Source: Desulfobulbaceae bacterium | GTDB lineage: Bacteria > Desulfobacterota > Desulfobulbia > Desulfobulbales > Desulfobulbaceae | Direction of reading: 5' to 3' | DNA length: 64,000 bases | Assembly: GCA_023544645.1 (NCBI GenBank) | Contig: JAMJFO010000012.1 | Coordinates: 1-64,000 of the forward strand | In this document: in pieces, positions 1 to 64,000 of the stretch | Layout: the number at the start of each line of letters is the position of its first letter | Position numbering within the stretch: position 1 is the first letter of the stretch | The notes under the pieces: model-generated | Database searches by the model: none | Told to the model about the DNA's origin: nothing | The model's input: the letters and a program-made list of their open reading frames with translations, nothing else | Position numbers and translations under genes: made by a program

Positions 1-1
1 A

Positions 2-127
2 ACGCTCTGCTCCCCGGCACTTACCTTCGCTCTCGAAAAAATTTACGCCAGACTGGCATCGGTATCCTCTCAGGACAACAGCGAAGAGGTTGTTATTGCA
101 CTCCCTTCCACCCCCAACGGCCTCTAA
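2..127 (+). CDS. C-terminal fragment of an unidentified protein (cut by window edge)
   Basis: An open frame enters from the left edge and runs 41 codons to a TAA stop, ending in the residues ALPSTPNGL. The frame has ordinary codon use and no internal stops, so it may be the tail of a gene that starts outside the window. I do not recognise the family from this fragment. The other two plus-strand frames are less protein-like, but the fragment is too short to be certain that it is coding. Confidence 0.35.
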   Translation, partial: TLCSPALTFALEKIYARLASVSSQDNSEEVVIALPSTPNGL

Positions 128-153
128 CTCTCGCAGGCACCTCCAAAGCTCGT

Positions 154-190
154 CAAAACGTCTCAGATAGATACGTTTTGGGACGTTTTG
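154..190. repeat. Short inverted repeat with tandem ACGTTTTGG copies
   Basis: CAAAACGTC at 154-162 pairs with GACGTTTTG at 182-190, and the ACGTTTTGG unit occurs twice in a row (173-181 and 184-192). It lies just after the stop of the left-edge fragment and could be a transcription terminator stem without a clear T-run, or an operator. The rest of 128-361 shows no gene I can support; the 84-codon frame there lacks a ribosome-binding site and crosses the sigma54-type promoter. Confidence 0.35.
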
Positions 191-361
191 GTCCGTACCA
201 TTTTTATAACACAAAAACAGGAATTTGTAACGACTCCAAAGGAGGCTCCGTTATTTTCGTTTCAATCGGTTTCATATTGTTTCGCGTCCATAACGCCAAA
301 CGGCAGCGGCAATTCCTTGAAACTCATTGAATTAATGACACTTTTTCAAAACAATCAACAA

Positions 362-378
362 TTGGCATGCCAATTGCA
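362..378 (+). promoter_or_regulatory. Sigma54-type (-24/-12) promoter of the first signalling module
   Basis: TTGGCATGCCAATTGCA has the GG-N10-GC spacing that defines sigma54 promoters: GG at 364-365 and GC at 376-377. It sits 50 bases before the ATG of the small repeat protein at 429. The -24 half is also a perfect 14-base palindrome (ATTGGCATGCCAAT). A matching promoter stands before the homologous gene of the inverted copy at 9262-9278, which supports function. Expression would then need an NtrC-type activator. Confidence 0.7.
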
Positions 379-428
379 TTATATAGGGCGCAAGCACATG
401 AGATCAATCCTGAACCAGGGAGGCCATT

Positions 429-725
429 ATGAAAAACAATAACAGCAACAATATTAAGAGTTGGATGGCCGCAGCTGCTTTTGCTGAAGCAGGTGAATGG
501 GATACCGCTAAAGAAATGATTCCTGAAAGCCGCCCCAACACAGAAATCAGCTTGGTTGCACGTGTTTTTGCCGCAGTAGCCTTTGCCGAAGAAGGGCTTC
601 ATCATTATGCGCAGCAATTTGTTGAACAAGGCCGCTGCACACCGAAAAAAAGCTTTGAGGACGATCTGGCGGCACTTGGGATAGGGAGAATACACTTGCG
701 CTACGGGGTTGTTTGTTGCGAATGA
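429..725 (+). CDS. Small two-repeat protein with AFAEAGE motif
   Basis: This 98-residue protein belongs to no family I can name. It contains two copies of a helical-hairpin-like unit: one at about residues 12-30, with core AFAEAGEWDTAKEM, and one at about 47-64, with core AFAEEG. The pattern (aromatic, A-E-A-G-E, then A three to five residues later) resembles half of a TPR helix pair. The start has a strong GGGAGG ribosome-binding site. A clear paralogue lies on the minus strand at 8903-9202 and shares both units and the C-terminal S-x-E-D-x-L region. It is the first gene after a sigma54-type promoter and precedes two receivers that carry the same motif in their tails. A protein-binding adaptor role is inference. 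Confidence 0.8.
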   Translation: MKNNNSNNIKSWMAAAAFAEAGEWDTAKEMIPESRPNTEISLVARVFAAVAFAEEGLHHYAQQFVEQGRCTPKKSFEDDLAALGIGRIHLRYGVVCCE

Positions 726-821
726 TAAGCCCAATATCAAGAGGCGAGTGTTTGCATACCAGCGATGATGGACTTGCCGGAATCAGCAAAAACAATCCGA
801 TGCTTGTGGGGAAAAACGTAA

Positions 822-1343
822 ATGCAGCCGCGTGTCTTGCTTGTGAATCAGGATCTGCTTTTTTTGGAGACCTTGAGCAGAAAATTGCAACAACACCGGC
901 TCTCCGTCAAGACGGCCTCCAGTGACGAGGATATCTTCATCCGGTTGAATGATGGCGAGGTGGATGTTGTACTTCTCGACGTCCGCTTTAACGGAGAAAA
1001 AGCTGTTCAAACAATGGTTCATGCAAAAAACGAGCATCCTGAAATTGAAGTCATCCTTCTAAGTAATGCGGAAAGCATTGGGTGGGCGATGGCGGGAATG
1101 CGGGAAGGAGCGTTTGATGACATAGCAGAACCATTTGACGTAGAAAAACTTGTCGGGCGAATCGGTGCCGCCCTGAAAGTGAAAAGAAAAAGAGAAGGAA
1201 GATTTTCATTTTCTAAGTTTTTCGAAAAAAACATGATGGCGGCAACCTTTGCACAGGCAGGAGAATTTGACGCCGCAAAGAGCCTCATGGATAGTGGAAA
1301 GAAATCAAAAAAGGCGTCAAAGAAAAAGAACTCGAGCGATTAA
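822..1343 (+). CDS. Degenerate response-regulator receiver with AFAEAGE-type tail
   Basis: A 173-residue single receiver domain. The phospho-acceptor aspartate is kept (D53 in VVLLDVR), but the acidic pocket reads NQD instead of DDE and the invariant lysine is replaced by glutamate (E103 in AEPFD). Normal phosphorylation chemistry is therefore doubtful. After the receiver a basic linker leads to a tail at residues 139-156 with core ATFAQAGEFDAAKSLM, the same motif as in the small upstream protein, then a Lys/Ser-rich end. The start at 822 has GGGG 11 bases upstream. It sits between the small repeat protein and a canonical receiver; a broken homologue is at 8299-8861. No DNA-binding domain is present. 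Confidence 0.8.
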   Translation: MQPRVLLVNQDLLFLETLSRKLQQHRLSVKTASSDEDIFIRLNDGEVDVVLLDVRFNGEKAVQTMVHAKNEHPEIEVILLSNAESIGWAMAGMREGAFDDIAEPFDVEKLVGRIGAALKVKRKREGRFSFSKFFEKNMMAATFAQAGEFDAAKSLMDSGKKSKKASKKKNSSD

Positions 1344-1375
1344 GCAATTCAAACCTCACATCAGGATGGGCATTT

Positions 1376-1855
1376 ATGAAAGAAATGAAAGTACTTCTAG
1401 TAGATGACGAGGAAACATTCGTTAAAACACTGTCGGAACGCCTCAATATGCGCGACATGAAAAGTGACTCGGTGTTTAACGGAGAACAGGCGCTGGACTT
1501 TGTTGACGACAACGAACCGGACGTGATGGTCTTGGACCTGAAAATGCCCGGGATTGACGGCATGGAGGTTCTCCGTCAAGTCAAGAAAAAATATCCCAAC
1601 ATCCGGGTCATTATCCTGACTGGACACGGAACAGATCTGGACGAGGAGGAAGCCAAAAGGCTCGGCGTGTTCGATTACATGAAGAAACCCGCTGACATCG
1701 ACACGCTTGCCCAGCGCATCAAAGCAGCCTACCTGGAAAAAATACAGCGGTCAATGACAGCAGTCGCGTTTGCAGAGGCTGGCGAACATGACGAGGCCCG
1801 GAAGATAATGATACAGGAAAACAAAAAAGACAAAAAAGACGATTCAAAGAATTAG
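1376..1855 (+). CDS. Single-domain response regulator with AFAEAGE tail
   Basis: A 159-residue CheY-like receiver with all phosphotransfer residues: D10/D11, phospho-acceptor D54 (MVLDLKMPG), T82 and K104. It should accept a phosphoryl group from a histidine kinase that is not encoded next to it. Residues 126-145 form the tail motif SMTAVAFAEAGEHDEARKIM, followed by a Lys/Asp-rich end. No output domain is present, so it probably acts by protein contact, perhaps through the tail. It is closely related, with identical receiver numbering, to the minus-strand receiver at 7890-8294, which lacks the tail. Confidence 0.88.
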   Translation: MKEMKVLLVDDEETFVKTLSERLNMRDMKSDSVFNGEQALDFVDDNEPDVMVLDLKMPGIDGMEVLRQVKKKYPNIRVIILTGHGTDLDEEEAKRLGVFDYMKKPADIDTLAQRIKAAYLEKIQRSMTAVAFAEAGEHDEARKIMIQENKKDKKDDSKN

Positions 1856-1865
1856 GAGCTTCCCC

Positions 1866-2306
1866 ATGGAAAAAAAATTAGAAGCAAGCGTATTGCTGGT
1901 TGACGACGAAGAGCAGTTTCTGGACATGCTGTCCCAGCGCCTTGGGACCCGTGGACTCAAGGTGAATACTGTTACCAGCGGAGAAGAGGCGCTGGATCGG
2001 GTAACAGATCACAATTACGATGCGATTGTGCTGGACCTGGCCATGCCGGGCATGAACGGCATTGAAACCCTGAAACAGATTAAAGAAAAAAGGCCGGATA
2101 TTGAAATTATCATGCTGACCGGCCACGCCAACGTCAAGGACGGCATCGAGGCCATGAAAATCGGCGCTGAAGATTTTCTGGAAAAACCAATCGATATCAA
2201 CGTGCTCCTGGAGAAAATATCTGAAGCCAAGCACAAACGAATGATCGTTGTCGAAAAAAAACACCAGAAAGAGGTGAAAAAAATAATCAAGAGTAAGAGC
2301 TGGTAA
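1866..2306 (+). CDS. Single-domain response regulator
   Basis: A 146-residue receiver with D13/D14, D57 (IVLDLAMPG), T85 and K107 all present. The region after about residue 125 is a strongly basic helix rich in lysine, with no DNA-binding fold and no AFAEAGE tail. An AGGAG ribosome-binding site stands nine bases before the ATG, and the gene starts ten bases after the previous stop, so the two are probably co-transcribed. The partner kinase is unknown. The neighbours suggest that it belongs to the same signalling module as the DASS transporter downstream. Confidence 0.85.
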   Translation: MEKKLEASVLLVDDEEQFLDMLSQRLGTRGLKVNTVTSGEEALDRVTDHNYDAIVLDLAMPGMNGIETLKQIKEKRPDIEIIMLTGHANVKDGIEAMKIGAEDFLEKPIDINVLLEKISEAKHKRMIVVEKKHQKEVKKIIKSKSW

Positions 2307-2319
2307 CAGTACCATCTTG

Positions 2320-2336
2320 GGAGCCGAGTCGGCTCC
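2320..2336 (+). terminator. Small GC-rich hairpin after the receiver genes
   Basis: GGAGCC and GGCTCC form a perfect six-pair stem with a five-base loop, 13 bases after the stop of the receiver gene. There is no T-run, so it is at most a weak or Rho-assisted terminator, or an RNA-stabilising hairpin between the receiver genes and the CBS-transporter genes. Confidence 0.35.
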
Positions 2337-2480
2337 GGCATCTGATATAGAACGATTTGTTTTGAAGAAGGAGAATCTTTAACAGGAAACGTACGCCTTC
2401 GCCAGGAGGACGGCATATCTGCACCAAATACATGAACAATAGTACCAAAATATCAACAAGTAAAGAAAAGGAGCAGGCTC

Positions 2481-3005
2481 GTGACTACTGATATCCCGGC
2501 AGTAAAAGACCTTGTCATTCCCATTGAGAGGTATCCCCATGTCAATCAGGATAAGACTCTCCATGATGCTGTACAGGTAATTCAATCGTACACATGCGGT
2601 GAAAATGACCGTATAAGGTATTCCGAAATCATGGTGGTAAACGATCAGAACCAGCTGGCAGGCCGCTTATCCATCCTGGATGTTTTACGTGGCCTTGACA
2701 AACGTTTTTCTGAGATCCCCAAAGTGAAGGAGTTTGCAGGAAAGGGATCAGATTACCCCAACCTGACCATCCTCTGGGAAGATGCTTTTTTTGTTGGATG
2801 CGCCAAAGGTGTTTCCAGGCCTGTCCGTGAATTCATGTCACCGATAAAGAACATGGTCAAGACCAGCGATTCGTTGTTAAAAGTCCTGTCAATCCTGTTG
2901 AGCTTGAATTGTCAACTTCTCCCTGTGGTAGAGGGGAAAAGGGTTGTCGGCGTGATCCGTCTCGAAGAGATTTTCAAAGAGATAAGTGTTCGGTGCGGTT
3001 TGTAA
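2481..3005 (+). CDS. Two-CBS-domain protein
   Basis: This 174-residue soluble protein fits a tandem CBS (Bateman) module. The first unit spans roughly residues 8-72 (EIMVVNDQNQLAGRLSILDVL) and the second roughly 113-170 (REFMSP, then LLPVVEGKRVVGVIRLEEI). CBS pairs bind adenine nucleotides and often gate transporters or enzymes. The start is GTG with a good AAGGAG site nine bases upstream. The gene lies 49 bases before the DASS transporter, so a regulatory role for that transporter is a reasonable inference, although the ligand cannot be read from the sequence. Confidence 0.78.
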   Translation: MTTDIPAVKDLVIPIERYPHVNQDKTLHDAVQVIQSYTCGENDRIRYSEIMVVNDQNQLAGRLSILDVLRGLDKRFSEIPKVKEFAGKGSDYPNLTILWEDAFFVGCAKGVSRPVREFMSPIKNMVKTSDSLLKVLSILLSLNCQLLPVVEGKRVVGVIRLEEIFKEISVRCGL

Positions 3006-3054
3006 ACAAGGTTGGGAAGTTTCGAATCAATAAAGGAAATGAGGTAGAGGAACC

Positions 3055-4545
3055 ATGACGAATGCAACAACAGAGATGGGCGTGATGACTGAAAAAGAGC
3101 CCATTGATTGGAAGAGGATAATTTTTCTGCTTACGGGTATAACCCTGTTCGGGGTTGTTTACTTTTCTCCTCTCTGGCCGGATGCTGTTGACCCCCAGGG
3201 AGAACATTTTATTTTGACCAAGGAAGGCAAGGGCGCCATCGCAGTATTTCTAATTGCTGCCACTTGGTGGGTTTTTGAGGTGGTTCCCATCGGTGTTACC
3301 AGCCTGACCATAGGCCTGCTCCAGGCTCTTTTTTTCATCAGACCGGCAAAAGTGGCATTCAAGGATTTCATGGACCCATCCGTCCTCTTTATTTTCGGCT
3401 CCATCGTCATCGGCATGGTTTTTACTAAAACAGGCCTCACCAAACGCATCGCCTATAAAATGCTCGCCATCGTCGGTGAAAAAACAAGCATGATCTATCT
3501 GGGCTGCTTTGTCCTCACCGCTGCGCTCACCCACATTATGGCCCACACAGCGGTGGCGGCAACCATGTTCCCCCTGCTCATGGCCATATATGCCCTTTAC
3601 AGCGACGAAACAAAACCTACAAAGTTCGGCAAGGGGTTATTTATTGGCATGGCCTACGTCGCCGGCGCCGGTAGTATCATCACCCTCCTCGGTGCGGCCC
3701 GTGGCGCTGTGGCACTGGGTTTTTACAAAGATATCACCGGTCAGGACATCAGCTTTTTCCAACTGACCTATTACATGGCTCCGATCGGCTGGGGCATGAC
3801 CATACTGCTATGGGTGTTTTTCATGTTGGTCTGCAAGCCCGAACAGGAAACCATTCCAGGCCTCAGAGAAAAAGCGAGCCGTATGTACAAAGAGCTTGGC
3901 TCCTGGAGCACCAAAGAAATCATGACCGCTGTCATTGTCGCGTCCACCATTCTGGTTATTTCGCTTAAATCTTTCGTTCCTGCTTTTTCTGAGCTCGACA
4001 AAACCGGGGTGCTTCTTGTCTCAACCGTTCTCTTTTTCGTGGTCAACATTCTCGACATCAACGACCTGGAAGAAATTCCCTGGAATATCATTCTCCTCTT
4101 CGCCGGTGCCATGTCCATCGGCTTCTGCCTCTGGGAGACCGGGGCTGCCAAGTGGATGGCGGTCAACTGGCTCACCATGTTTCAAAACGCGCCTGCCATC
4201 GTCTTTATTCTCGGCATGGCCTTTTTTGTCATGATAATGACCAACTTTATCATGAACGTTGCCGCAATCGCCATCTCCCTGCCGGTTGCCCTTGTTATCG
4301 CCCCTTATCTCGGCGTCGGCGGCGAGGTTATCGTCTTTTCCGCTCTGATTGTGGCCGGTATGCCCTTTCTGCTTCTTGTTGGGGCTGCGCCAAACGCTAT
4401 CGCTTACAACTCGAAGCAGTTTACGACCGCTGAATTTTTCATGTACGGCATCCCTGCAAGTTTACTGCTGATGGTGGTCACCTGGGTTGCGGTTCAGTTC
4501 ATCTGGCCGATAATGGGCATGACGGTCTACCTGCCGACCCCATAA
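3055..4545 (+). CDS. DASS/SLC13-type anion transporter with atypical SNT motifs
   Basis: A 496-residue inner-membrane protein with about 11-12 hydrophobic segments and the two-fold layout of the divalent anion:Na+ symporter family, which carries dicarboxylates, citrate or sulfate. In characterised members the two re-entrant hairpins carry Ser-Asn-Thr motifs that bind Na+ and substrate. Here the equivalent positions read A163-H164-T165 (IMAHTAVAATMFP) and M400-N401-V402 (FIMNVAAIAISLP), so coupling or substrate may differ. The GAAPNAIAY motif near residue 450 is kept. The CBS gene upstream and a receiver-carbonic-anhydrase-like fusion downstream suggest controlled uptake of an anion; which one is unknown. 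Confidence 0.85.
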   Translation: MTNATTEMGVMTEKEPIDWKRIIFLLTGITLFGVVYFSPLWPDAVDPQGEHFILTKEGKGAIAVFLIAATWWVFEVVPIGVTSLTIGLLQALFFIRPAKVAFKDFMDPSVLFIFGSIVIGMVFTKTGLTKRIAYKMLAIVGEKTSMIYLGCFVLTAALTHIMAHTAVAATMFPLLMAIYALYSDETKPTKFGKGLFIGMAYVAGAGSIITLLGAARGAVALGFYKDITGQDISFFQLTYYMAPIGWGMTILLWVFFMLVCKPEQETIPGLREKASRMYKELGSWSTKEIMTAVIVASTILVISLKSFVPAFSELDKTGVLLVSTVLFFVVNILDINDLEEIPWNIILLFAGAMSIGFCLWETGAAKWMAVNWLTMFQNAPAIVFILGMAFFVMIMTNFIMNVAAIAISLPVALVIAPYLGVGGEVIVFSALIVAGMPFLLLVGAAPNAIAYNSKQFTTAEFFMYGIPASLLLMVVTWVAVQFIWPIMGMTVYLPTP

Positions 4546-4618
4546 CATCGAAGACACCAGGACAATGAACCTTTGCCATGCACGGAAAGACGGATCTTAT
4601 ATTGGAGAAAGTAGAGCT

Positions 4619-5707
4619 ATGCAGGAAGAAAAAAAAATAAAAGTGCTGCTTGTTGATGATGAAGAGACCTTTGCCAAGACCCTATCCGAACGTTTGACAA
4701 CCCGAGATCTTGCATCAGAGGCGGTTTTTGGCGGCACCCAGGCTCTGGAATCCATCGGCGCCGATGAACCGGATGTCATGGTTCTTGATCTCAAAATGCC
4801 CGGAATGGATGGCATGGAAGTGTTGAGAAGGGTCAAGAAAAATTACCCAAATATCAGAACAATCATTCTCAGCGGCCACGGCACTGATACCGACAAAAAA
4901 GAAGCCGCCGAACTCGGGGTGGTTGATTTTCTCGTAAAGCCAGCCGCGATAAACATGCTTACCGAAAAAATCAAAGTCGCCTTTGCTGCGAAAAGCAGCC
5001 CTGAAATGATGTATTCATACAACGATTTCGTTCCTATCCTGAAAAAACATCTCAATAATGAAGGCGTAACCCTTGGGAAAAACGCCCTTGGCATAAAATG
5101 CTTTTGCCGGGACGACAATCAGGATCATATCGGCGCCTTGCTCATGAGCACCGGCAGCAGTACTGGATGGTTTGACCTCAATGCCTTCGGCGCCTTTCCT
5201 GCGGGACGCAGCCTCGAAAGCCTTGGCCCGCCTTCGCATCATATCCCTGAGTTGCTGAAGGATCCATGGACTGTGGTGCTCCACGCCACCCATGTGGGCT
5301 GTGATTCAAAATTCACCCTTGGCATGACGGACCGGTACGGCATGAAAAAACCCAGCGCCTCCTGCGGATTGCTTGCCGCAATATTGAAACGCCATAACGA
5401 TCGCCGCAATGGGATAATCCCTCCCGTCCTCCGCGATTTTGAAATGCACGAAACAGAGAAGGCGCTTCTCCCCCATCTCGACAAAATACAAGAGACAGCC
5501 TATCCGATGGCTGCTATCGCTGAAAAGCTCCAGGAGCTTGGCTGCGACATTTTTGACGCTCTGCTTAAAGAAAGCGGCACCAAATCCATTTATATCGGCG
5601 GCATCAATGTCGACTACGAGGCTGAAAACCCGGCGAATAATTTTTTTGTCCCCAAGAAGGTCTTTCTTTATGAAGGGGGCATAAGAAGAGAGCTGGCAAT
5701 CAACTGA
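4619..5707 (+). CDS. Response regulator fused to an LCIB-like (beta-carbonic-anhydrase-type) domain
   Basis: A 362-residue protein. Residues 1-125 are a full receiver (D13/D14, D57, S85, K107). Residues 130-362 form an output domain whose order of conserved residues matches the LCIB/LCIC beta carbonic anhydrase family: C-R-D-D at 163-166, then FDLNAFGAFPAG at 185-196, then H225 in HATHVG, then S246-A-S-C249-G-L-L. In that family the zinc ligands are Cys, His and Cys with an Asp-Arg pair. The match is from memory of the motif pattern, so the domain name needs a profile search. I chose the ATG at 4619 (GGAG upstream) over an earlier in-frame ATG at 4565 because the receiver begins there. It is the last gene of the transporter cluster. 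Confidence 0.7.
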   Translation: MQEEKKIKVLLVDDEETFAKTLSERLTTRDLASEAVFGGTQALESIGADEPDVMVLDLKMPGMDGMEVLRRVKKNYPNIRTIILSGHGTDTDKKEAAELGVVDFLVKPAAINMLTEKIKVAFAAKSSPEMMYSYNDFVPILKKHLNNEGVTLGKNALGIKCFCRDDNQDHIGALLMSTGSSTGWFDLNAFGAFPAGRSLESLGPPSHHIPELLKDPWTVVLHATHVGCDSKFTLGMTDRYGMKKPSASCGLLAAILKRHNDRRNGIIPPVLRDFEMHETEKALLPHLDKIQETAYPMAAIAEKLQELGCDIFDALLKESGTKSIYIGGINVDYEAENPANNFFVPKKVFLYEGGIRRELAIN

Positions 5708-5729
5708 GTGGAACAATCTGCCCTGAACC

Positions 5730-5779
5730 AGACTTGAGTTGACAATGGCCAGGTTCTTCCGGACTGTCAACTTAAGTCT
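5730..5779 (+). terminator. Long inverted repeat after the transporter cluster
   Basis: AGACTTGAGTTGACA (5730-5744) pairs with TGTCAACTTAAGTCT (5765-5779) with one mismatch and a 20-base loop, 23 bases after the stop of the receiver-LCIB gene. The T-run is poor (CGTCTTCTC), so it may be an imperfect terminator or an RNA-end stabiliser. Confidence 0.4.
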
Positions 5780-6007
5780 CGTCTTCTCACAAATAATCAA
5801 AAAGCGGCTTTACTCAATGTCCACTGTTTTGTGGCAAGGTCACTAATGTGCCGCGCGGCTTTTTGCGTCGGCAGAATTAAGCCTGCTCGGCCTTTCTCGG
5901 GTTAAAGATATCTGAAATAGGAGTTGAATTTGGCCTCGATAAATACAGTTCCGTGAGCAGCATAGTAATCAGAACTGAAAAGCTGATAGTGCAAAAAAAC
6001 AGCTTAA

Positions 6008-6172
6008 GAAAAGGATAGAAAGATAATTTTTGTGGTGGACCATGCCCTTGTCATGGCTGAGGAGTTCACCCTTATGCGCAAGTCAAAGCCGGTGCTTCTC
6101 GCAACAGGGCGCTCATCTGGGGGATAATCGCCTTTGGGGCTATGCCAGCCTTGGAATGCCCCATGCCGCTGG
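6008..6172 (+). pseudogene. Remnant of an NhaD-type Na+/H+ antiporter
   Basis: In one frame the translation reads ALVMAEEFTLMRKSKPVLL followed by ATG. After a shift near base 6111 it continues LIWGIIAFGAMPAL. EE-x4-RKSKPV-x-LA-x-G followed by an I-I-W-type helix is the pattern I associate with NhaD antiporters. There is no start codon or ribosome-binding site, and stops lie on both sides (TAA at 6005 and 6125), so this is a broken fragment of about 50 codons. The rest of the gap between 5780 and 6382 contains nothing else I can support. The family assignment is from motif memory only. Confidence 0.45.
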
Positions 6173-6382
6173 ACTTTACAACCTGCCTGAACAGCCACTC
6201 TTTTTTCATTTCATTTTCAACTATTATGGTTTTATTTACAGCGTGGTTATCTCAATCTTTTTTTCACGAATCGACATCCGGAACTCCTCCCGGCCACTTG
6301 CCCTTCCTGCAAATTTACCTCGTACCATACCCTTCCTTCTTCATTGACACAGTGCAGATTATAATAAACCCCGGCAATTGAT

Positions 6383-6835
6383 TCATGGAGCCGCAAATAT
6401 TCCCCTGTGGAGTATGAAATCCGCATTGAGTTTCTTAAAAACTTCTTTTTTATCTGGGGGACGCTTGACCATGACCTTAGCGTCTTCAAGCACAAAAGTG
6501 AGATAGTATTGAAAATGAATTTTCTTTACCTCTGCGAAATCTTTTACAACAATCCCACGTTGATCATGGAAGATGAAGGAAATTTTCTTTGCATCAAAAT
6601 CAAGCGTCACCTGCCTGGCAAACCGTTTTCCGAACACGAAATACACAAAGTACAAGGGCACCACAAATACCAGGGCCTGAATAAACGATTCCTCTGCACT
6701 CATTCCTGAATATATAACACCAAGTATGGTGAACGTAATCATTGCTGCCAACCCCAAGAGGTGAAAATATTTGAAAAAATATCGCTCTTCTCCAGGCATA
6801 AAAATAGTATAGATCTTTGTGTTTATTTCATTCAT
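6383..6835 (-). CDS. Small membrane protein with two TM helices and a PH-like C-terminal part
   Basis: A 150-residue protein with two hydrophobic segments at roughly residues 24-44 and 52-68, then a cytoplasmic beta-rich stretch (KKISFIFHDQRGIVVKDFAEVKK, read approximately) resembling the PH-like domains of YcxB/DUF304-type membrane proteins. I do not recognise a precise family. It is AT-richer than most neighbours and stands alone between broken genes. The start at 6835 has only a weak ribosome-binding site. Function unknown. Confidence 0.6.
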   Translation of the reverse strand: MNEINTKIYTIFMPGEERYFFKYFHLLGLAAMITFTILGVIYSGMSAEESFIQALVFVVPLYFVYFVFGKRFARQVTLDFDAKKISFIFHDQRGIVVKDFAEVKKIHFQYYLTFVLEDAKVMVKRPPDKKEVFKKLNADFILHRGIFAAP

Positions 6836-6918
6836 ATACAGGCACCCAATACTCTCAACAACCTTTTATATCATATTTTTTCACTTTCTTTAAAACTCAT
6901 CGGATATACTCCATGAAA

Positions 6919-7255
6919 TTACAAAGCAGAACCAGCTAACTCCAGGGCTGACATTTCAGCCTTTCCCATGACGATCAGATCGTTTTCTTTTTTGTGGGAA
7001 ACATCAATTATCGTATCCGACGGCCTGCCGTCCTGGAATAACACATCCATGGCCACTTTTTCCTGCCGCGAAATAAGTTTCACGCCGGAGACGACATCAT
7101 CCCTTTCGTCCCCGCTGATATCTTTGGCAAAAAAAGGAACAACCACAAGCACATGGCTCTCATTCCACCGTGCTATGCGGCAGGACATCCTGAGATGTGT
7201 ATTCCGTGGAGATGGTGCCGTCATAGGGAACGAGAATTTTATTGTAATGCCTCAA
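6919..7255 (-). pseudogene. Frameshifted universal stress protein (UspA family)
   Basis: A TTG start at 7255 with a good AGGAG site gives NKILVPYDGTISTEY, the typical UspA N-terminus, but this frame stops after about 30 codons. A shift near 7180 restores a Usp-like continuation with IARWNESHVLVVVPF, then PSDTIIDVSHKKENDLIVMG, and an early stop at 6919. Even after repair the product would be about 112 residues, short of the usual 140-150 and lacking the C-terminal G-x9-G-S region beyond a short stub. It looks like a decaying gene. Confidence 0.65.
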
Positions 7256-7276
7256 AATTTCATCTCCTGATTTTAA

Positions 7277-7316
7277 AAACGGTGCGATATGGATATTAAC
7301 ACATACCGCACCGTTT
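7277..7316 (-). terminator. Rho-independent-type terminator ending the minus-strand module
   Basis: AAACGGTGCG (7277-7286) and CGCACCGTTT (7307-7316) form a perfect ten-pair stem with a 20-base loop, and on the minus strand the stem is followed by TTTTTAAAA-like sequence. It stops transcription coming from the 7.5-9.2 kb module before the broken usp gene. The flanking A/T tracts would also allow it to work on the plus strand. Confidence 0.55.
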
Positions 7317-7462
7317 AAAAATAACGGGAATCAGTGCATTGCAACCAGTCCCGAAGCTGAGAAGAAAAAAGCCCAGCGAGACCAGTCCGATCTGCATGAC
7401 CGACATGCCGCCCTCGGCGGTCGGAGCATCGGCGATCTAAACATTCTGCGAACAGTATCCAT
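7296..7462 (-). pseudogene. Possible small membrane protein with internal frameshift
   Basis: An ATG at 7462 with AAGGA 12 bases upstream begins MDTVRRMF, but this frame then turns into an Arg-rich run typical of a wrong frame. Another minus frame over the same bases gives a credible segment (DAPTAEGG, then a membrane helix LVSLGFFLLSFGTG) ending at 7296. Joining the two needs a frameshift near 7430. The end overlaps the terminator stem, which speaks against a functional gene. It may be a relic of a small transporter-associated protein. Confidence 0.3.
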
Positions 7463-7546
7463 GGTGTTTTTCTTCCTTTGTGATTATTAAAAACTTGCTT
7501 ATGCAGATTTACTGATCAGTATTTCAAAATGACCGTAATGGCGCGG

Positions 7547-7849
7547 CTAAGGAGACAGGCCCATTTTCTTTATCTTCCTCCATAACGAAACCCGGTCGAT
7601 CCCGAGTATTTCCGCCGCCCTGGTCCGGTTGTGATTAACATGCCGGAGAACGTGCAGAATGTGATTACACTCCACCTCCCTCAGCGTGGGCAGCCGGTTT
7701 TCAGCCGGATCAGTGCCGGATTTGTTCCCGCCGTTGAGGCGGGGGGGATCTGTTTCGGCTTTGCCGCTGCCGGCAGGAGTCTTATCAGCCGACAGTGACT
7801 TGCGTTTTATTCTTCGCGAAACATTTCGCTTTCTGCGCAAAGAATTCAT
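7547..7849 (-). CDS. Orphan Fis-type helix-turn-helix protein
   Basis: About 100 residues. The C-terminal 45 residues (EVECNHILHVLRHVNHNRTRAAE-type helix, then ILGIDRVSLWRKIKKMGL) are the Fis/NtrC-type DNA-binding domain, with the recognition helix DRVSLWRKIKK at the end. The N-terminal half is basic and unstructured, with no receiver or AAA+ domain. I chose the ATG at 7849 (AAGG upstream) over ATGs at 7876/7873, which lie too close to their ribosome-binding site. It may be a free-standing regulator of the sigma54 modules or the remnant of a larger NtrC-family activator. It follows the receiver gene on the same strand. Confidence 0.65.
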   Translation of the reverse strand: MNSLRRKRNVSRRIKRKSLSADKTPAGSGKAETDPPRLNGGNKSGTDPAENRLPTLREVECNHILHVLRHVNHNRTRAAEILGIDRVSLWRKIKKMGLSP

Positions 7850-7889
7850 CAGTTCAACCTTCCCTTGCGTCATCATTCCCTCCGCCCGA

Positions 7890-8294
7890 TTAAAAAGCTG
7901 ATTCCAGCTTCATTCCATCGATTTGCCTTTTCACCTGCGCGGCCGTCCTGATGCGCTCGGCAAGCAATTCGATATCGACTGGTTTTTTGAGATAATCAAA
8001 AACTCCCAGTTTCCAGGCCTCAGCAGTTTCCTCGTCGGCGCCGTGCCCTGTCTGGACGATTACCTGAATGGTCGGATAATTCCGCCTTACCTGACGAAGA
8101 ACTTCCATTCCGTCTATCCCCGGCATTTTCAAGTCAAGGACCATGACATCGGGCGCGGCGCCGTTCAGTTCACGAATGGCGTCCAGCCCGCCAAGCGCGA
8201 CATCACTGGACAAATCCCTCAGGTCAAGTCGCTCCGCCAGTGTCCTGACAAAATTTTCCTCATCGTCCACCAGTAGTATTTTGATATCTTCCAT
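7890..8294 (-). CDS. Single-domain response regulator (module copy 2)
   Basis: A 134-residue receiver with D10/D11, D54 (MVLDLKMPGIDG), T82 and K104, all at the same positions as the plus-strand receiver at 1376-1855, to which it is clearly paralogous. The start at 8294 has AGAGGT upstream and follows the stop of the broken receiver gene at 8299. The open frame continues upstream only because of the frameshift in that gene. It ends soon after the receiver (KLESAF) and lacks the AFAEAGE tail of its paralogue. Confidence 0.82.
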   Translation of the reverse strand: MEDIKILLVDDEENFVRTLAERLDLRDLSSDVALGGLDAIRELNGAAPDVMVLDLKMPGIDGMEVLRQVRRNYPTIQVIVQTGHGADEETAEAWKLGVFDYLKKPVDIELLAERIRTAAQVKRQIDGMKLESAF

Positions 8295-8298
8295 ACTG

Positions 8299-8861
8299 TT
8301 ACCTCTTTCTTGCGTTTTTATTCGTGCTGCTTTCGCCCGAATCTTTTTTGCCGTTATCAACGCTTTCTTCCGAAGCTGATGCGTCCATGATGCTGATCGC
8401 CGTATCAAATTCCCCGGCCTGGGCAAAGCTACGGCGCTCATCGAATCCTCGAAAAGCTTCTGCAGCGAGCGCCTGTGCCTGACAACGCTCTTTTTCCTGC
8501 TGCGATGACATGCTTCAACGACCTTGCGCTTCAACTTCTCCATGTCAAACGGAACCGTCAGGTCATCACTGGCGCCGGCCCGCATGCCAGCCATCGAGGC
8601 GTTCACGTTGTCGCTGTAATTGATCAGAACCACATCGACGGAAGGCATTGATTCGCGAATCAGCCTGAGCCCGCCAAGCATTTTTTCGGCCTGATGGCGA
8701 ACATCGACCAGGACAACGTCGATTGCAGCAGGCCATCCCTACCCCTTCCCCGGCTTATGCTGGTGGACGGTCGCACCCCACTGCCGCAGTTTCCCGCCAA
8801 GTGTTTCCAGCAGTGAATCGTCTTGGGTCACGATAAGAAGCGCGGCGTCTGCCCGCTCCAT
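8299..8861 (-). pseudogene. Broken degenerate receiver (module copy 2)
   Basis: Homologue of the receiver at 822-1343. The ATG at 8861 gives LLIVTQDDSLLETLGGKL, then an in-frame TAG stop at codon 41 (8739-8741). The same frame continues with IDVVLVDVR, MAGMRAGASDDL and VPFDMEKL. Near 8429 one base is missing: the frame leaves SMSAVA, and the other frame resumes FAQAGEFDTAISIMD and ends at 8299. Repaired, the protein would have the same layout as its plus-strand paralogue, including the tail motif, and it too lacks the conserved lysine (V before PFD). Two independent lesions make loss of function likely. Confidence 0.75.
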
Positions 8862-8902
8862 GCGTCCGCAGTTACCGCCAAGCATCTGCCGCAACGAGGG
8901 TT

Positions 8903-9202
8903 TCAGCTTGCCCTGACGGAAACCACGGCATAGGTTACCGACACTCCGCGCAGTCCGGTCGCTTCAAGAAAATCTTCAATGCTGTGATGATGGCGGCGGG
9001 GCTGTTCATCCATGATGCGTATTGCTTCTTCATGGAGCCCGCCTTCGGCAAAAGCGACCGCCATAAATGCTTTTTGCAGATACCCCAGCCTGCTTTTGGG
9101 AGTGGAAGGAGGAATCATCTCCCTGGCGACCTCCCATTCACCTGCTTCGTCAAAAGTGACAGCCATCATCCAACCGCGATATTTATCAGACGATTCGTTC
9201 AT
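8903..9202 (-). CDS. Small two-repeat protein with AFAEAGE-type motif (module copy 2)
   Basis: A 99-residue paralogue of the plus-strand protein at 429-725. Unit one is at residues 11-29 (WMMAVTFDEAGEWEVAREM) and unit two at about 46-64 (FMAVAFAEGGLHEEAIRIM). The C-terminal S-x-E-D-x-L region and the Y-x-V-V end are shared with the paralogue. GGAGG stands eight bases before the ATG at 9202, and a sigma54-type promoter lies further upstream. Unlike the next gene in its operon it is intact. Function unknown; the repeats suggest a small helical binding protein. Confidence 0.78.
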   Translation of the reverse strand: MNESSDKYRGWMMAVTFDEAGEWEVAREMIPPSTPKSRLGYLQKAFMAVAFAEGGLHEEAIRIMDEQPRRHHHSIEDFLEATGLRGVSVTYAVVSVRAS

Positions 9203-9261
9203 GTCGGACCTCCATCGGATTCAATAATCTGGCATATACTTCTCGCGCCTTCCCCCCTTAT

Positions 9262-9278
9262 AGCAATTACGGTGCCAG
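9262..9278 (-). promoter_or_regulatory. Sigma54-type promoter of the second module copy
   Basis: On the minus strand the sequence reads CTGGCACCGTAATTGCT, almost exactly the consensus TGGCAC-N5-TTGCW with GG-N10-GC spacing (GG at 9276-9275, GC at 9264-9263). It lies 60 bases before the start of the small repeat protein, the same arrangement as the promoter at 362-378. Confidence 0.72.
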
Positions 9279-9589
9279 AATAAAAATATCAATAAAAACG
9301 AGCAGTTAAACAAACAAACACAAACACGCCCCAGCCTCCTTGATACATTGAGAAACAATTCGAAACAATCGCCGGACAAGTAATACACGGGTACTGGCCA
9401 CGGCTCGCTCTTGAAAAAAAAGGAACGACAAACAAATACAAAATAACAGGTATATAAAAATGTTATGAAAAAAAAATTGACAAAACCCTGTCATTTACGC
9501 AAATTGAAACTTATTAAGACGTGATGAAACAGAACTCTAACCCCTGCCTGTTCATCATGCTTACTGCTCGTTCACCAAAGGGGACGAAT
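9279..9589. other. AT-rich spacer between divergent genes
   Basis: This 311-base stretch separates the second sigma54-type promoter from the PAS-receiver chimera. The 62-codon minus frame in it is hydrophobic low-complexity sequence without a ribosome-binding site, and I do not call it. A TTGACA occurs near 9477, but I see no matching -10 at the usual distance. Confidence 0.5.
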
Positions 9590-9988
9590 GTGAATCCTGA
9601 AGACGTAATCAACGGCATACCGCACCCGGTTGCGATTCTTGATGCCCAGCTTCGCGTATCATCCATGAACTGCAAACTTGAGGCCATTACAGGACATGCT
9701 TCCGGCGCCGTAAAAGGAATACGGGCCGAACACGTTATTCGGTTCAATTTCGGGACCGGCGGCATCGAAAAGGCCCTGCAGGGAGAGCAGCCGCTGACCA
9801 GAGAAGGCGACATTATCAAGAACCACGACCCGGCAATCGAAATTATCATGCTCACCGGGCACGGTTCAACAGCCAGCGGCATTGAAGGCATGAAAAAAGG
9901 ACTTTTCGATTACCTTATGAAACCGGTTGATATCGGCGAATTAGTTATCAAAATAAATGAAGCCGCCGCAGTAAAGAATTCTGAATAA
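9590..9988 (+). pseudogene. PAS fragment joined to the second half of a receiver
   Basis: From a GTG at 9590 with AAAGGGGA six bases upstream, 132 residues. Residues 1-65 resemble a PAS domain (INGIPHPVAILDAQLRVSSM, then AITGHASGAVKG). Residues 77-132 are the second half of a receiver (EIIMLTGHGSTASG, then FDYLMKPVDIGEL) with T and K but no acidic pocket and no phospho-acceptor Asp. The junction suggests an internal deletion in a longer PAS/receiver protein. It has a clean start and no stops, so it might still be expressed; I class it as a deletion remnant with moderate confidence. Confidence 0.5.
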
Positions 9989-10000
9989 AACCTGCGGCAA

Positions 10001-10546
10001 TCAGTCAAAAACCTCCGCTTCCCTGAATGGCACGCCATTCCGGTCTTTTTCCGAAAGAATCGGCTCACCGGTCAGTGGCCAGGAAATATTCAGATCCGGA
10101 TCATCCCAGGCGATGGTCCGTTCATGCTGGAGGGCGTAGAAATCCGTGGCAAGATAAAGAAATTCAGCGCTGTCGGACAACACATAAAATCCATGGGCAA
10201 ACCCTTCGGGCACCCAGAACTGCTTTTTGTTTTCCGCGGACAGGCGGACTCCGACCCACGTCCCGTACGTCGGAGAACTCCGGCGGATATCCACGGCCAC
10301 ATCAAACACTTCGCCCCTGATCACCCGTACAAGCTTTCCCTGGGGCTGTTTGATCTGGTAATGCAGCCCGCGCAGGACATTCTGTTCCGAGCAGGAGTGG
10401 TTGTGCTGGACAAAATAGATATCCATGCCGGTGAGCTCCTGCCAGAGCCTCTGATTGAAGCTCTCAAAAAAGAACCCCCGGTCATCGCTGAACACCCGGG
10501 GTTCGAGGATAAAGGCATCGGGAATAGCTGTTGCAATTTTTTTCAT
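10001..10546 (-). CDS. rfbC: dTDP-4-dehydrorhamnose 3,5-epimerase
   Basis: The 181-residue cupin enzyme that epimerises dTDP-4-keto-6-deoxy-glucose on the way to dTDP-L-rhamnose in the cytosol. Family marks are RGLHYQ with the catalytic histidine, the KLVRVIRGEVFDVAVDIR block, SPTYGTWVG, and the Tyr-containing EFLYLATDFY. The frame is open further upstream, but the ATG at 10546 gives the usual family length and N-terminus (KKIATAIPDAFILEP). It lies 31 bases after rfbB on the same strand. No rfbA or rfbD is in the window. Confidence 0.93.
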   Translation of the reverse strand: MKKIATAIPDAFILEPRVFSDDRGFFFESFNQRLWQELTGMDIYFVQHNHSCSEQNVLRGLHYQIKQPQGKLVRVIRGEVFDVAVDIRRSSPTYGTWVGVRLSAENKKQFWVPEGFAHGFYVLSDSAEFLYLATDFYALQHERTIAWDDPDLNISWPLTGEPILSEKDRNGVPFREAEVFD

Positions 10547-10577
10547 TTTTTCAATCCGGAGGCTGAGGAACCCTCTC

Positions 10578-11654
10578 TCATCTGTTGGCGTACATCTGTT
10601 GATAATACTGCCGGTACGATCCGTTAACCACGGCGTCCAGCCACGTTCTGTTGCTGAGGTACCAGTCCACGGTCTTCTCCAGACCGACGTCAAAGGTCAT
10701 CTTCGGCGTCCATCCCAGTTTTGATGAGATTTTGCCGGCATCAATGGCATAGCGGCGGTCATGGCCGAGACGGTCACGGACAAAGGTTATCAATTGCCGG
10801 CGGGGCTGTCCCGAAGGCAACGGCCCCGCCTTCCGGTCAAGGATATCGCAGAGCAGCTCCGCCACCTCAAGGTTGCGTTTTTCATTATGCCCGCCGATAT
10901 TATAAGACTCACCGGCCACGCCCTTTTCCAGCACCCGCACAATCGCCTCGCAATGGTCCTGGACATAGAGCCAGTCCCGCACATTGCCTCCGTCACCGTA
11001 GACCGGAACTTCCCGCCCCTGCAGGGCGTTATTGACGGCAAGCGGAATCAGCTTTTCCGGGAACTGGAACGGGCCGTAATTGTTTGAACAGTTGGTGATC
11101 AGGATCGGCAGCCCGTAGGTATGGAAATAGGACCGCACAAGATGATCGGAAGAGGCCTTGCTGGCCGAGTAGGGAGACCTGGGGTCATAGGCGGTCAATT
11201 CGGTAAAATATCCGGTTGCTCCCAGGGATCCGTACACCTCATCGGTGCTGACGTGCAGAAAACAACACTCGTCCCCGCCGGCCTGCCGCGGTCGGTCCAG
11301 CCAGTGTTTTCTGGCTGCCTCGAGCAGGGTAAAGGTGCCGAAGATATTTGTCCGGATAAAATCGGCCGGGCCGGTGATGGACCGGTCCACGTGGGACTCC
11401 GCGGCAAAATGGACAACAGTGTCTATATCATGCTCAAGAAAAAGGGATTCAACAAGATGCTGATCACAGATATCACCCTTGACAAAGTGATGCCGGGGAT
11501 TGTCAGCAACACCATCAAGGCTTCGCAAATTGCCCGCATAGGTCAGTTTGTCCAGATTGACAATTTCCCAATCCTCCCGCGCTTCAAGCACCAGGCGAAC
11601 AAAGTTTACCCCTATAAAACCGCAACCGCCGGTAACCAGAACTTTTTTCGCCAT
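10578..11654 (-). CDS. rfbB: dTDP-glucose 4,6-dehydratase
   Basis: A 358-residue NAD-dependent short-chain dehydrogenase/reductase-type enzyme that makes dTDP-4-keto-6-deoxy-D-glucose for O-antigen or other surface glycans. The Rossmann motif VTGGCGFIGVNFVR is at residues 7-20. HFAAESHVDRSI, STDEVYG and the catalytic YSASK follow, with NNYGPFQFPEKLIPL behind them. It is probably the first gene of a two-gene operon with rfbC. The start at 11654 (MAKKVLVTGG) fits family length. Confidence 0.95.
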   Translation of the reverse strand: MAKKVLVTGGCGFIGVNFVRLVLEAREDWEIVNLDKLTYAGNLRSLDGVADNPRHHFVKGDICDQHLVESLFLEHDIDTVVHFAAESHVDRSITGPADFIRTNIFGTFTLLEAARKHWLDRPRQAGGDECCFLHVSTDEVYGSLGATGYFTELTAYDPRSPYSASKASSDHLVRSYFHTYGLPILITNCSNNYGPFQFPEKLIPLAVNNALQGREVPVYGDGGNVRDWLYVQDHCEAIVRVLEKGVAGESYNIGGHNEKRNLEVAELLCDILDRKAGPLPSGQPRRQLITFVRDRLGHDRRYAIDAGKISSKLGWTPKMTFDVGLEKTVDWYLSNRTWLDAVVNGSYRQYYQQMYANR

Positions 11655-11990
11655 GTTTATCCCTACACTCTTTATTATTTCAGCCGCAATATCCGCTCAG
11701 GGCAGAAAACACCGGGCCGCCAAACCGCGCTCATCCCGGATCCATCATGCCGGAGCCTGTTCCTCCGTAAGGTCTGCTACTATAGAACCAGTCACCGCCT
11801 CTGTCAAACCGGAAACGAATTGCCTGCTCAAGCCAGGGCCGAAACCGTCTCCTGGCGGCAGGAATTATCTCACCGGGTTATGGACAAAGAAATTAAAATA
11901 AAGTAATATTAAAAAGTTATAATAAACATAGAAAAACGCAACGGGTTCAGGTTCAGCAACCCTCAATTTTATAACCGGCCCAGTATATCC
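11655..11990. other. Divergent intergenic region, rfbB / DUF4390 gene
   Basis: This 336-base stretch should hold the promoters of rfbB (minus) and of the DUF4390-ntrY-ntrX row (plus). A TATAAT stands at 11918-11923, but no convincing -35 is found at 16-18 bases. Frames here are extensions or shadows without ribosome-binding sites. I see no RNA gene. Confidence 0.45.
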
Positions 11991-12563
11991 ATGAAATATT
12001 CCTTTCCCGCTATATTATCCAGCGTATTTTTGATATTTCTCCTCATTGCTCCGGCTGCGGCTGAGGAAGAAGTGGAACCTCACATCGGCGACATACTCAT
12101 TACCACCTCCCAGACCCATCTGCTTTTATTCTGTTCAATCAAGAACAGTTTCACTCCGAAAATGATCGAAGGAATCCATAACGGCATTCCCGTGACATTC
12201 ACCTTCATGGTCGAACTGGAACAGGTAAGGAGCAAATGGTTCGACCGGGGCATGACCGAAATGACCATTGAGCATACCCTGGTCTACGATTCGCTGAAGG
12301 AACGCTACGAGATTCACCGTTCGGAGAAATCAAAAAATCCGCTCATCCGGGATTCCCTGGAAAAGGCCATGGAGCTGATGGTTGAACTGAACGGCATCAA
12401 GATCATCCAGCGCGATGAACTGACGCCCGATGCGCCCTACGCCCTCCATGTCAAGGCCACGTTGGCAAAGAAAACCCTCCCCCTGTACATCCACTACATC
12501 ATCCCTTTTATTTCATTATGGGATTTTGAAACCGACTGGCGCACCATAGAATTCCGCTACTGA
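11991..12563 (+). CDS. DUF4390 domain protein, exported
   Basis: A 190-residue protein with a signal peptide (hydrophobic segment at about residues 8-22, then APAAAEEE) and a beta-rich body typical of DUF4390 (FTPKMIEGIHNGIPVTFTF, VELEQVRSKWFDRG). The family is commonly found directly before an NtrY-like kinase in Desulfobacterota, as here, where the kinase starts six bases after its stop. It probably acts in the periplasm and may be linked to signal input to the kinase; the function is not established. Confidence 0.82.
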   Translation: MKYSFPAILSSVFLIFLLIAPAAAEEEVEPHIGDILITTSQTHLLLFCSIKNSFTPKMIEGIHNGIPVTFTFMVELEQVRSKWFDRGMTEMTIEHTLVYDSLKERYEIHRSEKSKNPLIRDSLEKAMELMVELNGIKIIQRDELTPDAPYALHVKATLAKKTLPLYIHYIIPFISLWDFETDWRTIEFRY

Positions 12564-12568
12564 TCCTC

Positions 12569-14788
12569 ATGCTCACCCCGCAGCAACGACAGAAAAAGAA
12601 GCGGTACATCCGCTATATCATTATCTTCTGCTGCGCCCTTATTCCGCTGCTTGCCCTGCTGCAGCGTATACTGCTCAAGGGAACATTCTCTCTGCCCATC
12701 AGCAGCACAATCCTCATTTTTGCGCTGATCAACATCAACGGCCTGCTCCTTTTGCTCATGCTGTACCTTGTGCTGAGAAATCTGGTGGAGCTGATTTTTG
12801 AACGAAAGCATAACATCCTTGGCAGCAGGCTGCGTACCCGCCTGGTGGTTTCCTTTGTTTCGCTGTCGTTTGTGCCCACGGCCCTGCTGTTCCTCATTGC
12901 CCTCAGTTTTGTCTCAACATCGATGGATTACTGGTTCAACACCAATGTCGAGGACTCGCTGCAGTCATCACTCAAACTGGCCCAAACCATTTACCGGGAT
13001 ACCGAGCAGGAAGCGGAAAACATGGGAGCGCGAATCGGCGCAGCCCTGGTTGCAAGCAGGATCGACCCGGCAAATCAGCTCGATATAGAGCAGCTTTTTG
13101 CCCGGATTCTCCAGAATACCCCACCCGGCGCTCCCGATGCCCTGGCCCTGGTTGATAACAGCCCCAGGGATATTGTCTCGATCAGGGGATCCAGGCTGCT
13201 TGCCACAACAATTCCCAATGTCCCGACAGAAGCCCTGCGCCTGGCGCAGAACCGGGAAAAGCCCGAAGTGATAACCCAGAAAGCCGGAGCGGGCGAACTG
13301 GTCCGTTCAATCATCCACCTTCGCCTGCCCGGCGTTGGCGGCACATCCTACTTTCTTGTCACCTCGCTACTGATCCCTTCGGAGCAGCTGACCAGGATGC
13401 AGACAATATCCGAAGGGCTGAACGACTACCGGCAGCTGGTCATGCTCAAGGCTCCCATCAAGCTCAGCCTGATCATCATGCTCCTGATCATCACCCTGCT
13501 TATTCTTTTTGGCGCCATCTGGTTCGGATTCTACATCTCCCACGGTTTGACCGGCCCCATCAACAAACTGGCGGAGGCCACCCGGCGGGTTGCCGAAGGC
13601 GAACTGGATTTTCAACTGGAAAAGGAATCGGACGATGAAATGGGCCTCCTGGTCGACTCCTTCAACCGCATGACCGCCGATCTGGCCGCCGGCAACCGGA
13701 ATCTTGCCAAGGCGCACGACGCGCTCAAGGAAAGCAATATCATCTCCGAACAGCGGCGCCACTACATGGAAACGGTCCTCAAAAACGTGGCTGCCGGGGT
13801 TATCGCGATCAACGAACGCAATGAAATAAACACCATCAACAAATTCGCAGAAGAACTGCTTCGCATCGATCCCACCGACTTTCTGCACAAGGACTTCCAT
13901 GATGTTCTCATCCGTCCACACGTCGCCATCCTGGAGTCCTTTTTCAATGAACTGCAGAAATCGGGCAAACAGACCATTGAACGCCATCTTCGCCTGACCG
14001 TCCGCCGCGGGGAAACCTTCTCGCTGCTGGTCAACATCACCCGCCTTGAAGATGAGGGGCGGCATATCGGCTATGTTATTGTCTTCGACAACCTGACCAA
14101 GCTGGAAAAAGCCCAGCGGCTGGCAGCCTGGCAGGAAGTTGCCCGCCGCATAGCCCATGAAATAAAAAATCCTCTCACCCCCATTCAGCTTTCAGCCCAG
14201 CGGCTCCGGAAACGCTACCTCGACAAGATCAGCGATGATACGGAGGTGTTCGATCAGTGCACCAGGACCATAGTCAACCAGGTTGAAGAGATCAAACGGC
14301 TGGTCAGTGAATTCTCGGATTTTGCCCGCATGCCGCAGGTCAGGAAAAAGCCCGGCAATCTTGTAGCCATCGTTGAAGATATTCTCAGCCTGTATCGCGA
14401 AGCGCACAAGCATATTACATTTACCCTGGACTGCAGAGAGGATATCCCGGAATTCTCTTTCGACCCTGTCCAGATCAAACGCATCCTGATCAATCTGCTT
14501 GACAATGGCGTCTCTGTCCTGCCGGAAAGCGGCAACATAACCATCACCCTGCATGTCAACCATGCGGAAAATACCATGGTCATGGAGGTTGCCGACACCG
14601 GACCCGGCATCAGCGAACAGATCAAGTTCCGGCTTTTCGAGCCCTATTTCTCCACCAAAAAATCCGGCACCGGACTGGGTCTGGCCATCGCCCACACCAT
14701 TGTTACAGAGCATAACGGAACCATACAGGTACGTGACAACCATCCTGCCGGCGCGGTCTTTATCGTTGAGCTCCCTTTAGATAGTTGA
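12569..14788 (+). CDS. ntrY: NtrY-like sensor histidine kinase
   Basis: A 739-residue membrane kinase. Four N-terminal hydrophobic segments (about 10-120) and another near 300-325 frame a periplasmic loop. A HAMP segment (GLTGPINKLAEATRRVAEGELDF region), a PAS domain (about 395-510), a HisKA domain with phospho-acceptor H530 in IAHEIKNPLTPIQLS, and a HATPase_c domain with the N box ILINLLDNGV, DTGPGIS and GTGLGLAIAHTIV follow. The domain order is that of NtrY, the partner of NtrX. NtrY/NtrX control nitrogen, redox or envelope functions in other proteobacteria; the stimulus here is unknown. Confidence 0.9.
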   Translation: MLTPQQRQKKKRYIRYIIIFCCALIPLLALLQRILLKGTFSLPISSTILIFALININGLLLLLMLYLVLRNLVELIFERKHNILGSRLRTRLVVSFVSLSFVPTALLFLIALSFVSTSMDYWFNTNVEDSLQSSLKLAQTIYRDTEQEAENMGARIGAALVASRIDPANQLDIEQLFARILQNTPPGAPDALALVDNSPRDIVSIRGSRLLATTIPNVPTEALRLAQNREKPEVITQKAGAGELVRSIIHLRLPGVGGTSYFLVTSLLIPSEQLTRMQTISEGLNDYRQLVMLKAPIKLSLIIMLLIITLLILFGAIWFGFYISHGLTGPINKLAEATRRVAEGELDFQLEKESDDEMGLLVDSFNRMTADLAAGNRNLAKAHDALKESNIISEQRRHYMETVLKNVAAGVIAINERNEINTINKFAEELLRIDPTDFLHKDFHDVLIRPHVAILESFFNELQKSGKQTIERHLRLTVRRGETFSLLVNITRLEDEGRHIGYVIVFDNLTKLEKAQRLAAWQEVARRIAHEIKNPLTPIQLSAQRLRKRYLDKISDDTEVFDQCTRTIVNQVEEIKRLVSEFSDFARMPQVRKKPGNLVAIVEDILSLYREAHKHITFTLDCREDIPEFSFDPVQIKRILINLLDNGVSVLPESGNITITLHVNHAENTMVMEVADTGPGISEQIKFRLFEPYFSTKKSGTGLGLAIAHTIVTEHNGTIQVRDNHPAGAVFIVELPLDS

Positions 14789-14884
14789 TAAGATGCGCTG
14801 AATGAAAAACATACCTCCATGCGGGCCGATGAGACCTGAACCTCCCCTGATCCTTTTCCCCGGCAGCAGAAGAACAGAGAGGAC

Positions 14885-16252
14885 ATGAGCGCTACACTCC
14901 TGATCATAGACGACGAAGAATCCATCAGGGACTCCCTTTCCGGCATCCTCGGCGACGAGGGATTCGAAACCCTCGCGGCCTCCTCGGCCGAGGAAGGCCT
15001 GAAAATGCTTGATCAGGCGGATATAGACCTTGTTCTGCTTGATATATGGATGCCCGGCATGGATGGAATGGAAGCGCTGGAACGTATTGTTGACCGGCAC
15101 AACATCCCGGTCATCATGATCTCCGGTCACGGTAATATCGAAACAGCGGTCCAGGCAACCCGGAAAGGCGCTTTTGATTTCATTGAAAAACCGCTCTCCT
15201 ACGACAAGACTCTCCTGTCCATCAACAACGGCCTCCACCTGGCCAGGCTGGAACGGGAAAACAGGATCCTGCGCGATATCACCCCGACCAGGACCCAGCT
15301 CACCGGCAAGTCACAACTCATAGAGCACTTGCGGCTGCAGATTGAGCGGGTCGCTCCGACGGATGCATCGGTCGTTATCCGCGGCGGACATGGGACCGGC
15401 AAGGAACTTGTGGCCCAGACCATCCATGCCCTGTCTTCCCGTAAAGACAAGCCCATGGTTGAAGTCAACTGTGCCGCCATTCCCGAGGAACTCATCGAAT
15501 CCGAACTTTTCGGCCATGAAAAAGGAGCATTCACCGGAGCGACGGAACGGCGGCAGGGCAAGTTTGACCAGGCAGACGGAGGCACTCTTTTCCTGGACGA
15601 GATCGGCGACATGAGCCTGAAAAGCCAGGCCAAGGTCCTGCGCATCCTGCAGGAGCAGAAATTCGAGCGGGTCGGCGGCAGCCGGACCATCCATGTCAAT
15701 GTCCGCATCCTGGCCGCAACCAACAAAAACCTGGAAGAAGAGATTGAAAAAGACACCTTCCGGGCCGACCTTTTTTACCGGCTCAATGTCGTCCCCATTG
15801 AAGTACCGAGCCTCAGTGACCGGATCGAGGACATACCGCTGCTGGTTGAGGATTTTCTCAAGCAGTTCCGCACAAAAGGACTCGGCAGCAAAAAGTTTTC
15901 TCCTGAGGCGATTTATCTTCTGCAGCAGCATTCGTGGCCCGGCAATGTCCGGGAACTGAAAAATCTCGTCGAACGGCTGATGATCATGTCCCCGCACCCA
16001 GATATTTCGGAAAAGGATGTCGCCCTTTTCCTGGGACCGGGAAACGGTCTTGCCCATGTCGCCGCTGTTCCGGCCCAGTATCAGCAATTCAACTATAAAG
16101 AGGCAAAAAAACATTTCGAACGGGACTACCTCGCCGCAAAACTGCTGGAAAACAGCTGGAATATATCGCAGACAGCCGAGCAGATAGGAATGGAACGAAG
16201 CCATCTGCACAAGAAAGTCAAATCATTAAACATAGAATTAAACAAGGAGTAA
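14885..16252 (+). CDS. ntrX: NtrX-like sigma54-dependent response regulator
   Basis: A 455-residue NtrC-family activator. The receiver spans residues 1-120 (D9/D10, phospho-acceptor D53, S80, K102). The AAA+ domain has a Walker A of GGHGTGKE at 167-174 and the sigma54-contact loop GAFTGA at 214-219, with GGTLFLDEIGD as Walker B near 232-242. The C-terminal Fis-type helix-turn-helix ends LHKKVKSLN. The glycine-histidine-glycine in Walker A replaces the usual GESG, but the GK is intact. It follows ntrY and is its expected partner. It is also the only complete sigma54 activator in the window and so a candidate regulator of the two sigma54-type promoters in the first 10 kb (inference). Confidence 0.92.
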   Translation: MSATLLIIDDEESIRDSLSGILGDEGFETLAASSAEEGLKMLDQADIDLVLLDIWMPGMDGMEALERIVDRHNIPVIMISGHGNIETAVQATRKGAFDFIEKPLSYDKTLLSINNGLHLARLERENRILRDITPTRTQLTGKSQLIEHLRLQIERVAPTDASVVIRGGHGTGKELVAQTIHALSSRKDKPMVEVNCAAIPEELIESELFGHEKGAFTGATERRQGKFDQADGGTLFLDEIGDMSLKSQAKVLRILQEQKFERVGGSRTIHVNVRILAATNKNLEEEIEKDTFRADLFYRLNVVPIEVPSLSDRIEDIPLLVEDFLKQFRTKGLGSKKFSPEAIYLLQQHSWPGNVRELKNLVERLMIMSPHPDISEKDVALFLGPGNGLAHVAAVPAQYQQFNYKEAKKHFERDYLAAKLLENSWNISQTAEQIGMERSHLHKKVKSLNIELNKE

Positions 16253-16255
16253 ACC

Positions 16256-17233
16256 ATGGTCTTTCCCGAATACCGTCCCCGCCGTATGCGGCTCAACGAA
16301 AATCTGCGTTCCTTGATCAGGGAAACCCGCCTGGCACCGGAGCAGTTGATCTTCCCCCTGTTCATCATGCCCGGCAAGGGCAAGCGGGAAGAAATTCCGT
16401 CAATGCCCGGTATTTTCAGGATTTCGGTCGACCAGCTGGCCAAGGAGGCAGAGGACTGCCTGGCAGCCGGAATAAGATCGGTGGTCCTTTTCGGACTGCC
16501 GGAAAAAAAGGACCCCATGGGTTCGGGCGCCCATGCCAGGGACGGCATCATCCAACGGGGCATCCGGGAGCTGAAAAACAAAGCGCCTGAGATGACCGTC
16601 GTTACCGATGTCTGCCTCTGCGAGTACACCGATCACGGCCACTGCGGCTGCCTCATCGGCAACACCGTCGACAATGACACTACAATCGAGCTCCTGGCCC
16701 GCACCGCCCTTTCCCACGCCCAGGCTGGTGCGGACATCGTCGCCCCATCCGACATGATGGATGGCCGGGTTGCCGAAATCCGGAGCGCTCTGGATGAAAA
16801 CGACTTTCACATGATCCCCATCATGTCCTATGCCGTCAAGTATGCCTCCGCATTTTACGGCCCGTTCAGGGACGCGGCCGACTGTTCACCGCAGTTCGGC
16901 GACCGGCGCAGTTACCAGATGGATCCGGCAAACAGCCGCGAGGCCCTGCGCGAGGCCACGCTGGATGTTGAAGAAGGAGCGGATATCCTGATGGTCAAAC
17001 CGGCACTGGCCTACCTCGACATCATCAGCCGCCTGCATGATGAATTCGACCTGCCCATCGCCGCCTATCATGTCAGCGGTGAATATGCAATGATAAAGGC
17101 CGCGGAGCAGAAGGGATGGATAGACGGGGAAAAGATAATGGCTGAAAGCCTGCTCTCCATCCGACGGGCAGGGGCGGATATTATTCTCACCTACTGCGCC
17201 AAGGAGATGGGACGCCTCCTGCTCAATTCATGA
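16256..17233 (+). CDS. hemB: Porphobilinogen synthase (delta-aminolevulinate dehydratase)
   Basis: A 325-residue enzyme that condenses two 5-aminolevulinate molecules to porphobilinogen in tetrapyrrole (heme, siroheme, cobalamin) synthesis. The two active-site lysines are K195 (SYAVKYAS) and K248 (LMVKPA). A cysteine site C120/C122/C130 ([12 protein letters not shown]) marks it as a zinc-type enzyme. [10 protein letters not shown] is present. The ATG has AAGGAG seven bases upstream, and the gene begins three bases after ntrX, so it is probably the end of that operon. Confidence 0.96.
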
Positions 17234-17247
17234 AGCGGTGATTTCTT

Positions 17248-17429
17248 GCCCGCATTTCTCATCCCGACACCTCGGGACTGCGAAGCCGGAAAGCACCATG
17301 TCTACTGCGTTGCTGAACCGAAAACATTCTCGACATACGTACAGTATGCCTGCGAGTGTTTTCGGTTCAGCGCCTTGTATCCACGGCACTTTACAGCTTC
17401 TCGCGACAACACTTGTGAGAAATGCGGGC
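17248..17429. repeat. 182-base palindromic element with nested inverted repeats
   Basis: Terminal 14-base perfect inverted repeats (GCCCGCATTTCTCA at 17248-17261 and its complement at 17416-17429) enclose an inner near-perfect arm (GCTGAACCGAAAACATTCTCG at 17312-17332, written in part; partner 17353-17371). The apex around ATACGTACAGTATGC is itself nearly palindromic. It fills the gap between hemB and the VanZ-like gene and ends four bases before that gene's stop. There is no transposase. It looks like a dispersed REP- or MITE-type element, and it may also act as the terminator between convergent genes. Confidence 0.7.
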
Positions 17430-17432
17430 TAG

Positions 17433-17834
17433 CTATTGATCGGGGAAGTCCGGCGGCGCTGATGCCGCCGGACCATTGCGCAGCCATAAACCGACGAGGA
17501 ATGCCGCTCCCGCGGCATCGGCCGCCAGATCACCTAGGCTTGCCACCCGTCCGGGAATAAATGACTGATGATATTCGTCAGTTATGCCATACAGCAGACA
17601 GAAAAATACAACCAGCGCACCGGCGGTTTTCGGTCTGGCCCGGCGAAATTGTTCCGGCACACCATAAAGTCCGGCGGCCGCCAGCCCGGCGTAGATCAGT
17701 CCATGCGCCAGTTTATCCAGTCCGGGCAGGTGCGGCAGCTGCAATTCGGTCCCCGGCTGGTGGGAGAGAAAAAAAATCGTCCCCATGACCAGGGTCACGG
17801 GGACGATGCGGATACTGCGGGCCACTGTGTTCAT
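17433..17834 (-). CDS. VanZ-like membrane protein
   Basis: A 133-residue protein with about four hydrophobic segments and the VanZ signature GITDEYHQSFIPGR, then DLAADAAGA. It also has the early LSHQPG and DKLAHGLIYAGLA blocks. VanZ-family proteins are small inner-membrane proteins; one member gives low-level teicoplanin resistance, but the general role is unknown. It lies 22 bases downstream of the SEC-C gene on the same strand, which suggests co-transcription. Confidence 0.85.
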   Translation of the reverse strand: MNTVARSIRIVPVTLVMGTIFFLSHQPGTELQLPHLPGLDKLAHGLIYAGLAAAGLYGVPEQFRRARPKTAGALVVFFCLLYGITDEYHQSFIPGRVASLGDLAADAAGAAFLVGLWLRNGPAASAPPDFPDQ

Positions 17835-17856
17835 TGCGGCGTGTTAGGGATATAAT

Positions 17857-18372
17857 TTATGGTCTGGTCTCCGGCGGATTGATATGAACCTGATTCAACA
17901 CCTCCTCCGGGTATTTCTTCCTTATTCGCCTGATGGCGGCGCTGATGCGCTTGGTCGGCGCGGTTTCGATACAGGTCTCCACTTTGTCGGCATAGGCAGT
18001 GGCAAATAACTGCTTGTCCCGGATGACAAAGGTATGGCTCCAGTTAATCTCGATTGTTTCCGGATTCTCATCAATGGGCGCCTCCAGCACCTCCCCGCCC
18101 CGGGCGACCTGCACCGCATCGCTCTCGCTGATCTCCAGAAGCCAGGCATCGCCTTCCCGATTGGACCAGAGGACAAAAACACCAAGCTCCCTGACCGTTT
18201 CCTCGTGCTGCTGCGCGGCCCGCTGAATCTTTTCGATCTCCGCCATAAGGGATATCCTCAGCTGCCGCATGGGTGAAACAGCTTCACGGGCCTGTTTCTG
18301 CTGTAAACAGCATCGTTTATATTTTATACCGCTGCCACAGGGGCACAGTTCATTGCGACCGATCTTAACCAT
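17857..18372 (-). CDS. SEC-C zinc-motif protein
   Basis: A 171-residue protein beginning with the SEC-C metal-binding motif, C10-P-C12 and C21-C22 in NELCPCGSGIKYKRCC, the module known from the SecA C-terminus. A helical linker and an unassigned alpha/beta body follow. I place the start at the ATG at 18372; a TTG three codons earlier is possible but has no ribosome-binding site. The GGAGG is only two bases from the ATG, so translation may be modest. It is the second gene after nrdJ on this strand. Role unknown, possibly protein binding. Confidence 0.75.
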   Translation of the reverse strand: MVKIGRNELCPCGSGIKYKRCCLQQKQAREAVSPMRQLRISLMAEIEKIQRAAQQHEETVRELGVFVLWSNREGDAWLLEISESDAVQVARGGEVLEAPIDENPETIEINWSHTFVIRDKQLFATAYADKVETCIETAPTKRISAAIRRIRKKYPEEVLNQVHINPPETRP

Positions 18373-18398
18373 TGCCTCCAACCATTGTTACGCACCAA

Positions 18399-20579
18399 CT
18401 ACGAACACTTGCTGTATCCGCACTCGTGACAGATTTCGCATCCTTCTTCAAATATCAATTTACCCGAACACTCAGGACAGGTTGACGAAAATCCGCGCTG
18501 GGTTCCGGCCATGAACGATTTGAGCAATTTGCCCAGCTGTGCCGGCAGATCCAGCATGTGTCCGCTGGAACGGTCCAGCTGTTTTATGACCTCATTCATG
18601 GGGATCTGGTAGCGCAGGGCCAGGGAAACCAGCCGGCAGGTGGTCGTCCACATGGTGGACTTATCCTTCAAATCAACGCGGTTGTCAAACGGAAATTTAG
18701 CAAAAACCTCCATGGGGTTTTCATCGTCATCAAAACAGACGATCAGATAGATCGTATTCTGGTTAGCGTCTTTAAGCCGGTAGCGCTTGGCACTGAGCAT
18801 GTCCGGCAGCTTCTTCTTGCGGACAATGCCCTGCGAACCAACCACGGCCGTCTTCTCGGCGTCCGCCGACCTGGCGGAAGAGTTCAGCACCTGGGAGTCC
18901 CTGGAACCATCCCGGTAGACTGTCAAGCCTTTGCAGCCAAGCTCGAAGCCCAGTTCATATGAGAGCCGCACATCATCCCGGGTGGCGTCCGCGGGCAGAT
19001 TGATGGTCTTGCTGATGGAACTGTCGACACCGCTTACCTGCAGGGCCCCCTGCATACGGATATGATCCTCCGGCACAATATCCTGCGCTGTCCGGAATAC
19101 CTCCTGCCAGTGAACAGGAATTGCATCATGACCGATAACCGTGCCGCTTTCCGCGACCTTTTCCATTATTTCTTCGCTGTAAAACCCTTCTCGCCGGGCT
19201 ATCCGTTCAAAATGCCTGTTGACCATCAACAGTTTATCGCCGTCCATGACATGTTTGACCATGACAATGGAGTAGTATGGTTCGCACCCGGAAGCGCAAT
19301 CAGCGATCATGGACACCGTGCCGGTAGGCTGAATGGAGGTAAGCGCGGCGTTGCGGCGCGGGGGATAGTGGTTGAACTCCGGATCATAGGCCGGGAAAGG
19401 CCCCTTGACCGCGGCAATGGCAATGGACGATTTTTCCGCTTCGTCCCGGATAAACCGCATTACTTTAGCGGAGAAGTCCCGCCCTTTCTGGCTGGCATAC
19501 GGGATCTCCGTCTGGATAAGCATGTCATGCATACCCATGATTCCCAGACCAACTTTACGTGTTTTCTGGGTCATTTCAGCAATTTCAGGGATGGGGAAAC
19601 GGTTGCAGTCAATGACGTTGTCAAGAAACCGGACCGCCAGGTGGACGGTTTTGGCCAGCCGGTCCCAGTCAATATCGCCGTCATCAACCACATAATGCCC
19701 GAGGTTGATCGACCCGAGATTGCAGCTTTCATAAGGCAGCAGCCATTGCTCGCCGCAGGGATTAGTTGCTTCAAATTCGCCCAACTGCGGCGTGGCATTG
19801 GCCCGATTCGCGGCATCTATGAACAGCACCCCGGGTTCGCCGTTGTGCCAGGCCAGGTCGATGATTTTGTCAAAAACCGAACCCGCATCCAGGGATTCAA
19901 CAACCTGTCCGGTGGAAGGGTCGACCAGGTCATACTCAAGACCGGTTTTGACCGCTTCCATGAAATGGTCGGTGATCGCGACGCTGAAATTAAAATTGGT
20001 AAAACGGGTCTGATCCTCTTTGGCCGATATGAAATCGAGGATATCAGGATGATCCACCCGCAGAACGCCCATATTGGCGCCACGGCGCTTGCCGCCCTGC
20101 TTGATGGTTTCCGTTGCGGCATCAAACACCGCTGCAAAACTGAGCGGGCCTGAAGCCACCCCCTGGGTGGACTGAACAGCAGAATTTTTCGGCCGAAGCC
20201 GGGAAAATGAGTACCCGGTTCCGCCGCCGGTCTTATGCACCAGCGCTCCATTGCGGATGGAGCTGAAAATACCGTTCATTGAATCTTCAATGGGCAGGAC
20301 AAAGCAGGCGGACAACTGTCCCAGGTCTGTGCCGGCGTTCATCAGGCAGGGCGAGTTGGGCAGAAAGTCCAGGTGGTAGATCATGTTGAAAAAACTGTCA
20401 CGCAGGGTTTCATAATCACCGCTTTCCCGATCAACATCCGCGACGGCATCAGCCACACGGCGGCAAAGGCTTTCCCAGTTCTCCAGGGGCCTGCCGTCGG
20501 CATCCTTCAAATAATAACGACGCTGCAATACTGTTTCCGCCGCTGCGCTCAATTCCTGCTTAATCATCTCTTTGGTCAT
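18399..20579 (-). CDS. nrdJ: Adenosylcobalamin-dependent (class II) ribonucleotide reductase
   Basis: A 726-residue enzyme that reduces ribonucleotides to deoxyribonucleotides with a B12-derived radical, independent of oxygen. NSPCLMNAG (residues 75-83) and C92 supply N-terminal cysteines. NPCGEQWLLPYESCNLGSIN marks the active-site loop. The end has a cysteine cluster (CPECSGKL, CEICHECGYSKC) as in NrdJ. I chose the ATG at 20579 (GGGGAG five bases upstream) over an upstream in-frame ATG at 20606. The promoter region carries two NrdR-box-like sites. Confidence 0.95.
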   Translation of the reverse strand: MTKEMIKQELSAAAETVLQRRYYLKDADGRPLENWESLCRRVADAVADVDRESGDYETLRDSFFNMIYHLDFLPNSPCLMNAGTDLGQLSACFVLPIEDSMNGIFSSIRNGALVHKTGGGTGYSFSRLRPKNSAVQSTQGVASGPLSFAAVFDAATETIKQGGKRRGANMGVLRVDHPDILDFISAKEDQTRFTNFNFSVAITDHFMEAVKTGLEYDLVDPSTGQVVESLDAGSVFDKIIDLAWHNGEPGVLFIDAANRANATPQLGEFEATNPCGEQWLLPYESCNLGSINLGHYVVDDGDIDWDRLAKTVHLAVRFLDNVIDCNRFPIPEIAEMTQKTRKVGLGIMGMHDMLIQTEIPYASQKGRDFSAKVMRFIRDEAEKSSIAIAAVKGPFPAYDPEFNHYPPRRNAALTSIQPTGTVSMIADCASGCEPYYSIVMVKHVMDGDKLLMVNRHFERIARREGFYSEEIMEKVAESGTVIGHDAIPVHWQEVFRTAQDIVPEDHIRMQGALQVSGVDSSISKTINLPADATRDDVRLSYELGFELGCKGLTVYRDGSRDSQVLNSSARSADAEKTAVVGSQGIVRKKKLPDMLSAKRYRLKDANQNTIYLIVCFDDDENPMEVFAKFPFDNRVDLKDKSTMWTTTCRLVSLALRYQIPMNEVIKQLDRSSGHMLDLPAQLGKLLKSFMAGTQRGFSSTCPECSGKLIFEEGCEICHECGYSKCS

Positions 20580-20683
20580 TTCATCTCCCCCGGGACGTAC
20601 ATCCACCTTTTGTTATTCTTCCCTTGCCCTCCAGACAGGATCCCTCCCGCACAGGACCCTTTTTGCAAAATTACCCTTTTATA

Positions 20684-20731
20684 TCACAAGATATGGTGCT
20701 ATGGCAAGGACAAACAAACAATATATAGTAC
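20684..20731 (-). promoter_or_regulatory. Tandem NrdR-box-like sites before nrdJ
   Basis: Two 16-base sites resemble the NrdR consensus ACACWATATATWGTGT: AAACAATATATAGTAC at 20716-20731 (13 of 16 positions) and TCACAAGATATGGTGC at 20684-20699 (12 of 16). They are separated by 16 bases, so their starts are 32 bases or three helical turns apart, the usual arrangement for NrdR repression of ribonucleotide reductase genes. They lie about 105 bases before the nrdJ start. Confidence 0.65.
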
Positions 20732-20877
20732 CCAGATGCAATTTTACCTAATTACACAAATTCAGCCACTTCTGACAAAATCACCGCTGGCCCCGCTCGG
20801 GTGAGAAAAAAAATGCGCCCCCCAATAATCGTGATTATACTACCGGAAATATAAAATCGACCTACAGGATGCAGACT

Positions 20878-21102
20878 ATGAAATCAACATGCATGAGTTG
20901 TAAATTTTTTAAAATCGAAGACACCGTGAGCGGTCACTGCAAAGTCCAGGTGCGGGAATCAGGGAATCGGGACGCTCCAAGGCCGATGGTCAAACAGGAA
21001 GACTCCTGCTCCAAATGGGCCGACTGCGGCCAGCAATATTATATTCGCCTTGGGTGGTCGCGATGGCAGGATAAAAACAAGGACAAAAATTTTTCCCGGT
21101 AA
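20878..21102 (+). CDS. Small cysteine-rich protein, unknown
   Basis: 74 residues with a C5-x2-C8 pair near the start (STCMSCKFF), C21 in SGHCKVQ, then DSCSKWADC and an aromatic end (YYIRLGWSRW). The spacing suggests a four- or five-cysteine zinc or iron-sulfur site, but I recognise no family. I chose the ATG at 20878, eight bases after AGGA, rather than the ATG at 20869, which abuts that site. It is divergent from nrdJ and convergent with the cyclase gene. Confidence 0.6.
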   Translation: MKSTCMSCKFFKIEDTVSGHCKVQVRESGNRDAPRPMVKQEDSCSKWADCGQQYYIRLGWSRWQDKNKDKNFSR

Positions 21103-21122
21103 AAAATATTCTTCACCGGGAA
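21093..21122. terminator. Hairpin between convergent genes
   Basis: TTCCCGGT (21093-21100) and ACCGGGAA (21115-21122) form an eight-pair stem with a 14-base A/T loop, overlapping the stop of the cysteine-rich gene and lying just after the end of the minus-strand cyclase gene. On the minus strand it is followed by AAATTTTTG, so it may serve both directions. Confidence 0.5.
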
Positions 21123-21130
21123 TGCCCATT

Positions 21131-23689
21131 CTAGGGATTCTTGAATCCCAGCAGATGATAGACCTTCATGCCGCCAATGGTCTTGTCCATTTCCCGGACA
21201 TTAAGCGGTGAGCGGACAGCTCTTGCCGTACTGTCGGCAATAAGAATACTGTCCGGAATGGATTTTGTCAGTCCCTGGAGCCGGAAAACATTATTCACCG
21301 TGTCACCGATAACAGTGTAGTCCATTTTCATCTCAAATCCGATATTTCCGACAACCACTTCACCGGTACAAATACTTATGCCGATGCGGACAGGTTCATC
21401 AAGAAGCTCCTTTACATACTTATCATTAATGTGCTGTATCGCCTTCTGCATCTCCAGAGCAGCAGCAAGAGCGTTCTGGGCATCCATGGAGGTGGAAACC
21501 GGCGCTCCGAAAAGAGCAAGAAAACCATCCCCGAGATATTTATCGACAATACCGCTGTGCTTGAAAACAATGCTGCCCATGGCTGAAAAAAAATAATTCA
21601 GCAGGGCGACACTTTTCTGGGGACCGATGCTCCCGGCGATCTTGGAGAAACCCCTGATATCGATGTTCAAAAGGGTAATGGTCTTAAACTCATCGATGAC
21701 GGTTTTGCCGGTGGAAAAGTCATGAACGATCTTGTCGACAATCTCCTTGGGAACAAATTTCTGGAACATGCCTCGAATGCCGCGCTCCTGCTCTGCCATG
21801 GCCACCGTTTCCTTGTACAGTCGCGCATTTTCCATGGCAATGGACACCGATGTGGCAATGGACTGCAGCACATCACGGTCATCATCGCTGAACTCGCCTT
21901 CTCGCTTGTTCATGACCTCTATGATGCCGATAACCTTTCCTTGAGAAATCATCGGGACGCAAAGTACCGAGCGGGTGGTAAAACCGGTGATGGTGTCCAT
22001 TTGCGGATAAAAGCTGCTGGAGTTCTGGACATCGTTTTCAATAACGGACTCCCCGCTTGCAGCCACTGCCCCGGATATCCCCTGCCCCATCACCAGCTTG
22101 ACATTGGAGAGCTTTGCCAGATCGATCTCAAAAGCCACCGCAAATTCAAGCTCGTTCCCCTTGACCAGCGCCAGAGAACCGGCTTCAACATTCATGAGGG
22201 TCCTGATCATTTCCATGGTGTATTCCAGGACCTGCTGCATATCGAATGTGGAGGAAGCCAAAGCGCTGCCGATCTGCTTGATGGCCACCAGCTCCTGATT
22301 TCTCTTGGCGACCGAAGCCATTAACCTGCTTTCTTCTATGGCAAAGGATACTATATTTGTCAGCCACCCGATGATATTGAAACTCCTGTGGAACGAATCA
22401 GTCCTCCGGGAATATAACAGTACGATTCCGTTCACTTTGCCCCGGGTGGATATCGGGGCAAGCACGCATCCCCGCAATCCCGCTACCACGAGCTTTTCGT
22501 CGAGATTGCTGCGAATATCGTCTATATCATCAATGACTCTGATACTTTCCTGCTGCATGACATGGTCCATCACCGAACCAGGCAACGGGAAATGATCGCC
22601 AATGGCCACCCTGACCGCCTGGTTGGAAACAATATCGCAGACCCTGAGGGTGTCCGCCCGTTTTTTATCCTGAACCAGAATTATTGCGACCTCAAAGGGA
22701 AGGATGGCCTGCACTTCGTTTAAAATGGTATGAATGAGCTCACTGTCCCGAAGGCTGGAATTGAGGGACTTGGAGATCTTTTTCATTGCGGCCATATGCT
22801 TCTCTTCGAGCTCCAGCTCTCCCATCAGGCGCAAATTCTCATACGTGAATGCCGCGTTGCTCAGCAGCGGGACCAGAGCCTCAACATCACCCTCGGCAAA
22901 AACAGTGTTCTCCTCGCGCGACAGGGTCAGGACCCCGATTACGTCCTTGATGGATTTGATGGGCATGATGACGAACGATTTGGTTCCATAATGGAGCCGG
23001 TTGGTGCGCCCGAAACGCCTTTCCTTCTCAATATCCTGGACAATCAGGGGACTCTTGTTAATGACCGCATATTTGGCAATGGACGTGTCGAAATCTATCC
23101 GATCGTCCATCTTGATAAAATCGCCAAGACCTATACTGGCCTTAACGATAAAGGACTTGTTATCGCCCCTGTCCATGATAAGAACCGAGCCCATATCCGC
23201 TTTGGCCAGCAGCAGAGCCCGTTCAAGGGTAACATAAAGGATCTCCCAGGGATCAAGGGTCACATAACAGATATCGGAAAGCTCCTTGAGTATGGAAATT
23301 TCCGATGTTCTTCTGGTCAGCAGCTCGGTGCTGGTGCGCAACCGGGTTTCAATGGTATTGAAGGACTGGACGATCTGCTGCAGTTCGTTCTGATTTTCAT
23401 CAACCATGCCATCGGCAATATCCTGACGAATTTTTTCCTTAACAGTGGCTGAAAGTTCAATAATATTATCGAAAATCTTTCGCAGCAGGTGAAAACCGGC
23501 AAAAATATAGATCAGGGCAATGACAACAAAATATTTGACATACTTATCGTGCAGATACCCGTATTGGAAGCCGAAATAAAGAAATCCGGCCGCCGGCAGG
23601 AGAACCATAAGGATAAAAACAATATTCAGTTTATAGTAGAGCCTGTTATTATCCACCCGGTCCTCTAGTTTGATACACCTGCCGGCCAT
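21131..23689 (-). CDS. Membrane-anchored class III adenylate/guanylate cyclase with GAF domains
   Basis: An 852-residue signalling protein. Two N-terminal hydrophobic segments (about 22-45 and 53-70) lead to a HAMP-like helix. Three GAF-type sensor domains follow at roughly 135-285, 300-455 and 470-625, and a class III nucleotidyl cyclase domain at about 655-835. The cyclase metal-binding aspartates are in LLNIDIRGFSKI and YLGDGFLALFG, and IGISICTGEVVVGNIG and YTVIGDTVNNVFRL are the further active-site blocks. It should make cAMP (or cGMP) in response to ligands bound by the GAF domains; the ligands are unknown. The start at 23689 is the first ATG consistent with the membrane region. Confidence 0.88.
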   Translation of the reverse strand: MAGRCIKLEDRVDNNRLYYKLNIVFILMVLLPAAGFLYFGFQYGYLHDKYVKYFVVIALIYIFAGFHLLRKIFDNIIELSATVKEKIRQDIADGMVDENQNELQQIVQSFNTIETRLRTSTELLTRRTSEISILKELSDICYVTLDPWEILYVTLERALLLAKADMGSVLIMDRGDNKSFIVKASIGLGDFIKMDDRIDFDTSIAKYAVINKSPLIVQDIEKERRFGRTNRLHYGTKSFVIMPIKSIKDVIGVLTLSREENTVFAEGDVEALVPLLSNAAFTYENLRLMGELELEEKHMAAMKKISKSLNSSLRDSELIHTILNEVQAILPFEVAIILVQDKKRADTLRVCDIVSNQAVRVAIGDHFPLPGSVMDHVMQQESIRVIDDIDDIRSNLDEKLVVAGLRGCVLAPISTRGKVNGIVLLYSRRTDSFHRSFNIIGWLTNIVSFAIEESRLMASVAKRNQELVAIKQIGSALASSTFDMQQVLEYTMEMIRTLMNVEAGSLALVKGNELEFAVAFEIDLAKLSNVKLVMGQGISGAVAASGESVIENDVQNSSSFYPQMDTITGFTTRSVLCVPMISQGKVIGIIEVMNKREGEFSDDDRDVLQSIATSVSIAMENARLYKETVAMAEQERGIRGMFQKFVPKEIVDKIVHDFSTGKTVIDEFKTITLLNIDIRGFSKIAGSIGPQKSVALLNYFFSAMGSIVFKHSGIVDKYLGDGFLALFGAPVSTSMDAQNALAAALEMQKAIQHINDKYVKELLDEPVRIGISICTGEVVVGNIGFEMKMDYTVIGDTVNNVFRLQGLTKSIPDSILIADSTARAVRSPLNVREMDKTIGGMKVYHLLGFKNP

Positions 23690-23726
23690 CGATTACCCAT
23701 ATCCCCCATGCTGACGGGAACAGGGA

Positions 23727-23900
23727 TCAGGAAACAATATAATAGACGAGACACACCAGAAGCGGAACGATTCCCTCCCAGTGCAGTTCAGGATCGGGAA
23801 ACTCCATCAGATAAAGCTGAGCGAGATAGAGTCCGGCAATGATAAAAACTGCCGAGAACAACCAGTTGATGAGCTGTGATTTTCCATATTTGTTACCCAT
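23727..23900 (-). CDS. 57-residue membrane protein
   Basis: A complete short gene with ATG at 23900, GGGGG about eight bases upstream and TGA at 23727. The product has a short polar start (MGNKYGKSQ), a hydrophobic helix (LFSAVFIIAGLYLAQ), a short acidic loop (MEFPDPELHWEG) and a second helix (IVPLLVCLVYYIV). It fits neatly between the cyclase gene and the 187-residue protein on the same strand, which suggests an operon. Family and function are unknown. Confidence 0.65.
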   Translation of the reverse strand: MGNKYGKSQLINWLFSAVFIIAGLYLAQLYLMEFPDPELHWEGIVPLLVCLVYYIVS

Positions 23901-23945
23901 AGGCACACCCCCGAAAAAAACCTCACGATCAGTTCAGAATGCTTG

Positions 23946-24509
23946 TTACCGTATCCGCATCGCTTCAATATGTCTGGTGCTCACCCCGATGAATTTGTGA
24001 GGCAGCTCCACCTGTCGTTGAAACCACTTGTCACCTTTATGATAAATTTCAATTAATTTCACATTAGTCAGGGGAATAAACCTGTCATTGGATTTTTTCT
24101 TGAAAAGACCAAAAAAGGTGCCGGTGAGATGATAGAACGAATTGGCCACCTCAGTGGTTATGATATCCACGGACTGTGATTCCTCTTTGGACTTCTGGGT
24201 CATCGACGTGGCCCGCATTTTTTCCTTCTCATCACTTATTTTTTCCAGGTCATCATAAAAATACAATACTTCAGAGAGCTTTATCTGAAGCTGATCAAAT
24301 TTAACGGAAATAGCGGACCCGCCAATGACCATTTTGACATCACGGAACAGGATGGCATTTTCAAAGCACTTCTGAGCGGAATCCCGCCAGTAAATACTCG
24401 CGCTGTTAAAAAGGTCTGTCGTCCTGTAGGTCTCATTGGGAACATCAACCAATCCCTTATACATCTTGCCCAGCGAACTGACGACAACTACACTTCTTTG
24501 CTCAGCCAT
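23946..24509 (-). CDS. Unrecognised 187-residue cytosolic protein
   Basis: A strong AGGAG site stands six bases before the ATG at 24509. The N-terminal part is beta-rich and resembles small proteins that read as S-x-G-x-M-x-K-G-x-V-D with FENAILFRDVKMVIGG. A central charged helix (about 95-120, rich in K, E and S) links to a C-terminal part with KLIEIYHKGDKWFQRQVELP. There is no signal peptide or membrane helix. I cannot name the family with confidence. It precedes the 57-residue membrane protein and the cyclase on the same strand, so a role in that signalling set is possible. Confidence 0.6.
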   Translation of the reverse strand: MAEQRSVVVVSSLGKMYKGLVDVPNETYRTTDLFNSASIYWRDSAQKCFENAILFRDVKMVIGGSAISVKFDQLQIKLSEVLYFYDDLEKISDEKEKMRATSMTQKSKEESQSVDIITTEVANSFYHLTGTFFGLFKKKSNDRFIPLTNVKLIEIYHKGDKWFQRQVELPHKFIGVSTRHIEAMRIR

Positions 24510-24933
24510 GATCCTCTCCTGTCATTTTTTCCACCACTCTTTGCAGGTCTCTATCCGGAGAAGAGCAAAAATCAATTTCAGTCGGGCATAAACATTCCCC
24601 CTGCCCGCAATTATATAATATCAGAATATTATATCAAAAAATAAGTGAATGACGGCTGAAATAAATTACAGTTTCCGAAAAAAAAGGCGCAGAATTATGG
24701 AGGCCCGGCGTTTTTGTCAATCCAGCAACAGAAAACGCAGGTGGACATGAACAGCCAAAGGACGTTTCCCGGCTGGAAAGAACATGATCCGGAAAAAATT
24801 TTATACTGTTTCAATCGACAGAATGTCAAACCGGGGCACTAGACCGTTGGTTGATCTCTCTGATAAAACATATCCGGTCGACAACCGGTCCTGTTCCAGC
24901 AGAGGGCGCGGCGCTTACCCCCTGGAAAATTCC
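24510..24933. other. Intergenic region with an AT-rich palindrome and a doubtful 31-codon frame
   Basis: This 424-base stretch separates two minus-strand genes. ATATAATATC and GAATATTATAT near 24613-24637 form an AT-rich near-palindrome that may be part of the promoter of the 187-residue protein. A plus-strand frame at 24747-24842 (ATG preceded by AGGTGG, 31 residues beginning MNSQRTFPGWKEHDPEK) has reasonable codons but no recognised homology; I do not call it as a gene. The 150-codon plus frame starting at 24784 has no ribosome-binding site and is a shadow. Confidence 0.4.
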
Positions 24934-25170
24934 TCAGTAAAGCTGATGTCCTGCTTCGCGCATTCGCATAAGCTCATCCAGTTCCTTAACGGAAAACGAG
25001 GTATCCCTGGACTTGCTGAGATACACTATACATTCCTCGCAGAGTCCGTAATGACATTGAAAAGAGTTGTGCTCCGCCATCACTTCCCAACATGGTTTTT
25101 TGTTATACAACCGCGCCGGGCAGGAGCCCTTGTCATCGCATTGGATGATATCCCAACAATACTGGTCCAT
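24934..25170 (-). CDS. Two-CW-type cysteine-rich protein
   Basis: 78 residues with two Cys-Trp pairs (YCWDIIQC and KPCWEVM) and further cysteines (GSCPA, FQCHYGLCEEC). CW...C and CPA...CW is the pattern of the two-CW domain found in many Desulfobacterota proteins. It probably binds a metal. GGGGGG stands nine bases before the ATG at 25170. Its role is not established. Confidence 0.72.
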   Translation of the reverse strand: MDQYCWDIIQCDDKGSCPARLYNKKPCWEVMAEHNSFQCHYGLCEECIVYLSKSRDTSFSVKELDELMRMREAGHQLY

Positions 25171-25333
25171 GTTTCCCCCCTCATTTTTTCTTTACATTTT
25201 CCGCCCATGGCATGCATCAGGCAGAGCCTGATTTAAAAAAAATATTCAATTATCGTTCTTTACGATGGTTTTCCCCCAAGCACAACGAGGCATTTTGTCG
25301 CACCCAGGGGAATTCGCTTCTTCCGGGACCGGG

Positions 25334-25759
25334 CTATTTCAAAGCCGATGTATACTGTGATGGCGCATACCCCGAGATATATTTGCCGTTAATAACGGCA
25401 AACGGCACCCCCCCTTTCCCATCCAGCTGCTTTTTTCTTGCAGCAGCATCCCTGTCTTTTTCAATATCATACACGGTGACCGCAATCCCCCGGGAACGAA
25501 AAAAATCCAAAGCCTGCTTACAGTACGGACACCAGCTGGTGATATAGAGCTCCACCTGATTGTCTGCTCTCTGCTGTTTAACACTGGACCCCTGCATCTG
25601 ATTCCCTTTTCCGACCTGGTCCTTTGGCGGCGGATAATAGGTGCGGCGTGTCACCCCGTTTCTATCGACCCAGGTATACAGCTTTGCCGATACCACCGGG
25701 ACAAAGCACAGTTGAAAGACAATAAGCCCTATTCCAAAGGCAAAAAACAGTGTTCTCAT
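25334..25759 (-). CDS. Exported DUF4124-glutaredoxin fusion
   Basis: A 141-residue protein. A signal peptide (hydrophobic residues 4-23, VVSA) precedes a DUF4124 segment at about 26-46 (KLYTWVDRNGVTRRTYYPPP), then a glutaredoxin domain at about 68-141 with active site C77-P-Y-C80 and the cis-proline loop GGVPFAVING. It should act in the periplasm as a thiol-disulfide oxidoreductase. Glutaredoxins normally work in the cytosol, so export is notable. It sits upstream of the two-CW gene on the same strand. Confidence 0.85.
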   Translation of the reverse strand: MRTLFFAFGIGLIVFQLCFVPVVSAKLYTWVDRNGVTRRTYYPPPKDQVGKGNQMQGSSVKQQRADNQVELYITSWCPYCKQALDFFRSRGIAVTVYDIEKDRDAAARKKQLDGKGGVPFAVINGKYISGYAPSQYTSALK

Positions 25760-25783
25760 AACGTAACGACTCCGGTTTTTTTT

Positions 25784-26194
25784 TCAGAAACGCTGGGTCC
25801 TGAGCCCCAGTTCATTTTTAATGGCAGCGTCCAGCTGGGCTATCCAGTGGTTGTAATTGCTGTGGATCCGTCCATTACGGTAATCCAGACCGGAGCTTTC
25901 CCGGTACTGTATGGTGTAATGGGTCGAACTGAATTGTATTTCTATTTTTGCTCTATGACGTGAGCGGATAGTTATGGATGCTTCTATCATCCCCGGCTGA
26001 ACGAGATTCGCGGACCACCCCTTTTTTCGACAGGCGGCAAGGACGGCCGTGCGGACTTCCTCGATACTGTAATGCGTTCCATCGACTTTTGAAGGAACAG
26101 GCTCCCGGTCATAGTTGAGCACCAATGGATGGGTGCCGCATCCACCACCAAACAAAGCCAATACCATTACGCTCACCACCACCAGAGACCTCAT
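25784..26194 (-). CDS. Small lipoprotein
   Basis: 136 residues with a lipobox (LALFGGGC, C19) and a conserved alpha/beta body (YSIEEVRTAVLAACRKKGWSA, then IEIQFSSTHYTIQYRESSGL). The ATG at 26194 has a perfect AGGAGG site six bases upstream; the longer frame to 26287 has none. The pattern of an N-terminal helix followed by a strand pair reaching Y-x-S-S-x-L-x-Y recurs in small proteobacterial lipoproteins of unknown role. It is the gene before the glutaredoxin fusion on this strand. Confidence 0.75.
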   Translation of the reverse strand: MRSLVVVSVMVLALFGGGCGTHPLVLNYDREPVPSKVDGTHYSIEEVRTAVLAACRKKGWSANLVQPGMIEASITIRSRHRAKIEIQFSSTHYTIQYRESSGLDYRNGRIHSNYNHWIAQLDAAIKNELGLRTQRF

Positions 26195-26452
26195 GAATTT
26201 CCTCCTGTAAAGTGTGCAAAATCGCTCGCGACATGACCAATGCAGCCCATAAAAATACAGGCCGGCCCTATACGCTGATGAAGTCAAACCACCAGAAAAT
26301 CAGAAAGGTTTGCCGCCGCAGCGTGATCCGTCATGATAACGGCAAAATTGTACAGTGGATTTTTCTAGGACACAAACAAAATAATTCCGCCCGCTTGGAC
26401 AGATTGACAAACATGCTCCCAGGAAAACTGGAAAAAACATTTGAAAAAAAAG

Positions 26453-26490
26453 CAAAAAAAAAGGACTTAAGCATTGCTGCCTAAGTCCTT
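26453..26490 (-). terminator. Rho-independent terminator of the tRNA genes
   Basis: On the minus strand AAGGACTTA and TAAGTCCTT form a nine-to-ten-pair stem (26461-26490) followed by a run of eight T (26453-26460). It lies 10 bases after tRNA-Asp. The rest of 26195-26452 contains only frames without ribosome-binding sites. Confidence 0.85.
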
Positions 26491-26500
26491 GTTTCTGCTC

Positions 26501-26577
<77 letters not shown>

Positions 26578-26585
26578 AGAGTATG

Positions 26586-26661
26586 TGGTGGGCGGAACAG
26601 GGCTCGAACCTGTGACCCTCGGCTTGTAAGGCCGATGCTCTCCCAGCTGAGCTATCCGCCC
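26586..26661 (-). tRNA. tRNA-Val (TAC)
   Basis: The 76-base cloverleaf has acceptor strands GGGCGGA and TCCGCCC and an encoded ACCA end. The D arm is AGCTCAGCTGGGAGAGC, the anticodon loop CTTACAA gives TAC, and the T arm contains GGTTCGAGCC. It is co-transcribed with tRNA-Asp. Confidence 0.96.
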
Positions 26662-26795
26662 ACTCAGGATGTGTGGTATTTATCAGGATAACCACTCTCC
26701 GTCAAGAAAAAAAGCCGTGGCATCAAAAAAGTATTACCTCCATCCCCAGCCTGATTAAAAGGGCATTTATGGATCGTGCCGGCTCTCCCGGTTGA

Positions 26796-29201
26796 TCAGT
26801 GCGCGGGCGTATTATGGGAAGAAAGAGTTATATCCTTATATATCGATTCCATTGATACATCCGTGAACAGATCTTCCCCTTCCCGAACCTTCAACGCGTG
26901 CTGCAGCACCTCGTCAACATGATCCACAAGATCAACCTGGAGGCTGCCGCGGATGCGCTGGGGCACCTCGCTCAAATCACGCTCGTTTTCCTTGGGAATA
27001 AGAACGTGGGTTATATTGCCTCTTTTCGCCGCCAGCAATTTTTCCGTCAACCCGCCGATGGGTAGCACCCGGCCCCGCAGGGTTATTTCGCCGGTCATGG
27101 CGATCAGGTGATCAACAGGGATCTTCAGCAGGGCGGAGACAATGCTTGTCGCAATGGTAATACCTGCCGATGGCCCGTCTTTCGGTATCGCGCCCTCGGG
27201 CACATGGATATGCAGATCAATCTTCTGGTAGAAATCTGGTTCCAGGCCGAGCCGCATGGCGCGAGATCGGACATAGGACATGGCGGCATGGGCGGATTCC
27301 TGCATGACATCGCCGAGCTTGCCGGTGACTGTCAATTTACCGGAACCGGGCATCAGGGTGGATTCTATCTGCAGCAGCTCGCCGCCCACTTCGGTCCAGG
27401 CCATACCGGTGGCCAGACCGATGGCGTCACGCTCTTCGGCATGACCGTAGCGATGCCTGGCCACCCCGAGATAACGGCTGACCCCCTGTTTGGAAATCCG
27501 GTATTTTTTATCCAGATCATTCTTCTTCAATCTATCGCGGGCCACCTTGCGGCATATCGCCGAAATGGTCCTCTCAAGATTCCTGACCCCTGCCTCTCGG
27601 GTGTAGCGGCGGATTATTTCCAGCAGGGCCTTGTCATTGAAACTGATATCGTCGGACTTGAAGCCGTTTTCCTCAAGCTGCTTGGGCACCAGGAAGCCTT
27701 CGGCAATCTTCAGCTTTTCCTCTTCTGTATACCCGCTCAGCCTGATGATCTCCATCCTGTCCTGCAGCGGCAGGGGAATGCCATGGAGATTGTTGGCGGT
27801 TGTAATGAAAAAAACCTCGGACAGATCATAATCAAGATCAAGATAATGATCATTGAAGGAAAAATTCTGCTCAGGGTCCAGGACTTCAAGGAGGGCGGCA
27901 GATGGATCTCCCCGGAAGTCCATGCTCATCTTGTCCACCTCGTCCAGACAGAATACCGGATTGACCACCCCTGCCTTCTGCATGGAAAGAATGATTTTGC
28001 CGGGCATGGCGCCGATATAGGTTCGCCGATGGCCTCTGATCTCTGCTTCGTCCCGCACACCTCCGAGGGATAGCCTGATGAACCGGCGGTCCATGGCCCT
28101 GGCAATGGACTTGCACACCGAAGTCTTGCCGACGCCTGGTGGACCGACCAGGCAAAGGATCGGCCCCTTGAGCTTCTTCACCTGTGCCTGTACCGCAAGA
28201 TATTCAAGAATCCGTTCCTTGGGCTTCTTCAACCCGAAATGATCTTCATCCAGGACCTGTTCAGCCTTGACGATGTCTATTTTCGAATCGCTCCTTTCCG
28301 ACCAGGGCAGACTGATAATCGCATCAATATAGTTGCGGACCACCGTGGTTTCTGCGGACATGGGCGGCATCTGGCGGAGTTTCTTCAACTCCTTGGTCAC
28401 CTTCTCCCTGACCGACTCCGGAAGATTTTTTCTGGCAATAGCCTCCTCCAACTCGCCGGTGTCATCGACCCCTTCACCATGACCCATCTCCTCCTGGATG
28501 GCCTTGATTTTTTCCCCCAGATAGTAATTGCGCTGGGTATCGGCCATTTTTTTCTTTACCTTGGCCTGGATCGTTTTTTCAAATTCGGAGAGTTCCACTT
28601 CGTGGTAAATCGCCTCCAGCAGCACCGATATCCGGTCCGGAAGGGAAACCGTCTCCAGTATTTCCTGCTTTTGCTGGGTATTCAGGAGCAGATGCGAGGA
28701 GATATTGTCGGCAAGCCTCGAAATGTTCTCAATGGCCGAAATAGAAGCCTGGACCTCCTTGGGAATTTTCTTGTTGATTTGAGCAAACTCCTCAAACACC
28801 CGCTTCAGTTCGCGGCCATAGGCTTCGACCTCCGGGCCCTCGGCGTCGGTATCCGGCAGCTCCTCAACCTCGGCGGAAAAATAAAGCTCAGTCTCCAGGA
28901 AACTGGTGATTCTGGCCCGCCGTTTTCCCTCCACCAGCGCCTTGATCGTCCCATCCGGCAGCCGGAGAAGCTGCATGACCGTTGCCAGCGTGCCCACTCC
29001 ATACAGGTGCTCCTGGTGCGGATCCTCTGTCCCCACATCCTTCTGGCTGACCAGAAAAATCAGTGAACGGTTTTCCATGGCGCTTTCCAGCGCTCCAATG
29101 GATTTTTTCCGACCCACAACCAGGGGAGCGACCATACCGGGAAAAATAACGATATCCCGGAGCGGCATCAGCGGATAAACATTGTTGTCAAAATCGCTCA
29201 T
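26796..29201 (-). CDS. lon: ATP-dependent Lon protease
   Basis: The 801-residue cytosolic protease that degrades misfolded and some regulatory proteins. The N-terminal LON substrate-binding domain starts [19 protein letters not shown]. The AAA+ domain has Walker [10 protein letters not shown] and CLDEVDKM as Walker B. The C-terminal protease domain holds the catalytic serine in KDGPSAGIT and the lysine in [13 protein letters not shown]. It starts eight bases after clpX, at the end of the tig-clpP-clpX-lon row. Confidence 0.97.
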
Positions 29202-29209
29202 ATTCGTCT

Positions 29210-30478
29210 TCAGGCGCTCTTCTTGTTTTCCTTGTTTTCAAACAATAAAACAGGGTAGTCGCCATTACTGATTACCTGTTCATTGATAACGCACTCGGTC
29301 ACATTTTCCTCGGACGGCAGCTCATACATGACTTCAAGCATCGCTTCTTCCAGGACCGACCGCAAACCGCGGGCGCCTGATTTTCTTTTCAATGCCTTGG
29401 CGGCAACCGCCTCCAGGGCCCCGGTGGTGAAGCGGAGAGTAACGCCTTCGAAATCAAAAAGTTTCTGGTACTGCTTGGTCAGAGCATTTTTCGGCTCCTG
29501 AAGTATCCGCACCAGATCTTCCTGCTTCAATTCGGTCATGGTGGCGATGACCGGCAGACGGCCCACCAGCTCCGGGATAAGACCGAATTTAAGCAGGTCC
29601 TCGGGCTGGACTTCGGCAATAACCTGGCTGAAATCCTTTTTGCTCTCACTCATCACCTTGGCGCCGAAACCGATGGCCTTGGAACCGGAGCGTTTCCTGA
29701 TCACCGAATCGAGACCGACAAAAGCGCCGCCGCAGATAAAAAGAATATTCGAGGTGTTGATCCGCACCAGCTCCTGCTGAGGATGTTTCCTGCCGCCTTT
29801 GGGCGGGACCGAAGCAATGGTTCCCTCAATAATTTTGAGCAGCGCCTGCTGCACTCCTTCACCGGACACATCGCGGGTCAGCGAAGGGCTGTCCGACTTG
29901 CGGGCGATCTTGTCTATCTCATCGATGTAAATAATCCCCCGTTCAGCCTGCTCCATATCGTAATCAGCCGCCTGCAGCAGGCTGACAAGGATATTCTCCA
30001 CGTCTTCGCCGACATAGCCGGCCTCGGTGAGGGTCGTGGCATCGGCAATGGTGAACGGCACGTTGAGGATCTTGGCCAGGGTCTGGGCCATCAGGGTCTT
30101 GCCGCTCCCTGTCGGGCCGATAAGAATAATATTGCTTTTCTGCAGTTCAACATCATCGGAAATGTTGTTGGTCTGCGACTCGATACGCTTGTAATGATTA
30201 TGCACCGCAACAGCAAGAACCTTTTTGGCGAAATCCTGGCCGATTACATACTCGTTGAGATACTCGAAGATCTCCTTGGGTTTCAGAACGCTGAATTCCC
30301 TGGCATCATCGGTTTCCGTTCCCATGGTATCATGGACAATCTCGTTGCACAGATCTATGCACTCATCACAGATATAGACATTGGGACCGGCCACCAGCTT
30401 GCCGACTTCATCCTGGCTCTTGCCGCAGAACGAGCAGTTGCAGGAAACAAAATGTTCATTTTGAATATCGTCGCTCAT
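29210..30478 (-). CDS. clpX: ClpX, unfoldase subunit of ClpXP
   Basis: A 422-residue AAA+ ATPase that unfolds tagged proteins and feeds them to ClpP. The zinc-binding N-domain has CSFCGKSQ and [23 protein letters not shown] is Walker A and [11 protein letters not shown] is Walker B; the pore loop GYVGEDVE is present. Its ATG overlaps the clpP stop (30475-30478), the usual translational coupling. Confidence 0.97.
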
Positions 30479-31083
30479 TTATCCTTCTCTTTGTCAGTCT
30501 TCTCACGGTTGGACAGGACCTTATCAACAATTCCGTACTTGCAGGCCTCTTCGGCATTCATGAAATAGTCCCGCTCGGTGTCGGCCTGGATCTTCTTGAG
30601 AGTCTTGCCTGTATGCTTTGCCAGAATCTTGTTCAGATCGGCTTTCATCCGCAGAATCTCACGGGCATGGATATCGATGTCAGTAGCCTGTCCCTGGAAC
30701 CCGCCCATGGGTTGATGGATCATGATCCGGGAATTGGGCAGGGAAAAGCGTTTCCCCGCCGTACCGGCAGTCAGCAGCAGGGCTCCCATGGAGGCTGCCT
30801 GGCCCATGCACAGGGTGGCAACATCACACCGCACATACTGCATGGTATCGTAAATAGCCAGTCCCGAGGTCACTGAACCGCCCGGAGAGTTAATATAAAA
30901 AGTGATATCCTTGTCAGGATCATCGGCTTCAAGAAAAAGAAGCTGGGCGATTATCACGCTGGCAACATCGTCGTTCACAGTCGTGCCGAGGAAAATGATC
31001 CGCTCCTTCAGCAGACGCGAATATATATCAAAAGCCCTTTCCCCCCTGGGGCTCTGTTCAACTACCATGGGAATAAGGTTCAT
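30475..31083 (-). CDS. clpP: ClpP, proteolytic subunit
   Basis: A 202-residue serine protease. The catalytic S98 is in GQAASMGA and H123 in RIMIHQP; the oligomer marks [18 protein letters not shown] are present. I chose the ATG at 31083, which has GGAG eight bases upstream and gives the standard N-terminus ([19 protein letters not shown]). The frame extends to 31245, but the extra residues are not ClpP-like. It lies between tig and clpX. Confidence 0.96.
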
Positions 31084-31207
31084 TATGTCAGCTCCATTTT
31101 GCGAGTTGTGCTCTTTATAAATATCAGACGTTTCGGCAAAAAAACAACCCATTGCATTCGTTTTTATCGAGTTATCTATCCTTTTCAGCTGTCCTTGGCC
31201 GAAGAAC

Positions 31208-32524
31208 TCACTTCTTTTCGTCTGTTTTGTCCCCTGGTTTTTCATCGATCAGTTTGGCTGATTCCCGGAGGAACCGGACGATCTTCTCGTTCAACAGTTC
31301 ATTGATAAACGGCAGCACCTCTTCGCGGCGCTGGAAGAACTGCTTCACCTCGGGAACCGTCATGTTGTACTGGGTGGCGATGCGCTGGTATCCGCGTTCA
31401 AGGTCCTCGTCCTCCAGCTTTATCTCTTCAAGTTCAGCAATTTTTTTCAGGATGAAATCACCCCTAACCCTCTTGGCGGCTACCTCGCGATTGCGCTCCG
31501 CCAGCTCCTCACGGTTTATGCCGGCGGACTCCAGGGTCAGGCCGCTGCGCTCGAGATTGCCCTCGGTCTGCTTTATCATTTCCTCGATTTCAAAGCGGAC
31601 GAGGCGTTCAGGAATTTCAAAGGTATTGCTTTCGACCAATTTGTGCATAATACGATCATCCAGATCACCTTCCAGGGCCTTTTCCTTTTCCTCCTGGAGC
31701 TGCTTCCTGACACCCTCTTTCAAATCGGCAACGTTCTGATACTCTCCGCTGATATCCTTGGCGAATTCATCGTCGAGCTCCGGTTTGATCCGCTGCTTAA
31801 CACCTTTGACATCAACCTTGAACTCAACCTTCTTCCCTGCCAGCACCGGGTTGGGATACTCAGCGGGGAATTCAACCTCATACAATGTCTTCTCGCCCTG
31901 CTTCAGACCGACAAGCTTTTCCTCGAATTCCCTGCCCAGGCTGCCGGAACCGATATCAACGGAATAATTTTCGTTGTGAACCTCGGGCATGGCCTTTTCA
32001 TCGTGAAAGCCTTGGAAATCGACAATGGCCACATCATCAAGCCGAATGGCATAGTCATCGTCGGCGCTTCGCAGAACAGCATGCTGCCGGCGCAATTCCT
32101 CGATTTTTTCATCAACCTCTTCGTCGGTAACCGTGGTCGCCGGCTTTTCCACCTCAATACCCTTATATTCATTCAGTTCAAAAACAGGCTTGACATCAAT
32201 CTCTGCCACGTAGACAAAGGTTCCGTCTTCGTTAAATGCGTGCTCCCTGATTTCGGGATGGACAACCGGATCAAGGTTCTCCTGCTCAACGGCATCAAAA
32301 TAGGTTGCCTGCACGAGCTTTTCGCCAACTTCGCCTTCGACCCGGTCCCGGAAATTTTTCTTCAGAACCGACGTGGGAACCTTGCCGCGGCGAAAACCCT
32401 TGAGATTAACTTCCTTGCCCAGCTTTTTATACGCCTTGTCAAGTTCTCTGGTGACTTCCTCCGGCGGGAGGGTTATTGACAATTTTCTTGTTAGTTCGCT
32501 TACGTTTTCGACGACGACTTCCAT
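31208..32524 (-). CDS. tig: Trigger factor
   Basis: The 438-residue ribosome-associated chaperone and peptidyl-prolyl isomerase. The ribosome-binding signature is KGFRRGKVP at about residues 43-51. The FKBP-like domain is near 150-240 ([33 protein letters not shown]), and the C-terminal helical arms end in a charged tail. I chose the ATG at 32524 (AGGAA upstream). The longer open frame reads through the tRNA-Leu gene and is not real. Confidence 0.95.
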
Positions 32525-32609
32525 TGATCGCATTCCTTTTATAGTATTGTTGCCACTCAGGCTTGATGATTGTTCCTGGTCTCCAGCGGGCAGGATCCAT
32601 TGCATTTCC

Positions 32610-32695
32610 TGGTGCGAGAGGGGGGAGTTGAACCCCCACGCACAGAGTGCGCTAGATCCTAAGTCTAGTGCGTCTACCAGTTCCGCCACTCTCGC
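32610..32695 (-). tRNA. tRNA-Leu (TAG)
   Basis: An 86-base class II tRNA with a long variable arm. The acceptor is GCGAGAG / CTCTCGC with an encoded ACCA end. The anticodon loop CTTAGGA gives TAG, and the T arm contains GGGGTTCAACTCCCC. It lies directly upstream of tig. Confidence 0.95.
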
Positions 32696-32810
32696 ATGAA
32701 ACTTGAAAAAATAACATTTAACAGCCAGTTCGTCAAGTCAAGCGCCGGCGATATGGCGTATTTTCAAACACATTCAGGCGAGACCGCAGGGCCGTTTCAA
32801 AACGCATCCC

Positions 32811-32985
32811 CACAGGGAACTCTGCGGCAAAAAAAGGACGGCTGCCCTGTGACCGCAAATGTCGGCAAAAGCCCAATGTATGATTGCCTTACCCGTTGAC
32901 TGTTGACCAAGCAAGCCCATTGCCGATCCGGAGAAAGAGTTGACCCGGCAACCCCTGAAAAGGAGCCGCAGGCAGACCGGCTACC
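32811..32985 (+). ncRNA. Cobalamin-riboswitch-like sequence, antisense to the end of glyS
   Basis: On the plus strand, landmarks resembling the cobalamin aptamer occur in order. AGGGAA is at 32814-32819 and GCTGCCCTGTGACCGC at 32841-32856. GCCCATTG lies at about 32915. TTGACCCGGCAA is at 32940-32951 and GGAGCCGCAGGCAGACCGGC at 32962-32981. Consensus blocks are AGGGAA, GCTGCCCCCGCAACTGT, GCCACTG and AGCCAGGAGACCTGCC, so the match is partial. No plus-strand gene follows; the sequence runs into the 3' end of glyS in antisense. It may be a relic, a diverged class or an antisense regulator. A covariance-model search is needed. Confidence 0.45.
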
Positions 32986-35047
32986 CTTCCTGATGCATTC
33001 TGGAGATATCCCCGACCCTGAGCACCATCTCGCCAAGAGAAGTCAACAGATTCAAGCGGTTATGACGAACAGCCGGGTCATCGGTCATGACCATCACCTC
33101 ATCAAAGAACCGGTCAACCGGCTCTTTCATCTCCAGCATGATCTCCAGCGCTTCATCATAGCACCCGTTCTCCAGCAGCGGTTCGGTCCTGGTCCGCACT
33201 TCCACCAGCGTCGAATGAAGCCTTTTCTCGGCCTCCTCCCTGAACAGCTTCACATCCATGGCCGTATGAGAGTTTTCCTTGATGATGTTTCTGATCCGTT
33301 TATAAGAACCGGCCAGAACACCGAACTGTTCTAGGCTGGAAATGTTTTTCAGGGCTTCTATCCGGGCGCGGCAGTCCACGGCATCATCAAATCCGACTGC
33401 CGTGGCCGCCGCAACGATTTCCGATCTGACGCCAGAGGCAACCACGTCATTCTCGAACCGGAGACGGAGAAAATCGACCAGCTGGTCGGCAGTGCCCGGG
33501 TTCAGCTGAAATTTCCCGCCGTAACCGGCCAGGGCGTCATCAACCATGTCCCGCAGGGAGACATGCAGACCGTGGCCCAGAATAATGTGCAACAGACCAA
33601 GGGCCTGGCGCCGGAGACCGAACGGGTCGGCGGTGCCGGTCGGCTTCTCGCCGATGGCAAAACAGCCGGCCAGGGTATCGAGCCGGTCCGCCATACCGAC
33701 GATGGCCCCGATGATCCCTTCGGGCAGTTCACCGCCGGAACGAACCGGTTTATAATGTTCATGGATCGCCGCGGCAACCGATTCTAATTCACCGTCAAGG
33801 CGGGCGTACTCTTTGCCCATAACCCCCTGCAGGGTAGGAAACTCGCCAACCATTTCCGTCAGCAGGTCGCACTTGGCAAGTTTTGCCGCCCGTACCGTTT
33901 CATCCTTCTGATCCGGCGCTATGCGCTGCGCTATGCTTTCCGCCAGCGCAGCAATGCGATCCGATTTTTCAAGCATTGTCCCCAGTTTATTCTGGAACAC
34001 AATTCCCGCCAGATCCTGCCGCCGGTCAACAAGCCGCCTCTTCTTGTCTTCACGGAAGAAGAACAATCCATCCTCCAGGCGGGCCCGCAAAACACGCTGG
34101 TGACCACTGACAGCCAAATCACGGTCGTCCACCCGGGTATTGTTGACTGCCACGAACAAGGGCAGCAGTTCCCCCCTGGAATCGGCAACCGGGAAGTATT
34201 TCTGATGTTCCCGCATGGAGGTAATGAGCACTTCCCGCGGCAGTTCAAGGAATTTTTCATCAAAGCAGCCGCAGACCCCCCAGGGAACCTCCACCAGGTT
34301 GGCCACCGTATTGACCAGGCCCTCATCAAGAATAGGCGCCCCGTTGCTTCCGGCGACCGCCTTTCGCACCTCATCCTCCACAGCCTGACGGCGTTCTGCC
34401 GGATCAACAATGACCCAGTTCTGCAAAAGCTTCTCCTGATACTCGTCAAAGCCGCTGACCGGAATCGGGCCGGGGGCCATGAACCGATGCCCCAACGTGG
34501 CATCACCCGCCCTGACCTGATCAATGGAAATATCGACCAATCTGCCACCGAAGAGAGCCACCAGCCATTGGATGGGACGGGCAAAGGAAATATTGCCATC
34601 ACCCCAGCGCATGGATTTGGGAAAAGGCATCTCCCGGACAAGCTTTGCCAGAACATCAGGCAGCAGTTCAATGGTCTCAACGCCCCTGACCTGCTCTACC
34701 GCCATGAGATATTCGCCCTTTGGGGTTTCAACGATCTTGAGATCTTCCACGGCAACCCCCCGGGACCGGGCAAATCCCGCAGCCGCTTTGGAGGGATTGC
34801 CCTGGGCGTCTAACCCTGCCTGCTTTGAAGGACCGGTGTGCTCTACAATCCTGTCCGGCTGCCGTTCCTGCAGACCGTCCACCGCCAGGGTCAACCGCCG
34901 CGGTGTGCCCACGGTCCTGATGTTCCCGTATTGCAGATTCAAATCAACAAAATGTTTCTCTGCTGCCTGGCCAAAAAAGGTCAAGGCAGGTTCAATGTAT
35001 CCTGCCGGAATTTCCTCAGTGCCTATTTCAAAAAGTAACTCGCTCAT
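32981..35047 (-). CDS. glyS: Glycyl-tRNA synthetase, beta subunit
   Basis: The 688-residue beta subunit of the bacterial alpha2beta2 glycyl-tRNA synthetase. It begins LLFEIGTEEIPAGYI, typical of GlyS, and has AVNNTRV, VMGKEYA and the C-terminal anticodon-binding-type region (RFFDEVMVMTDDPAVRHNRL). The alpha subunit gene glyQ would normally lie upstream but is not found beside it here. The stop at 32981 lies within the riboswitch-like sequence of the opposite strand. Confidence 0.95.
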   Translation of the reverse strand: MSELLFEIGTEEIPAGYIEPALTFFGQAAEKHFVDLNLQYGNIRTVGTPRRLTLAVDGLQERQPDRIVEHTGPSKQAGLDAQGNPSKAAAGFARSRGVAVEDLKIVETPKGEYLMAVEQVRGVETIELLPDVLAKLVREMPFPKSMRWGDGNISFARPIQWLVALFGGRLVDISIDQVRAGDATLGHRFMAPGPIPVSGFDEYQEKLLQNWVIVDPAERRQAVEDEVRKAVAGSNGAPILDEGLVNTVANLVEVPWGVCGCFDEKFLELPREVLITSMREHQKYFPVADSRGELLPLFVAVNNTRVDDRDLAVSGHQRVLRARLEDGLFFFREDKKRRLVDRRQDLAGIVFQNKLGTMLEKSDRIAALAESIAQRIAPDQKDETVRAAKLAKCDLLTEMVGEFPTLQGVMGKEYARLDGELESVAAAIHEHYKPVRSGGELPEGIIGAIVGMADRLDTLAGCFAIGEKPTGTADPFGLRRQALGLLHIILGHGLHVSLRDMVDDALAGYGGKFQLNPGTADQLVDFLRLRFENDVVASGVRSEIVAAATAVGFDDAVDCRARIEALKNISSLEQFGVLAGSYKRIRNIIKENSHTAMDVKLFREEAEKRLHSTLVEVRTRTEPLLENGCYDEALEIMLEMKEPVDRFFDEVMVMTDDPAVRHNRLNLLTSLGEMVLRVGDISRMHQEG

Positions 35048-35099
35048 TGCTACCGGATCTCATTGTCTGAAAGTTGAACTGGTTATTTTCTCCGCTGGT

Positions 35100-35807
35100 T
35101 CAAGGTCTTGATTCCAGCGAGGCAAAAGTCGCATACCCCTCGGTAAAGTTCTCTACCATAATACTGTACCAGGAGATGGCCGGATGGCCGGCAAATATCC
35201 GCCCCAGGTTCTTGGTGACCGACTCCACGGAATCAGGCGGTTCCTTTCCCTGGACAACCCCTTTTTCCACCAGGGCAATCAAATCCTCTATCCAGATGAA
35301 CTGGTTGAACCGTACGGCGACCCTGGCCGTTCCCCAGCGCCCCATTGACCGCGGCAACCCGCCGGCTGCATGCACGGACAATCCGAGCATAAGGGGCACT
35401 GAAATTTCCATGACCAGGTCATCAACCTCCTGCAGCGACCCGTGCATCCTGCACTCATATCGCTGAATACCCAGGGAATTGCCCGTTGCCTCGCGCTCAA
35501 GGAAATAGGGAAATTGTATCTCCATATGCGCAGCTTCCGCATCGAGCCGCTCTTTCATCTCCTGAAGAATCAGGTGAAAACTCCTGAGGTTGATCTCGCC
35601 GTGAAACCGGTTGAGAATCTCGATGAACCTGCTCATGTGCGTGCCCTTGAACCGGTGCGGCAGGTTAACATACATGTTCACAGTGGCAACGGTGTCCTGG
35701 ATCCTTTTCTCCTTGTCAAGGACTTTCACAGGATAGGATATAGTCTTGACGCCGACTTTCCTGATATTTATGCGCCGATCATCGCACAGGCTCTGAATAT
35801 CCTTCAT
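35100..35807 (-). CDS. FolE2-like protein lacking the catalytic cysteine motif
   Basis: 235 residues resembling GTP cyclohydrolase IB (FolE2/COG1469) over its length: MKDIQSLCDDRRINIRKVGV, VNMYVNLPHRFKGTHMSRF (partly written), WIEDLIALVE and a final A-x-F-x-S-L-E. In FolE2 the block after V-P-V-T-S reads L-C-P-C-S-K; here residues 138-152 read PLMLGLSVHAAGGLP, and the late HNHSAY histidines are absent too. GTHMSRF is kept. Catalysis of the usual reaction is therefore unlikely. A GTG at 35858 with GAGG upstream is an alternative, perhaps better, start. Confidence 0.75.
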   Translation of the reverse strand: MKDIQSLCDDRRINIRKVGVKTISYPVKVLDKEKRIQDTVATVNMYVNLPHRFKGTHMSRFIEILNRFHGEINLRSFHLILQEMKERLDAEAAHMEIQFPYFLEREATGNSLGIQRYECRMHGSLQEVDDLVMEISVPLMLGLSVHAAGGLPRSMGRWGTARVAVRFNQFIWIEDLIALVEKGVVQGKEPPDSVESVTKNLGRIFAGHPAISWYSIMVENFTEGYATFASLESRP

Positions 35808-35926
35808 TGGCAGGGATTGGAAAACGACAACGGACAACCGCTGGCCATGGAGCGGCACTTCACTGCAACCTCACCAATTCACGCCACATGATTCAGCCAT
35901 GCGCTTTGATATCAACAGTCGCGGAA

Positions 35927-36289
35927 TTAACCGAGATGTTTGCGGACAGCGTTTTTCAGCTCGTCCATGTTGGAGGATTTGACGATATACTCTTCTGATG
36001 CCCAGGTGCCCAGGTCCTGTTTATACTCCTGGTAGGCGGAACTCAGGATAACCGGCAGATCCGGATCGATCTCCTTCATGCGGCGCAGGACTTCAATGCC
36101 GTTCATCCCCGGCATGTTGATATCAAGAATGACCAGGTCCGGAGGCTCCTTGCTGAATTCTTCCAGGGCCTCTTCGCCGTTATAGGCGGTGGTGACCTCA
36201 TAGCCTTCATCCTCAAACTCTTCACGGTAAAGGAGTTGGATTCCTTCCTCGTCATCAACCAGCAGTATACGCTTCTTCTTCACGGACAT
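35927..36289 (-). CDS. Single-domain response regulator
   Basis: A 120-residue CheY/Spo0F-like receiver with D12/D13, phospho-acceptor D56 (LVILDINMPGMNG), S83-S84 and K104 (YIVKSSNMDEL). The last motif is frequent in Desulfobacterota orphan receivers. There is no output domain. It starts four bases after the galT stop on the same strand, so it is probably co-transcribed with galT and dksA; the kinase partner is not nearby. Confidence 0.88.
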   Translation of the reverse strand: MSVKKKRILLVDDEEGIQLLYREEFEDEGYEVTTAYNGEEALEEFSKEPPDLVILDINMPGMNGIEVLRRMKEIDPDLPVILSSAYQEYKQDLGTWASEEYIVKSSNMDELKNAVRKHLG

Positions 36290-36292
36290 CTC

Positions 36293-37294
36293 CTACATGG
36301 CCTCTTTCAGATACGTACAGGTATCCTCGGGCGGCATCGGATTAATATAAAAACCAGAACCCCACTCGAAGCCGGCAATGCTCGTTAACTTGGGCACTAT
36401 CTCAAAGTGCCAGTGAAAATGATCCAGGGGCTGCGACCGCAGGGGCTGGGTATGGAGAACAAAATTATAGGGAACGTTCGGAATGCAGGCATCAAGCCGC
36501 TGCAGACTTTCGGAAAAAATATCCACCAGGGCGGCCAGGGACTGCTCACTTTGTTCGGTATAGGATGAACTGTGCTCCTTGGGCATAATCCACATCTCAA
36601 AAGGTGAACGGGGAGCGAATGGACTGAGAGTAACAAAATGAGAATTCTGGCAGACCAGCCGTACGTCCTGCTGGATCTCCTGGCGGATGATATCGCAGAA
36701 AATACAGCGATCCTTGTACTTGTAATAGGACAGCGCTCCATCAAGCTCGGAGATCACCATCCGGGGGAGAATCGGCAGCGCCACCAACTGGGAATGGGGA
36801 TGTTCAAGTGATGCGCCGGCCGGCCGGCCGTAATTTTTAAAAACCATAACATACTGGAAACGTTTGTCATGGGCAAGATCGAGAATGCGGTTGCGAAAGG
36901 CGCGGAACACGAACAGCATCTGCTCCTGCGAGAGGAAGGAAAAACGGTCTTCATGGTTCGGGCTCTCGATGATAACCTCATGCGCGCCGATGCCGTTCAT
37001 TCGATCATACAGCCCTTCAGCCTGTTTTTCGAGATCACCCTCGATGACCAGGGCCGGGAACTTGTTCGGCACAACCCGCAGCTTCCAGCCGGCGGAGTTG
37101 GGAGGCAGGATCGGCTCCCGGCCAAAAACCAGCACTTCATTGGGAGTTGTCTTCTCATTTCCCGGACACAGCGGGCAGAAACCGCCCTCAATGACCCTGG
37201 GCTCTTCGACGATAAAATCCGTCGGCCGCTTGCTTCGCTCCTTGGAAATAATTATCCAGCGGCCCAGGACCGGATCTTTTCTCAGCTCAGGCAT
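36293..37294 (-). CDS. galT: Galactose-1-phosphate uridylyltransferase family protein
   Basis: A 333-residue HIT-superfamily nucleotidyltransferase. Metal-site cysteines C40 and C43 are in FCPLCPG, and the catalytic motif H165-P-H167 is in ASLEHPHSQLVALP. Strict GalT enzymes have GCSNPHPHGQ, so the exact sugar substrate could differ (galactose-1-phosphate or another hexose-1-phosphate). It would act in the cytosol in UDP-sugar exchange. A GGTAA-type weak site precedes the ATG; it follows dksA by four bases. Confidence 0.85.
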   Translation of the reverse strand: MPELRKDPVLGRWIIISKERSKRPTDFIVEEPRVIEGGFCPLCPGNEKTTPNEVLVFGREPILPPNSAGWKLRVVPNKFPALVIEGDLEKQAEGLYDRMNGIGAHEVIIESPNHEDRFSFLSQEQMLFVFRAFRNRILDLAHDKRFQYVMVFKNYGRPAGASLEHPHSQLVALPILPRMVISELDGALSYYKYKDRCIFCDIIRQEIQQDVRLVCQNSHFVTLSPFAPRSPFEMWIMPKEHSSSYTEQSEQSLAALVDIFSESLQRLDACIPNVPYNFVLHTQPLRSQPLDHFHWHFEIVPKLTSIAGFEWGSGFYINPMPPEDTCTYLKEAM

Positions 37295-37298
37295 GGTT

Positions 37299-37661
37299 TT
37301 ACCGGCCCTGAGCCTTTTCCCGCTGTTCCTGCTTTGTTTTGCAATCTATACAGAATTTTGCCACCGGGCGCGCCTCCAGCCGTTTTTCAGCGATATCCTC
37401 GCCGCAGCCTTCACAGATCCCGTAAGTGCCTTCATCAATGCGGCCCAGGGCCTCTTCAATCTTATTCATCAGTTTGCGCTCACGATCACGTATCCGCAAT
37501 TCAAAATTCCGATCGGATTCAACTGTGGCCCGGTCATTGGGATCGGGAATATTTCCGTTCTGGGTGGTCATTTCCGAAAGAGTCTGTTCAACATCATTGA
37601 TGATCTTTTCTTTCATCTCTTCCAGCTGGTCCTTGAATTTCAATATCTGCTTTTCATCCAT
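37299..37661 (-). CDS. dksA: DksA/TraR-type zinc-finger transcription factor
   Basis: 120 residues: a coiled-coil N-terminal part (about 5-75) and a C4 zinc finger with C83, C86, C104 and C107 (GICEGCGEDI, AKFCIDCKTK). DksA proteins bind the RNA polymerase secondary channel and modulate initiation with ppGpp. The coiled-coil tip usually carries D-x2-D; here NDRA is near residues 42-45, with D40 nearby. It is upstream of galT on the same strand. Confidence 0.9.
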   Translation of the reverse strand: MDEKQILKFKDQLEEMKEKIINDVEQTLSEMTTQNGNIPDPNDRATVESDRNFELRIRDRERKLMNKIEEALGRIDEGTYGICEGCGEDIAEKRLEARPVAKFCIDCKTKQEQREKAQGR

Positions 37662-37702
37662 GTTCTTTCTCCGGCAAACGGTTATGAACCGCTCACTGCT
37701 CT

Positions 37703-38200
37703 TTAGCTTCCTTGTTGCTCCCTGACAAAAACCCCGCTCCTGCCACCGCTTTTCCGCAATAAACGGATGTCTGATATCACCATGCCCTTATCAGCGGATT
37801 TGCACATATCATAAAGAGTGAGCGCGGCCACCGAAACGGCTGTCAGCGCCTCCATCTCCACCCCTGTTTGTCCCTTGCAGCCTACCCTGGCTTCAATGGA
37901 AATCGTTCTGCCGTCATCGAGAAACCGGAAGTCAATGGCAATACTGCTCAATGCCAGCGGATGGCAAAGCGGGATGATACTGTCCACTTTTTTGGCCGCC
38001 ATTATCCCGGCTATCCTGGCCACGCCTATGGCATCACCCTTGGCGGCGGAACCTTCCCGGATCATCCGGTACGTTTCCGGATTCATGACAACTGCTCCCG
38101 CGGCTGTTGCCTCCCGGAAGGTTTCTTCCTTGGAGCCCACATCAACCATCCAGGCATTCCCGGCGGCATCGAAATGTGAAAAGCTTTTTTTCCCGGCCAT
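37703..38200 (-). CDS. moaC: Cyclic pyranopterin monophosphate synthase
   Basis: A 165-residue enzyme that turns 3',8-cyclo-7,8-dihydro-GTP into cyclic pyranopterin monophosphate in molybdenum/tungsten cofactor synthesis. Family motifs are [27 protein letters not shown] and [23 protein letters not shown]. The ATG at 38200 is three bases inside a TTG that also fits the frame. It starts three bases after the dnaJ stop, and GGGGAC at the end of dnaJ can act as its ribosome-binding site. The C-terminus is slightly extended and basic. Confidence 0.95.
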
Positions 38201-38203
38201 CAA

Positions 38204-39343
38204 TTACGCGTCCCCGGCGTGCTGTTTCTTGTCGCCCTGGCTGAAATGGCCATGAAACAGGCGGGAGAAAAAACCTTCTTCATGCTTTTCCTCGTACTGC
38301 GCATCAAATTCCTTGAGCAGTTCCTTCTGCTGCTTGGTCAATTTTGTCGGAGTCTGCACCTGGACCTCGACAACCATATCGCCCCTGCCGCCGCCGCGCA
38401 GACTGGGAACGCCTTCCCTGCGAAGAGTAAACCGCTCTCCGCCCTGGGTACCGGCGGGGATCTTCAACTTCGCGGCGCCGTGTACAGTGGGCACTTCCAC
38501 TTCGCACCCCAGGGCCGCTCTGGCCATGGGCACCGGATAACGCAGATAAATAGTCTGCCCTTCCCGCAGAAAAAACTCGTGCGGCTGCACATGGATAACC
38601 ACATAAAGATCACCGGCATGACCGCCGCGGCGGCCGCCTTCACCTTCGCCGCGCAGGCGCATCCGAGCCCCGTTGTCGACGCCGGGCGGAATCTTGATTG
38701 AAACTTTTTTGGTCTTATTAACCAACCCCTGGCCATTGCAGTCCACGCAGGGATCGGCAATGACCTGCCCTGAACCGTGGCACTGGGGACAGGTTGAACT
38801 GACCTGAAAAAAACCCTGGGAACGAATAACCTGGCCGCGGCCATGGCATGTGGGGCAGGTCTGGGGTTTATGGCCGGGACGGGCTCCTGAACCTTCACAG
38901 GTCCAGCATGTTTCCCGCTTGGTAATATCAACCTCACGCTCGGTTCCATGCACCGCATCCATGAATGAAATTTCCATGTCGTACCGCAGGTCGTCGCCAG
39001 GGACAGGGGCATTGGGATTACGCCGGCGGCTGCGTCCGCCAAAACCGAAAAGGTCACCGAACAGGTCATTGAAACTGGAAAAAATATCTTCGGCAGTTCC
39101 GGGGCCGCTGTAACCCGTATTCTTCAGGCCTTCGTGACCATAGGTATCATATATCTTTCTTTTCTGGGCATCGCAGAGCACTTCGTAAGCCTCGGCCGCT
39201 TCCTTGAAACTGGCTTCGGCTTCGGGATCCCCCGGGTTCCGGTCGGGATGATATTTCATGGCCAGCTTGCGGTATGATTTTTTTATCTCATCCGCACTGG
39301 CCCCGCGGGCAACGCCAAGTATGTCGTAATAATCTCTGTTCAT
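38204..39343 (-). CDS. dnaJ: Chaperone DnaJ
   Basis: The 379-residue Hsp40 co-chaperone of DnaK. The J domain has HPD ([10 protein letters not shown]) in residues 1-70, then a Gly/Phe-rich linker, and a cysteine-rich domain with four CxxCxGxG repeats ([32 protein letters not shown]). The C-terminal substrate-binding domains follow. dnaK is not in the window. It precedes moaC with almost no gap. Confidence 0.96.
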
Positions 39344-39409
39344 CGTTTCCTGTCAGTCAGGCATTGACACCATTTATGCACACAGAAGCATCAAGGGAAG
39401 GCGGACCGT

Positions 39410-39691
39410 CTACTCCTCATCGTCCGCAGCTTCTTCCACCTTCGCCACTTCCTCGACCTGCGCTGCCAGCTTGGCCTTGCGCAGCTTGGGGAGTTCGAGA
39501 ATGTTATCAAAAGTGACACTGCCCGCCGCAATTTCGCGCAAAGTCATGACAATTTCCTTATTCTTCCCCTGGGCCAGGAAAGGTTCTCCTTCACGGTGCT
39601 GACGAACCCTCTCCACAGCCAGGTGCACAAGGGCAAAACGATTGTCGTCGCCGACCTGTGCCAGGCAATCTTCAACTGTGATACGAGCCAT
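39410..39691 (-). CDS. rpoZ: RNA polymerase omega subunit
   Basis: 93 residues beginning [10 protein letters not shown], with [15 protein letters not shown] and [12 protein letters not shown], the hallmarks of RpoZ. Omega helps assemble RNA polymerase and forms part of a ppGpp site. The ATG at 39691 has GGAGG upstream; the longer frame to 39724 lacks one. The acidic C-terminal tail (about 75-93) is typical of the group. Confidence 0.93.
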
Positions 39692-39823
39692 AATGTTTTT
39701 TCCTCCATTGAGTGGATGGCGCATCCGAATCTGAAAACCAGATCCGGTCCGTCCCTCGATATCCTACAATTTTAGCGATAATAATTTTGAACAGGTTCGC
39801 GAAATTGCCAACCCCTTTCCTCT

Positions 39824-41463
<1,640 letters not shown>

Positions 41464-42240
41464 ATGGAACTAATTTTTTCGCCGGAAGCCTGGATAGCGC
41501 TGGTCACCCTGACGCTCCTGGAGATCATCCTCGGTGTCGACAACATCATCTTCATTGCCATCCTTGCCGACCGCCTGCCAAAACATCAGCAGAAAAAAGG
41601 CCGGGCCGTGGGCCTGATCATGGCCATGTTCATGCGCATAGCCCTGCTTTTTTCCATTTCCCTGGTCATGCGGCTCACAGAACCGCTATTCGCGATTTTC
41701 AGCCGGGAAATTTCCGGCAGTGATCTTATCCTCATCTGCGGCGGCCTGTTTCTCATCTTTAAAAGTACCATGGAGATTCACTCAAGCCTGGAAGGAGAGG
41801 AGGAGAAGCATCTCAAGATCGGCAAAGCAACAGTGAGTTTTTTCGGCATCATAACCCAGATAATGCTCTTTGACCTTGTCTTCTCCCTTGATTCGGTTAT
41901 CACGGCCATCGGCCTGGCAAAACACCTGCCGATAATGATCCTGGCCATCATGATCGCCATCGGCTTCATGATCTTTCTGACCGAATCCGTCAGCAGGTTC
42001 ATCGAACAGCACCCGACGTTCAAAATCCTGGCGCTCAGTTTCCTGCTGCTCATTGGAACCGCACTGGTTGCCGAAGGGCTGGATTTTCACATCCCCAAGG
42101 GCTATATTTATTTTGCCATGGCCTTCTCCGCCCTTGTCGAAATCCTGAACATGAAGCTGCATAAACGCCGGCAGAAGCCTGTCAGACTCCGCTCGGTCGC
42201 TCAGGAAGCGACCCACCAGAAGGGGCAATCCGCCGCATGA
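41464..42240 (+). CDS. TerC-family integral membrane protein
   Basis: 258 residues with seven or so membrane helices and TerC family motifs: LEIILGVDNIIFIAILADRLP at residues 19-39 (partly written) and the second repeat LFDLVFSLDSVITAIGLA. The acidic residues in these helices (E and D of the GVDN and SLDS motifs) are the proposed metal-binding sites; relatives are linked to Mn2+ export or tellurite resistance. Its stop overlaps the start of the next gene (ATGA, 42237-42240). Confidence 0.88.
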   Translation: MELIFSPEAWIALVTLTLLEIILGVDNIIFIAILADRLPKHQQKKGRAVGLIMAMFMRIALLFSISLVMRLTEPLFAIFSREISGSDLILICGGLFLIFKSTMEIHSSLEGEEEKHLKIGKATVSFFGIITQIMLFDLVFSLDSVITAIGLAKHLPIMILAIMIAIGFMIFLTESVSRFIEQHPTFKILALSFLLLIGTALVAEGLDFHIPKGYIYFAMAFSALVEILNMKLHKRRQKPVRLRSVAQEATHQKGQSAA

Positions 42241-43265
42241 ACAGGTTTGACGTTGCCATCATCGGCGGCGGGCCTGCAGGGCTTTCCTGCGCCGCCGCTC
42301 TTGCCGCGGCAGGGGTAAAGGTCGTGCTCCTGGAGCGGAAAAAAAATATCGGCTCCAAGGTCTGCGCCGGGGGGATAACCTGGCACGGCCTCATCCGGCA
42401 GGTTCCGGCGGACCTGATCCAACGCACCTTCCCGGAGCAGCATATTTTCTCCAACTGGCAGAGGATACGCTTTAAAAAACCGGATCCGATCATCGCCACG
42501 GTCAACCGCAAAGAACTTGGCAGATGGATGATGGAGAAGGCGGTTCGAAGCGGAGCGGAAATCAGGACCGGCTGTTATGTCAGGGAGATCGCCCACCGTA
42601 CCCTCACCGCCGTCAATGAGCACTGCAGCGCCTTTACCCTCAGCTTTGACCAGCTGGTCGGCGCAGACGGCAGCACCTCCCTGGTGCGCCGTTTCCTGGG
42701 GATACCGGCGGAAAAAATCGGCGTCGGCATCAACTACCAGGTTGAAGGCGCGTATGAACAGATGGAATGGCACCTGAACACCTCCCTTTTCGGCAGCGGC
42801 TACGCCTGGATTTTTCCCCACCGGCAGAGCATTTCCATCGGCGCCTACGCCACCCGGGGCACCATGAATCCGGACCGCCTCAAGGCAAGCCTGATCACCT
42901 GGGCCGCCACCCGGGGCTTTGATGTGGCAAACACCCCGACCAGAGCCGAATTCATCAACTATGACTTTCGCGGCTACCAGTTCGGCACCACCTGGCTGGC
43001 AGGCGACGCCGCCGGGCTGGCGTCGGGACTTACCGGCGAAGGAATCAATCCGGCCATTGTATCCGGCAATGAGATTGCCCGCAAGATTATCGATCCCGGC
43101 CACCGGGCCGAATCAATCGCCGGGATGGCCGCCAAACACCGGAAACATGCAAAAATCGTGGAGCTGGCAGCCCGCGGCGGATTACGGTGCACCCTGCTCA
43201 CGGAAACGCTGGTGCTGCTGCTGCGGTTAAAAATAGTTGATTTTCAGCAAGAGCTTTCCATGTAA
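42237..43265 (+). CDS. Geranylgeranyl-reductase-family FAD protein
   Basis: A 342-residue flavoprotein. The Rossmann motif VAIIGGGPAGLSCAAAL is at residues 6-22, followed by E/R-rich LLERKK and the family motif KVCAGGITW. The second FAD motif, LAGDAAGLASGLTGEGINPA, is at about 256-275. Members of this family reduce prenyl double bonds in archaeal lipids or chlorophyll; in bacteria the substrate is often unknown (isoprenoids or quinones are possible). It is translationally coupled to the TerC gene. Confidence 0.85.
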   Translation: MNRFDVAIIGGGPAGLSCAAALAAAGVKVVLLERKKNIGSKVCAGGITWHGLIRQVPADLIQRTFPEQHIFSNWQRIRFKKPDPIIATVNRKELGRWMMEKAVRSGAEIRTGCYVREIAHRTLTAVNEHCSAFTLSFDQLVGADGSTSLVRRFLGIPAEKIGVGINYQVEGAYEQMEWHLNTSLFGSGYAWIFPHRQSISIGAYATRGTMNPDRLKASLITWAATRGFDVANTPTRAEFINYDFRGYQFGTTWLAGDAAGLASGLTGEGINPAIVSGNEIARKIIDPGHRAESIAGMAAKHRKHAKIVELAARGGLRCTLLTETLVLLLRLKIVDFQQELSM

Positions 43266-43303
43266 TCACCCCGGTCAAGAGAAAAAATGAAAGAATCCGC
43301 CCC

Positions 43304-45313
43304 ATGAATACAACAATGTCTGCAAAACTAATTCTGCTGCTCCTCCTGGCGGCAATCCCCCTTGCCGGCTGCGCAAAGATAAATAATCACTTTATTCGCG
43401 ACAACAAGGAACACGATCAAACCGATACCGCTTTCAGGGAACACTGGTGGAACTATTATGAGCGGGGCAGATCCTTTGCCGACAACGGACTTTACAGGGA
43501 AGCGGCCAGGGATTTCCACAAGGCCATCGAGGGACGCGACCGGGATCAGCGAGAAACGCGCATGGATAATTTGCGCCACGCTGCCGGCTACTTCCCGCAC
43601 CGGGAACTGGGGGTTGTCTATTTCAAGCGCAAGTTGTATGATCAGGCAATCAGCGAACTGGAACTGTCCCTCCAGAGCACGCCCAGCGCCAAGACCCATT
43701 ATTATCTCAACAAGGCCCGAACAGCAAAAATCCGCCAGGAGCAGCGGGATATGTTTCCCCCGGAACTCCATCTGCAGGGCAGCTCAACCACAAAAACCAC
43801 CAACAGCTTTACCCATGTGATCAAGGGCGTGGCCGTGGATGACACCTACCTTGCCTCCATACAGATCGGCGACAGGCGCGTACCACTTGAACTCGCGGCA
43901 AGACAGCACGTGTTTACCGCCGAAATTCCGCTCAAGCAAGGTGAAAACACCATCAGGATGGTGGTGACGGACCTGGCCGGAAAAACCACCGACCAGAACC
44001 TTGAGATATTCTGTGACCGCAGCGGTCCGCTTATGGAAATCATGGAGATTGAAAACAATGCCGACACCCGGATTGTCCGCGGCATCGTCAGTGATGAAGG
44101 AGGGCTAAAATCACTGAAATTAAATGGCAGCCCATGGAAGATATCCGGGCGCTCCACTGCCTATAACTTCAAGTTTTCATTGCCCGAGGGCGGCGCGGTT
44201 CTTGCGGCTGAAGACCGTTCAGGAAATATCACCAGCGCTGCGCTCACTGAAGATAAGGCCGGCTACGATCCGCTCCTGCATCCGTTTGACGCGGACCTGG
44301 AGTTAGACCCTCCCTCCCGGCCGGAGGAACCGGCGGCAACTGCGGCAGATATGCTCCTGTCCGCCCCGGGCGAGGCTTCGCCGACAGACGAGGATTCTCC
44401 GATTATCACCCTGAAAAGTTCCGGCCCGAACCAGGTGACATATGAGGACTCCTTCCTGCTGGAAGGAACGATTGTTGATTCATCCCCTGTGAATTCTTTT
44501 TCAATCAACGGCGATCCCGTGCCCATCAAAAACGGCAGACAGCTCTACTTTTCCCAGCGGCAGCAACTGGACCGCGGCGACAATGGGTTCGTTGTCGCCG
44601 CGGTCGACATCCACGGCAACAGATCGGAAAAGACAATTACAATCCACCGCAAGATCCAGAATATCCGTCAGATCAGCTCGCGGCTGGCTGTCGCGGTCTC
44701 TCCTGTTGAATACGTGGGCGAGGCAACACACCCCGTGGAACTGGTGCGGGAGCGGATGATTGACTCCTTCCGGCAACAGCAGCGATTCAATATCGTTAAA
44801 CAGCAAAGCGCCCACCTGTCCGCCCCCGCTGAAGCCGGCGAGTCCGACAAAAGCACCGCCGCTGACGCCGTCCTGGCCGGAACAATTATCGAAACAGCGG
44901 ATTCCCTGGAGATCATTGCCAGGCTCATTGACGCCGAAACATCCGCCGTCCTGGCCGCCAACGACATTTTCAGCGAAGACAAAAGTTTTTCATCACTCAC
45001 AGGTATGCTCGACAACCTTGCCGCCCGGTTCACACGGGATTTCCCGGTGCTTCACGGGATGCTCACCGACGTCGGGGAGAATGAAGTGACCATCAATATC
45101 GGCGCGGATAAACATATCGAACCCGGCATGCTCATGATCTGCTACCGCGACGGTCTGCAGATACGACATCCGGTCACCGGCCGGATTGTCGGCGGGGAAC
45201 CTGAAATCCTCGGCGAAATCAGAGTGAAAGAGGTCTTGGCAGACTCCTCCAAGGCCTCCCTCCGAAAACAGCACGGGAAGATAAAGGTTTATGACCGGGT
45301 TATCGGCAAGTAG
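43304..45313 (+). CDS. Large outer-membrane-type lipoprotein with TPR, Ig-like and CsgG/FlgT-like parts
   Basis: 669 residues. A lipobox (IPLAGC, C23) marks a lipoprotein. Residues about 50-150 contain TPR-like helices (NYYERGRSFADNGLYREAARDF and LYDQAISELELSLQS, partly written). The middle (about 160-430) has two or three Ig-like beta segments (DDTYLASIQIGDRRVPLELA; DSSPVNSFSINGDPVPI). Residues about 460-590 resemble CsgG-type domains (QQRFNIVKQQ, DAVLAGTIIETADSLEI). The end matches FlgT C-terminal-like strands (TINIGADKHIEPGMLM). It probably sits in the outer membrane facing the periplasm and may bind partner proteins. Exact role unknown. Confidence 0.75.
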   Translation: MNTTMSAKLILLLLLAAIPLAGCAKINNHFIRDNKEHDQTDTAFREHWWNYYERGRSFADNGLYREAARDFHKAIEGRDRDQRETRMDNLRHAAGYFPHRELGVVYFKRKLYDQAISELELSLQSTPSAKTHYYLNKARTAKIRQEQRDMFPPELHLQGSSTTKTTNSFTHVIKGVAVDDTYLASIQIGDRRVPLELAARQHVFTAEIPLKQGENTIRMVVTDLAGKTTDQNLEIFCDRSGPLMEIMEIENNADTRIVRGIVSDEGGLKSLKLNGSPWKISGRSTAYNFKFSLPEGGAVLAAEDRSGNITSAALTEDKAGYDPLLHPFDADLELDPPSRPEEPAATAADMLLSAPGEASPTDEDSPIITLKSSGPNQVTYEDSFLLEGTIVDSSPVNSFSINGDPVPIKNGRQLYFSQRQQLDRGDNGFVVAAVDIHGNRSEKTITIHRKIQNIRQISSRLAVAVSPVEYVGEATHPVELVRERMIDSFRQQQRFNIVKQQSAHLSAPAEAGESDKSTAADAVLAGTIIETADSLEIIARLIDAETSAVLAANDIFSEDKSFSSLTGMLDNLAARFTRDFPVLHGMLTDVGENEVTINIGADKHIEPGMLMICYRDGLQIRHPVTGRIVGGEPEILGEIRVKEVLADSSKASLRKQHGKIKVYDRVIGK

Positions 45314-45384
45314 TCTTTGTCCGGAAATGAGCATTTTTGTTATTTCCTTGATTTTCACAGGCAGGAAATGTCAGTATAGGATGC

Positions 45385-45414
45385 TTGACATTACAGGATG
45401 ATAAACCATTATAT
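45385..45414 (+). promoter_or_regulatory. Sigma70-type promoter before the cytochrome gene
   Basis: TTGACA at 45385-45390 and TTATAT at 45409-45414 are 18 bases apart (ATTATA at 17). They stand about 57 bases before the ATG of the diheme cytochrome. This is a perfect -35 and a fair -10; function not shown. Confidence 0.5.
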
Positions 45415-45470
45415 CTGTATACCCTGATCACCCTCATGAGAAATTCGTCGAATACAAGGATGTGCACAAG

Positions 45471-45737
45471 ATGGACAACAAGAAAAAAATCATGGTCTAC
45501 AACGGACTTTTTCTCATATTCTGCGCCGGCCTGTTCCTGTTTCTGTGGAGCGCTCCACCGGAAACAACGGCCAGGCTGCCGAACAACGAGAACCACCAAC
45601 GCTTCATGACCATGGACAAGAAAGAAGCGGAAAAATTCTGCAATGAATGCCACGACGAGGACGGGGTCTATCCTCTGCCCGAGGACCATCCTCCCAAGTA
45701 CCGCTGTCTGTTCTGCCACAAGAAGCAGCAGCAGTAA
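45471..45737 (+). CDS. Small membrane-anchored diheme c-type cytochrome
   Basis: 88 residues. One hydrophobic segment (about 10-27) serves as an uncleaved anchor or signal peptide. Two CXXCH heme motifs follow: C57-N-E-C-H61 and C79-L-F-C-H83. It should be held at the periplasmic face of the inner membrane and carry electrons, with unknown partners. I chose the ATG at 45471 (AAGGAT nine bases upstream); an in-frame GTG at 45462 is less likely. No cytochrome-reducing or quinol-oxidising genes are adjacent. Confidence 0.82.
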   Translation: MDNKKKIMVYNGLFLIFCAGLFLFLWSAPPETTARLPNNENHQRFMTMDKKEAEKFCNECHDEDGVYPLPEDHPPKYRCLFCHKKQQQ

Positions 45738-45771
45738 CGATCGGCAAGTCAACTCGCACCCAGGTGATACC

Positions 45772-46596
45772 ATGTGGAGCTCCAAGGACGTCTACTATGT
45801 CTCCGGATCAACTGCCCTGCTCGCTGAAGATGTGGGCAAGGCCCTGCTCTGCCAGTTCCAGGAGATAAGCTTCAACGAGGAAAAAATTCCCTTCATTAAA
45901 ACCAGGGCGGCTGCGGAAAAAGCCATGCAGCACATCCTGGAACAATCCGGCGGTGTTCGGCCGCTGGTCTTCTGCACCATCATGGACGCCGGTATCAAAA
46001 AAATCCTCGACTCCCCTGAAGTCGAATTTTTCGATGTTTTCGGCAACGTCCTGGACAGGCTGGAAAACTGCCTGGAAACCAAGGCCCTGCGGGTTCCCGG
46101 CTATTCGCGGAACATTGATGACATAACCCTGGCCAAACGGGTTGAGGCCATCCATTTTTCCATCGAACATGACGACGGCACCCGCTCCAGGGAATATGAC
46201 GAGGCCGAGGTTATCCTGCTGGGCGTGTCCCGGTCAGGCAAAACCCCGGTCAGTGTCTACCTGGCCACGCACATGGGCATCAAGTCTGCCAACTTCCCCC
46301 TGACCTCCGAGCACCTTGACAGTTATGAACTGCCTCCGGAAATCGTCCGCAACCGCAAAAAGGTTGTCGGGTTGATGACATCGCCGGGACTGCTCCACAA
46401 GATCAGGGAACAGAGATACAGCGGCAGCATCTATGCCAAACTGTCGACCTGCGCAACGGAGCTCAACCAGGCTAAAGAGATCTACCTGCGTTACGGCATC
46501 CAGTCGTTGGAAACGGACGGCAAATCCATCGAGGAAACATCGGTGCAGGTAACCCAGCTTGTCGACATTCCCAGAAAACAGTGGCGCACCATCTGA
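45772..46596 (+). CDS. ppsR: Phosphoenolpyruvate synthase regulatory protein (kinase/pyrophosphorylase, DUF299)
   Basis: A 274-residue bifunctional ADP-dependent kinase / Pi-dependent pyrophosphorylase. The P-loop-like G151-V-S-R-S-G-K-T158 and the later TSPGLLHKIREQR motif are family marks. It switches PEP synthase or pyruvate phosphate dikinase off and on by threonine phosphorylation. The ATG at 45772 has AGGTGA upstream and gives the family N-terminus (VYYVSGSTALLAEDVGKAL). The longer open frame overlaps the cytochrome gene and is not used. Confidence 0.92.
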   Translation: MWSSKDVYYVSGSTALLAEDVGKALLCQFQEISFNEEKIPFIKTRAAAEKAMQHILEQSGGVRPLVFCTIMDAGIKKILDSPEVEFFDVFGNVLDRLENCLETKALRVPGYSRNIDDITLAKRVEAIHFSIEHDDGTRSREYDEAEVILLGVSRSGKTPVSVYLATHMGIKSANFPLTSEHLDSYELPPEIVRNRKKVVGLMTSPGLLHKIREQRYSGSIYAKLSTCATELNQAKEIYLRYGIQSLETDGKSIEETSVQVTQLVDIPRKQWRTI

Positions 46597-46623
46597 AGCC
46601 CTGGCCGCCAGTGGAGCATCCCC

Positions 46624-46860
46624 ATGCAATGGCTTGACCGGACACCTGTCTCCCTCCTTGTTATTTTCTCGATACTGTTCGGCCTTGCGCCATTCGTGCC
46701 GGAGCCCCACGCGCTCGAGAAAATCCGGATGCTTGTGCATGGAGACCTGCGCCGCCCCATCGACATCTTTGACCTTGTTTTCCACCTGCTTCCCTCACTG
46801 CTGCTCCTGCTGCGCCTTGCCAGGGTGGTCGTTCGCAAGAAACAACATGCTGATGACTGA
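46624..46860 (+). CDS. Small two-helix membrane protein
   Basis: 78 residues with a hydrophobic segment at about 9-25 (VSLLVIFSILFGLAPFV) and another at about 51-66 (LVFHLLPSLLLLLRLARVV), joined by a charged loop. GGAGC stands eight bases before the ATG. This two-helix layout with a short soluble loop is seen in several small proteins of Desulfobacterota and gamma-proteobacteria; I cannot name a function. It lies between ppsR and the hydrolase on the same strand. Confidence 0.65.
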   Translation: MQWLDRTPVSLLVIFSILFGLAPFVPEPHALEKIRMLVHGDLRRPIDIFDLVFHLLPSLLLLLRLARVVVRKKQHADD

Positions 46861-46997
46861 TGCCCTCTGCCGGGAACATTTCCAGCCGTTTGACCCGCTG
46901 CCGGGTCGTTTTGCCGGTGCGGATGCTCTGTGCGGCCCTGACGGCTGCCGTTATCCTGATATTTCCCCATCAACACAACATACACGCGGAGACCGCC

Positions 46998-47825
46998 ATG
47001 TCCGACCTGCACAAACTTGATCAACCGGAAATCCTCTCTGTACTCTTTCATCCCCGCGCTACCGCCGAAACCGCTCCACCGGAAGGAGCAGTGAACATCG
47101 ATATACCCGTGGCCGAAGGTACCATCATCGGCAGCCGCCTTTTCACCGCCGGCAAGGCTGATCCGGTCATCCTTTTTTTTCACGGCAACGGCGAGACCGT
47201 CACGGATTACGATGATATCGGCCCCCTCTATGCGGGCCTGGGGCTCAACTTTCTGGTCGCCGATTACCGGGGCTATGGCTGGAGTTCCGGCAACCCGTCC
47301 GCCAGCGCCATTATCAATGACGGACGGACCATATACCAAACCATCAGCCAGTGGCTGGCGGATAACAGCTATACCGGCAAACTCTTTGTCATGGGCAGGT
47401 CACTGGGCAGCGCCCCGGCAATCGACCTGGCCGCTGAATACGGCAAGGAAGGACTCAGCGGCCTGATCATTGAAAGCGGCTTTGCCGAAACAATTCCCCT
47501 TGCCCGGACGCTGGGAATAGACCTGGAAGCCATGGGCATCAGCGAACAGGACTGCTTCGGCAACAGTGACAAGATCTCCCGGGTGACCATTCCCACGTTC
47601 ATCCTGCATGGCCAGCGGGATTCGCTGATCCCCCTGTGGCAGGGGCAGAAGCTCCATGCCGCCTGCGGCGCCAGGAGCAAGGAACTGCAGATCGTGCCGG
47701 GAGCGGACCATAACACCCTTATGGCCGTGGCCGGAATGCTTTACTTCCAGACCATCAAGGTCTATGTTGACAAGGTCACCGGCACTGCAAACTGGCGCCA
47801 GCGGAGAAAGGATTTCAAAAAATAA
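46998..47825 (+). CDS. Alpha/beta hydrolase (serine esterase/lipase-like)
   Basis: 275 residues with the alpha/beta-hydrolase core: oxyanion-hole FFHGNGE at 60-66, nucleophile S135 in GRSLGS, the acid in HGQRDSLIP and the histidine in GADHNT near the C-terminus. I chose the ATG at 46998 (GGAGA upstream). An in-frame ATG at 46860, overlapping the previous stop, would add a hydrophobic N-terminal segment (about residues 20-36 of that longer form) and export the protein, and cannot be excluded. Substrate unknown. Confidence 0.8.
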   Translation: MSDLHKLDQPEILSVLFHPRATAETAPPEGAVNIDIPVAEGTIIGSRLFTAGKADPVILFFHGNGETVTDYDDIGPLYAGLGLNFLVADYRGYGWSSGNPSASAIINDGRTIYQTISQWLADNSYTGKLFVMGRSLGSAPAIDLAAEYGKEGLSGLIIESGFAETIPLARTLGIDLEAMGISEQDCFGNSDKISRVTIPTFILHGQRDSLIPLWQGQKLHAACGARSKELQIVPGADHNTLMAVAGMLYFQTIKVYVDKVTGTANWRQRRKDFKK

Positions 47826-48048
47826 TCCTGTATTCGTGAGCGTTCGAGAAGGGTGCATACGCTAGGCGGCAACGATGTTGATAATACTGAGGGTATATCA
47901 ACGAGTTGCCAACACGGCAGGTGCGCCCTTATCGGGCGCCCCGCAGGGCGGCGGGGTGAAACCGGACGACAACGGTAGTTTCAAGTTATTCCACAAATAT
48001 TAAGTACTTACCTGTGAATACGGCACGAAGCCGTCACGGATTCAGGAT
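47825..48048. repeat. 224-base palindromic element with nested hairpins
   Basis: Outer arms ATCCTGTATTCGTGAGCG (47825-47842) and CGTCACGGATTCAGGAT (48032-48048) are imperfect complements. Inside are GGCAACGATGTTGATA (47868-47883) and TATCAACGAGTTGCC (47896-47910) around an apex ATACTGAGGGTAT, and a strong small hairpin GCGCCC-TTAT-CGGGCGC (47922-47938). No protein-coding frame. It fills the gap between the hydrolase and the dCMP deaminase. It resembles the elements at 17248 and 51361 in its architecture and may act in RNA end formation. Confidence 0.6.
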
Positions 48049-48069
48049 AATCACTATTTGAGGTCGAAC

Positions 48070-48561
48070 ATGGTGGGCAAAAGGACAGACTACCTTTCCT
48101 GGGATGAATATTTCATGGCCGTGGCCCTGCTTTCCGGTCACCGCTCCAAGGATCCCAACACCCAGGTCGGCGCCTGCGTTGCCAATCCCCAGAACAAGAT
48201 TGTCGGAGTCGGCTACAATGGTTTTCCCTGGGGCTGCTCGGATGATGAACTGCCATGGGAGCGAGAGGGAACCTATCTCGAAACCAAATACCCTTACGTC
48301 TGCCACGCCGAGCTCAATGCGGTGCTCAACTCCATCACTGCAGACCTGCAGGGCGCACGCATCTATGTCGCCCTTTTCCCCTGCAATGAATGCACCAAGG
48401 TTATTATCCAGTGCGGGATCAAGGAGATCATCTACCTTTCGGATAAATACAAGGACACCGACTCGGTGCGGGCCTCAAAGATCATGCTGGACCGCGCCCG
48501 GATTCCCTACCGGCAGTTCTTTCCGGACCGGGAAAGCATCCTTCTGCGCTTCTTTCCCTGA
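48070..48561 (+). CDS. dCMP deaminase family protein
   Basis: A 163-residue zinc-dependent deaminase of the deoxycytidylate group. Zinc ligands H79, C105 and C108 and the proton-shuttling E81 are in CHAELNAV and FPCNEC. It should convert dCMP to dUMP for dTMP synthesis. GAGGTCG stands six bases before the ATG at 48070, preferred to an in-frame TTG at 48058. The zinc motif VCHAE with PCNEC is standard for this family. It stands alone. Confidence 0.9.
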   Translation: MVGKRTDYLSWDEYFMAVALLSGHRSKDPNTQVGACVANPQNKIVGVGYNGFPWGCSDDELPWEREGTYLETKYPYVCHAELNAVLNSITADLQGARIYVALFPCNECTKVIIQCGIKEIIYLSDKYKDTDSVRASKIMLDRARIPYRQFFPDRESILLRFFP

Positions 48562-48600
48562 TTATCGTGCAAAAAATTGCCTCCCGGCCGGGAAAAAGAC

Positions 48601-49647
48601 TCACAGCTGCCAGCCGCTGAACTGATCATCGCCCAACGGCTCAGCCACAAACGATTTTTTGACATTCCGCTGGGTAAAACTCACCTCCGCGGGCATCACC
48701 CGTCCATCAACCTTCCGCCCATACCTGACGACCAGGCCGGCAGCCTGCATAATGGTTTCATTGGCGAGCGCACCTGTCCCGGCGCTGTTTCGACCCATGC
48801 GCAGCAGTCCCGTCGGCCCCGGTCTTTCCCGCATATAAAGGATTGCGTCTCCTTCACCTGCCAGTTCGAGCAGCCTCTCATTTTCCTTCTCATCGCGTCC
48901 CAGAACAAACCACTGCCCCCCCGGCAGTCGGAACTGGCGGCCGACCAGCAGCAGGCGGATATCATCGGCATCAAATCCACCGCTGCTGATCCGCAAACGT
49001 CCCTGGTAAAAATTTTCTATCCTGGCGCCAAGATTGACATCGGTCAGGATGCAGCCCCCTGCCGGGCTGGGATAATCAGTGATGCCGAACTGTCCGGCCA
49101 GCTCAATCTGCTGCCTGCGCCCACGGCCGCTGAATGCATACAATCTTTGCCGGTCGACCAGGCCCTCCCGTTCCGGCCGCGTTTCCTTCAGCAGCCTGGC
49201 GCACAACGGGCGCAGCAGGATATCTTCACACCTGCTTTCCCGTTCAATGACCCGCAGGGTATCGCGCCTCTGGGACATGGGTCGCTGACCGATGACTTCA
49301 CCGGTAAAAAGAAAAGAGGCGCCATATTGGGCCATCAGCCTGCGGGCCCGGGTGAGCATGAATATCTTGCAGTCGATGCAGGGATTGAAATTTTTGCCAA
49401 AGCCGTGCCCGGGATTTCTGAGCAGTTCAATATATCCTTCGCTCAGGTCGACTATCCGGACGTCAATACCGTACTTTTCCCGCACTTCGGTCCGGTATTC
49501 CTGCTCACGGGACAAAAGCCGGTCATCAAAAAAGGGAGTGACAAACTTGAGGGCAACAACGCGGATGGACTGGGCCATTATGACCCGGCAGGCCGTTATA
49601 GAATCAAGCCCTCCTGAAAAGAGGCCAATGGCGGCTGCCAGCTTCAT
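48601..49647 (-). CDS. PP-loop ATPase, tRNA-thiolation-like
   Basis: 348 residues starting with a PP-loop (S11-G-G-L-D-S16), as in ThiI, MnmA and related tRNA thiolases. A conserved NPCIDCKIFM (about 87-96) and a later CILTD supply candidate catalytic cysteines. The C-terminal part resembles an NFACT-R/RNA-binding-like extension (RPGPTGLLRMGRNSAG). Annotations of close relatives vary; ThiI-like or MnmA-like tRNA sulfuration is the likely role but the tRNA position is unknown. It overlaps recN by four bases and is translationally coupled to it. Confidence 0.72.
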   Translation of the reverse strand: MKLAAAIGLFSGGLDSITACRVIMAQSIRVVALKFVTPFFDDRLLSREQEYRTEVREKYGIDVRIVDLSEGYIELLRNPGHGFGKNFNPCIDCKIFMLTRARRLMAQYGASFLFTGEVIGQRPMSQRRDTLRVIERESRCEDILLRPLCARLLKETRPEREGLVDRQRLYAFSGRGRRQQIELAGQFGITDYPSPAGGCILTDVNLGARIENFYQGRLRISSGGFDADDIRLLLVGRQFRLPGGQWFVLGRDEKENERLLELAGEGDAILYMRERPGPTGLLRMGRNSAGTGALANETIMQAAGLVVRYGRKVDGRVMPAEVSFTQRNVKKSFVAEPLGDDQFSGWQL

Positions 49648-51338
49648 GACACCGGCCGCGACGGCCTGATTTCAACCAGCTCCCTGGCATAGGCAATGGT
49701 CTGGTCGGTCAGATTTTCCCCAGCCAGCATGCGGGCAAGCTCCATCACCCTGTCTTCGACCTGAAGGCGGTTAATAGTTGAAACCGTGCGGCTGTCAACA
49801 ACATGTTTGGCGACCATGAAATGTTCATCCGCCCAGGCAGCAATCTGCGGCAGATGGGTAATGCAGAGCACCTGGTGATGCGAAGAAAGCTCCTGTATTT
49901 TCCTGGCCACCGCTTCCGCGGCCTTGCCGCCTATTCCGGCGTCCACTTCGTCAAAAATCACGGTTTCGACCTGGTCCCTCCTTGCCAGCAGACATTTCAT
50001 TGCCAGCATCAGCCTGGAAAGTTCACCCCCGGAAGCTATGCGGGCAAGGGGCTTGACCGGCTCACCGGGATTGGCCGAAAACAGGAATTCCACTTGATCC
50101 ATCCCGGTTGCCTGCAGGCTGGTCATATCCGCATCGTCCCTGACAACGATGGAAACCTCGAAAACCGCCTGGGGAAAACTCAGGTCAGCAAGTTCCTCCT
50201 GCATGGCAGCGCTGAGCCGTTTGCCGACCTTTTTCCGCCGGGCCGACAATTTCCTGGCGGCGGCGTAAACTTCCCTGCTTTTCTCCGCAACTTCCTTTTC
50301 CAGCCGGACAATCTCTTTTTCCATGCTGTCCAGGGAAGCCAGCTCCTCCGCCGCCCGGCTGCCATATTCAATGATATCTTCCAGGCCGGGACCGTACTTG
50401 CGCTGCAGCTGTTTTATCAGGGAGAGACGTTCGGTGACCGCCGCCATCCTGGAGCTGTCATTGGGAAGGGACTGGAGATAGTCCCGAAGAGCCAGCTCCA
50501 GATCCTCCACCTCATAACAGGCTGAAGATATGCGCTCGGCCAGTTCACTGACATGTCGATCCAGACTGGAAGCCTGTTCCATGTTTTTGCGGATTTCCGA
50601 CAAATTGTCGAGCATGGAATTCCTGAGGAGCTGCAGGCTGCTGCCGGTGAGTTCGGCGAGGATGCCCGAGGACTTCAAAAGATCCCTCTCCTCGGCCAGC
50701 TGCACATCCTCCCCCGGAACCAGCCCGGCGGCTTCGATTTCAGCCAGCTGGTAGCCAAGAAAATCACGCCGCTGTTCCTTGTCCACTTCCTTGTGCTGCA
50801 GATCGGTCAACCTCTTGACCAGATTCTGCCAGTCGGTGAAAAGGTTGGTAAATTCCCTGCGCAAATCCTCCAGGTCGCCATAATTATCAAGAAAATCAAG
50901 GTGCCGCCGGGCCACCAGCAACTGCTGGTGGTCATGCTGGGAGGCAATATTGATAAGGTTTTCCGTTAATTCGCCCACCAGGCCGGCGGTAACAAGCCGG
51001 TCGTTGACATAAAAACGGCTGCGGCCGTTACGGAAAAATACTCTCCTGATTATGCATTCACCAACGCTGTCAATCCCGTTATCCTGCAGCAGGGCCAAAA
51101 CCTCGGCCTGATCGCCCCTGATGGAAAAAAGGGCTTCGACCACGGCTTTGTCACAGTTACTCCTGATCCACGATGAAGCGCCGCGGCCGCCGGCCAGGAG
51201 ATGGATCCCCTGCAGGATAATGGATTTTCCCGCCCCGGTTTCACCGGTAAACACGGCCAGCCCGTTATTGTCGACGGCCAGGTCGAGCTGCAGCCGATCA
51301 ATAAGGGCCATATTTTCGATTCGAAGTTCCAGAAGCAT
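49644..51338 (-). CDS. recN: DNA repair protein RecN
   Basis: A 564-residue SMC-like ATPase in double-strand-break repair. Walker A is G32-E-T-G-A-G-K-S39, the coiled coil covers about 160-360, and the C-terminal ABC signature LSRLMLAMK and Walker B ETVIFDEVDAGIGG are present. The start at 51338 (MLLELRIENMALID) is standard. No LexA-type operator was identified upstream; a palindromic repeat element lies directly before the gene. Confidence 0.95.
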   Translation of the reverse strand: MLLELRIENMALIDRLQLDLAVDNNGLAVFTGETGAGKSIILQGIHLLAGGRGASSWIRSNCDKAVVEALFSIRGDQAEVLALLQDNGIDSVGECIIRRVFFRNGRSRFYVNDRLVTAGLVGELTENLINIASQHDHQQLLVARRHLDFLDNYGDLEDLRREFTNLFTDWQNLVKRLTDLQHKEVDKEQRRDFLGYQLAEIEAAGLVPGEDVQLAEERDLLKSSGILAELTGSSLQLLRNSMLDNLSEIRKNMEQASSLDRHVSELAERISSACYEVEDLELALRDYLQSLPNDSSRMAAVTERLSLIKQLQRKYGPGLEDIIEYGSRAAEELASLDSMEKEIVRLEKEVAEKSREVYAAARKLSARRKKVGKRLSAAMQEELADLSFPQAVFEVSIVVRDDADMTSLQATGMDQVEFLFSANPGEPVKPLARIASGGELSRLMLAMKCLLARRDQVETVIFDEVDAGIGGKAAEAVARKIQELSSHHQVLCITHLPQIAAWADEHFMVAKHVVDSRTVSTINRLQVEDRVMELARMLAGENLTDQTIAYARELVEIRPSRPVS

Positions 51339-51360
51339 GGCTTCACGTTCAGGTTAGTTC

Positions 51361-51503
51361 GTGTCTGTCCATAAATGGTCTTTTCGCCCGATTGCTGTGT
51401 TGCTCGGTTGTCTGAAAATGCTCACGTACAGGGGGTACGCTCCGCTTTTCAGCCGCCCTCGCGCCTTGCCCTCGAACGAAAATCCTCATTTCTGGACGGA
51501 CAC
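51361..51503. repeat. 143-base palindromic element
   Basis: Ends GTGTCTGTCCATAAAT (51361-51376) and ATTTCTGGACGGACAC (51488-51503) are complementary except for two positions, and inner arms CTGAAAA / TTTTCAG flank an apex CACGTACAGGGGGTACGC that is itself palindromic. It contains no believable gene, although a long open frame runs through it. It lies between recN and the DtxR-type gene. Ends of this type recur in dispersed bacterial palindromes; a genome count would show whether this one does. Confidence 0.7.
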
Positions 51504-51642
51504 TAGTTCATCAGAATTTTTCACACTCACGCCCCCCGACATTGGTCTTGACGGGAAGCAGGGCAGCAGGTATCCTCATCCCAGTGCATTAAACGCAGAG
51601 TATCTCTCCAACCAAGCCGCCAATCGCCCGGGAACCGAACAA

Positions 51643-52092
51643 ATGAGTAAGCGTACCAAACTCAGCGCCAGCCTTGAAGACTACATTGAGGCCATCTATA
51701 ACATTATCACGGAAAAACAGAAAGCCCGCAGCAAAGACATAGCCGCCTGCCTCAATGTCAGCGGCGCTTCGGTCACCGAGGCCCTGCGTTCCCTTTCGGC
51801 AAAAGGGCTCATCAACTATGCCCCGTATGAAGCAATAACACTGACCAGCAACGGCCGTAAAGCGGCAGAGGATGTTGTACAACGCCATAACGCACTCAAA
51901 CAGTTCTTCATGGATGTGCTGGGCATCAAGCAGGACATTGCCGAACAGGGGGCCTGCCGGGTTGAACATGCCGCCCCCCAGGAAATTATCGACCAGATGA
52001 TCAATTTCATCGACTACCTGGAAACCTGTCCCGGCGAGAGCAGGCAGCTGATCGAGGATTTTATTGCCTTCAGCCGCGCGAAACAGGCCTGA
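51643..52092 (+). CDS. DtxR-family metal-dependent regulator
   Basis: 149 residues. The N-terminal winged helix (SASLEDYIEAIYNIITEKQ, then DIAACLNVSGASVTEALRSL) is typical of DtxR/MntR/TroR. The C-terminal dimerisation part has the metal-site region (C-R-V-E-H in GACRVEHAAP; E near residue 80-85). It probably represses metal uptake genes on binding Fe2+ or Mn2+. I chose the ATG at 51643, weakly preceded by GGAA; the longer frame crosses the palindromic element. No metal transporter is adjacent, so the targets are unknown. Confidence 0.88.
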   Translation: MSKRTKLSASLEDYIEAIYNIITEKQKARSKDIAACLNVSGASVTEALRSLSAKGLINYAPYEAITLTSNGRKAAEDVVQRHNALKQFFMDVLGIKQDIAEQGACRVEHAAPQEIIDQMINFIDYLETCPGESRQLIEDFIAFSRAKQA

Positions 52093-52162
52093 TCACCTCC
52101 AGGTTTATTTGTTATTTGCGCGAAACCCGTGACAAAATCGCTCCTTATTGTCACACGGCCCA

Positions 52163-52384
52163 TCATCCGATGAGCCTGACAACCTCGCCATCTTCAGGAA
52201 ACCGGCCCAGCCGTTTTTTGGAAAATACAAGCTGTTTATCAACGCAAACTTCAAAAACACCGCCTGATCCCGCTATCAGCTCGACTTCAAGATCCTGACC
52301 CAGTTCTTTTTTCAACTCGTCCCCCAGACTGGAGGCACGGGGTTCATAATTTCAGTTCCGGCAGTATTCAATTGAGATTTTCAT
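52163..52384 (-). CDS. selW: SelW/Rdx-family selenoprotein (UGA read as selenocysteine)
   Basis: Read with the in-frame TGA at 52352-52354 as selenocysteine, the minus strand encodes 73 residues: MKISIEYC, R-N, Sec11, then NYEPRASSLGDELKKELG, DLEVELIAGSGGVFEV and LVFSKKRLGRFPEDGEV. This is the SelW/Rdx thioredoxin-like family, whose motif is C-x-x-C/U (here C8-x2-Sec11), with GTGGVFEI- and FSKK-type blocks. GAGG stands six bases before the ATG at 52384. Ordinary ORF calling breaks it at the TGA. Its role is redox, with the partner unknown. Downstream of the TGA lies a small hairpin (52322-52342). Confidence 0.82.
52322..52342 (-). promoter_or_regulatory. Candidate SECIS hairpin of selW
   Basis: Beginning 10 bases after the TGA (minus strand), CCCCGTGCCTCCAGTCTGGGG can fold with CCTC pairing with GGGG around loop CAGTCT, or CCCC with GGGG as a larger loop. 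A short apical hairpin at this distance is what bacterial SECIS elements look like, but the stem is weak and SECIS sequences vary. Confidence 0.4.
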
Positions 52385-52551
52385 ATCCATCCTCGGCTTA
52401 TTTTTGTCAGTAGAACAGTAAGCTCATTGTGCATGCAGCAACATCTTATCATATCATGCAGACCATGCAAACCATTGCCTTGAGCAAATCAGACATTTTA
52501 CCCGAGAACAATAAATACGTCCTTTTTGTTTCCAACAATGGACTTACCCGG

Positions 52552-52557
52552 TATAAT
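52552..52557 (+). promoter_or_regulatory. -10 element before gspF
   Basis: A consensus TATAAT stands 57 bases before the ATG of gspF; at 17 bases upstream the -35 reads TTTCCA, which is poor. The rest of the 229-base gap between selW and gspF shows no gene or hairpin. Confidence 0.35.
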
Positions 52558-52613
52558 AAAAAATTAACACTATCCAACTCGCAAACTGACACAGCCTTTC
52601 GATACATTTCACC

Positions 52614-53840
52614 ATGCCTGTTTACGAATACACAGCCCTTGACGACTCAGGAAAAAAACGCAAAGGCATTATTGATGCGGACAGCCTGGCCGCTGCCCGG
52701 CAGAAAATTCGCCATGCCGGCAAGTATCCGGTTGACATCCGGGAATCAACCCCGGTGTCCAAAAAAGAAAAAGAGGGAAAAACCAGTTCGTTCACGTTCA
52801 GACAACGAATCAGTCGACAGGAGATACACGTGGCGACCAGACAGCTGGCAACGCTGCTCAACGCCGGCATTCCCCTAATCCAGGCTTTAAACGGCCTGAT
52901 CGAACAGACCTCGAACCAGGCGCTGAAAAAAGTTGTCGCCCAGCTCAAGGATTCCGTCAACGAAGGGAATTCATTCACCGCCGCGCTTGCCGGTCACCCA
53001 CGTCTCTTCTCCAGGATCTATATCAACATGGTAAAAGCCGGTGAAGCCTCCGGTTCTCTCGATGTCGTACTTGAACAGCTGGCGGATTTCGGTGAAAATC
53101 AGCAGATCATGCGCTCACAGATCAGCGCCGCCCTTATCTACCCGATCATTCTCTCCCTGGTGGGCATTGTTATCCTCACCCTTCTCCTGATTATCGTGGT
53201 GCCGAACATCACCAAGGTTTTTGAAAACTCGCAGCAGGCGCTCCCGCTGCCCACCATTATCCTGATCAACATCAGCGATTTTCTCAGCAGCTACTGGTGG
53301 CTGATCGCCATCGGTCTCGTCGGAATCATTATAGCAATTCGCCAGATTATCCGGCGGCCCAAGGGAAAAATTGTCTGGGACCGCCTGAAACTCACCCTGC
53401 CCCTGCTGGGAGACCTGAACATCAAAATCGCCGCGGCCAGGTTCGGCAGTTCGCTGGGCAGCCTGCTGCAGTCCGGCGTGCCGCTGGTGGCATCGCTGGG
53501 CATCGTCAAGAATATGTTCAACAATGTCCTGATAACCGATGTCATTGATGATGCCACGGAGGAGCTCGAAAAAGGAGGCAACCTGTCAAAAATTCTGCGG
53601 GGAAGCAGATGGTTCCTGCCGATGATGGTACAGATGATCGCAGTGGGTGAGCAGACCGGCACCCTGGAAAAAATGTTGAAAAAAGTGGCGGAAAGTTATG
53701 AAAAGGAGGTTGAGACCAAGATGAAAGCGCTGACTTCCCTGATCGAACCCTTCATGATCCTGCTGATGGGTGTAACCATGCTCTTTATCGTCCTCTCAAT
53801 CCTGCTGCCCATCTTTGAAATGAACCAGCTGATCCGCTGA
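52614..53840 (+). CDS. gspF: Type II secretion inner-membrane platform protein GspF
   Basis: 408 residues with the GspF/PilC layout: an N-terminal segment (YEYTALDDSGKKRKG), two T2SSF domains at about 70-190 and 275-400 and three membrane helices (near 170-195, 220-245, 375-400). It forms the platform contacted by the GspE ATPase. Unlike the other secretion genes it is on the plus strand and converges on gspE with a gap of seven bases. Confidence 0.94.
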   Translation: MPVYEYTALDDSGKKRKGIIDADSLAAARQKIRHAGKYPVDIRESTPVSKKEKEGKTSSFTFRQRISRQEIHVATRQLATLLNAGIPLIQALNGLIEQTSNQALKKVVAQLKDSVNEGNSFTAALAGHPRLFSRIYINMVKAGEASGSLDVVLEQLADFGENQQIMRSQISAALIYPIILSLVGIVILTLLLIIVVPNITKVFENSQQALPLPTIILINISDFLSSYWWLIAIGLVGIIIAIRQIIRRPKGKIVWDRLKLTLPLLGDLNIKIAAARFGSSLGSLLQSGVPLVASLGIVKNMFNNVLITDVIDDATEELEKGGNLSKILRGSRWFLPMMVQMIAVGEQTGTLEKMLKKVAESYEKEVETKMKALTSLIEPFMILLMGVTMLFIVLSILLPIFEMNQLIR

Positions 53841-53847
53841 CAGGCTC

Positions 53848-55533
53848 CTAGGTAACCCTGAATATCTCTTCAAGGGTCGTCAATCCGGCCATGACCTTCT
53901 GCAGCCCGTCCTGGCGCAGAGTCAGCATCTCACCCGACTCCAGGGCCCGGTGCCGTATCTGGTTGGAATCCGAAGTCGTCAGGATATAACTCTTCAGCTC
54001 ATCGGTCATAACCATCAGTTCAAATATACCGATCCGCCCCTGGTAACCGGTATGCAGGCATTCCGCGCACCCCGTGCTCCGGTATAGCGGCCTGTCGCCA
54101 AGATCTTCAGAGGACAGGCCGACCTGGGCCAGATATTCGGGAGACGGGGAGAACGGCTCCATGCAATGTTTGCAGATCTTGCGGACCAGCCGTTGGGCAA
54201 TAATGGCGTTGACCGAAGATGAGACCAGAAATGATTCCACCCCCATGTCAATCAGTCTGGTCACCGCACTTGCCGCATCGTTGGTATGCAGCGTGGAAAA
54301 AACCAGATGGCCGGTCAATGCCGACTGGATGGCAATCTCCGCTGTTTCAAGGTCGCGGATTTCACCGACCAGGATGACATCCGGGTCCTGGCGGACAATG
54401 GTCCGCAGCCCGTTGGCAAAGGTGAGGTCGATCTTGGGATTGACCTGGACCTGGCTGATGCCCTTGATCTGGTATTCCACCGGATCTTCAATGGTAATGA
54501 TATTGATATCCGGTTCGTTGAGAATGCTGAGCGCGGAATACAGGCTTGTTGTCTTACCGCTTCCCGTGGGGCCGGTTACCAGGATAATGCCGTGCGGCGC
54601 CCTGATAAGTTTATGGAAAATCTTCAGGTCCCGTTCGGTCATCCCGAGATCGGTCAGGGACAGCAGGACGTTCGACTTGTCAAGCAGGCGCATGACCACC
54701 CGCTCCCCGAACGATGTCGGCAGGGTTGAAACACGGATATCCACATTCCGATCAGCAATCCGGATCTCGATCCGGCCATCCTGGGGAAGTCTCTTTTCAG
54801 CGATGTCAAGCTTGGCCATGATCTTGATGCGGGATACCAGCTTGGACTTGACGTGTTTGGGCGGCGTATACATATCATAAAGGATGCCGTCAACCCGTTT
54901 GCGGATTTTGACCATGTCCTGATACGGTTCAATATGGATGTCACTTGCATTGTCCCGGACGCCCTGCGAAAGCATCAGGTTGACCAGTTTGATGACCGGC
55001 GCGTCGCTGGTATCATCAAGCAGATCTGCGGTCTCTTCAATCTCCGAAATAATGGCTTCCGGATCTTCAACATCCATGTCCTGCATAACCTGGTCGGCAT
55101 GATCCTGGCTGGTCCTGTCATAGGCGCTGTTGATGGCCTTGAAGATCTCCTCCTGGGGCGCCAGGACGGTTTTCATCCCATCCCATTCCAGAACGTGCTG
55201 CAGGTCATCCACCTGCTGAAAATAGGATGGATCCGCGAGGGCGATGAAAGACTCCCGCGGCGTTGCCACCGGGATCATCTTGAATTTTTTCAGAAAATGG
55301 ATCGGTACCCTTGGCGTAAAAAAAGGATCCGGATTGGGCGGCAGCTCTTTCAAAAGCTCCATGCCGCACTGCCGGCTGCGGGCATCCAGCAGCTCGGTGG
55401 ACGTCAGCGCCTTCTGCTGCACCAGGATCTCGCCCAGTTTTCCGCCTTTATCCTTCTGGACCGCCAGGGCATGTTCAATATTTTCAGGAGCCAGGCCGTA
55501 TGATTCGACCAGGATCTGCCCTAAAAGTTTCAT
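53848..55533 (-). CDS. gspE: Type II secretion ATPase GspE
   Basis: 561 residues. The N-terminal T2SSE-N domain (about 1-140) is followed by the ATPase core with Walker A G321-P-T-G-S-G-K-T-T329, Asp box DASDIHIEPYQD (about 194-205), Walker B VGEIRDLETAEIA and a C-terminal zinc-type tetracysteine (ICKHC and GCAEC, about 455-490). It powers pseudopilus assembly on the cytosolic side. It overlaps the 3' end of gspD by four bases, the coupling expected within an operon. Confidence 0.96.
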   Translation of the reverse strand: MKLLGQILVESYGLAPENIEHALAVQKDKGGKLGEILVQQKALTSTELLDARSRQCGMELLKELPPNPDPFFTPRVPIHFLKKFKMIPVATPRESFIALADPSYFQQVDDLQHVLEWDGMKTVLAPQEEIFKAINSAYDRTSQDHADQVMQDMDVEDPEAIISEIEETADLLDDTSDAPVIKLVNLMLSQGVRDNASDIHIEPYQDMVKIRKRVDGILYDMYTPPKHVKSKLVSRIKIMAKLDIAEKRLPQDGRIEIRIADRNVDIRVSTLPTSFGERVVMRLLDKSNVLLSLTDLGMTERDLKIFHKLIRAPHGIILVTGPTGSGKTTSLYSALSILNEPDINIITIEDPVEYQIKGISQVQVNPKIDLTFANGLRTIVRQDPDVILVGEIRDLETAEIAIQSALTGHLVFSTLHTNDAASAVTRLIDMGVESFLVSSSVNAIIAQRLVRKICKHCMEPFSPSPEYLAQVGLSSEDLGDRPLYRSTGCAECLHTGYQGRIGIFELMVMTDELKSYILTTSDSNQIRHRALESGEMLTLRQDGLQKVMAGLTTLEEIFRVT

Positions 55534-57881
55534 TGAATCGAATCCTGCTTTTGCCGCGGTGGTGGAAAGGTGGACGGCTCGAATTCAAACCCCAGGCGTT
55601 GCAGGTTTCTGGCAGCCAGTTCCTGCACTTCCTGCAGATGCCGGTTCTTTGCTTCAACATCTTCACCATCTTCACGGGGCTGCAATTCTAACACCCGTTT
55701 ATACTGCCTGACGGCATTGGCCGCGTCTCCTTTTTTCTCATTGAGAACCCCCATATTGAGAATGGCCGAGGCATGAAGCGGATCGACCTTCAAGGCCTGG
55801 TCAAAAAACTGCTGCGCCCGGTCCAGATCGTTATTCTGCATGTTGGTGAAACCGATATCGGTCAGCGCCACCGCGTGCTTCTTGTTTTTGACGTTCTGGA
55901 ACTTTCTGTCCGGAATCTGGCTGGAGCCGCTTTTGACATAATCCATGACATCGCGTTTCTCATAATAAATCGAAGCAAGTTCCGCCGGATTTTCAACAAT
56001 ATGCGGGGTGATAAAGATAAAGAGATTGGTCTTTTCACTGAAGGTATTTCTGGTTTTGAACAACCATCCGATCAATGGAATATCGCCAAGCAGCGGCACC
56101 TTGTATTCACCGGCAGAGGAATCCTGGCCGATGATGCCGCCGATAACCACAGTTTCCTCATTGTGCATGACAACGGTCGTTTTTGCCGTCCTCTTGAGGG
56201 TTGTAGGACGGCCGGAGGAATCATTCTGATCCTTGAGCTTGATGACATCAACCCCGATTTCCAGGCGAACCAGATCGGACTGGTTAATCTGGGGCAGGAT
56301 GTTCAGTGAGGTTGCCACGTCTCTGTACTCGTAATTGGTATAATCCTGCTGAGCCGCGGTGGTGTTCTGGCTGGTAATATACGGCACATTCTGCCCCACC
56401 ATGATCTCGGCCTCCTTGTTGTCCGTGGTCAGGATCTGCGGAGTGGCGATAATTTCAACATCCGAGTCGTCCTTGTACGCCTTGAGCACTGCGCTGATAT
56501 TCGGGAAAAACATATTGCCGATCTGGATACCTTGCTTCAGGACGCCGAAAGCAAAACCTGCCGGCATCAAGTACGGATCTCCGGAAACAATATTATTTTC
56601 CCCCTGCAGCTCGGAATATGGTGTATCTCTCGTGCCGCTGAATCCCGTGTACGCTTTGCCGGTGCCATCGTCAAAAAGACCGCCGGTGCCCCATTGCACC
56701 CCGATCTCGAATTGCTTACTGACGCTGACCTCCATGATGAGGGCCTCGATGTAGACCATCCTGCGGGGAATATCCAGCTTCTTTATCACATCTTCCAGCA
56801 CCAGGTACTCATCCCGGGGGCCGGTTATGATCAATGAGTTGGTTTCCACATCGGCCATGACCCTGACATTCTCGGAGATGGGCGGGGCGGAAGCCGCAGC
56901 CGAGGGATCGGTCGGCGAACCTTTGCTTTCCGGCAGACTGGTCAATACCTTGACCATCTCTTCGGCGCTGGCATGCTGCAGGTAATAGACCTGGATCTTG
57001 CCGGTCCCTTTCGGCGCCTCGGTATCGATTTTGGCCAGCAGTTCGCGAACCTTCTGGATATTGTTTTTCGAAGCAAAAACAATGAGAGAGTTGGTGCGCT
57101 CATAGGGTATCAGCTTGATCGTTTCAACCTGCTGTCCCCTGGTGGCGGCGGTCCTGGCAAAAAGCTGGCCCACCGCCTTGGAGATATCGCCTGCTGACGC
57201 ATACTTCAGAGGCAGGACCACCAGCTCTTCACCAACCGAGGGTACGTCCACCACCTCAATGATCTCCAGGAGGCGGTTGATATTGGACTGGAATTCGGTA
57301 ATGATCAGCATGCCGGAATCGCTATGAGCGATGACCACGCTGGTCTTGGACACCAGGGGCGCCAGCAGGCGTTTCATTTCTTCCGGGTCGGAGTGGGCCA
57401 GGGGAACCAGTTGGGTGACCACCTTATCCTCGGGATACATTTCCTGATCCGCCCGGATAGTTTCAATACTCTGGGACCGCGCCTGGACGGAAGGTATGAT
57501 CTTGGTGACCGACCCGCTCGGAACCGTCGTAAAACCATGGACCTCCAGCACTGATTCAAATACCCGGTACGCGTCTTCCTCGGAAATCCTGGTCGGCGAG
57601 ATAATGGTCACCTTTCCCTTGACCGTCCTGTCAACGATAAAATTCTTGCCGGTCAGTTCACTGATATACTTGATGAACAGATTGATATCCACATCATTGA
57701 AATCAATGGTGACAAAGCGCTGGCTCTGGTCCCCCTGCTCCTGCGCCTGAACCGGTGCGGAACAAATAAGGGCAGTCAGAAGACAGCCTGCTGCCAGCAG
57801 GGGAATCACAACTCTGCATAGCGGCCGGAGACCGCATGACCTGCGTAACATTTCCATGGTATGCACTACCTGCTTGTTCAT
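55530..57881 (-). CDS. gspD: Type II secretion secretin GspD with C-terminal TPR extension
   Basis: A 783-residue outer-membrane secretin. A signal peptide (hydrophobic at about 25-45) is followed by the N0-N3 ring domains (about 50-340: VTIDFNDVDINLFIKYISELTGKN-type start, partly written) and the secretin pore domain (about 370-630, ending FIFITPHIV). The last 100 residues carry TPR-like repeats (ALTDIGFTNMQNNDLDRA; ASAILNMGVLNEKKG), an extension not found in standard GspD. The annotated ATG at 57881 has a distant GGGGAG; ATGs at residues 9 and 11 are alternatives. Confidence 0.95.
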   Translation of the reverse strand: MNKQVVHTMEMLRRSCGLRPLCRVVIPLLAAGCLLTALICSAPVQAQEQGDQSQRFVTIDFNDVDINLFIKYISELTGKNFIVDRTVKGKVTIISPTRISEEDAYRVFESVLEVHGFTTVPSGSVTKIIPSVQARSQSIETIRADQEMYPEDKVVTQLVPLAHSDPEEMKRLLAPLVSKTSVVIAHSDSGMLIITEFQSNINRLLEIIEVVDVPSVGEELVVLPLKYASAGDISKAVGQLFARTAATRGQQVETIKLIPYERTNSLIVFASKNNIQKVRELLAKIDTEAPKGTGKIQVYYLQHASAEEMVKVLTSLPESKGSPTDPSAAASAPPISENVRVMADVETNSLIITGPRDEYLVLEDVIKKLDIPRRMVYIEALIMEVSVSKQFEIGVQWGTGGLFDDGTGKAYTGFSGTRDTPYSELQGENNIVSGDPYLMPAGFAFGVLKQGIQIGNMFFPNISAVLKAYKDDSDVEIIATPQILTTDNKEAEIMVGQNVPYITSQNTTAAQQDYTNYEYRDVATSLNILPQINQSDLVRLEIGVDVIKLKDQNDSSGRPTTLKRTAKTTVVMHNEETVVIGGIIGQDSSAGEYKVPLLGDIPLIGWLFKTRNTFSEKTNLFIFITPHIVENPAELASIYYEKRDVMDYVKSGSSQIPDRKFQNVKNKKHAVALTDIGFTNMQNNDLDRAQQFFDQALKVDPLHASAILNMGVLNEKKGDAANAVRQYKRVLELQPREDGEDVEAKNRHLQEVQELAARNLQRLGFEFEPSTFPPPRQKQDSIQ

Positions 57882-57972
57882 ATGATTTCAAGTCTCCCCA
57901 ACAACATCCTGCACGGATCCCCTGATCAATGCCGTTCAATGATGATTGATCCTTTACCGCAGCCGCACTTTC

Positions 57973-58707
57973 CTACGGCTGGTCAATTCCGTTTACCGGA
58001 TTGCCTGGACGGGGCGGCCGCCGAACAGGACGAGGTCTTACTACACGCCGCCTCTGATTCAACGTTGTTGGCGTCGGCACTGACGGTGTTTCCAGCGTTT
58101 CCGAAGATTCCGCCGTTTCCTCCCCCTCCGGCAATTCCTGTAATTCAGCCGATTCCGGCATCTCAATTGATTGCTGCGGTTCCGGCGGTTCCTGATAAAA
58201 ATCCGAGGGAGATGGCTGATAAACGCCGCCGCCGCCCTCCCGGTCTTTGAGAGTCAGCACTTCATCTTTACCGTTGACCGTCAGGACAACCTTTCCCCGT
58301 TCAATTTCCTTGATCATGGCCCCCTGGATGCTGTCCCCGACCTGGTAAATATCCTGTTTCCTCTTTGCGTCATCGGAAATTATCGCCCGCGCGTCACGTT
58401 CAATACCGGAAATGGTTCCCATCAATGAGAGCTTGAGTTTTGTCGGTTCTAGCGGCGCCTGTTCAACGACCTGGGCGTCTTCTTCCTTTTTTTCCACAAC
58501 AGCCTGGAAAATATTGCGCCTGACTATTATTGTATAATCATCCGGCTTTCGCAATATTTCCGTCTTTTCTTCAGGCGGCGGCGCTTGGATTGTCCTGCCG
58601 GCAACACTATCCTGCTGCAGCTTCTCCTCCAGCCGACCATACCAGATCGTGACACCGGCATACAGCAGAATAAAAATGAGAAAAAGTTTAACGAGTATCC
58701 GGACCAC
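57973..58707 (-). CDS. gspC: Type II secretion protein GspC
   Basis: 244 residues. One N-terminal membrane helix (about 5-25) leads to a homology-region domain at about 55-160 (YTIIVRRNIFQAVVE and LSLMGTISGIERDARAIIS), the part that binds GspD. The C-terminal 80 residues are Pro/Glu-rich, then Arg/Pro-rich, with no PDZ domain. It connects the inner-membrane platform to the secretin. The low-complexity end is variable and its boundaries are uncertain. Confidence 0.88.
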   Translation of the reverse strand: MVRILVKLFLIFILLYAGVTIWYGRLEEKLQQDSVAGRTIQAPPPEEKTEILRKPDDYTIIVRRNIFQAVVEKKEEDAQVVEQAPLEPTKLKLSLMGTISGIERDARAIISDDAKRKQDIYQVGDSIQGAMIKEIERGKVVLTVNGKDEVLTLKDREGGGGVYQPSPSDFYQEPPEPQQSIEMPESAELQELPEGEETAESSETLETPSVPTPTTLNQRRRVVRPRPVRRPPRPGNPVNGIDQP

Positions 58708-58709
58708 TG

Positions 58710-59645
58710 TTACCTGCCGCTCCCCTCGATTACGCCGTCAATGGTTCCGGACACCCCCTGGAAACGTATACCGGGCTCAAACAGGGTATCGGAAAGTTGA
58801 AACGTCAATTTATTGTCACGGAGCTGCCCCTTTATCAGCTGCACAACAGCAGGATCCTTCAGGCCGCCCATCAGTTCCGGGCGCGGTTCAAATGAACCGC
58901 TGATATCAAGCCCGCTGCCAAGCAGGTTGTCTGCCAGGTCCACAGTGCCTTCAAAGTCCGCGGCAAAGAGATCCGAATCCACCTTCCCCCGGGTAAGCGT
59001 AACAACGCGGCCTGCAAGGCTCAGCGATGTTATCAGCTGGTTAAATGGAAGATTATTAAGCCCCATAACCGGCTGCAGCAGTTCCAACGACCCGTCCCTG
59101 ACCATCAGATCCGCCTGCAGATCGCCCGACAGGATCTCGGGCAATTCACCTTCATAGCTGAATGAACCGGACAATTTCCCACTGCCGTTGCGGCCCATCT
59201 GCTGCCACATCCCTTCCAGTTCGCTTATCTGCAGGTTGTTGATTTCCCCGTAACACTTCACCCTTGCCTGATCCCTGTCCAGAGACGCTCCGCCGGTGAC
59301 CGTCCCACCCAGGGCTGCCATCCGGTAGGAAACAGGCCATTCCTCCCGCAGACGAGTTATTCCTGTGACATCCGGACGGAGTTTCAATTCGTTGACCTGC
59401 ACAAAAGCGTTCCCACCCTCTTTTCGCTCCACGACTATATCCCGGAGGACAATACTCAGCGGCCATGCAACGCGCAACTCCTCTATTTCCCAGATCAGCG
59501 GAGGACTCAGCCGGTCAAGCTGTCTCTGCAGCCATACCCGCGCGCTCTCTGCCGGAAAAAGGAACCAGAGCAGGAAAAAAAGAACCGCACAGGTATAGAC
59601 GCTGTACCCGAGCGTCGACAATATCCAGTGAACGAACTTTTTCAT
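58710..59645 (-). CDS. gspN: Type II secretion protein GspN
   Basis: A 311-residue inner-membrane protein with an N-terminal helix (about 12-32) and a long beta-rich periplasmic part with AsmA-like strands (WPLSIVLRDIVVERKEGGNAF, partly written, then KLSGSFSYEGELPEILSGDL). GspN is found in a subset of T2SS. The gene lies between gspC and gspM, two bases and eight bases away, on the same strand. Confidence 0.88.
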   Translation of the reverse strand: MKKFVHWILSTLGYSVYTCAVLFFLLWFLFPAESARVWLQRQLDRLSPPLIWEIEELRVAWPLSIVLRDIVVERKEGGNAFVQVNELKLRPDVTGITRLREEWPVSYRMAALGGTVTGGASLDRDQARVKCYGEINNLQISELEGMWQQMGRNGSGKLSGSFSYEGELPEILSGDLQADLMVRDGSLELLQPVMGLNNLPFNQLITSLSLAGRVVTLTRGKVDSDLFAADFEGTVDLADNLLGSGLDISGSFEPRPELMGGLKDPAVVQLIKGQLRDNKLTFQLSDTLFEPGIRFQGVSGTIDGVIEGSGR

Positions 59646-59653
59646 CTCGGCCC

Positions 59654-60196
59654 TTATCTCGCTTCCGCCTCGGGATTGCGATCCAGGCTGACGACCTGGA
59701 TGATGACATCCAGGGTCGCTTTTTCCTTGGTGTTCTCCTGGATGGATATTCTCTGCAACGCCACCACATTTTCCGGGGACTCCACCAGCTGGAGAAAATC
59801 GACCAGCTGTTTGAGACTTACCGCCTGCAGCTTCATCTCCACCAGAATCTCCTTGAACGGTCCGTCAGTGGCAGTTTCAGAAGGTTTCATGTAGGTGATA
59901 TTCTTTTTGACATCACTCCTGGCAGCCATCTGCTCAAGGAACGAAAAAAGACTGAAATCGTTCTGCCGGCGGACAAGCTGATCCAGCAGGGTGTTGGCCT
60001 TGCCGTGCAATTCCCGGTATTGCACCTGCAGTTCCGCCATCTCAACCAGCGCCTTTTCCCGCTCCGCTATCCCCCGCTCAAGGCGGTCACGACTTTCCAT
60101 CAGGGGAAAAATACCAAACTGCAGGAACAGAAAGATCAGCAGAACCACCCCTCCTGCCGCCAGGACTATCCGGTCGCGGGAAGTCAATTTAATCAT
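59654..60196 (-). CDS. gspM: Type II secretion protein GspM
   Basis: A 180-residue bitopic inner-membrane protein. One hydrophobic helix (about 10-28), a coiled coil (about 34-75: DRLERGIAEREKALVEMAELQ, partly written) and a ferredoxin-like periplasmic domain (LFSFLEQMAARSDVK onward). It stabilises GspL in the platform. Its start overlaps the gspL stop by four bases. Confidence 0.88.
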   Translation of the reverse strand: MIKLTSRDRIVLAAGGVVLLIFLFLQFGIFPLMESRDRLERGIAEREKALVEMAELQVQYRELHGKANTLLDQLVRRQNDFSLFSFLEQMAARSDVKKNITYMKPSETATDGPFKEILVEMKLQAVSLKQLVDFLQLVESPENVVALQRISIQENTKEKATLDVIIQVVSLDRNPEAEAR

Positions 60197-61704
60197 GACG
60201 CACCTGCTGCCTGGAGTTTGAGCTCAAATCGTATCAAACCGGTATCCTTTTCAGCGGAAGCCGAAATAATATCAACACCATCATAGGCCGGGGACTTGCG
60301 CAACACACCCTGGATTAGGTTTACATCGTTGAAATTCTTGGTCGTTCCCTTGACCATTACCGATTCCTTGTCAATGACCAACCGCGAAACATGGATTTCA
60401 ATCGCTTCCGGCACCCGTTGCGAAATATCGGCAAGGATATTCAAGGAACGTTTATCTCCGGAAAAAACAGGAGTGGCAATGGAAGGTGCCTGAACATTGC
60501 GCAGACCTGTCTTCATCTGGACCAATGGATCAACAACCCTTGTTGCTTCGGGAAATGTCTCCTTGAAAAGATCGGTCATCCGGCCGCCGAGTTCATTGTA
60601 CCTGGCATTGAGGATTCGATAATCATAGCCCAGGTATGCGTTTATGCCCACAAGGACCAGCACCAGAAAAGCGACGGCAACTATCTGGTTTGTCCTGGAG
60701 GCAAAAAACAATCCTTGCTGGACAAACTCATCCTTGCGGAAATTGATGCTGATTTTTTTCGTCAATCCCTGGAGGGCCAGGGCGATGGCATGATCGAAAA
60801 GACCCGGACGCCAAGCTTTCCTGGTCTCCGCGGTCCAACTGACTCCTGAATGCTCCGGCAGGTCACCGATCAATACGGGCTGGTCGAATTCGGCTTCTAT
60901 TTTCTCCCTGAATTCCGCGCCTCCCACCATGGGGCCGAACATAACTATCTGCTCGGGAAAGGTTTCAGCCCGGCTTTCCAGCTGATATAATCCCAGGGTC
61001 TGCTTGATATCATCACACAGAGAAGCAATGCACTCCATGGCCTCATCATGGTGTACTATCTCAATGCCATTATCCCCGAAGTAGAAAGGGAGGTCGGTAA
61101 AGACCCTGTCCGGATAAACCAGGCGGCGCATGAACGCTATCCGGCCATGGCGGACAATGACCATGTTCATTTCGTGCATGCCGGTGTCGATGAGAAGAAA
61201 ATTTTCTCCCTGCCCGCCGACCCGCAAAAACTGTTCAGCCAGAATAAAGGTGCGCAGCGTAATGACAGGGGGATTAAGCCCGGAATCTTTCAGAACCTCC
61301 AGATCATCCTTCAATCTGTCCTTGGTAATTCCCGTTACCAGCAGATGGCTTTTATTGCCGTCAACGCCGGCGAGAATATACTCAATGACCTGATCACGGA
61401 CCGGAACAAGGAGCTGATCCTCCAGTTCCATGGGCAGGATCTGGGCTATTTTCCTTTTCTCGGTGAAGGGGATGGTGAGATTACGCAGACTGACCCCGGA
61501 AAGCGAGATGCCGCAGATGCTGGCGCCATCCTTCCATCCCACTTTTTCGAGCAGCGGCGGCAGAACCTCGGCAAGGGTAACCCGATGGTCAAGTTTTGCC
61601 AGAGCGGCTGCAGTCACCACCCGGTCATTGCCGCCCGAGGCGATGACAACGGCGGTGACATACTCTTCGTTGATGTCAAGTCCCAGAACCTGGCGTTTCA
61701 TCAC
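60193..61704 (-). CDS. gspL: Type II secretion protein GspL (PilM/PilN-like)
   Basis: 503 residues. The N-terminal actin-like part (about 1-310, GLDINEEYVTAVVIASGG; then FLLIDTGMHEMNMVIVRHG) is PilM/GspL-like. One membrane helix at about 335-355 (QIVAVAFLVLVLVGINAYL) is followed by a periplasmic ferredoxin-like PilN-type domain. It links the cytosolic ATPase to GspM and the pseudopilus. It starts one base before the gspK stop region and overlaps gspM. Confidence 0.88.
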   Translation of the reverse strand: MMKRQVLGLDINEEYVTAVVIASGGNDRVVTAAALAKLDHRVTLAEVLPPLLEKVGWKDGASICGISLSGVSLRNLTIPFTEKRKIAQILPMELEDQLLVPVRDQVIEYILAGVDGNKSHLLVTGITKDRLKDDLEVLKDSGLNPPVITLRTFILAEQFLRVGGQGENFLLIDTGMHEMNMVIVRHGRIAFMRRLVYPDRVFTDLPFYFGDNGIEIVHHDEAMECIASLCDDIKQTLGLYQLESRAETFPEQIVMFGPMVGGAEFREKIEAEFDQPVLIGDLPEHSGVSWTAETRKAWRPGLFDHAIALALQGLTKKISINFRKDEFVQQGLFFASRTNQIVAVAFLVLVLVGINAYLGYDYRILNARYNELGGRMTDLFKETFPEATRVVDPLVQMKTGLRNVQAPSIATPVFSGDKRSLNILADISQRVPEAIEIHVSRLVIDKESVMVKGTTKNFNDVNLIQGVLRKSPAYDGVDIISASAEKDTGLIRFELKLQAAGAS

Positions 61705-62721
61705 TTACCTGACTTCCCAATATAAAAGCTTCTGCACACTGGTTTCCCTGTCACGCTCCAGTATCCCGGCACCGCTCCGCGCCATGGTATTATGCTCTGC
61801 CGTTACTTCAATCTTGAAATACCGGCTCTGGACTACGGCCAGAGTCTCTTCCAGTTCAAGACTGCCATTCACCTGCTTATACCACTGCGGATCGGCAAGA
61901 GCTGCCATGTTGCTCTCCTCTGCGCGGAAATCAATCAGATCCTGCGCGGTCTCATCGCTCATATTCTGGCGCTTTTCAAGCGCCATGAGCACTTCCGCCG
62001 GCGCCGTGTTTATGTTTATTGCGCCGTCCCGCCCTGCAACGGTCACAAACTGCCCCAATCCTAAATAATCCTCATTACCATAAAAAAGATCTTTGGTCAT
62101 GCCCCGAATGAGCAGCAGTTCTTCAGGATAGGAAAAAGGGGCGTTCCTGGGTTTATACGAGGGAGAGAGAGACAGATAGTACCCGCTTTCCGCGCCATGA
62201 TCCCGGACGAGATCATTTTCGTCGATCCAGTCGATGATTGCATCGATAATTTCCCCTGCCTCGTCGGAATCGGCAACCGCAAATTTCTCCGGGTCGAGAA
62301 ACCTGCGCCATATTTCTCTCTGTTTGTCCTGCATTGTATTGAATTTCTCCTGATCTTTTTCATCAGGCACCAGGGCATTGACCTGCAGCAGCCCGGAAAG
62401 ATCGGTCACCGACACATGCAGTTTTTCATTGCCGAACAGGTCCGGGGCGTCCTCACTTCCCATCTTGTTCCAGCTGTCGTGGCTGCTGTCAAAGAGCTGG
62501 TTCTTTTTCACGTCCTCCTGCAGGTCCGCATGCAATGCTGCTCTCACCAGGCTCAGCCCGGACCTGTTCATGGCGTCAAGCTGGACACTGTCACGCAGGT
62601 TGCCGGCTCCCTGCATCTGCCAGTTGACCGAGGTCGCCACCTGCACGGTGATGGCCACCATGAAGCTCACCGCCATCAGGGTCAGCACCAGGGCCATGCC
62701 TTTCTGATTATGGCGTCGCAT
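61705..62721 (-). CDS. gspK: Type II secretion minor pseudopilin GspK
   Basis: 338 residues from the ATG at 62721. A basic leader ends KG, then MALVLTLMAVSFMVAITVQV forms the pseudopilin helix; a large alpha domain insertion follows with FGNEKLHVSVTDLSGLLQVNAL-type sequence (partly written) and ININTAPAEVLMAL, all typical of GspK, the tip of the pseudopilus. The frame is open to 62742, but the ATG at 62721 overlaps the end of gspJ by 14 bases and gives a proper leader. Confidence 0.92.
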   Translation of the reverse strand: MRRHNQKGMALVLTLMAVSFMVAITVQVATSVNWQMQGAGNLRDSVQLDAMNRSGLSLVRAALHADLQEDVKKNQLFDSSHDSWNKMGSEDAPDLFGNEKLHVSVTDLSGLLQVNALVPDEKDQEKFNTMQDKQREIWRRFLDPEKFAVADSDEAGEIIDAIIDWIDENDLVRDHGAESGYYLSLSPSYKPRNAPFSYPEELLLIRGMTKDLFYGNEDYLGLGQFVTVAGRDGAININTAPAEVLMALEKRQNMSDETAQDLIDFRAEESNMAALADPQWYKQVNGSLELEETLAVVQSRYFKIEVTAEHNTMARSGAGILERDRETSVQKLLYWEVR

Positions 62722-63436
62722 TCTGCCGCAGACTCTGGGCATTGATCAACCCCACCGGAAGAAGTACGCCTGTACTGAATTCGATGCTGGAGTCATTTTC
62801 TCTATCCAGCCAGAATTCAAGGGTGCAGGATACGGCAACCGGCAGTTTACGCTCATCCTGGCTGCTGAGCGCATCTTCGCTGGTGGACCAGGTGTCCGTC
62901 TCCTCGCCGCTTTCATCAAAATAACGGAACTGCACGGACCGCAGTCCGTCGCAGAGGAGAAAGCCCCCCTCCGCATCTTGGCCGCCGTTTGTCACCGCCG
63001 ATGTTGCCAGGAGCTCATCGGATCGGATCAGAACCAGTCCGCCCTGACTCCCGGGATCTTCTTCCACTTTATAAGATAGAACAGCGATCCCGGGATTGTC
63101 CTGCTGCCGGTTAAAAACAACATGAGCCGTTGAGGTGAACTGGAGGGTGTCGGCATCCTCTCCGTCAAGCTGTTCAGCGCTGCCGATGAAATCCACGTCC
63201 TCAACGAGCACCGCGGAGGCGAGATCCTCGCTTATCCGCTGCAGGGCGACCTGGGCCCGGTGGTAGATCTCTCCCTGTTGCTGGGTGGCGTTCAGGACAT
63301 TCAGGCTGCCGGATAGCGAGATGGAAACCATGGTCACCACCGTACTCAGTATCAGCAGGGCCAGCATGATCTCCAGCAGGGTCATCCCATGCTGGTTATC
63401 GCCGGAGGACGGGGAACTGTCGGTGATCTTCATCAT
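62708..63436 (-). CDS. gspJ: Type II secretion minor pseudopilin GspJ
   Basis: 242 residues. The prepilin leader ends HG, followed by MTLLEIMLALLILSTVVTM. The cleavage context G-M-T-L-L-E is correct for the prepilin peptidase, with the +5 glutamate in place. The body contains ALQRISEDLASAVLVED and YKVEEDPGSQGGLVLIRSDE, typical of GspJ. It overlaps gspI by four bases. Confidence 0.92.
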   Translation of the reverse strand: MMKITDSSPSSGDNQHGMTLLEIMLALLILSTVVTMVSISLSGSLNVLNATQQQGEIYHRAQVALQRISEDLASAVLVEDVDFIGSAEQLDGEDADTLQFTSTAHVVFNRQQDNPGIAVLSYKVEEDPGSQGGLVLIRSDELLATSAVTNGGQDAEGGFLLCDGLRSVQFRYFDESGEETDTWSTSEDALSSQDERKLPVAVSCTLEFWLDRENDSSIEFSTGVLLPVGLINAQSLRQNATP

Positions 63437-63861
63437 TTCCTCGGCTCGATCTTCTGCATGATCACCGACCTGACTCCGTAGGACGGACCCTCATCTCCGC
63501 CCAGGGTAACCACCAGATCCACAGTCTTCAGCATGCCGGCGGAACCGGCTATCCCGACTTCATCCTCGCTCAGCTCGGCAACTTCCGAACTCCACCTGTA
63601 GCCGGGATAATTTTCGCCAAAATCACCATCGGCGGAGAAAACGCTTTCAAAATCAGCCGCTTCGATCTCAGTGAGTTTCTGTTGAGCAAGGAGGGCGGCG
63701 GTAACGGCAAAACGGGTGTGGCCGGCAATGGAAACGCTCTGTGACTGCGATCCGATGAGCGTGACAAAGGCAATGGCAATGATGGCAACGGCGATCATCA
63801 CCTCAAGAAGGGTGAAGCCAGTATGCGACAGAAAGCCTTTTCTGCGACCAATGCAACACAT
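63433..63861 (-). CDS. gspI: Type II secretion minor pseudopilin GspI
   Basis: 142 residues. The leader ends in HTG before FTLLEVMIAVAIIAIAFVTL with the +5 glutamate. The body has ALLAQQKLTEIEAADFES and YPGYRWSSEVAEL, which fit GspI. It is the first gene of this secretion operon on the minus strand; no gspG or gspH precedes it in the window, so the major pseudopilin must be encoded elsewhere. Upstream sequence turns AT-rich. Confidence 0.9.
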   Translation of the reverse strand: MCCIGRRKGFLSHTGFTLLEVMIAVAIIAIAFVTLIGSQSQSVSIAGHTRFAVTAALLAQQKLTEIEAADFESVFSADGDFGENYPGYRWSSEVAELSEDEVGIAGSAGMLKTVDLVVTLGGDEGPSYGVRSVIMQKIEPRK

Positions 63862-63903
63862 TTACAGTCCCCTAAGCCAATAGACATAAAACAACATACA
63901 CCC

Positions 63904-64000
63904 TCAATTTAAGCTATCAACTAAACTAATTAGTTTCTGCACTGTTTTTTCAATTGTGTAGGGTGTAGTAACTTTTACACTGTCTATTCCATTTTCTTTC
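63904..64000 (-). CDS. C-terminal fragment of an unidentified protein at the right edge (possible DUF302-like piece)
   Basis: The minus strand enters from the right edge with an open frame that stops at 63904; the 31 readable residues contain DSVKVTTPYTIEKTVQKL and end SLVDSLN. S-P/T-P-Y-S/T-I/V-E-x-T-x2-K/R-L is reminiscent of DUF302 proteins, but in those it stands near the N-terminus, so the piece could be truncated. The stretch 63862-64000 is much richer in A/T than the secretion operon. Confidence 0.35.
   Translation of the reverse strand, partial: KENGIDSVKVTTPYTIEKTVQKLISLVDSLN

Follow-up and report, generated by a model that had tools for sequence, protein, structure and literature searches.

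A TPR-like helical hairpin shared by proteins encoded near anion transporters in Desulfobacterota, and its possible role as an assembly module

The two cassettes of the window

The window, a stretch of 64,000 nucleotides from a Desulfobulbaceae bacterium, carries two cassettes with genes for small tandem-hairpin proteins and receivers. The plus-strand cassette starts with small tandem-hairpin protein A (98 aa; 429..725), whose two hairpins (456-533 and 558-635) are spaced by 34 residues and whose C-terminal motif, LGIGRIHLRYGVV, is common to its family. AlphaFold2 modelled protein A as two helix-turn-helix hairpins (H4-20/H24-30 and H42-54/H58-66) with a pLDDT of 76 and a pTM of only 0.38. The following gene (822..1343; Pfam Response_reg, E 5e-12) encodes a receiver joined through a basic linker to a C-terminal hairpin (1224-1301), with NQD instead of the acidic pair and EP for KP, the conserved Lys being absent. 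We regard it as a pseudo-receiver because the acidic pair and the Lys are lacking in its family (alignment of 14 orthologues), some members of which have also lost the Asp.

The next receiver (1376..1855; Response_reg, E 6e-28) is canonical and likewise ends in a hairpin (1745-1822); D10-D11, D54, T82 and K104, the residues expected of a receiver, are invariant across 23 orthologues. In its AlphaFold2 model (pLDDT 87, pTM 0.77; helices 108-134 and 138-154) alpha-5 and helix A of the hairpin form a single unbroken helix, and confidence is low over the hairpin, indicating that it is not packed on its own receiver. A third, single-domain receiver (1866..2306; Response_reg, E 3e-33) gave no hairpin match. 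Downstream lie a CBS-domain protein (2481..3005; PF00571, E 9e-12), found again in 11 hairpin loci, a DASS-family (sodium:sulfate symporter-like) anion transporter (3055..4545; PF00939, E 8e-40), found again in eight, and a protein that joins a receiver to a beta-carbonic anhydrase domain of the LCIB type (4565..5707; Response_reg, E 5e-26; LCIB_C_CA PF18599, E 8e-18), a fusion also present in the related locus L159; all of these genes are on the plus strand.

The second cassette, on the minus strand, is decaying. It comprises small tandem-hairpin protein B (99 aa; 8903..9202; hairpins 9178-9101 and 9076-8999), a decayed hairpin pseudo-receiver (8299..8861), interrupted in frame by a TAG codon at 8739-8741 and by a change of frame near 8430, which cuts its hairpin in two, and, behind it, the partner canonical receiver (7890..8295; Response_reg match), whose receiver domain is intact and whose hairpin is lost, the translation ending in RQIDGMKLESAF before the stop.

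A preliminary description of this DNA had counted seven copies of a motif in the small proteins and receiver tails, and both pattern and profile searches recovered all seven: two per small protein, one per hairpin receiver, and, in the broken receiver, a half copy. The six full copies start at 465, 567, 1233 and 1754 on the plus strand and at 9169 and 9067 on the minus strand, and the half copy (RSFAQAGEFDTAISIM) spans 8427-8377 (minus strand). When a profile of nine copies was searched against the own genome, the full copies in the window scored E 1e-14 to 1e-12 and the half copy E 7e-6, and four further full copies were found outside the window, on contigs C13 and C124. With the consensus xFxxxMxAxAFAEAGExxTAxxxL, the motif forms a compact alpha-alpha hairpin that is TPR-like and about 25-28 residues long.

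Relation of the hairpin to TPR and other helical repeats

No Pfam or NCBIfam family covered the motif at curated thresholds, which rules out an ordinary named domain and agrees with the preliminary description, for which the motif had no named domain. That description had also considered an ordinary TPR, and here the answer is divided, since the period and signature are TPR-like, whereas the motif stays below threshold in Pfam and usually occurs as a single copy. Consecutive tandem hairpins are spaced by exactly 34 residues, the TPR period, in 34 of 55 cases and by 35-36 residues in seven more. Compared with the TPR signature (W4, L7, G/A/S8, Y/F11, A20, F/L24, A27, P32), the hairpin keeps positions 8 (A 94%), 11 (F 92%), 20 (A 96%) and 24 (L/M 63%); positions 4, 7 and 27 are unconserved, and position 32 lies beyond the 28-column model. 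The best Pfam TPR models reached 17-18 bits against cut-offs of 26-27, and TPR_4 matched five of 42 copies at E<=1, below its threshold. A TPR superhelix is built of at least three stacked repeats; the proteins here carry one to three, and the two-hairpin model has a low pTM (0.38) and a best VIA Z of about 4. Thus, the hairpin resembles TPR (Pfam TPR_4/TPR_6/TPR_14) in its helix-turn-helix unit, its 34-residue period, a small residue at 8, an aromatic at 11, Ala at 20 and a hydrophobic residue at 24, but differs from it by being mostly single (at most three copies), by its FAEAGE signature, by scoring below every Pfam TPR cut-off, and by being grafted onto receivers, universal stress proteins (USPs) and a membrane protein.

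A significant structural match to a known fold was rejected, because searches with Foldseek and VIA gave nothing significant (Foldseek E>=1.4, VIA Z<=4.2); the match lists consisted mostly of TPR/PPR chains, at non-significant scores indistinguishable from a common helical arrangement. In the PDB profile search, the small-protein family matched best the hairpin of ribosomal protein S20 and the TPR arrays derived from it (5fzq, 5fzr), at E 0.024, 0.056 and 0.79, the top match being a designed TPR. The S20 hairpin is non-repetitive and resembles a TPR unit, and TPR arrays have been designed from it (PMC5074805). It is comparable to the hairpin described here, but the S20 hairpin gains structure within the ribosome, whereas the present one exists naturally in one, two or three copies within a single gene neighbourhood.

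Carriers of the hairpin and their gene neighbourhood

Among 96 relatives, 29 had the hairpin according to the nine-copy profile (best E 1e-14); when a 42-copy profile was applied to 395 Desulfobacterota genomes, 47 contained it. The 82 loci examined hold 253 copies. A column-shuffled control profile, made from the 42-copy alignment, matched nothing below E 0.04 in the genomes of the 96 relatives, and an origin as a chance or low-complexity helix is therefore ruled out. A genome scan with a close alignment of the small proteins returned 29 loci, all from Deltaproteobacteria/Desulfobacterota or unclassified proteobacterial bins.

The preliminary description was right that receivers and small proteins share the hairpin but drew the circle too narrowly: the carriers comprise tandem small proteins (two or three hairpins and no other known domain), the pseudo-receiver and the canonical receiver, but the hairpin is also found on degenerate USP domains, on mini proteins and on a small membrane protein adjacent to TauE/SafE (TSUP) permeases. 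The hairpin may stand at the N-terminus, at the C-terminus or within USP domains. Across the 253 copies, and in many families, A8, F11, A12, E13, G15 and A20 are strongly kept, and individual cassette positions have their own signatures, such as ...AITFAEAGEW.TAR.M.P in the first and ...AFAEeGlh.eA in the second hairpin of the small proteins, and ATFAQAGEFDTA in the pseudo-receiver; nearest neighbours agreed in class at 0.70, compared with 0.14 after shuffling. The USP-like domains with hairpins have, by sequence, lost the ATP-binding signature GxxGx9G(S/T), which is present in 0/43 members of the hairpin-USP family vs 17/19 neighbouring double USPs; their Usp fold matches are weak. The membrane protein lies -31 to +105 bp from the TSUP gene in loci where that gene was found and has an N-terminal hairpin in six of 13 loci; all seven loci with a hairpin-less version encode a separate mini-hairpin protein nearby.

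Hairpin genes cluster with a transporter, and a histidine kinase and sigma-54 regulator usually belong to the cluster too. For 31 of 39 hairpin clusters (16 genomes), a TSUP, DASS or CitMHS gene was no more than 8 kb away, with 1.8 expected; the remaining eight, of which some are near contig ends, had no transporter in that range. Receivers, CBS proteins and DASS transporters recur in the hairpin clusters, the outcome that the check proposed in the preliminary description looked for, and the lack of enrichment near receivers that would have spoken against it is not seen. Moreover, 38 of 43 loci with a canonical hairpin-receiver form a conserved cassette, in which a small hairpin protein and/or a hairpin pseudo-receiver is encoded upstream.

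In this context, the D. vulgaris cluster DVU0539-DVU0545 resembles the USP-type hairpin loci in gene make-up, a match by layout alone. Its description lists a divergent kinase/sigma-54 regulator, two USPs, a putative sulfate-type exporter and a small membrane protein, with molybdate phenotypes for the cluster (PMC10102598), and DVU0539 activates the DVU0542 promoter (PMC3333781). The transporter is described there as a member of the PSE family (PMC10102598), vs TSUP in the hairpin loci, and the passages on this cluster (PMC10102598, PMC3333781) mention no hairpin. Our literature search found no paper with AFAEAGE and none combining Desulfobulbaceae, USP, TauE and response regulator.

A possible assembly module for transporter regulators

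The sequence evidence makes it somewhat probable, in our view, that the hairpin is a common assembly module for anion-transporter regulators in Desulfobacterota, from which we infer docking between its carriers. A common docking element for small proteins and receiver tails had been proposed in the preliminary description, and that idea is partly supported. Hairpins of different proteins would pack against each other, with the two- or three-hairpin small protein as a hub and the hairpin of the membrane protein (fused, or supplied by the mini protein) tethering the assembly to the permease; the occurrence of this hairpin either fused or as a separate protein is counted as fusion evidence for a shared assembly. 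In receiver-type loci, the kinase of the locus would phosphorylate the canonical receiver and alpha-5 would move; as alpha-5 is continuous with the hairpin, we propose that this movement alters the assembly and transporter activity. The pseudo-receiver and pseudo-USP domains might then be fixed structural or sensing subunits. The canonical hairpin-receiver has the acidic pair, Asp, Thr and Lys of CheY-like single-domain response regulators and, like these, no DNA-binding or enzymatic output, but is distinguished from them by its C-terminal hairpin continuous with alpha-5 and by its paired pseudo-receiver. A more specific version, which we regard as rather doubtful, is a TPR-like solenoid assembled in trans at the transporter, in which the single hairpins of receiver, pseudo-receiver, pseudo-USPs and membrane anchor would stack onto the tandem copies in the small protein to give one composite repeat array, and phosphorylation of the receiver would edit this array and hence anion flux.

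The sharing of the hairpin could also come from gene duplication within the clusters, without mutual docking. Dimerisation is common for single hairpins that expose a hydrophobic face, and some receiver proteins dimerise through C-terminal helices, much as alpha-5 runs on into the hairpin here; each receiver or USP might therefore only homodimerise through a two-hairpin four-helix bundle, with no joint complex among different proteins. We consider this unlikely, because it leaves unexplained the small proteins with two or three tandem hairpins, the stand-alone mini hairpins, the position-specific signatures across the cassette and the alternation of fused and separate hairpins at the membrane protein.

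The 34-residue period, the TPR-like positions 8, 11, 20 and 24, the sub-threshold TPR_4 matches, the designed TPR as best PDB profile match (E 0.024) and the TPR/PPR chains in the non-significant structure lists would also be consistent with a degenerate TPR-superfamily member that, like ordinary TPR domains, recognises a peptide, e.g., a terminal tail of the transporter, so that the proteins share a ligand and not each other. A TPR peptide groove requires about three repeats, however, whereas most hosts have a single hairpin, and no match reached curated thresholds, which makes this explanation quite improbable. That the hairpin occurs at N-termini, at C-termini and inside USP domains, and that one cassette of the window is in decay, might finally point to a mobile leftover of recombination within clusters, or to a proteolysis or adaptor tag, without any role in assembly; this seems very improbable to us, as the conservation of A8, F11, A12, E13, G15 and A20 over the 253 copies and the class-specific signatures argue for selected contacts.

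The hairpin provides a single sequence handle on many genes that surround anion transporters in sulfate reducers and their relatives and have lacked an explanation, among them those for output-less single-domain receivers, pseudo-receivers, USPs without the ATP signature and tiny uncharacterised proteins. It also predicts which of these proteins should share one complex, in a field in which the regulation of sulfate-type transport in these organisms is poorly understood. That TPR-like hairpins occur naturally in one, two or three copies next to each other also bears on how repeat proteins arise through hairpin amplification (PMC5074805). If the reading as a shared assembly is true, the hairpin would be a new and simple assembly tag.

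Hairpin clusters of the window and the fold of the motif

A plus-strand cluster opens the window, encoding a small protein with two hairpins (small protein A, 429-725), a receiver-like protein (pseudo-receiver, 822-1343), a receiver with a hairpin (1376-1855), a further receiver (1866-2306), a CBS protein (2481-3005), a DASS-type transporter (3055-4545) and a receiver fused to an LCIB-type carbonic anhydrase (4565-5707); ORFs were called mechanically. On the minus strand lies a second, decaying hairpin cluster, with small protein B (9202-8903), a decaying pseudo-receiver (in-frame stop at 8739-8741, frame change near 8430) and a receiver whose tail is lost (8295-7890). The segments 7547-9202 (minus), 6919-7224 (minus) and 9521-9988 (plus) were noted as remnants of a second receiver cassette resembling those with TauE/SafE permeases (TSUP), and they include a Fis-type HTH fragment (7547-7876, minus), a fragment like universal stress proteins (USP), called by eye (6919-7224, minus), and an orphan receiver fragment (9521-9988, plus). 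All seven motif copies listed in the preliminary description were found, the seventh as the second half of the motif only, and its statement that the motif has no named domain agrees with searches of Pfam and NCBIfam, neither of which names it.

A single copy comprises two helices joined by a tight GE turn. Of 55 tandem spacings, 34 measure exactly 34 residues, the same period as in TPR. TPR-like residues are also conserved at positions 8 (A), 11 (F), 20 (A) and 24 (L/M), but not at positions 4, 7 and 27. The few copies matching Pfam TPR models all fall below threshold; in profile searches of the PDB, the top matches (E 0.024 and 0.056) were TPR arrays designed from the ribosomal S20 hairpin (PMC5074805), followed by S20 itself. 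AlphaFold2 modelled small protein A as two hairpins (pLDDT 76, pTM 0.38), and the structure matches of this model were mostly TPR/PPR, none of them significant. Because the period and positions are TPR-like but the matches are sub-threshold or non-significant, we describe the motif, from its sequence and predicted structure, as a TPR-like hairpin without assigning it to TPR.

A profile of nine copies recovered each full copy of the window (E 1e-14 to 1e-12), four additional full copies in the same genome, and the motif in 29 of 96 relatives; with a 42-copy profile it was detected in 47 of 395 genomes of the phylum (E<=1e-4). The column-shuffled 42-copy profile gave three matches against the same 96 relatives (best E 0.045), which, set against the strong real profiles, rules out a chance motif. 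A scan for the small-protein family over 84,980 species returned 29 loci, exclusively from Deltaproteobacteria, Desulfobacterota or proteobacterial bins; it reaches W-type small proteins only, and lineages without a match may still carry the hairpin. The small-protein alignment comprised only 19 sequences.

Host proteins and their degenerate domains

We gathered 253 copies from 82 loci. The hosts are small proteins of about 95-135 residues (two or three tandem copies and a conserved terminal (G)LRGIxxTYG segment), pseudo-receivers and canonical receivers (one copy behind the receiver domain), USP-like domains (copies in front, within, or repeated ahead of the domain), mini proteins of about 50-80 residues, and a membrane protein of about 115 residues directly adjoining the TSUP permease (hairpin N-terminal). 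Many mini proteins end in an Arg/Pro-rich tail, e.g., RPRARMYRT or RPELRV; the form RPxxR(x)Y(R/K) or RPELRV is common to those at L113:6586-6762, L118:6189-6359, L130:6725-6946 and L066:7045-7230 (L-numbers denote hairpin loci of related genomes), and may be a second binding element.

Throughout the pseudo-receiver family the acidic pair and the conserved lysine are absent, and some members also miss the phospho-acceptor Asp. The ATP signature GxxGx9G(S/T) is absent from all 43 hairpin USPs and kept in 17 of 19 double USPs of the same loci. Given these losses of catalytic or ligand residues, the hairpins mark one active receiver and several pseudo-domains.

The hairpin of the canonical receiver continues directly from alpha-5, with no linker, and AlphaFold2 predicts alpha-5 and hairpin helix A as one helix (108-134); the pseudo-receiver has a basic linker between domain and hairpin. 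Because model confidence is low in the hairpin (block means 81, 64 and 57) compared with the receiver domain (mostly 92-97), the canonical hairpin is not packed against its own receiver and looks available to a partner. Mean hairpin identity is higher for the same position across loci (0.46) than within one locus (0.37), and nearest-neighbour hairpins share their position in 70% of cases, a value partly raised by the shared ancestry of close genomes, against 14% with shuffled labels; such position-specific likeness would follow if every position made contacts of its own. In the TSUP-adjacent membrane protein the hairpin is fused in six loci and unfused in seven, all seven with a mini hairpin nearby; the mini gene is also present in three of the six fused loci, so that the two forms are not mutually exclusive. 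Fused and separate forms together point to delivery of the hairpin to the permease.

Transporter neighbourhood and candidate anions

Clustering near transporters was borne out when all TauE/SafE (PF01925) and CitMHS-type (PF03600, whose matches include DASS) genes were located in 16 genomes: 31 of 39 hairpin clusters have a TSUP or CitMHS/DASS gene within 8 kb, against 1.8 expected from gene density, although the clusters are partly non-independent (same or related genomes), so that a formal probability should not be read at face value. Other genes found repeatedly in these loci encode histidine kinases, solo receivers, CBS proteins, double USPs and PAS or receiver sigma-54 regulators. Among 43 canonical hairpin-receivers, the upstream genes include a small protein plus pseudo-receiver in 24 cases, a small protein alone in 11 and a pseudo-receiver alone in 3. 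L171, from another family, carries a complete USP-type cassette (mini hairpin, USP, unfused membrane protein, TSUP).

Several further proteins were observed in these neighbourhoods. A conserved membrane protein of about 230 residues (MIAHKKEFxGGLLLxxGFW...), matching no Pfam family above cut-off, directly adjoins a 440-residue TSUP permease in 15 loci (including L055:11239-11928, L058:2235-2921 and L154:6146-6844), and a PPDK_N plus PEP-utiliser protein of about 860 residues recurs in TSUP-type loci (L150:15699-18329 and 17 others). Near the kinase and PAS/sigma-54 regulator of receiver-type loci stands a small NifX/NafY-like protein (L157:2207-2560 and 20 others), with a Nitro_FeMo-Co match just below cut-off. 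Recurrent proteins of 210-250 residues, encoded next to a solo receiver (L111:5204-5902, L123:5230-5934, L159:1760-2437), combine a DHp-like SHExxN motif with a marginal HATPase match and are putative split or reduced histidine kinases.

The transported anion probably differs between loci. For the TSUP loci, the suggested substrates are sulfur oxyanions or sulfonates. LCIB-type carbonic anhydrases accompany DASS in six of eight DASS hairpin loci (fused to a receiver in the window and at L159:7241-8332; also L060:7235-7975, L111:9795-10508, L129:3859-4572 and L057:11612-12808), which suggests bicarbonate or a related carboxylate as the substrate of these transporters. By gene layout alone, DVU0539-0545 of D. 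vulgaris resembles the hairpin loci; parts of this cluster have opposite fitness effects in the presence of the sulfate analogue molybdate (PMC10102598), and in E. coli its sigma-54 regulator, DVU0539, was shown to activate the promoter of DVU0542 (PMC3333781).

Proposed working

We propose that hairpins of different proteins would pack mutually, with the small protein as hub, that the assembly would be anchored at the membrane, and that a phosphorylation-dependent change may pass through alpha-5.

Follow-up and report, generated by a model that had tools for sequence, protein, structure and literature searches.

What a receiver domain and a carbonic anhydrase-type domain could be doing in one protein, directly behind the gene of an anion permease, is the question raised by a locus of a sulfate-reducing bacterium. 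The locus lies in a window of 64,000 nucleotides (the whole stretch of DNA that was analysed), and window coordinates refer to the forward (+) strand unless (-) is indicated. The protein, named RR-LCIB here, is encoded at 4619..5707 and consists of 362 residues, in which a receiver domain is fused to an LCIB-type carbonic anhydrase domain. The LCIB family is known mainly from algal CO2-concentrating mechanisms, and RR-LCIB places it in anaerobic sulfur metabolism. An open-literature search found no published receiver-carbonic anhydrase fusion, and we know of none.

Architecture of the protein and its LCIB-type domain

The reading frame of RR-LCIB, as translated from the window, is uninterrupted from the ATG at 4619 to the stop at 5707. 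An upstream ATG at 4565 was also considered as the start and was rejected, since the one at 4619 is preceded by a ribosome-binding-like stretch (GGAGAAAG) and agrees with the start of the ortholog described below. The N-terminal part contains a receiver domain (residues 9-119; 4643..4975; PF00072, E=4.7e-26) in which the phospho-acceptor set is entire, that is, the acidic pair D13/D14, the phospho-acceptor D57, S85 and the conserved K107, so that the complete receiver claimed by the original prediction is indeed there. A DNA-binding domain is absent, so the protein is no ordinary transcription factor.

The C-terminal part is occupied by an LCIB_C_CA domain (residues 134-348; 5018..5662), which is matched by the profile PF18599 (positions 4-219 of 223) with E=7.1e-18 and 65.2 bits, the gathering score being 25. 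Sequence searches of the PDB with this domain alone retrieved 9w05 (E=8e-6) and 6kfs (E=0.002), a two-sequence profile of the domain gave 9w05 (E=1.2e-6) and CrLCIB 5k5w (E=0.02), and, when profile was compared with profile, canonical stand-alone LCIBs from the same phylum were matched with E=5e-8 across 215 columns. Related to this, an AlphaFold2 model of the domain, built from two-sequence input, is of low confidence (pLDDT 49, pTM 0.51; pLDDT 41 for the full-length protein, also modelled from two sequences) and was used only through fold matches. When this low-confidence model was compared with the PDB by Foldseek, the best 8 matches were all to the LCIB family (entries 6kfs, 5b5x, 5b5y, 5b5z, 5b60 and 5k5w; probability 1.00, TM 0.57-0.69), and classical beta-carbonic anhydrases came after them in the ranking; a viral structure library contained no match to the model. 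The predicted domain matches all the LCIB-family structures and little else. Membership of the LCIB family is firm, and the LCIB fold can be regarded as established at the level of the predicted model; the family assignment originally made for the C-terminal part is borne out by PF18599, by the PDB sequence matches and by the fold matches.

The profile of the classical beta-carbonic anhydrases (PF00484, Pro_CA) gave no match to RR-LCIB. One separate PF00484 beta-carbonic anhydrase gene is present in the same genome, on another contig, and therefore RR-LCIB is not the housekeeping enzyme; it would be a dedicated, regulated one. The viral and plasmid collections searched for relatives of RR-LCIB contained none.

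Concerning the active site, the motifs that had been noticed in the sequence (C163-R-D-D, F185-x-L, H222-A-T-H225-V-G and S246-A-S-C249-G) were all found, with the same residue numbering, in the 362-residue translation. The predicted zinc ligands are C163, H225 and C249, which, as proposed, align with the Cys-His-Cys ligand positions of the LCIB family; the alignments show no variation at C163, D165, H208, H225, R239 and C249 among RR-LCIB, the canonical LCIBs and the divergent long LCIB. When positions are counted from the first ligand Cys, H208 and R239 correspond to H162 and R194 of CrLCIB, which a review describes as important for the active site, and the deposited mutants S47R and H88A of PtLCIB4 map to R164 and H208 of RR-LCIB. 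The residue following the first Cys is Arg in RR-LCIB (CRDD), as in CrLCIB/LCIC, and Ser in PtLCIB4. According to the review, CrLCIB/LCIC are inactive when purified, and carbonic anhydrase activity is not uniform even within the LCIB family. Because the Arg of CRDD is shared with these proteins, catalysis by RR-LCIB is not to be assumed, and a non-catalytic LCIB domain is possible as far as the residues tell.

The anion permease cluster

The gene located 73 bp upstream of RR-LCIB encodes a DASS/SLC13-type anion permease of 496 residues (3055..4545; PF00939, E=8e-40). This permease is matched above cut-off by PF00939 and PF03600, and the NCBIfam dass model gives 188.8 bits, just under its cut-off of 198.6. 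It seems to have AHT and IMN in the places where characterised DASS proteins carry SNT motifs, and its substrate may be non-standard. It is preceded by a two-CBS-domain protein, the DASS partner (2481..3005; PF00571), which is found beside DASS in many genomes, and by a stand-alone receiver of RR1866 type (1866..2306; PF00072, E=2.6e-33), conserved next to CBS-DASS. Further upstream are the receiver RR1376 (1376..1855; PF00072), the degenerate receiver RR822, which has a short helical tail (822..1343; PF00072, E=5e-12), and a small protein with an 'AFAEAGE' motif (429..725), assigned to no Pfam family and conserved beside RR822/RR1376 as the first gene of a trio. In relatives, this trio adjoins other output genes (L033, L034, L036) and so appears to be a signalling module of general use. 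An inverted second copy of the trio is located at 7863-9199 (-) of the window; since RR822 is broken across reading frames there, this copy is probably decaying. Besides, an ORF at 6919-7224 (-) is similar to the C-terminus of a universal stress protein and is possibly a fragment.

One ortholog of RR-LCIB was found (L012:5605-6696, also seen as L003/L025), in a Desulfobacteraceae MAG of the same genus and in the same cluster. There the cluster begins with a kinase, a receiver and a small kinase-like protein, followed by the small protein, RR822, RR1376, RR1866, CBS, DASS, RR-LCIB and NhaD-like permease. The cluster kinase falls outside the window because of the contig start, and the kinases are known from the ortholog's cluster, where L025 encodes them at 519-1337 (truncated N-terminally by the contig edge) and 1760-2437. 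The NhaD-like permease that follows RR-LCIB is intact in the ortholog locus (L012:6856-8382); in the window it is represented by a remnant of an NhaD-like (CitMHS family) permease at 6023..6118, with 69-76% identity across 29-32 residues only, and no other copy was found in the window's genome beyond this 32-residue remnant. The NhaD-like permease has been lost from this genome and RR-LCIB persists.

Of 251 genomes of the order, 91 have close DASS homologues, with the CBS gene adjoining. In a study of 2025, a cluster of DASS, two-component and CBS genes with cache-type kinases, from Desulfosarcina variabilis and relatives, was described as a sulfate uptake system (PMC11887813). The match to the window cluster was made by architecture, not by gene sequences, and in these terms the window transporter is part of this DASS/CBS/two-component cluster of Desulfobacterales. 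Both have the DASS permease, the CBS protein, several receivers and, in relatives, the cache-type kinase, whereas no carbonic anhydrase component is mentioned in the consulted description of the published cluster. From this literature, sulfate is probably the substrate of the permease. The possibility that the permease imports bicarbonate was set aside, its proximity to RR-LCIB being the only point in favour.

Distribution and origin of the fusion

Beyond these two proteins, searches that covered the 258 genomes of the order in full found no further copies of RR-LCIB, and a phylum sample of 395 genomes contained other LCIB types only. RR-LCIB and its ortholog are 58% identical overall and 61% across the LCIB part, the latter being conserved no less than the receiver. 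In both domains pS is about 0.75-0.77 (saturated) and pN about 0.25 (low), and both halves of RR-LCIB are under purifying selection.

Judged from its sequence, the receiver of RR-LCIB derives from the response regulators of its own cluster. It is 66% identical to the stand-alone neighbour RR1376, its closest relative, and in a receiver tree (n=72) both RR-LCIB receivers fall among receivers from the same type of cluster, in a clade with support 95/90. In the LCIB tree, RR-LCIB forms a deep branch of its own, apart from canonical and long LCIBs, with saturated distances. Our reading of the two trees is that a local receiver may have been duplicated and then joined to an LCIB domain of other source. 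The local long LCIB was rejected as the source of RR-LCIB, since the two are separate supported branches, though the distances are saturated.

A different LCIB protein is found in the same slot in G475, from a second family of the order, where a stand-alone long LCIB of 398 residues (L057:7612-8808) lies exactly between DASS and the NhaD-like permease. The DASS of G475 is 85% identical to that of the window, its NhaD-like permease is 80% identical to that of the ortholog, and its cluster kinase contains a dCache-like sensor (under its curated cut-off) together with HisKA and HATPase domains. From the sequences, it appears that an LCIB protein entered the DASS-NhaD slot twice and in two unrelated forms, because RR-LCIB and the long LCIB are separate branches; two cases are, of course, few. 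In a manual comparison, a long LCIB and this DASS were 20 kb or less apart in five of the roughly 44 genomes having both (G475, G551, G553, G554 and G631, three of them of the same genus).

Stand-alone long LCIBs of about 395 residues are present in 64 of 253 Desulfobacterales genomes. Several of their genes are located beside, or a few kb from, genes of SulP-STAS anion permeases (L083, L084, L120, L122, L127, L128). The permease of L084 was confirmed by PF00916 and PF01740. With SulP-STAS, the anion transporters associated with LCIB are of two types.

Proposed function, alternatives and related systems

Taken as a whole, the reading that we hold to be somewhat probable is that RR-LCIB acts as a response regulator whose output is an enzyme, namely a cytoplasmic carbonic anhydrase gated by phosphorylation that ties CO2/HCO3- conversion to the uptake of an anion, probably sulfate; here we infer catalysis, phospho-control, kinase pairing, substrate and purpose. 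The histidine kinase of the DASS cluster would phosphorylate D57 of the receiver, upon which the LCIB-type beta-carbonic anhydrase joined to it would change in activity or oligomeric state; the reaction of this enzyme would be CO2 + H2O <-> HCO3- + H+. The benefit could be that the interconversion or disposal of CO2/bicarbonate and protons from complete oxidation is matched to the Na+-driven uptake of the anion (probably sulfate) by DASS. The arrangement suggests that the sensors in charge of anion uptake may also switch CO2/bicarbonate handling, and a carbon-anion circuit is plausible, in which sulfate uptake together with CO2/HCO3- is more likely than bicarbonate import. By way of analogy only, the relocation of algal LCIB/LCIC has been associated with phosphorylation (PMC10096703). 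If RR-LCIB is active and gated, a two-component phospho-signal would switch a carbonic anhydrase, and two processes that are not usually connected in sulfate reducers, uptake of the electron acceptor and handling of the CO2/bicarbonate from complete oxidation, would be joined through it.

A broader proposal, which we put forward as tentative and of rather low probability, is that LCIB-type carbonic anhydrases of sulfate reducers are dedicated partners of anion uptake, repeatedly recruited beside DASS/SulP and here placed under direct two-component control. They would couple bicarbonate/CO2 turnover to sulfate import, for example by sulfate/bicarbonate exchange or by pH and charge balance. It has also been considered that the LCIB domain is catalytically silent and serves as a sensor or ligand-binding module for CO2/bicarbonate, which would inform the two-component network or the transporter about the state of inorganic carbon, or would set the phosphorylation of the receiver, in either case without bulk catalysis. 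This explanation fits the CRDD motif, which resembles that of CrLCIB/LCIC (inactive when purified, according to the review), and also the attachment of a signalling domain and the existence of another carbonic anhydrase in the genome. Nevertheless, all six active-site positions, including H208 and R239, are kept at 58% overall identity, and the Asp-Arg pair is retained although a pure sensor could dispense with it; a silent sensor is thus judged unlikely.

Some enzymes of the beta-carbonic anhydrase fold are COS and CS2 hydrolases, and the domain might likewise act on COS, CS2 or a different small substrate containing sulfur or carbon. Such an activity would fit the sulfur metabolism of the host, a sulfate reducer, as well as the sulfate-type transporter neighbourhood and the deep branching of RR-LCIB away from both canonical and long LCIBs. 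However, we know of no LCIB-family member with COS/CS2 activity, the active-site positions match those of the carbonic anhydrase-type LCIBs and nothing in the analysis indicates COS or CS2, so that such a substrate seems very improbable. A hardly better chance is given to an accidental fusion, recent, lineage-specific and inconsequential, carried in a decaying region next to pseudogenes. Its occurrence in only two genomes of one genus and the decay of the downstream NhaD gene and of the inverted receiver-trio copy would be expected from such an accident, but not an ORF that two species have kept intact while diverging to 58% identity, with synonymous change saturated, non-synonymous change low and an LCIB part (61%) no less conserved than the receiver.

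Several known systems can be compared with RR-LCIB. It resembles the LCIB/LCIC beta- (theta-) carbonic anhydrases (PF18599; CrLCIB 5k5w, CrLCIC 5b5x, PtLCIB4 5b5y, 6kfs) in the predicted fold, the predicted Cys-His-Cys site and the Asp/His/Arg positions, and differs from them in its N-terminal receiver, its separate deep branch, its sulfate-reducer host and its location in a two-component cluster of anion uptake. The design of a receiver followed by a catalytic output domain is shared with response regulators of enzymatic output such as CheB and the RR-phosphodiesterases. The long LCIBs of Desulfobacterales (CSDENQ motif) have the active-site positions in common with RR-LCIB and, in G475, the same slot; on the other hand, they lack a receiver, are about 160 residues longer, have Ser and not Arg after the first Cys and are mostly found beside complex-I-like genes.

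In DAB2 (DabA, beta-carbonic anhydrase-like, and DabB, complex-I-like; PMC13144422), a beta-carbonic anhydrase-like protein is likewise genetically tied to a membrane transporter. RR-LCIB, however, is not DabA, is soluble and has a DASS permease as partner; the operons of long LCIB and NuoL-like genes are closer to DAB2. Thirteen of the 20 long LCIB loci examined have NuoL/NuoH/NuoK/NuoN/HyfG-like genes adjoining (among them L084:7538-14075, L114, L118, L119, L121, L123-L126 and L129), and in 11 of these the long LCIB gene lies directly upstream. This neighbourhood recalls the DabA-DabB pairing of a beta-carbonic anhydrase-like protein with a complex-I-like subunit.
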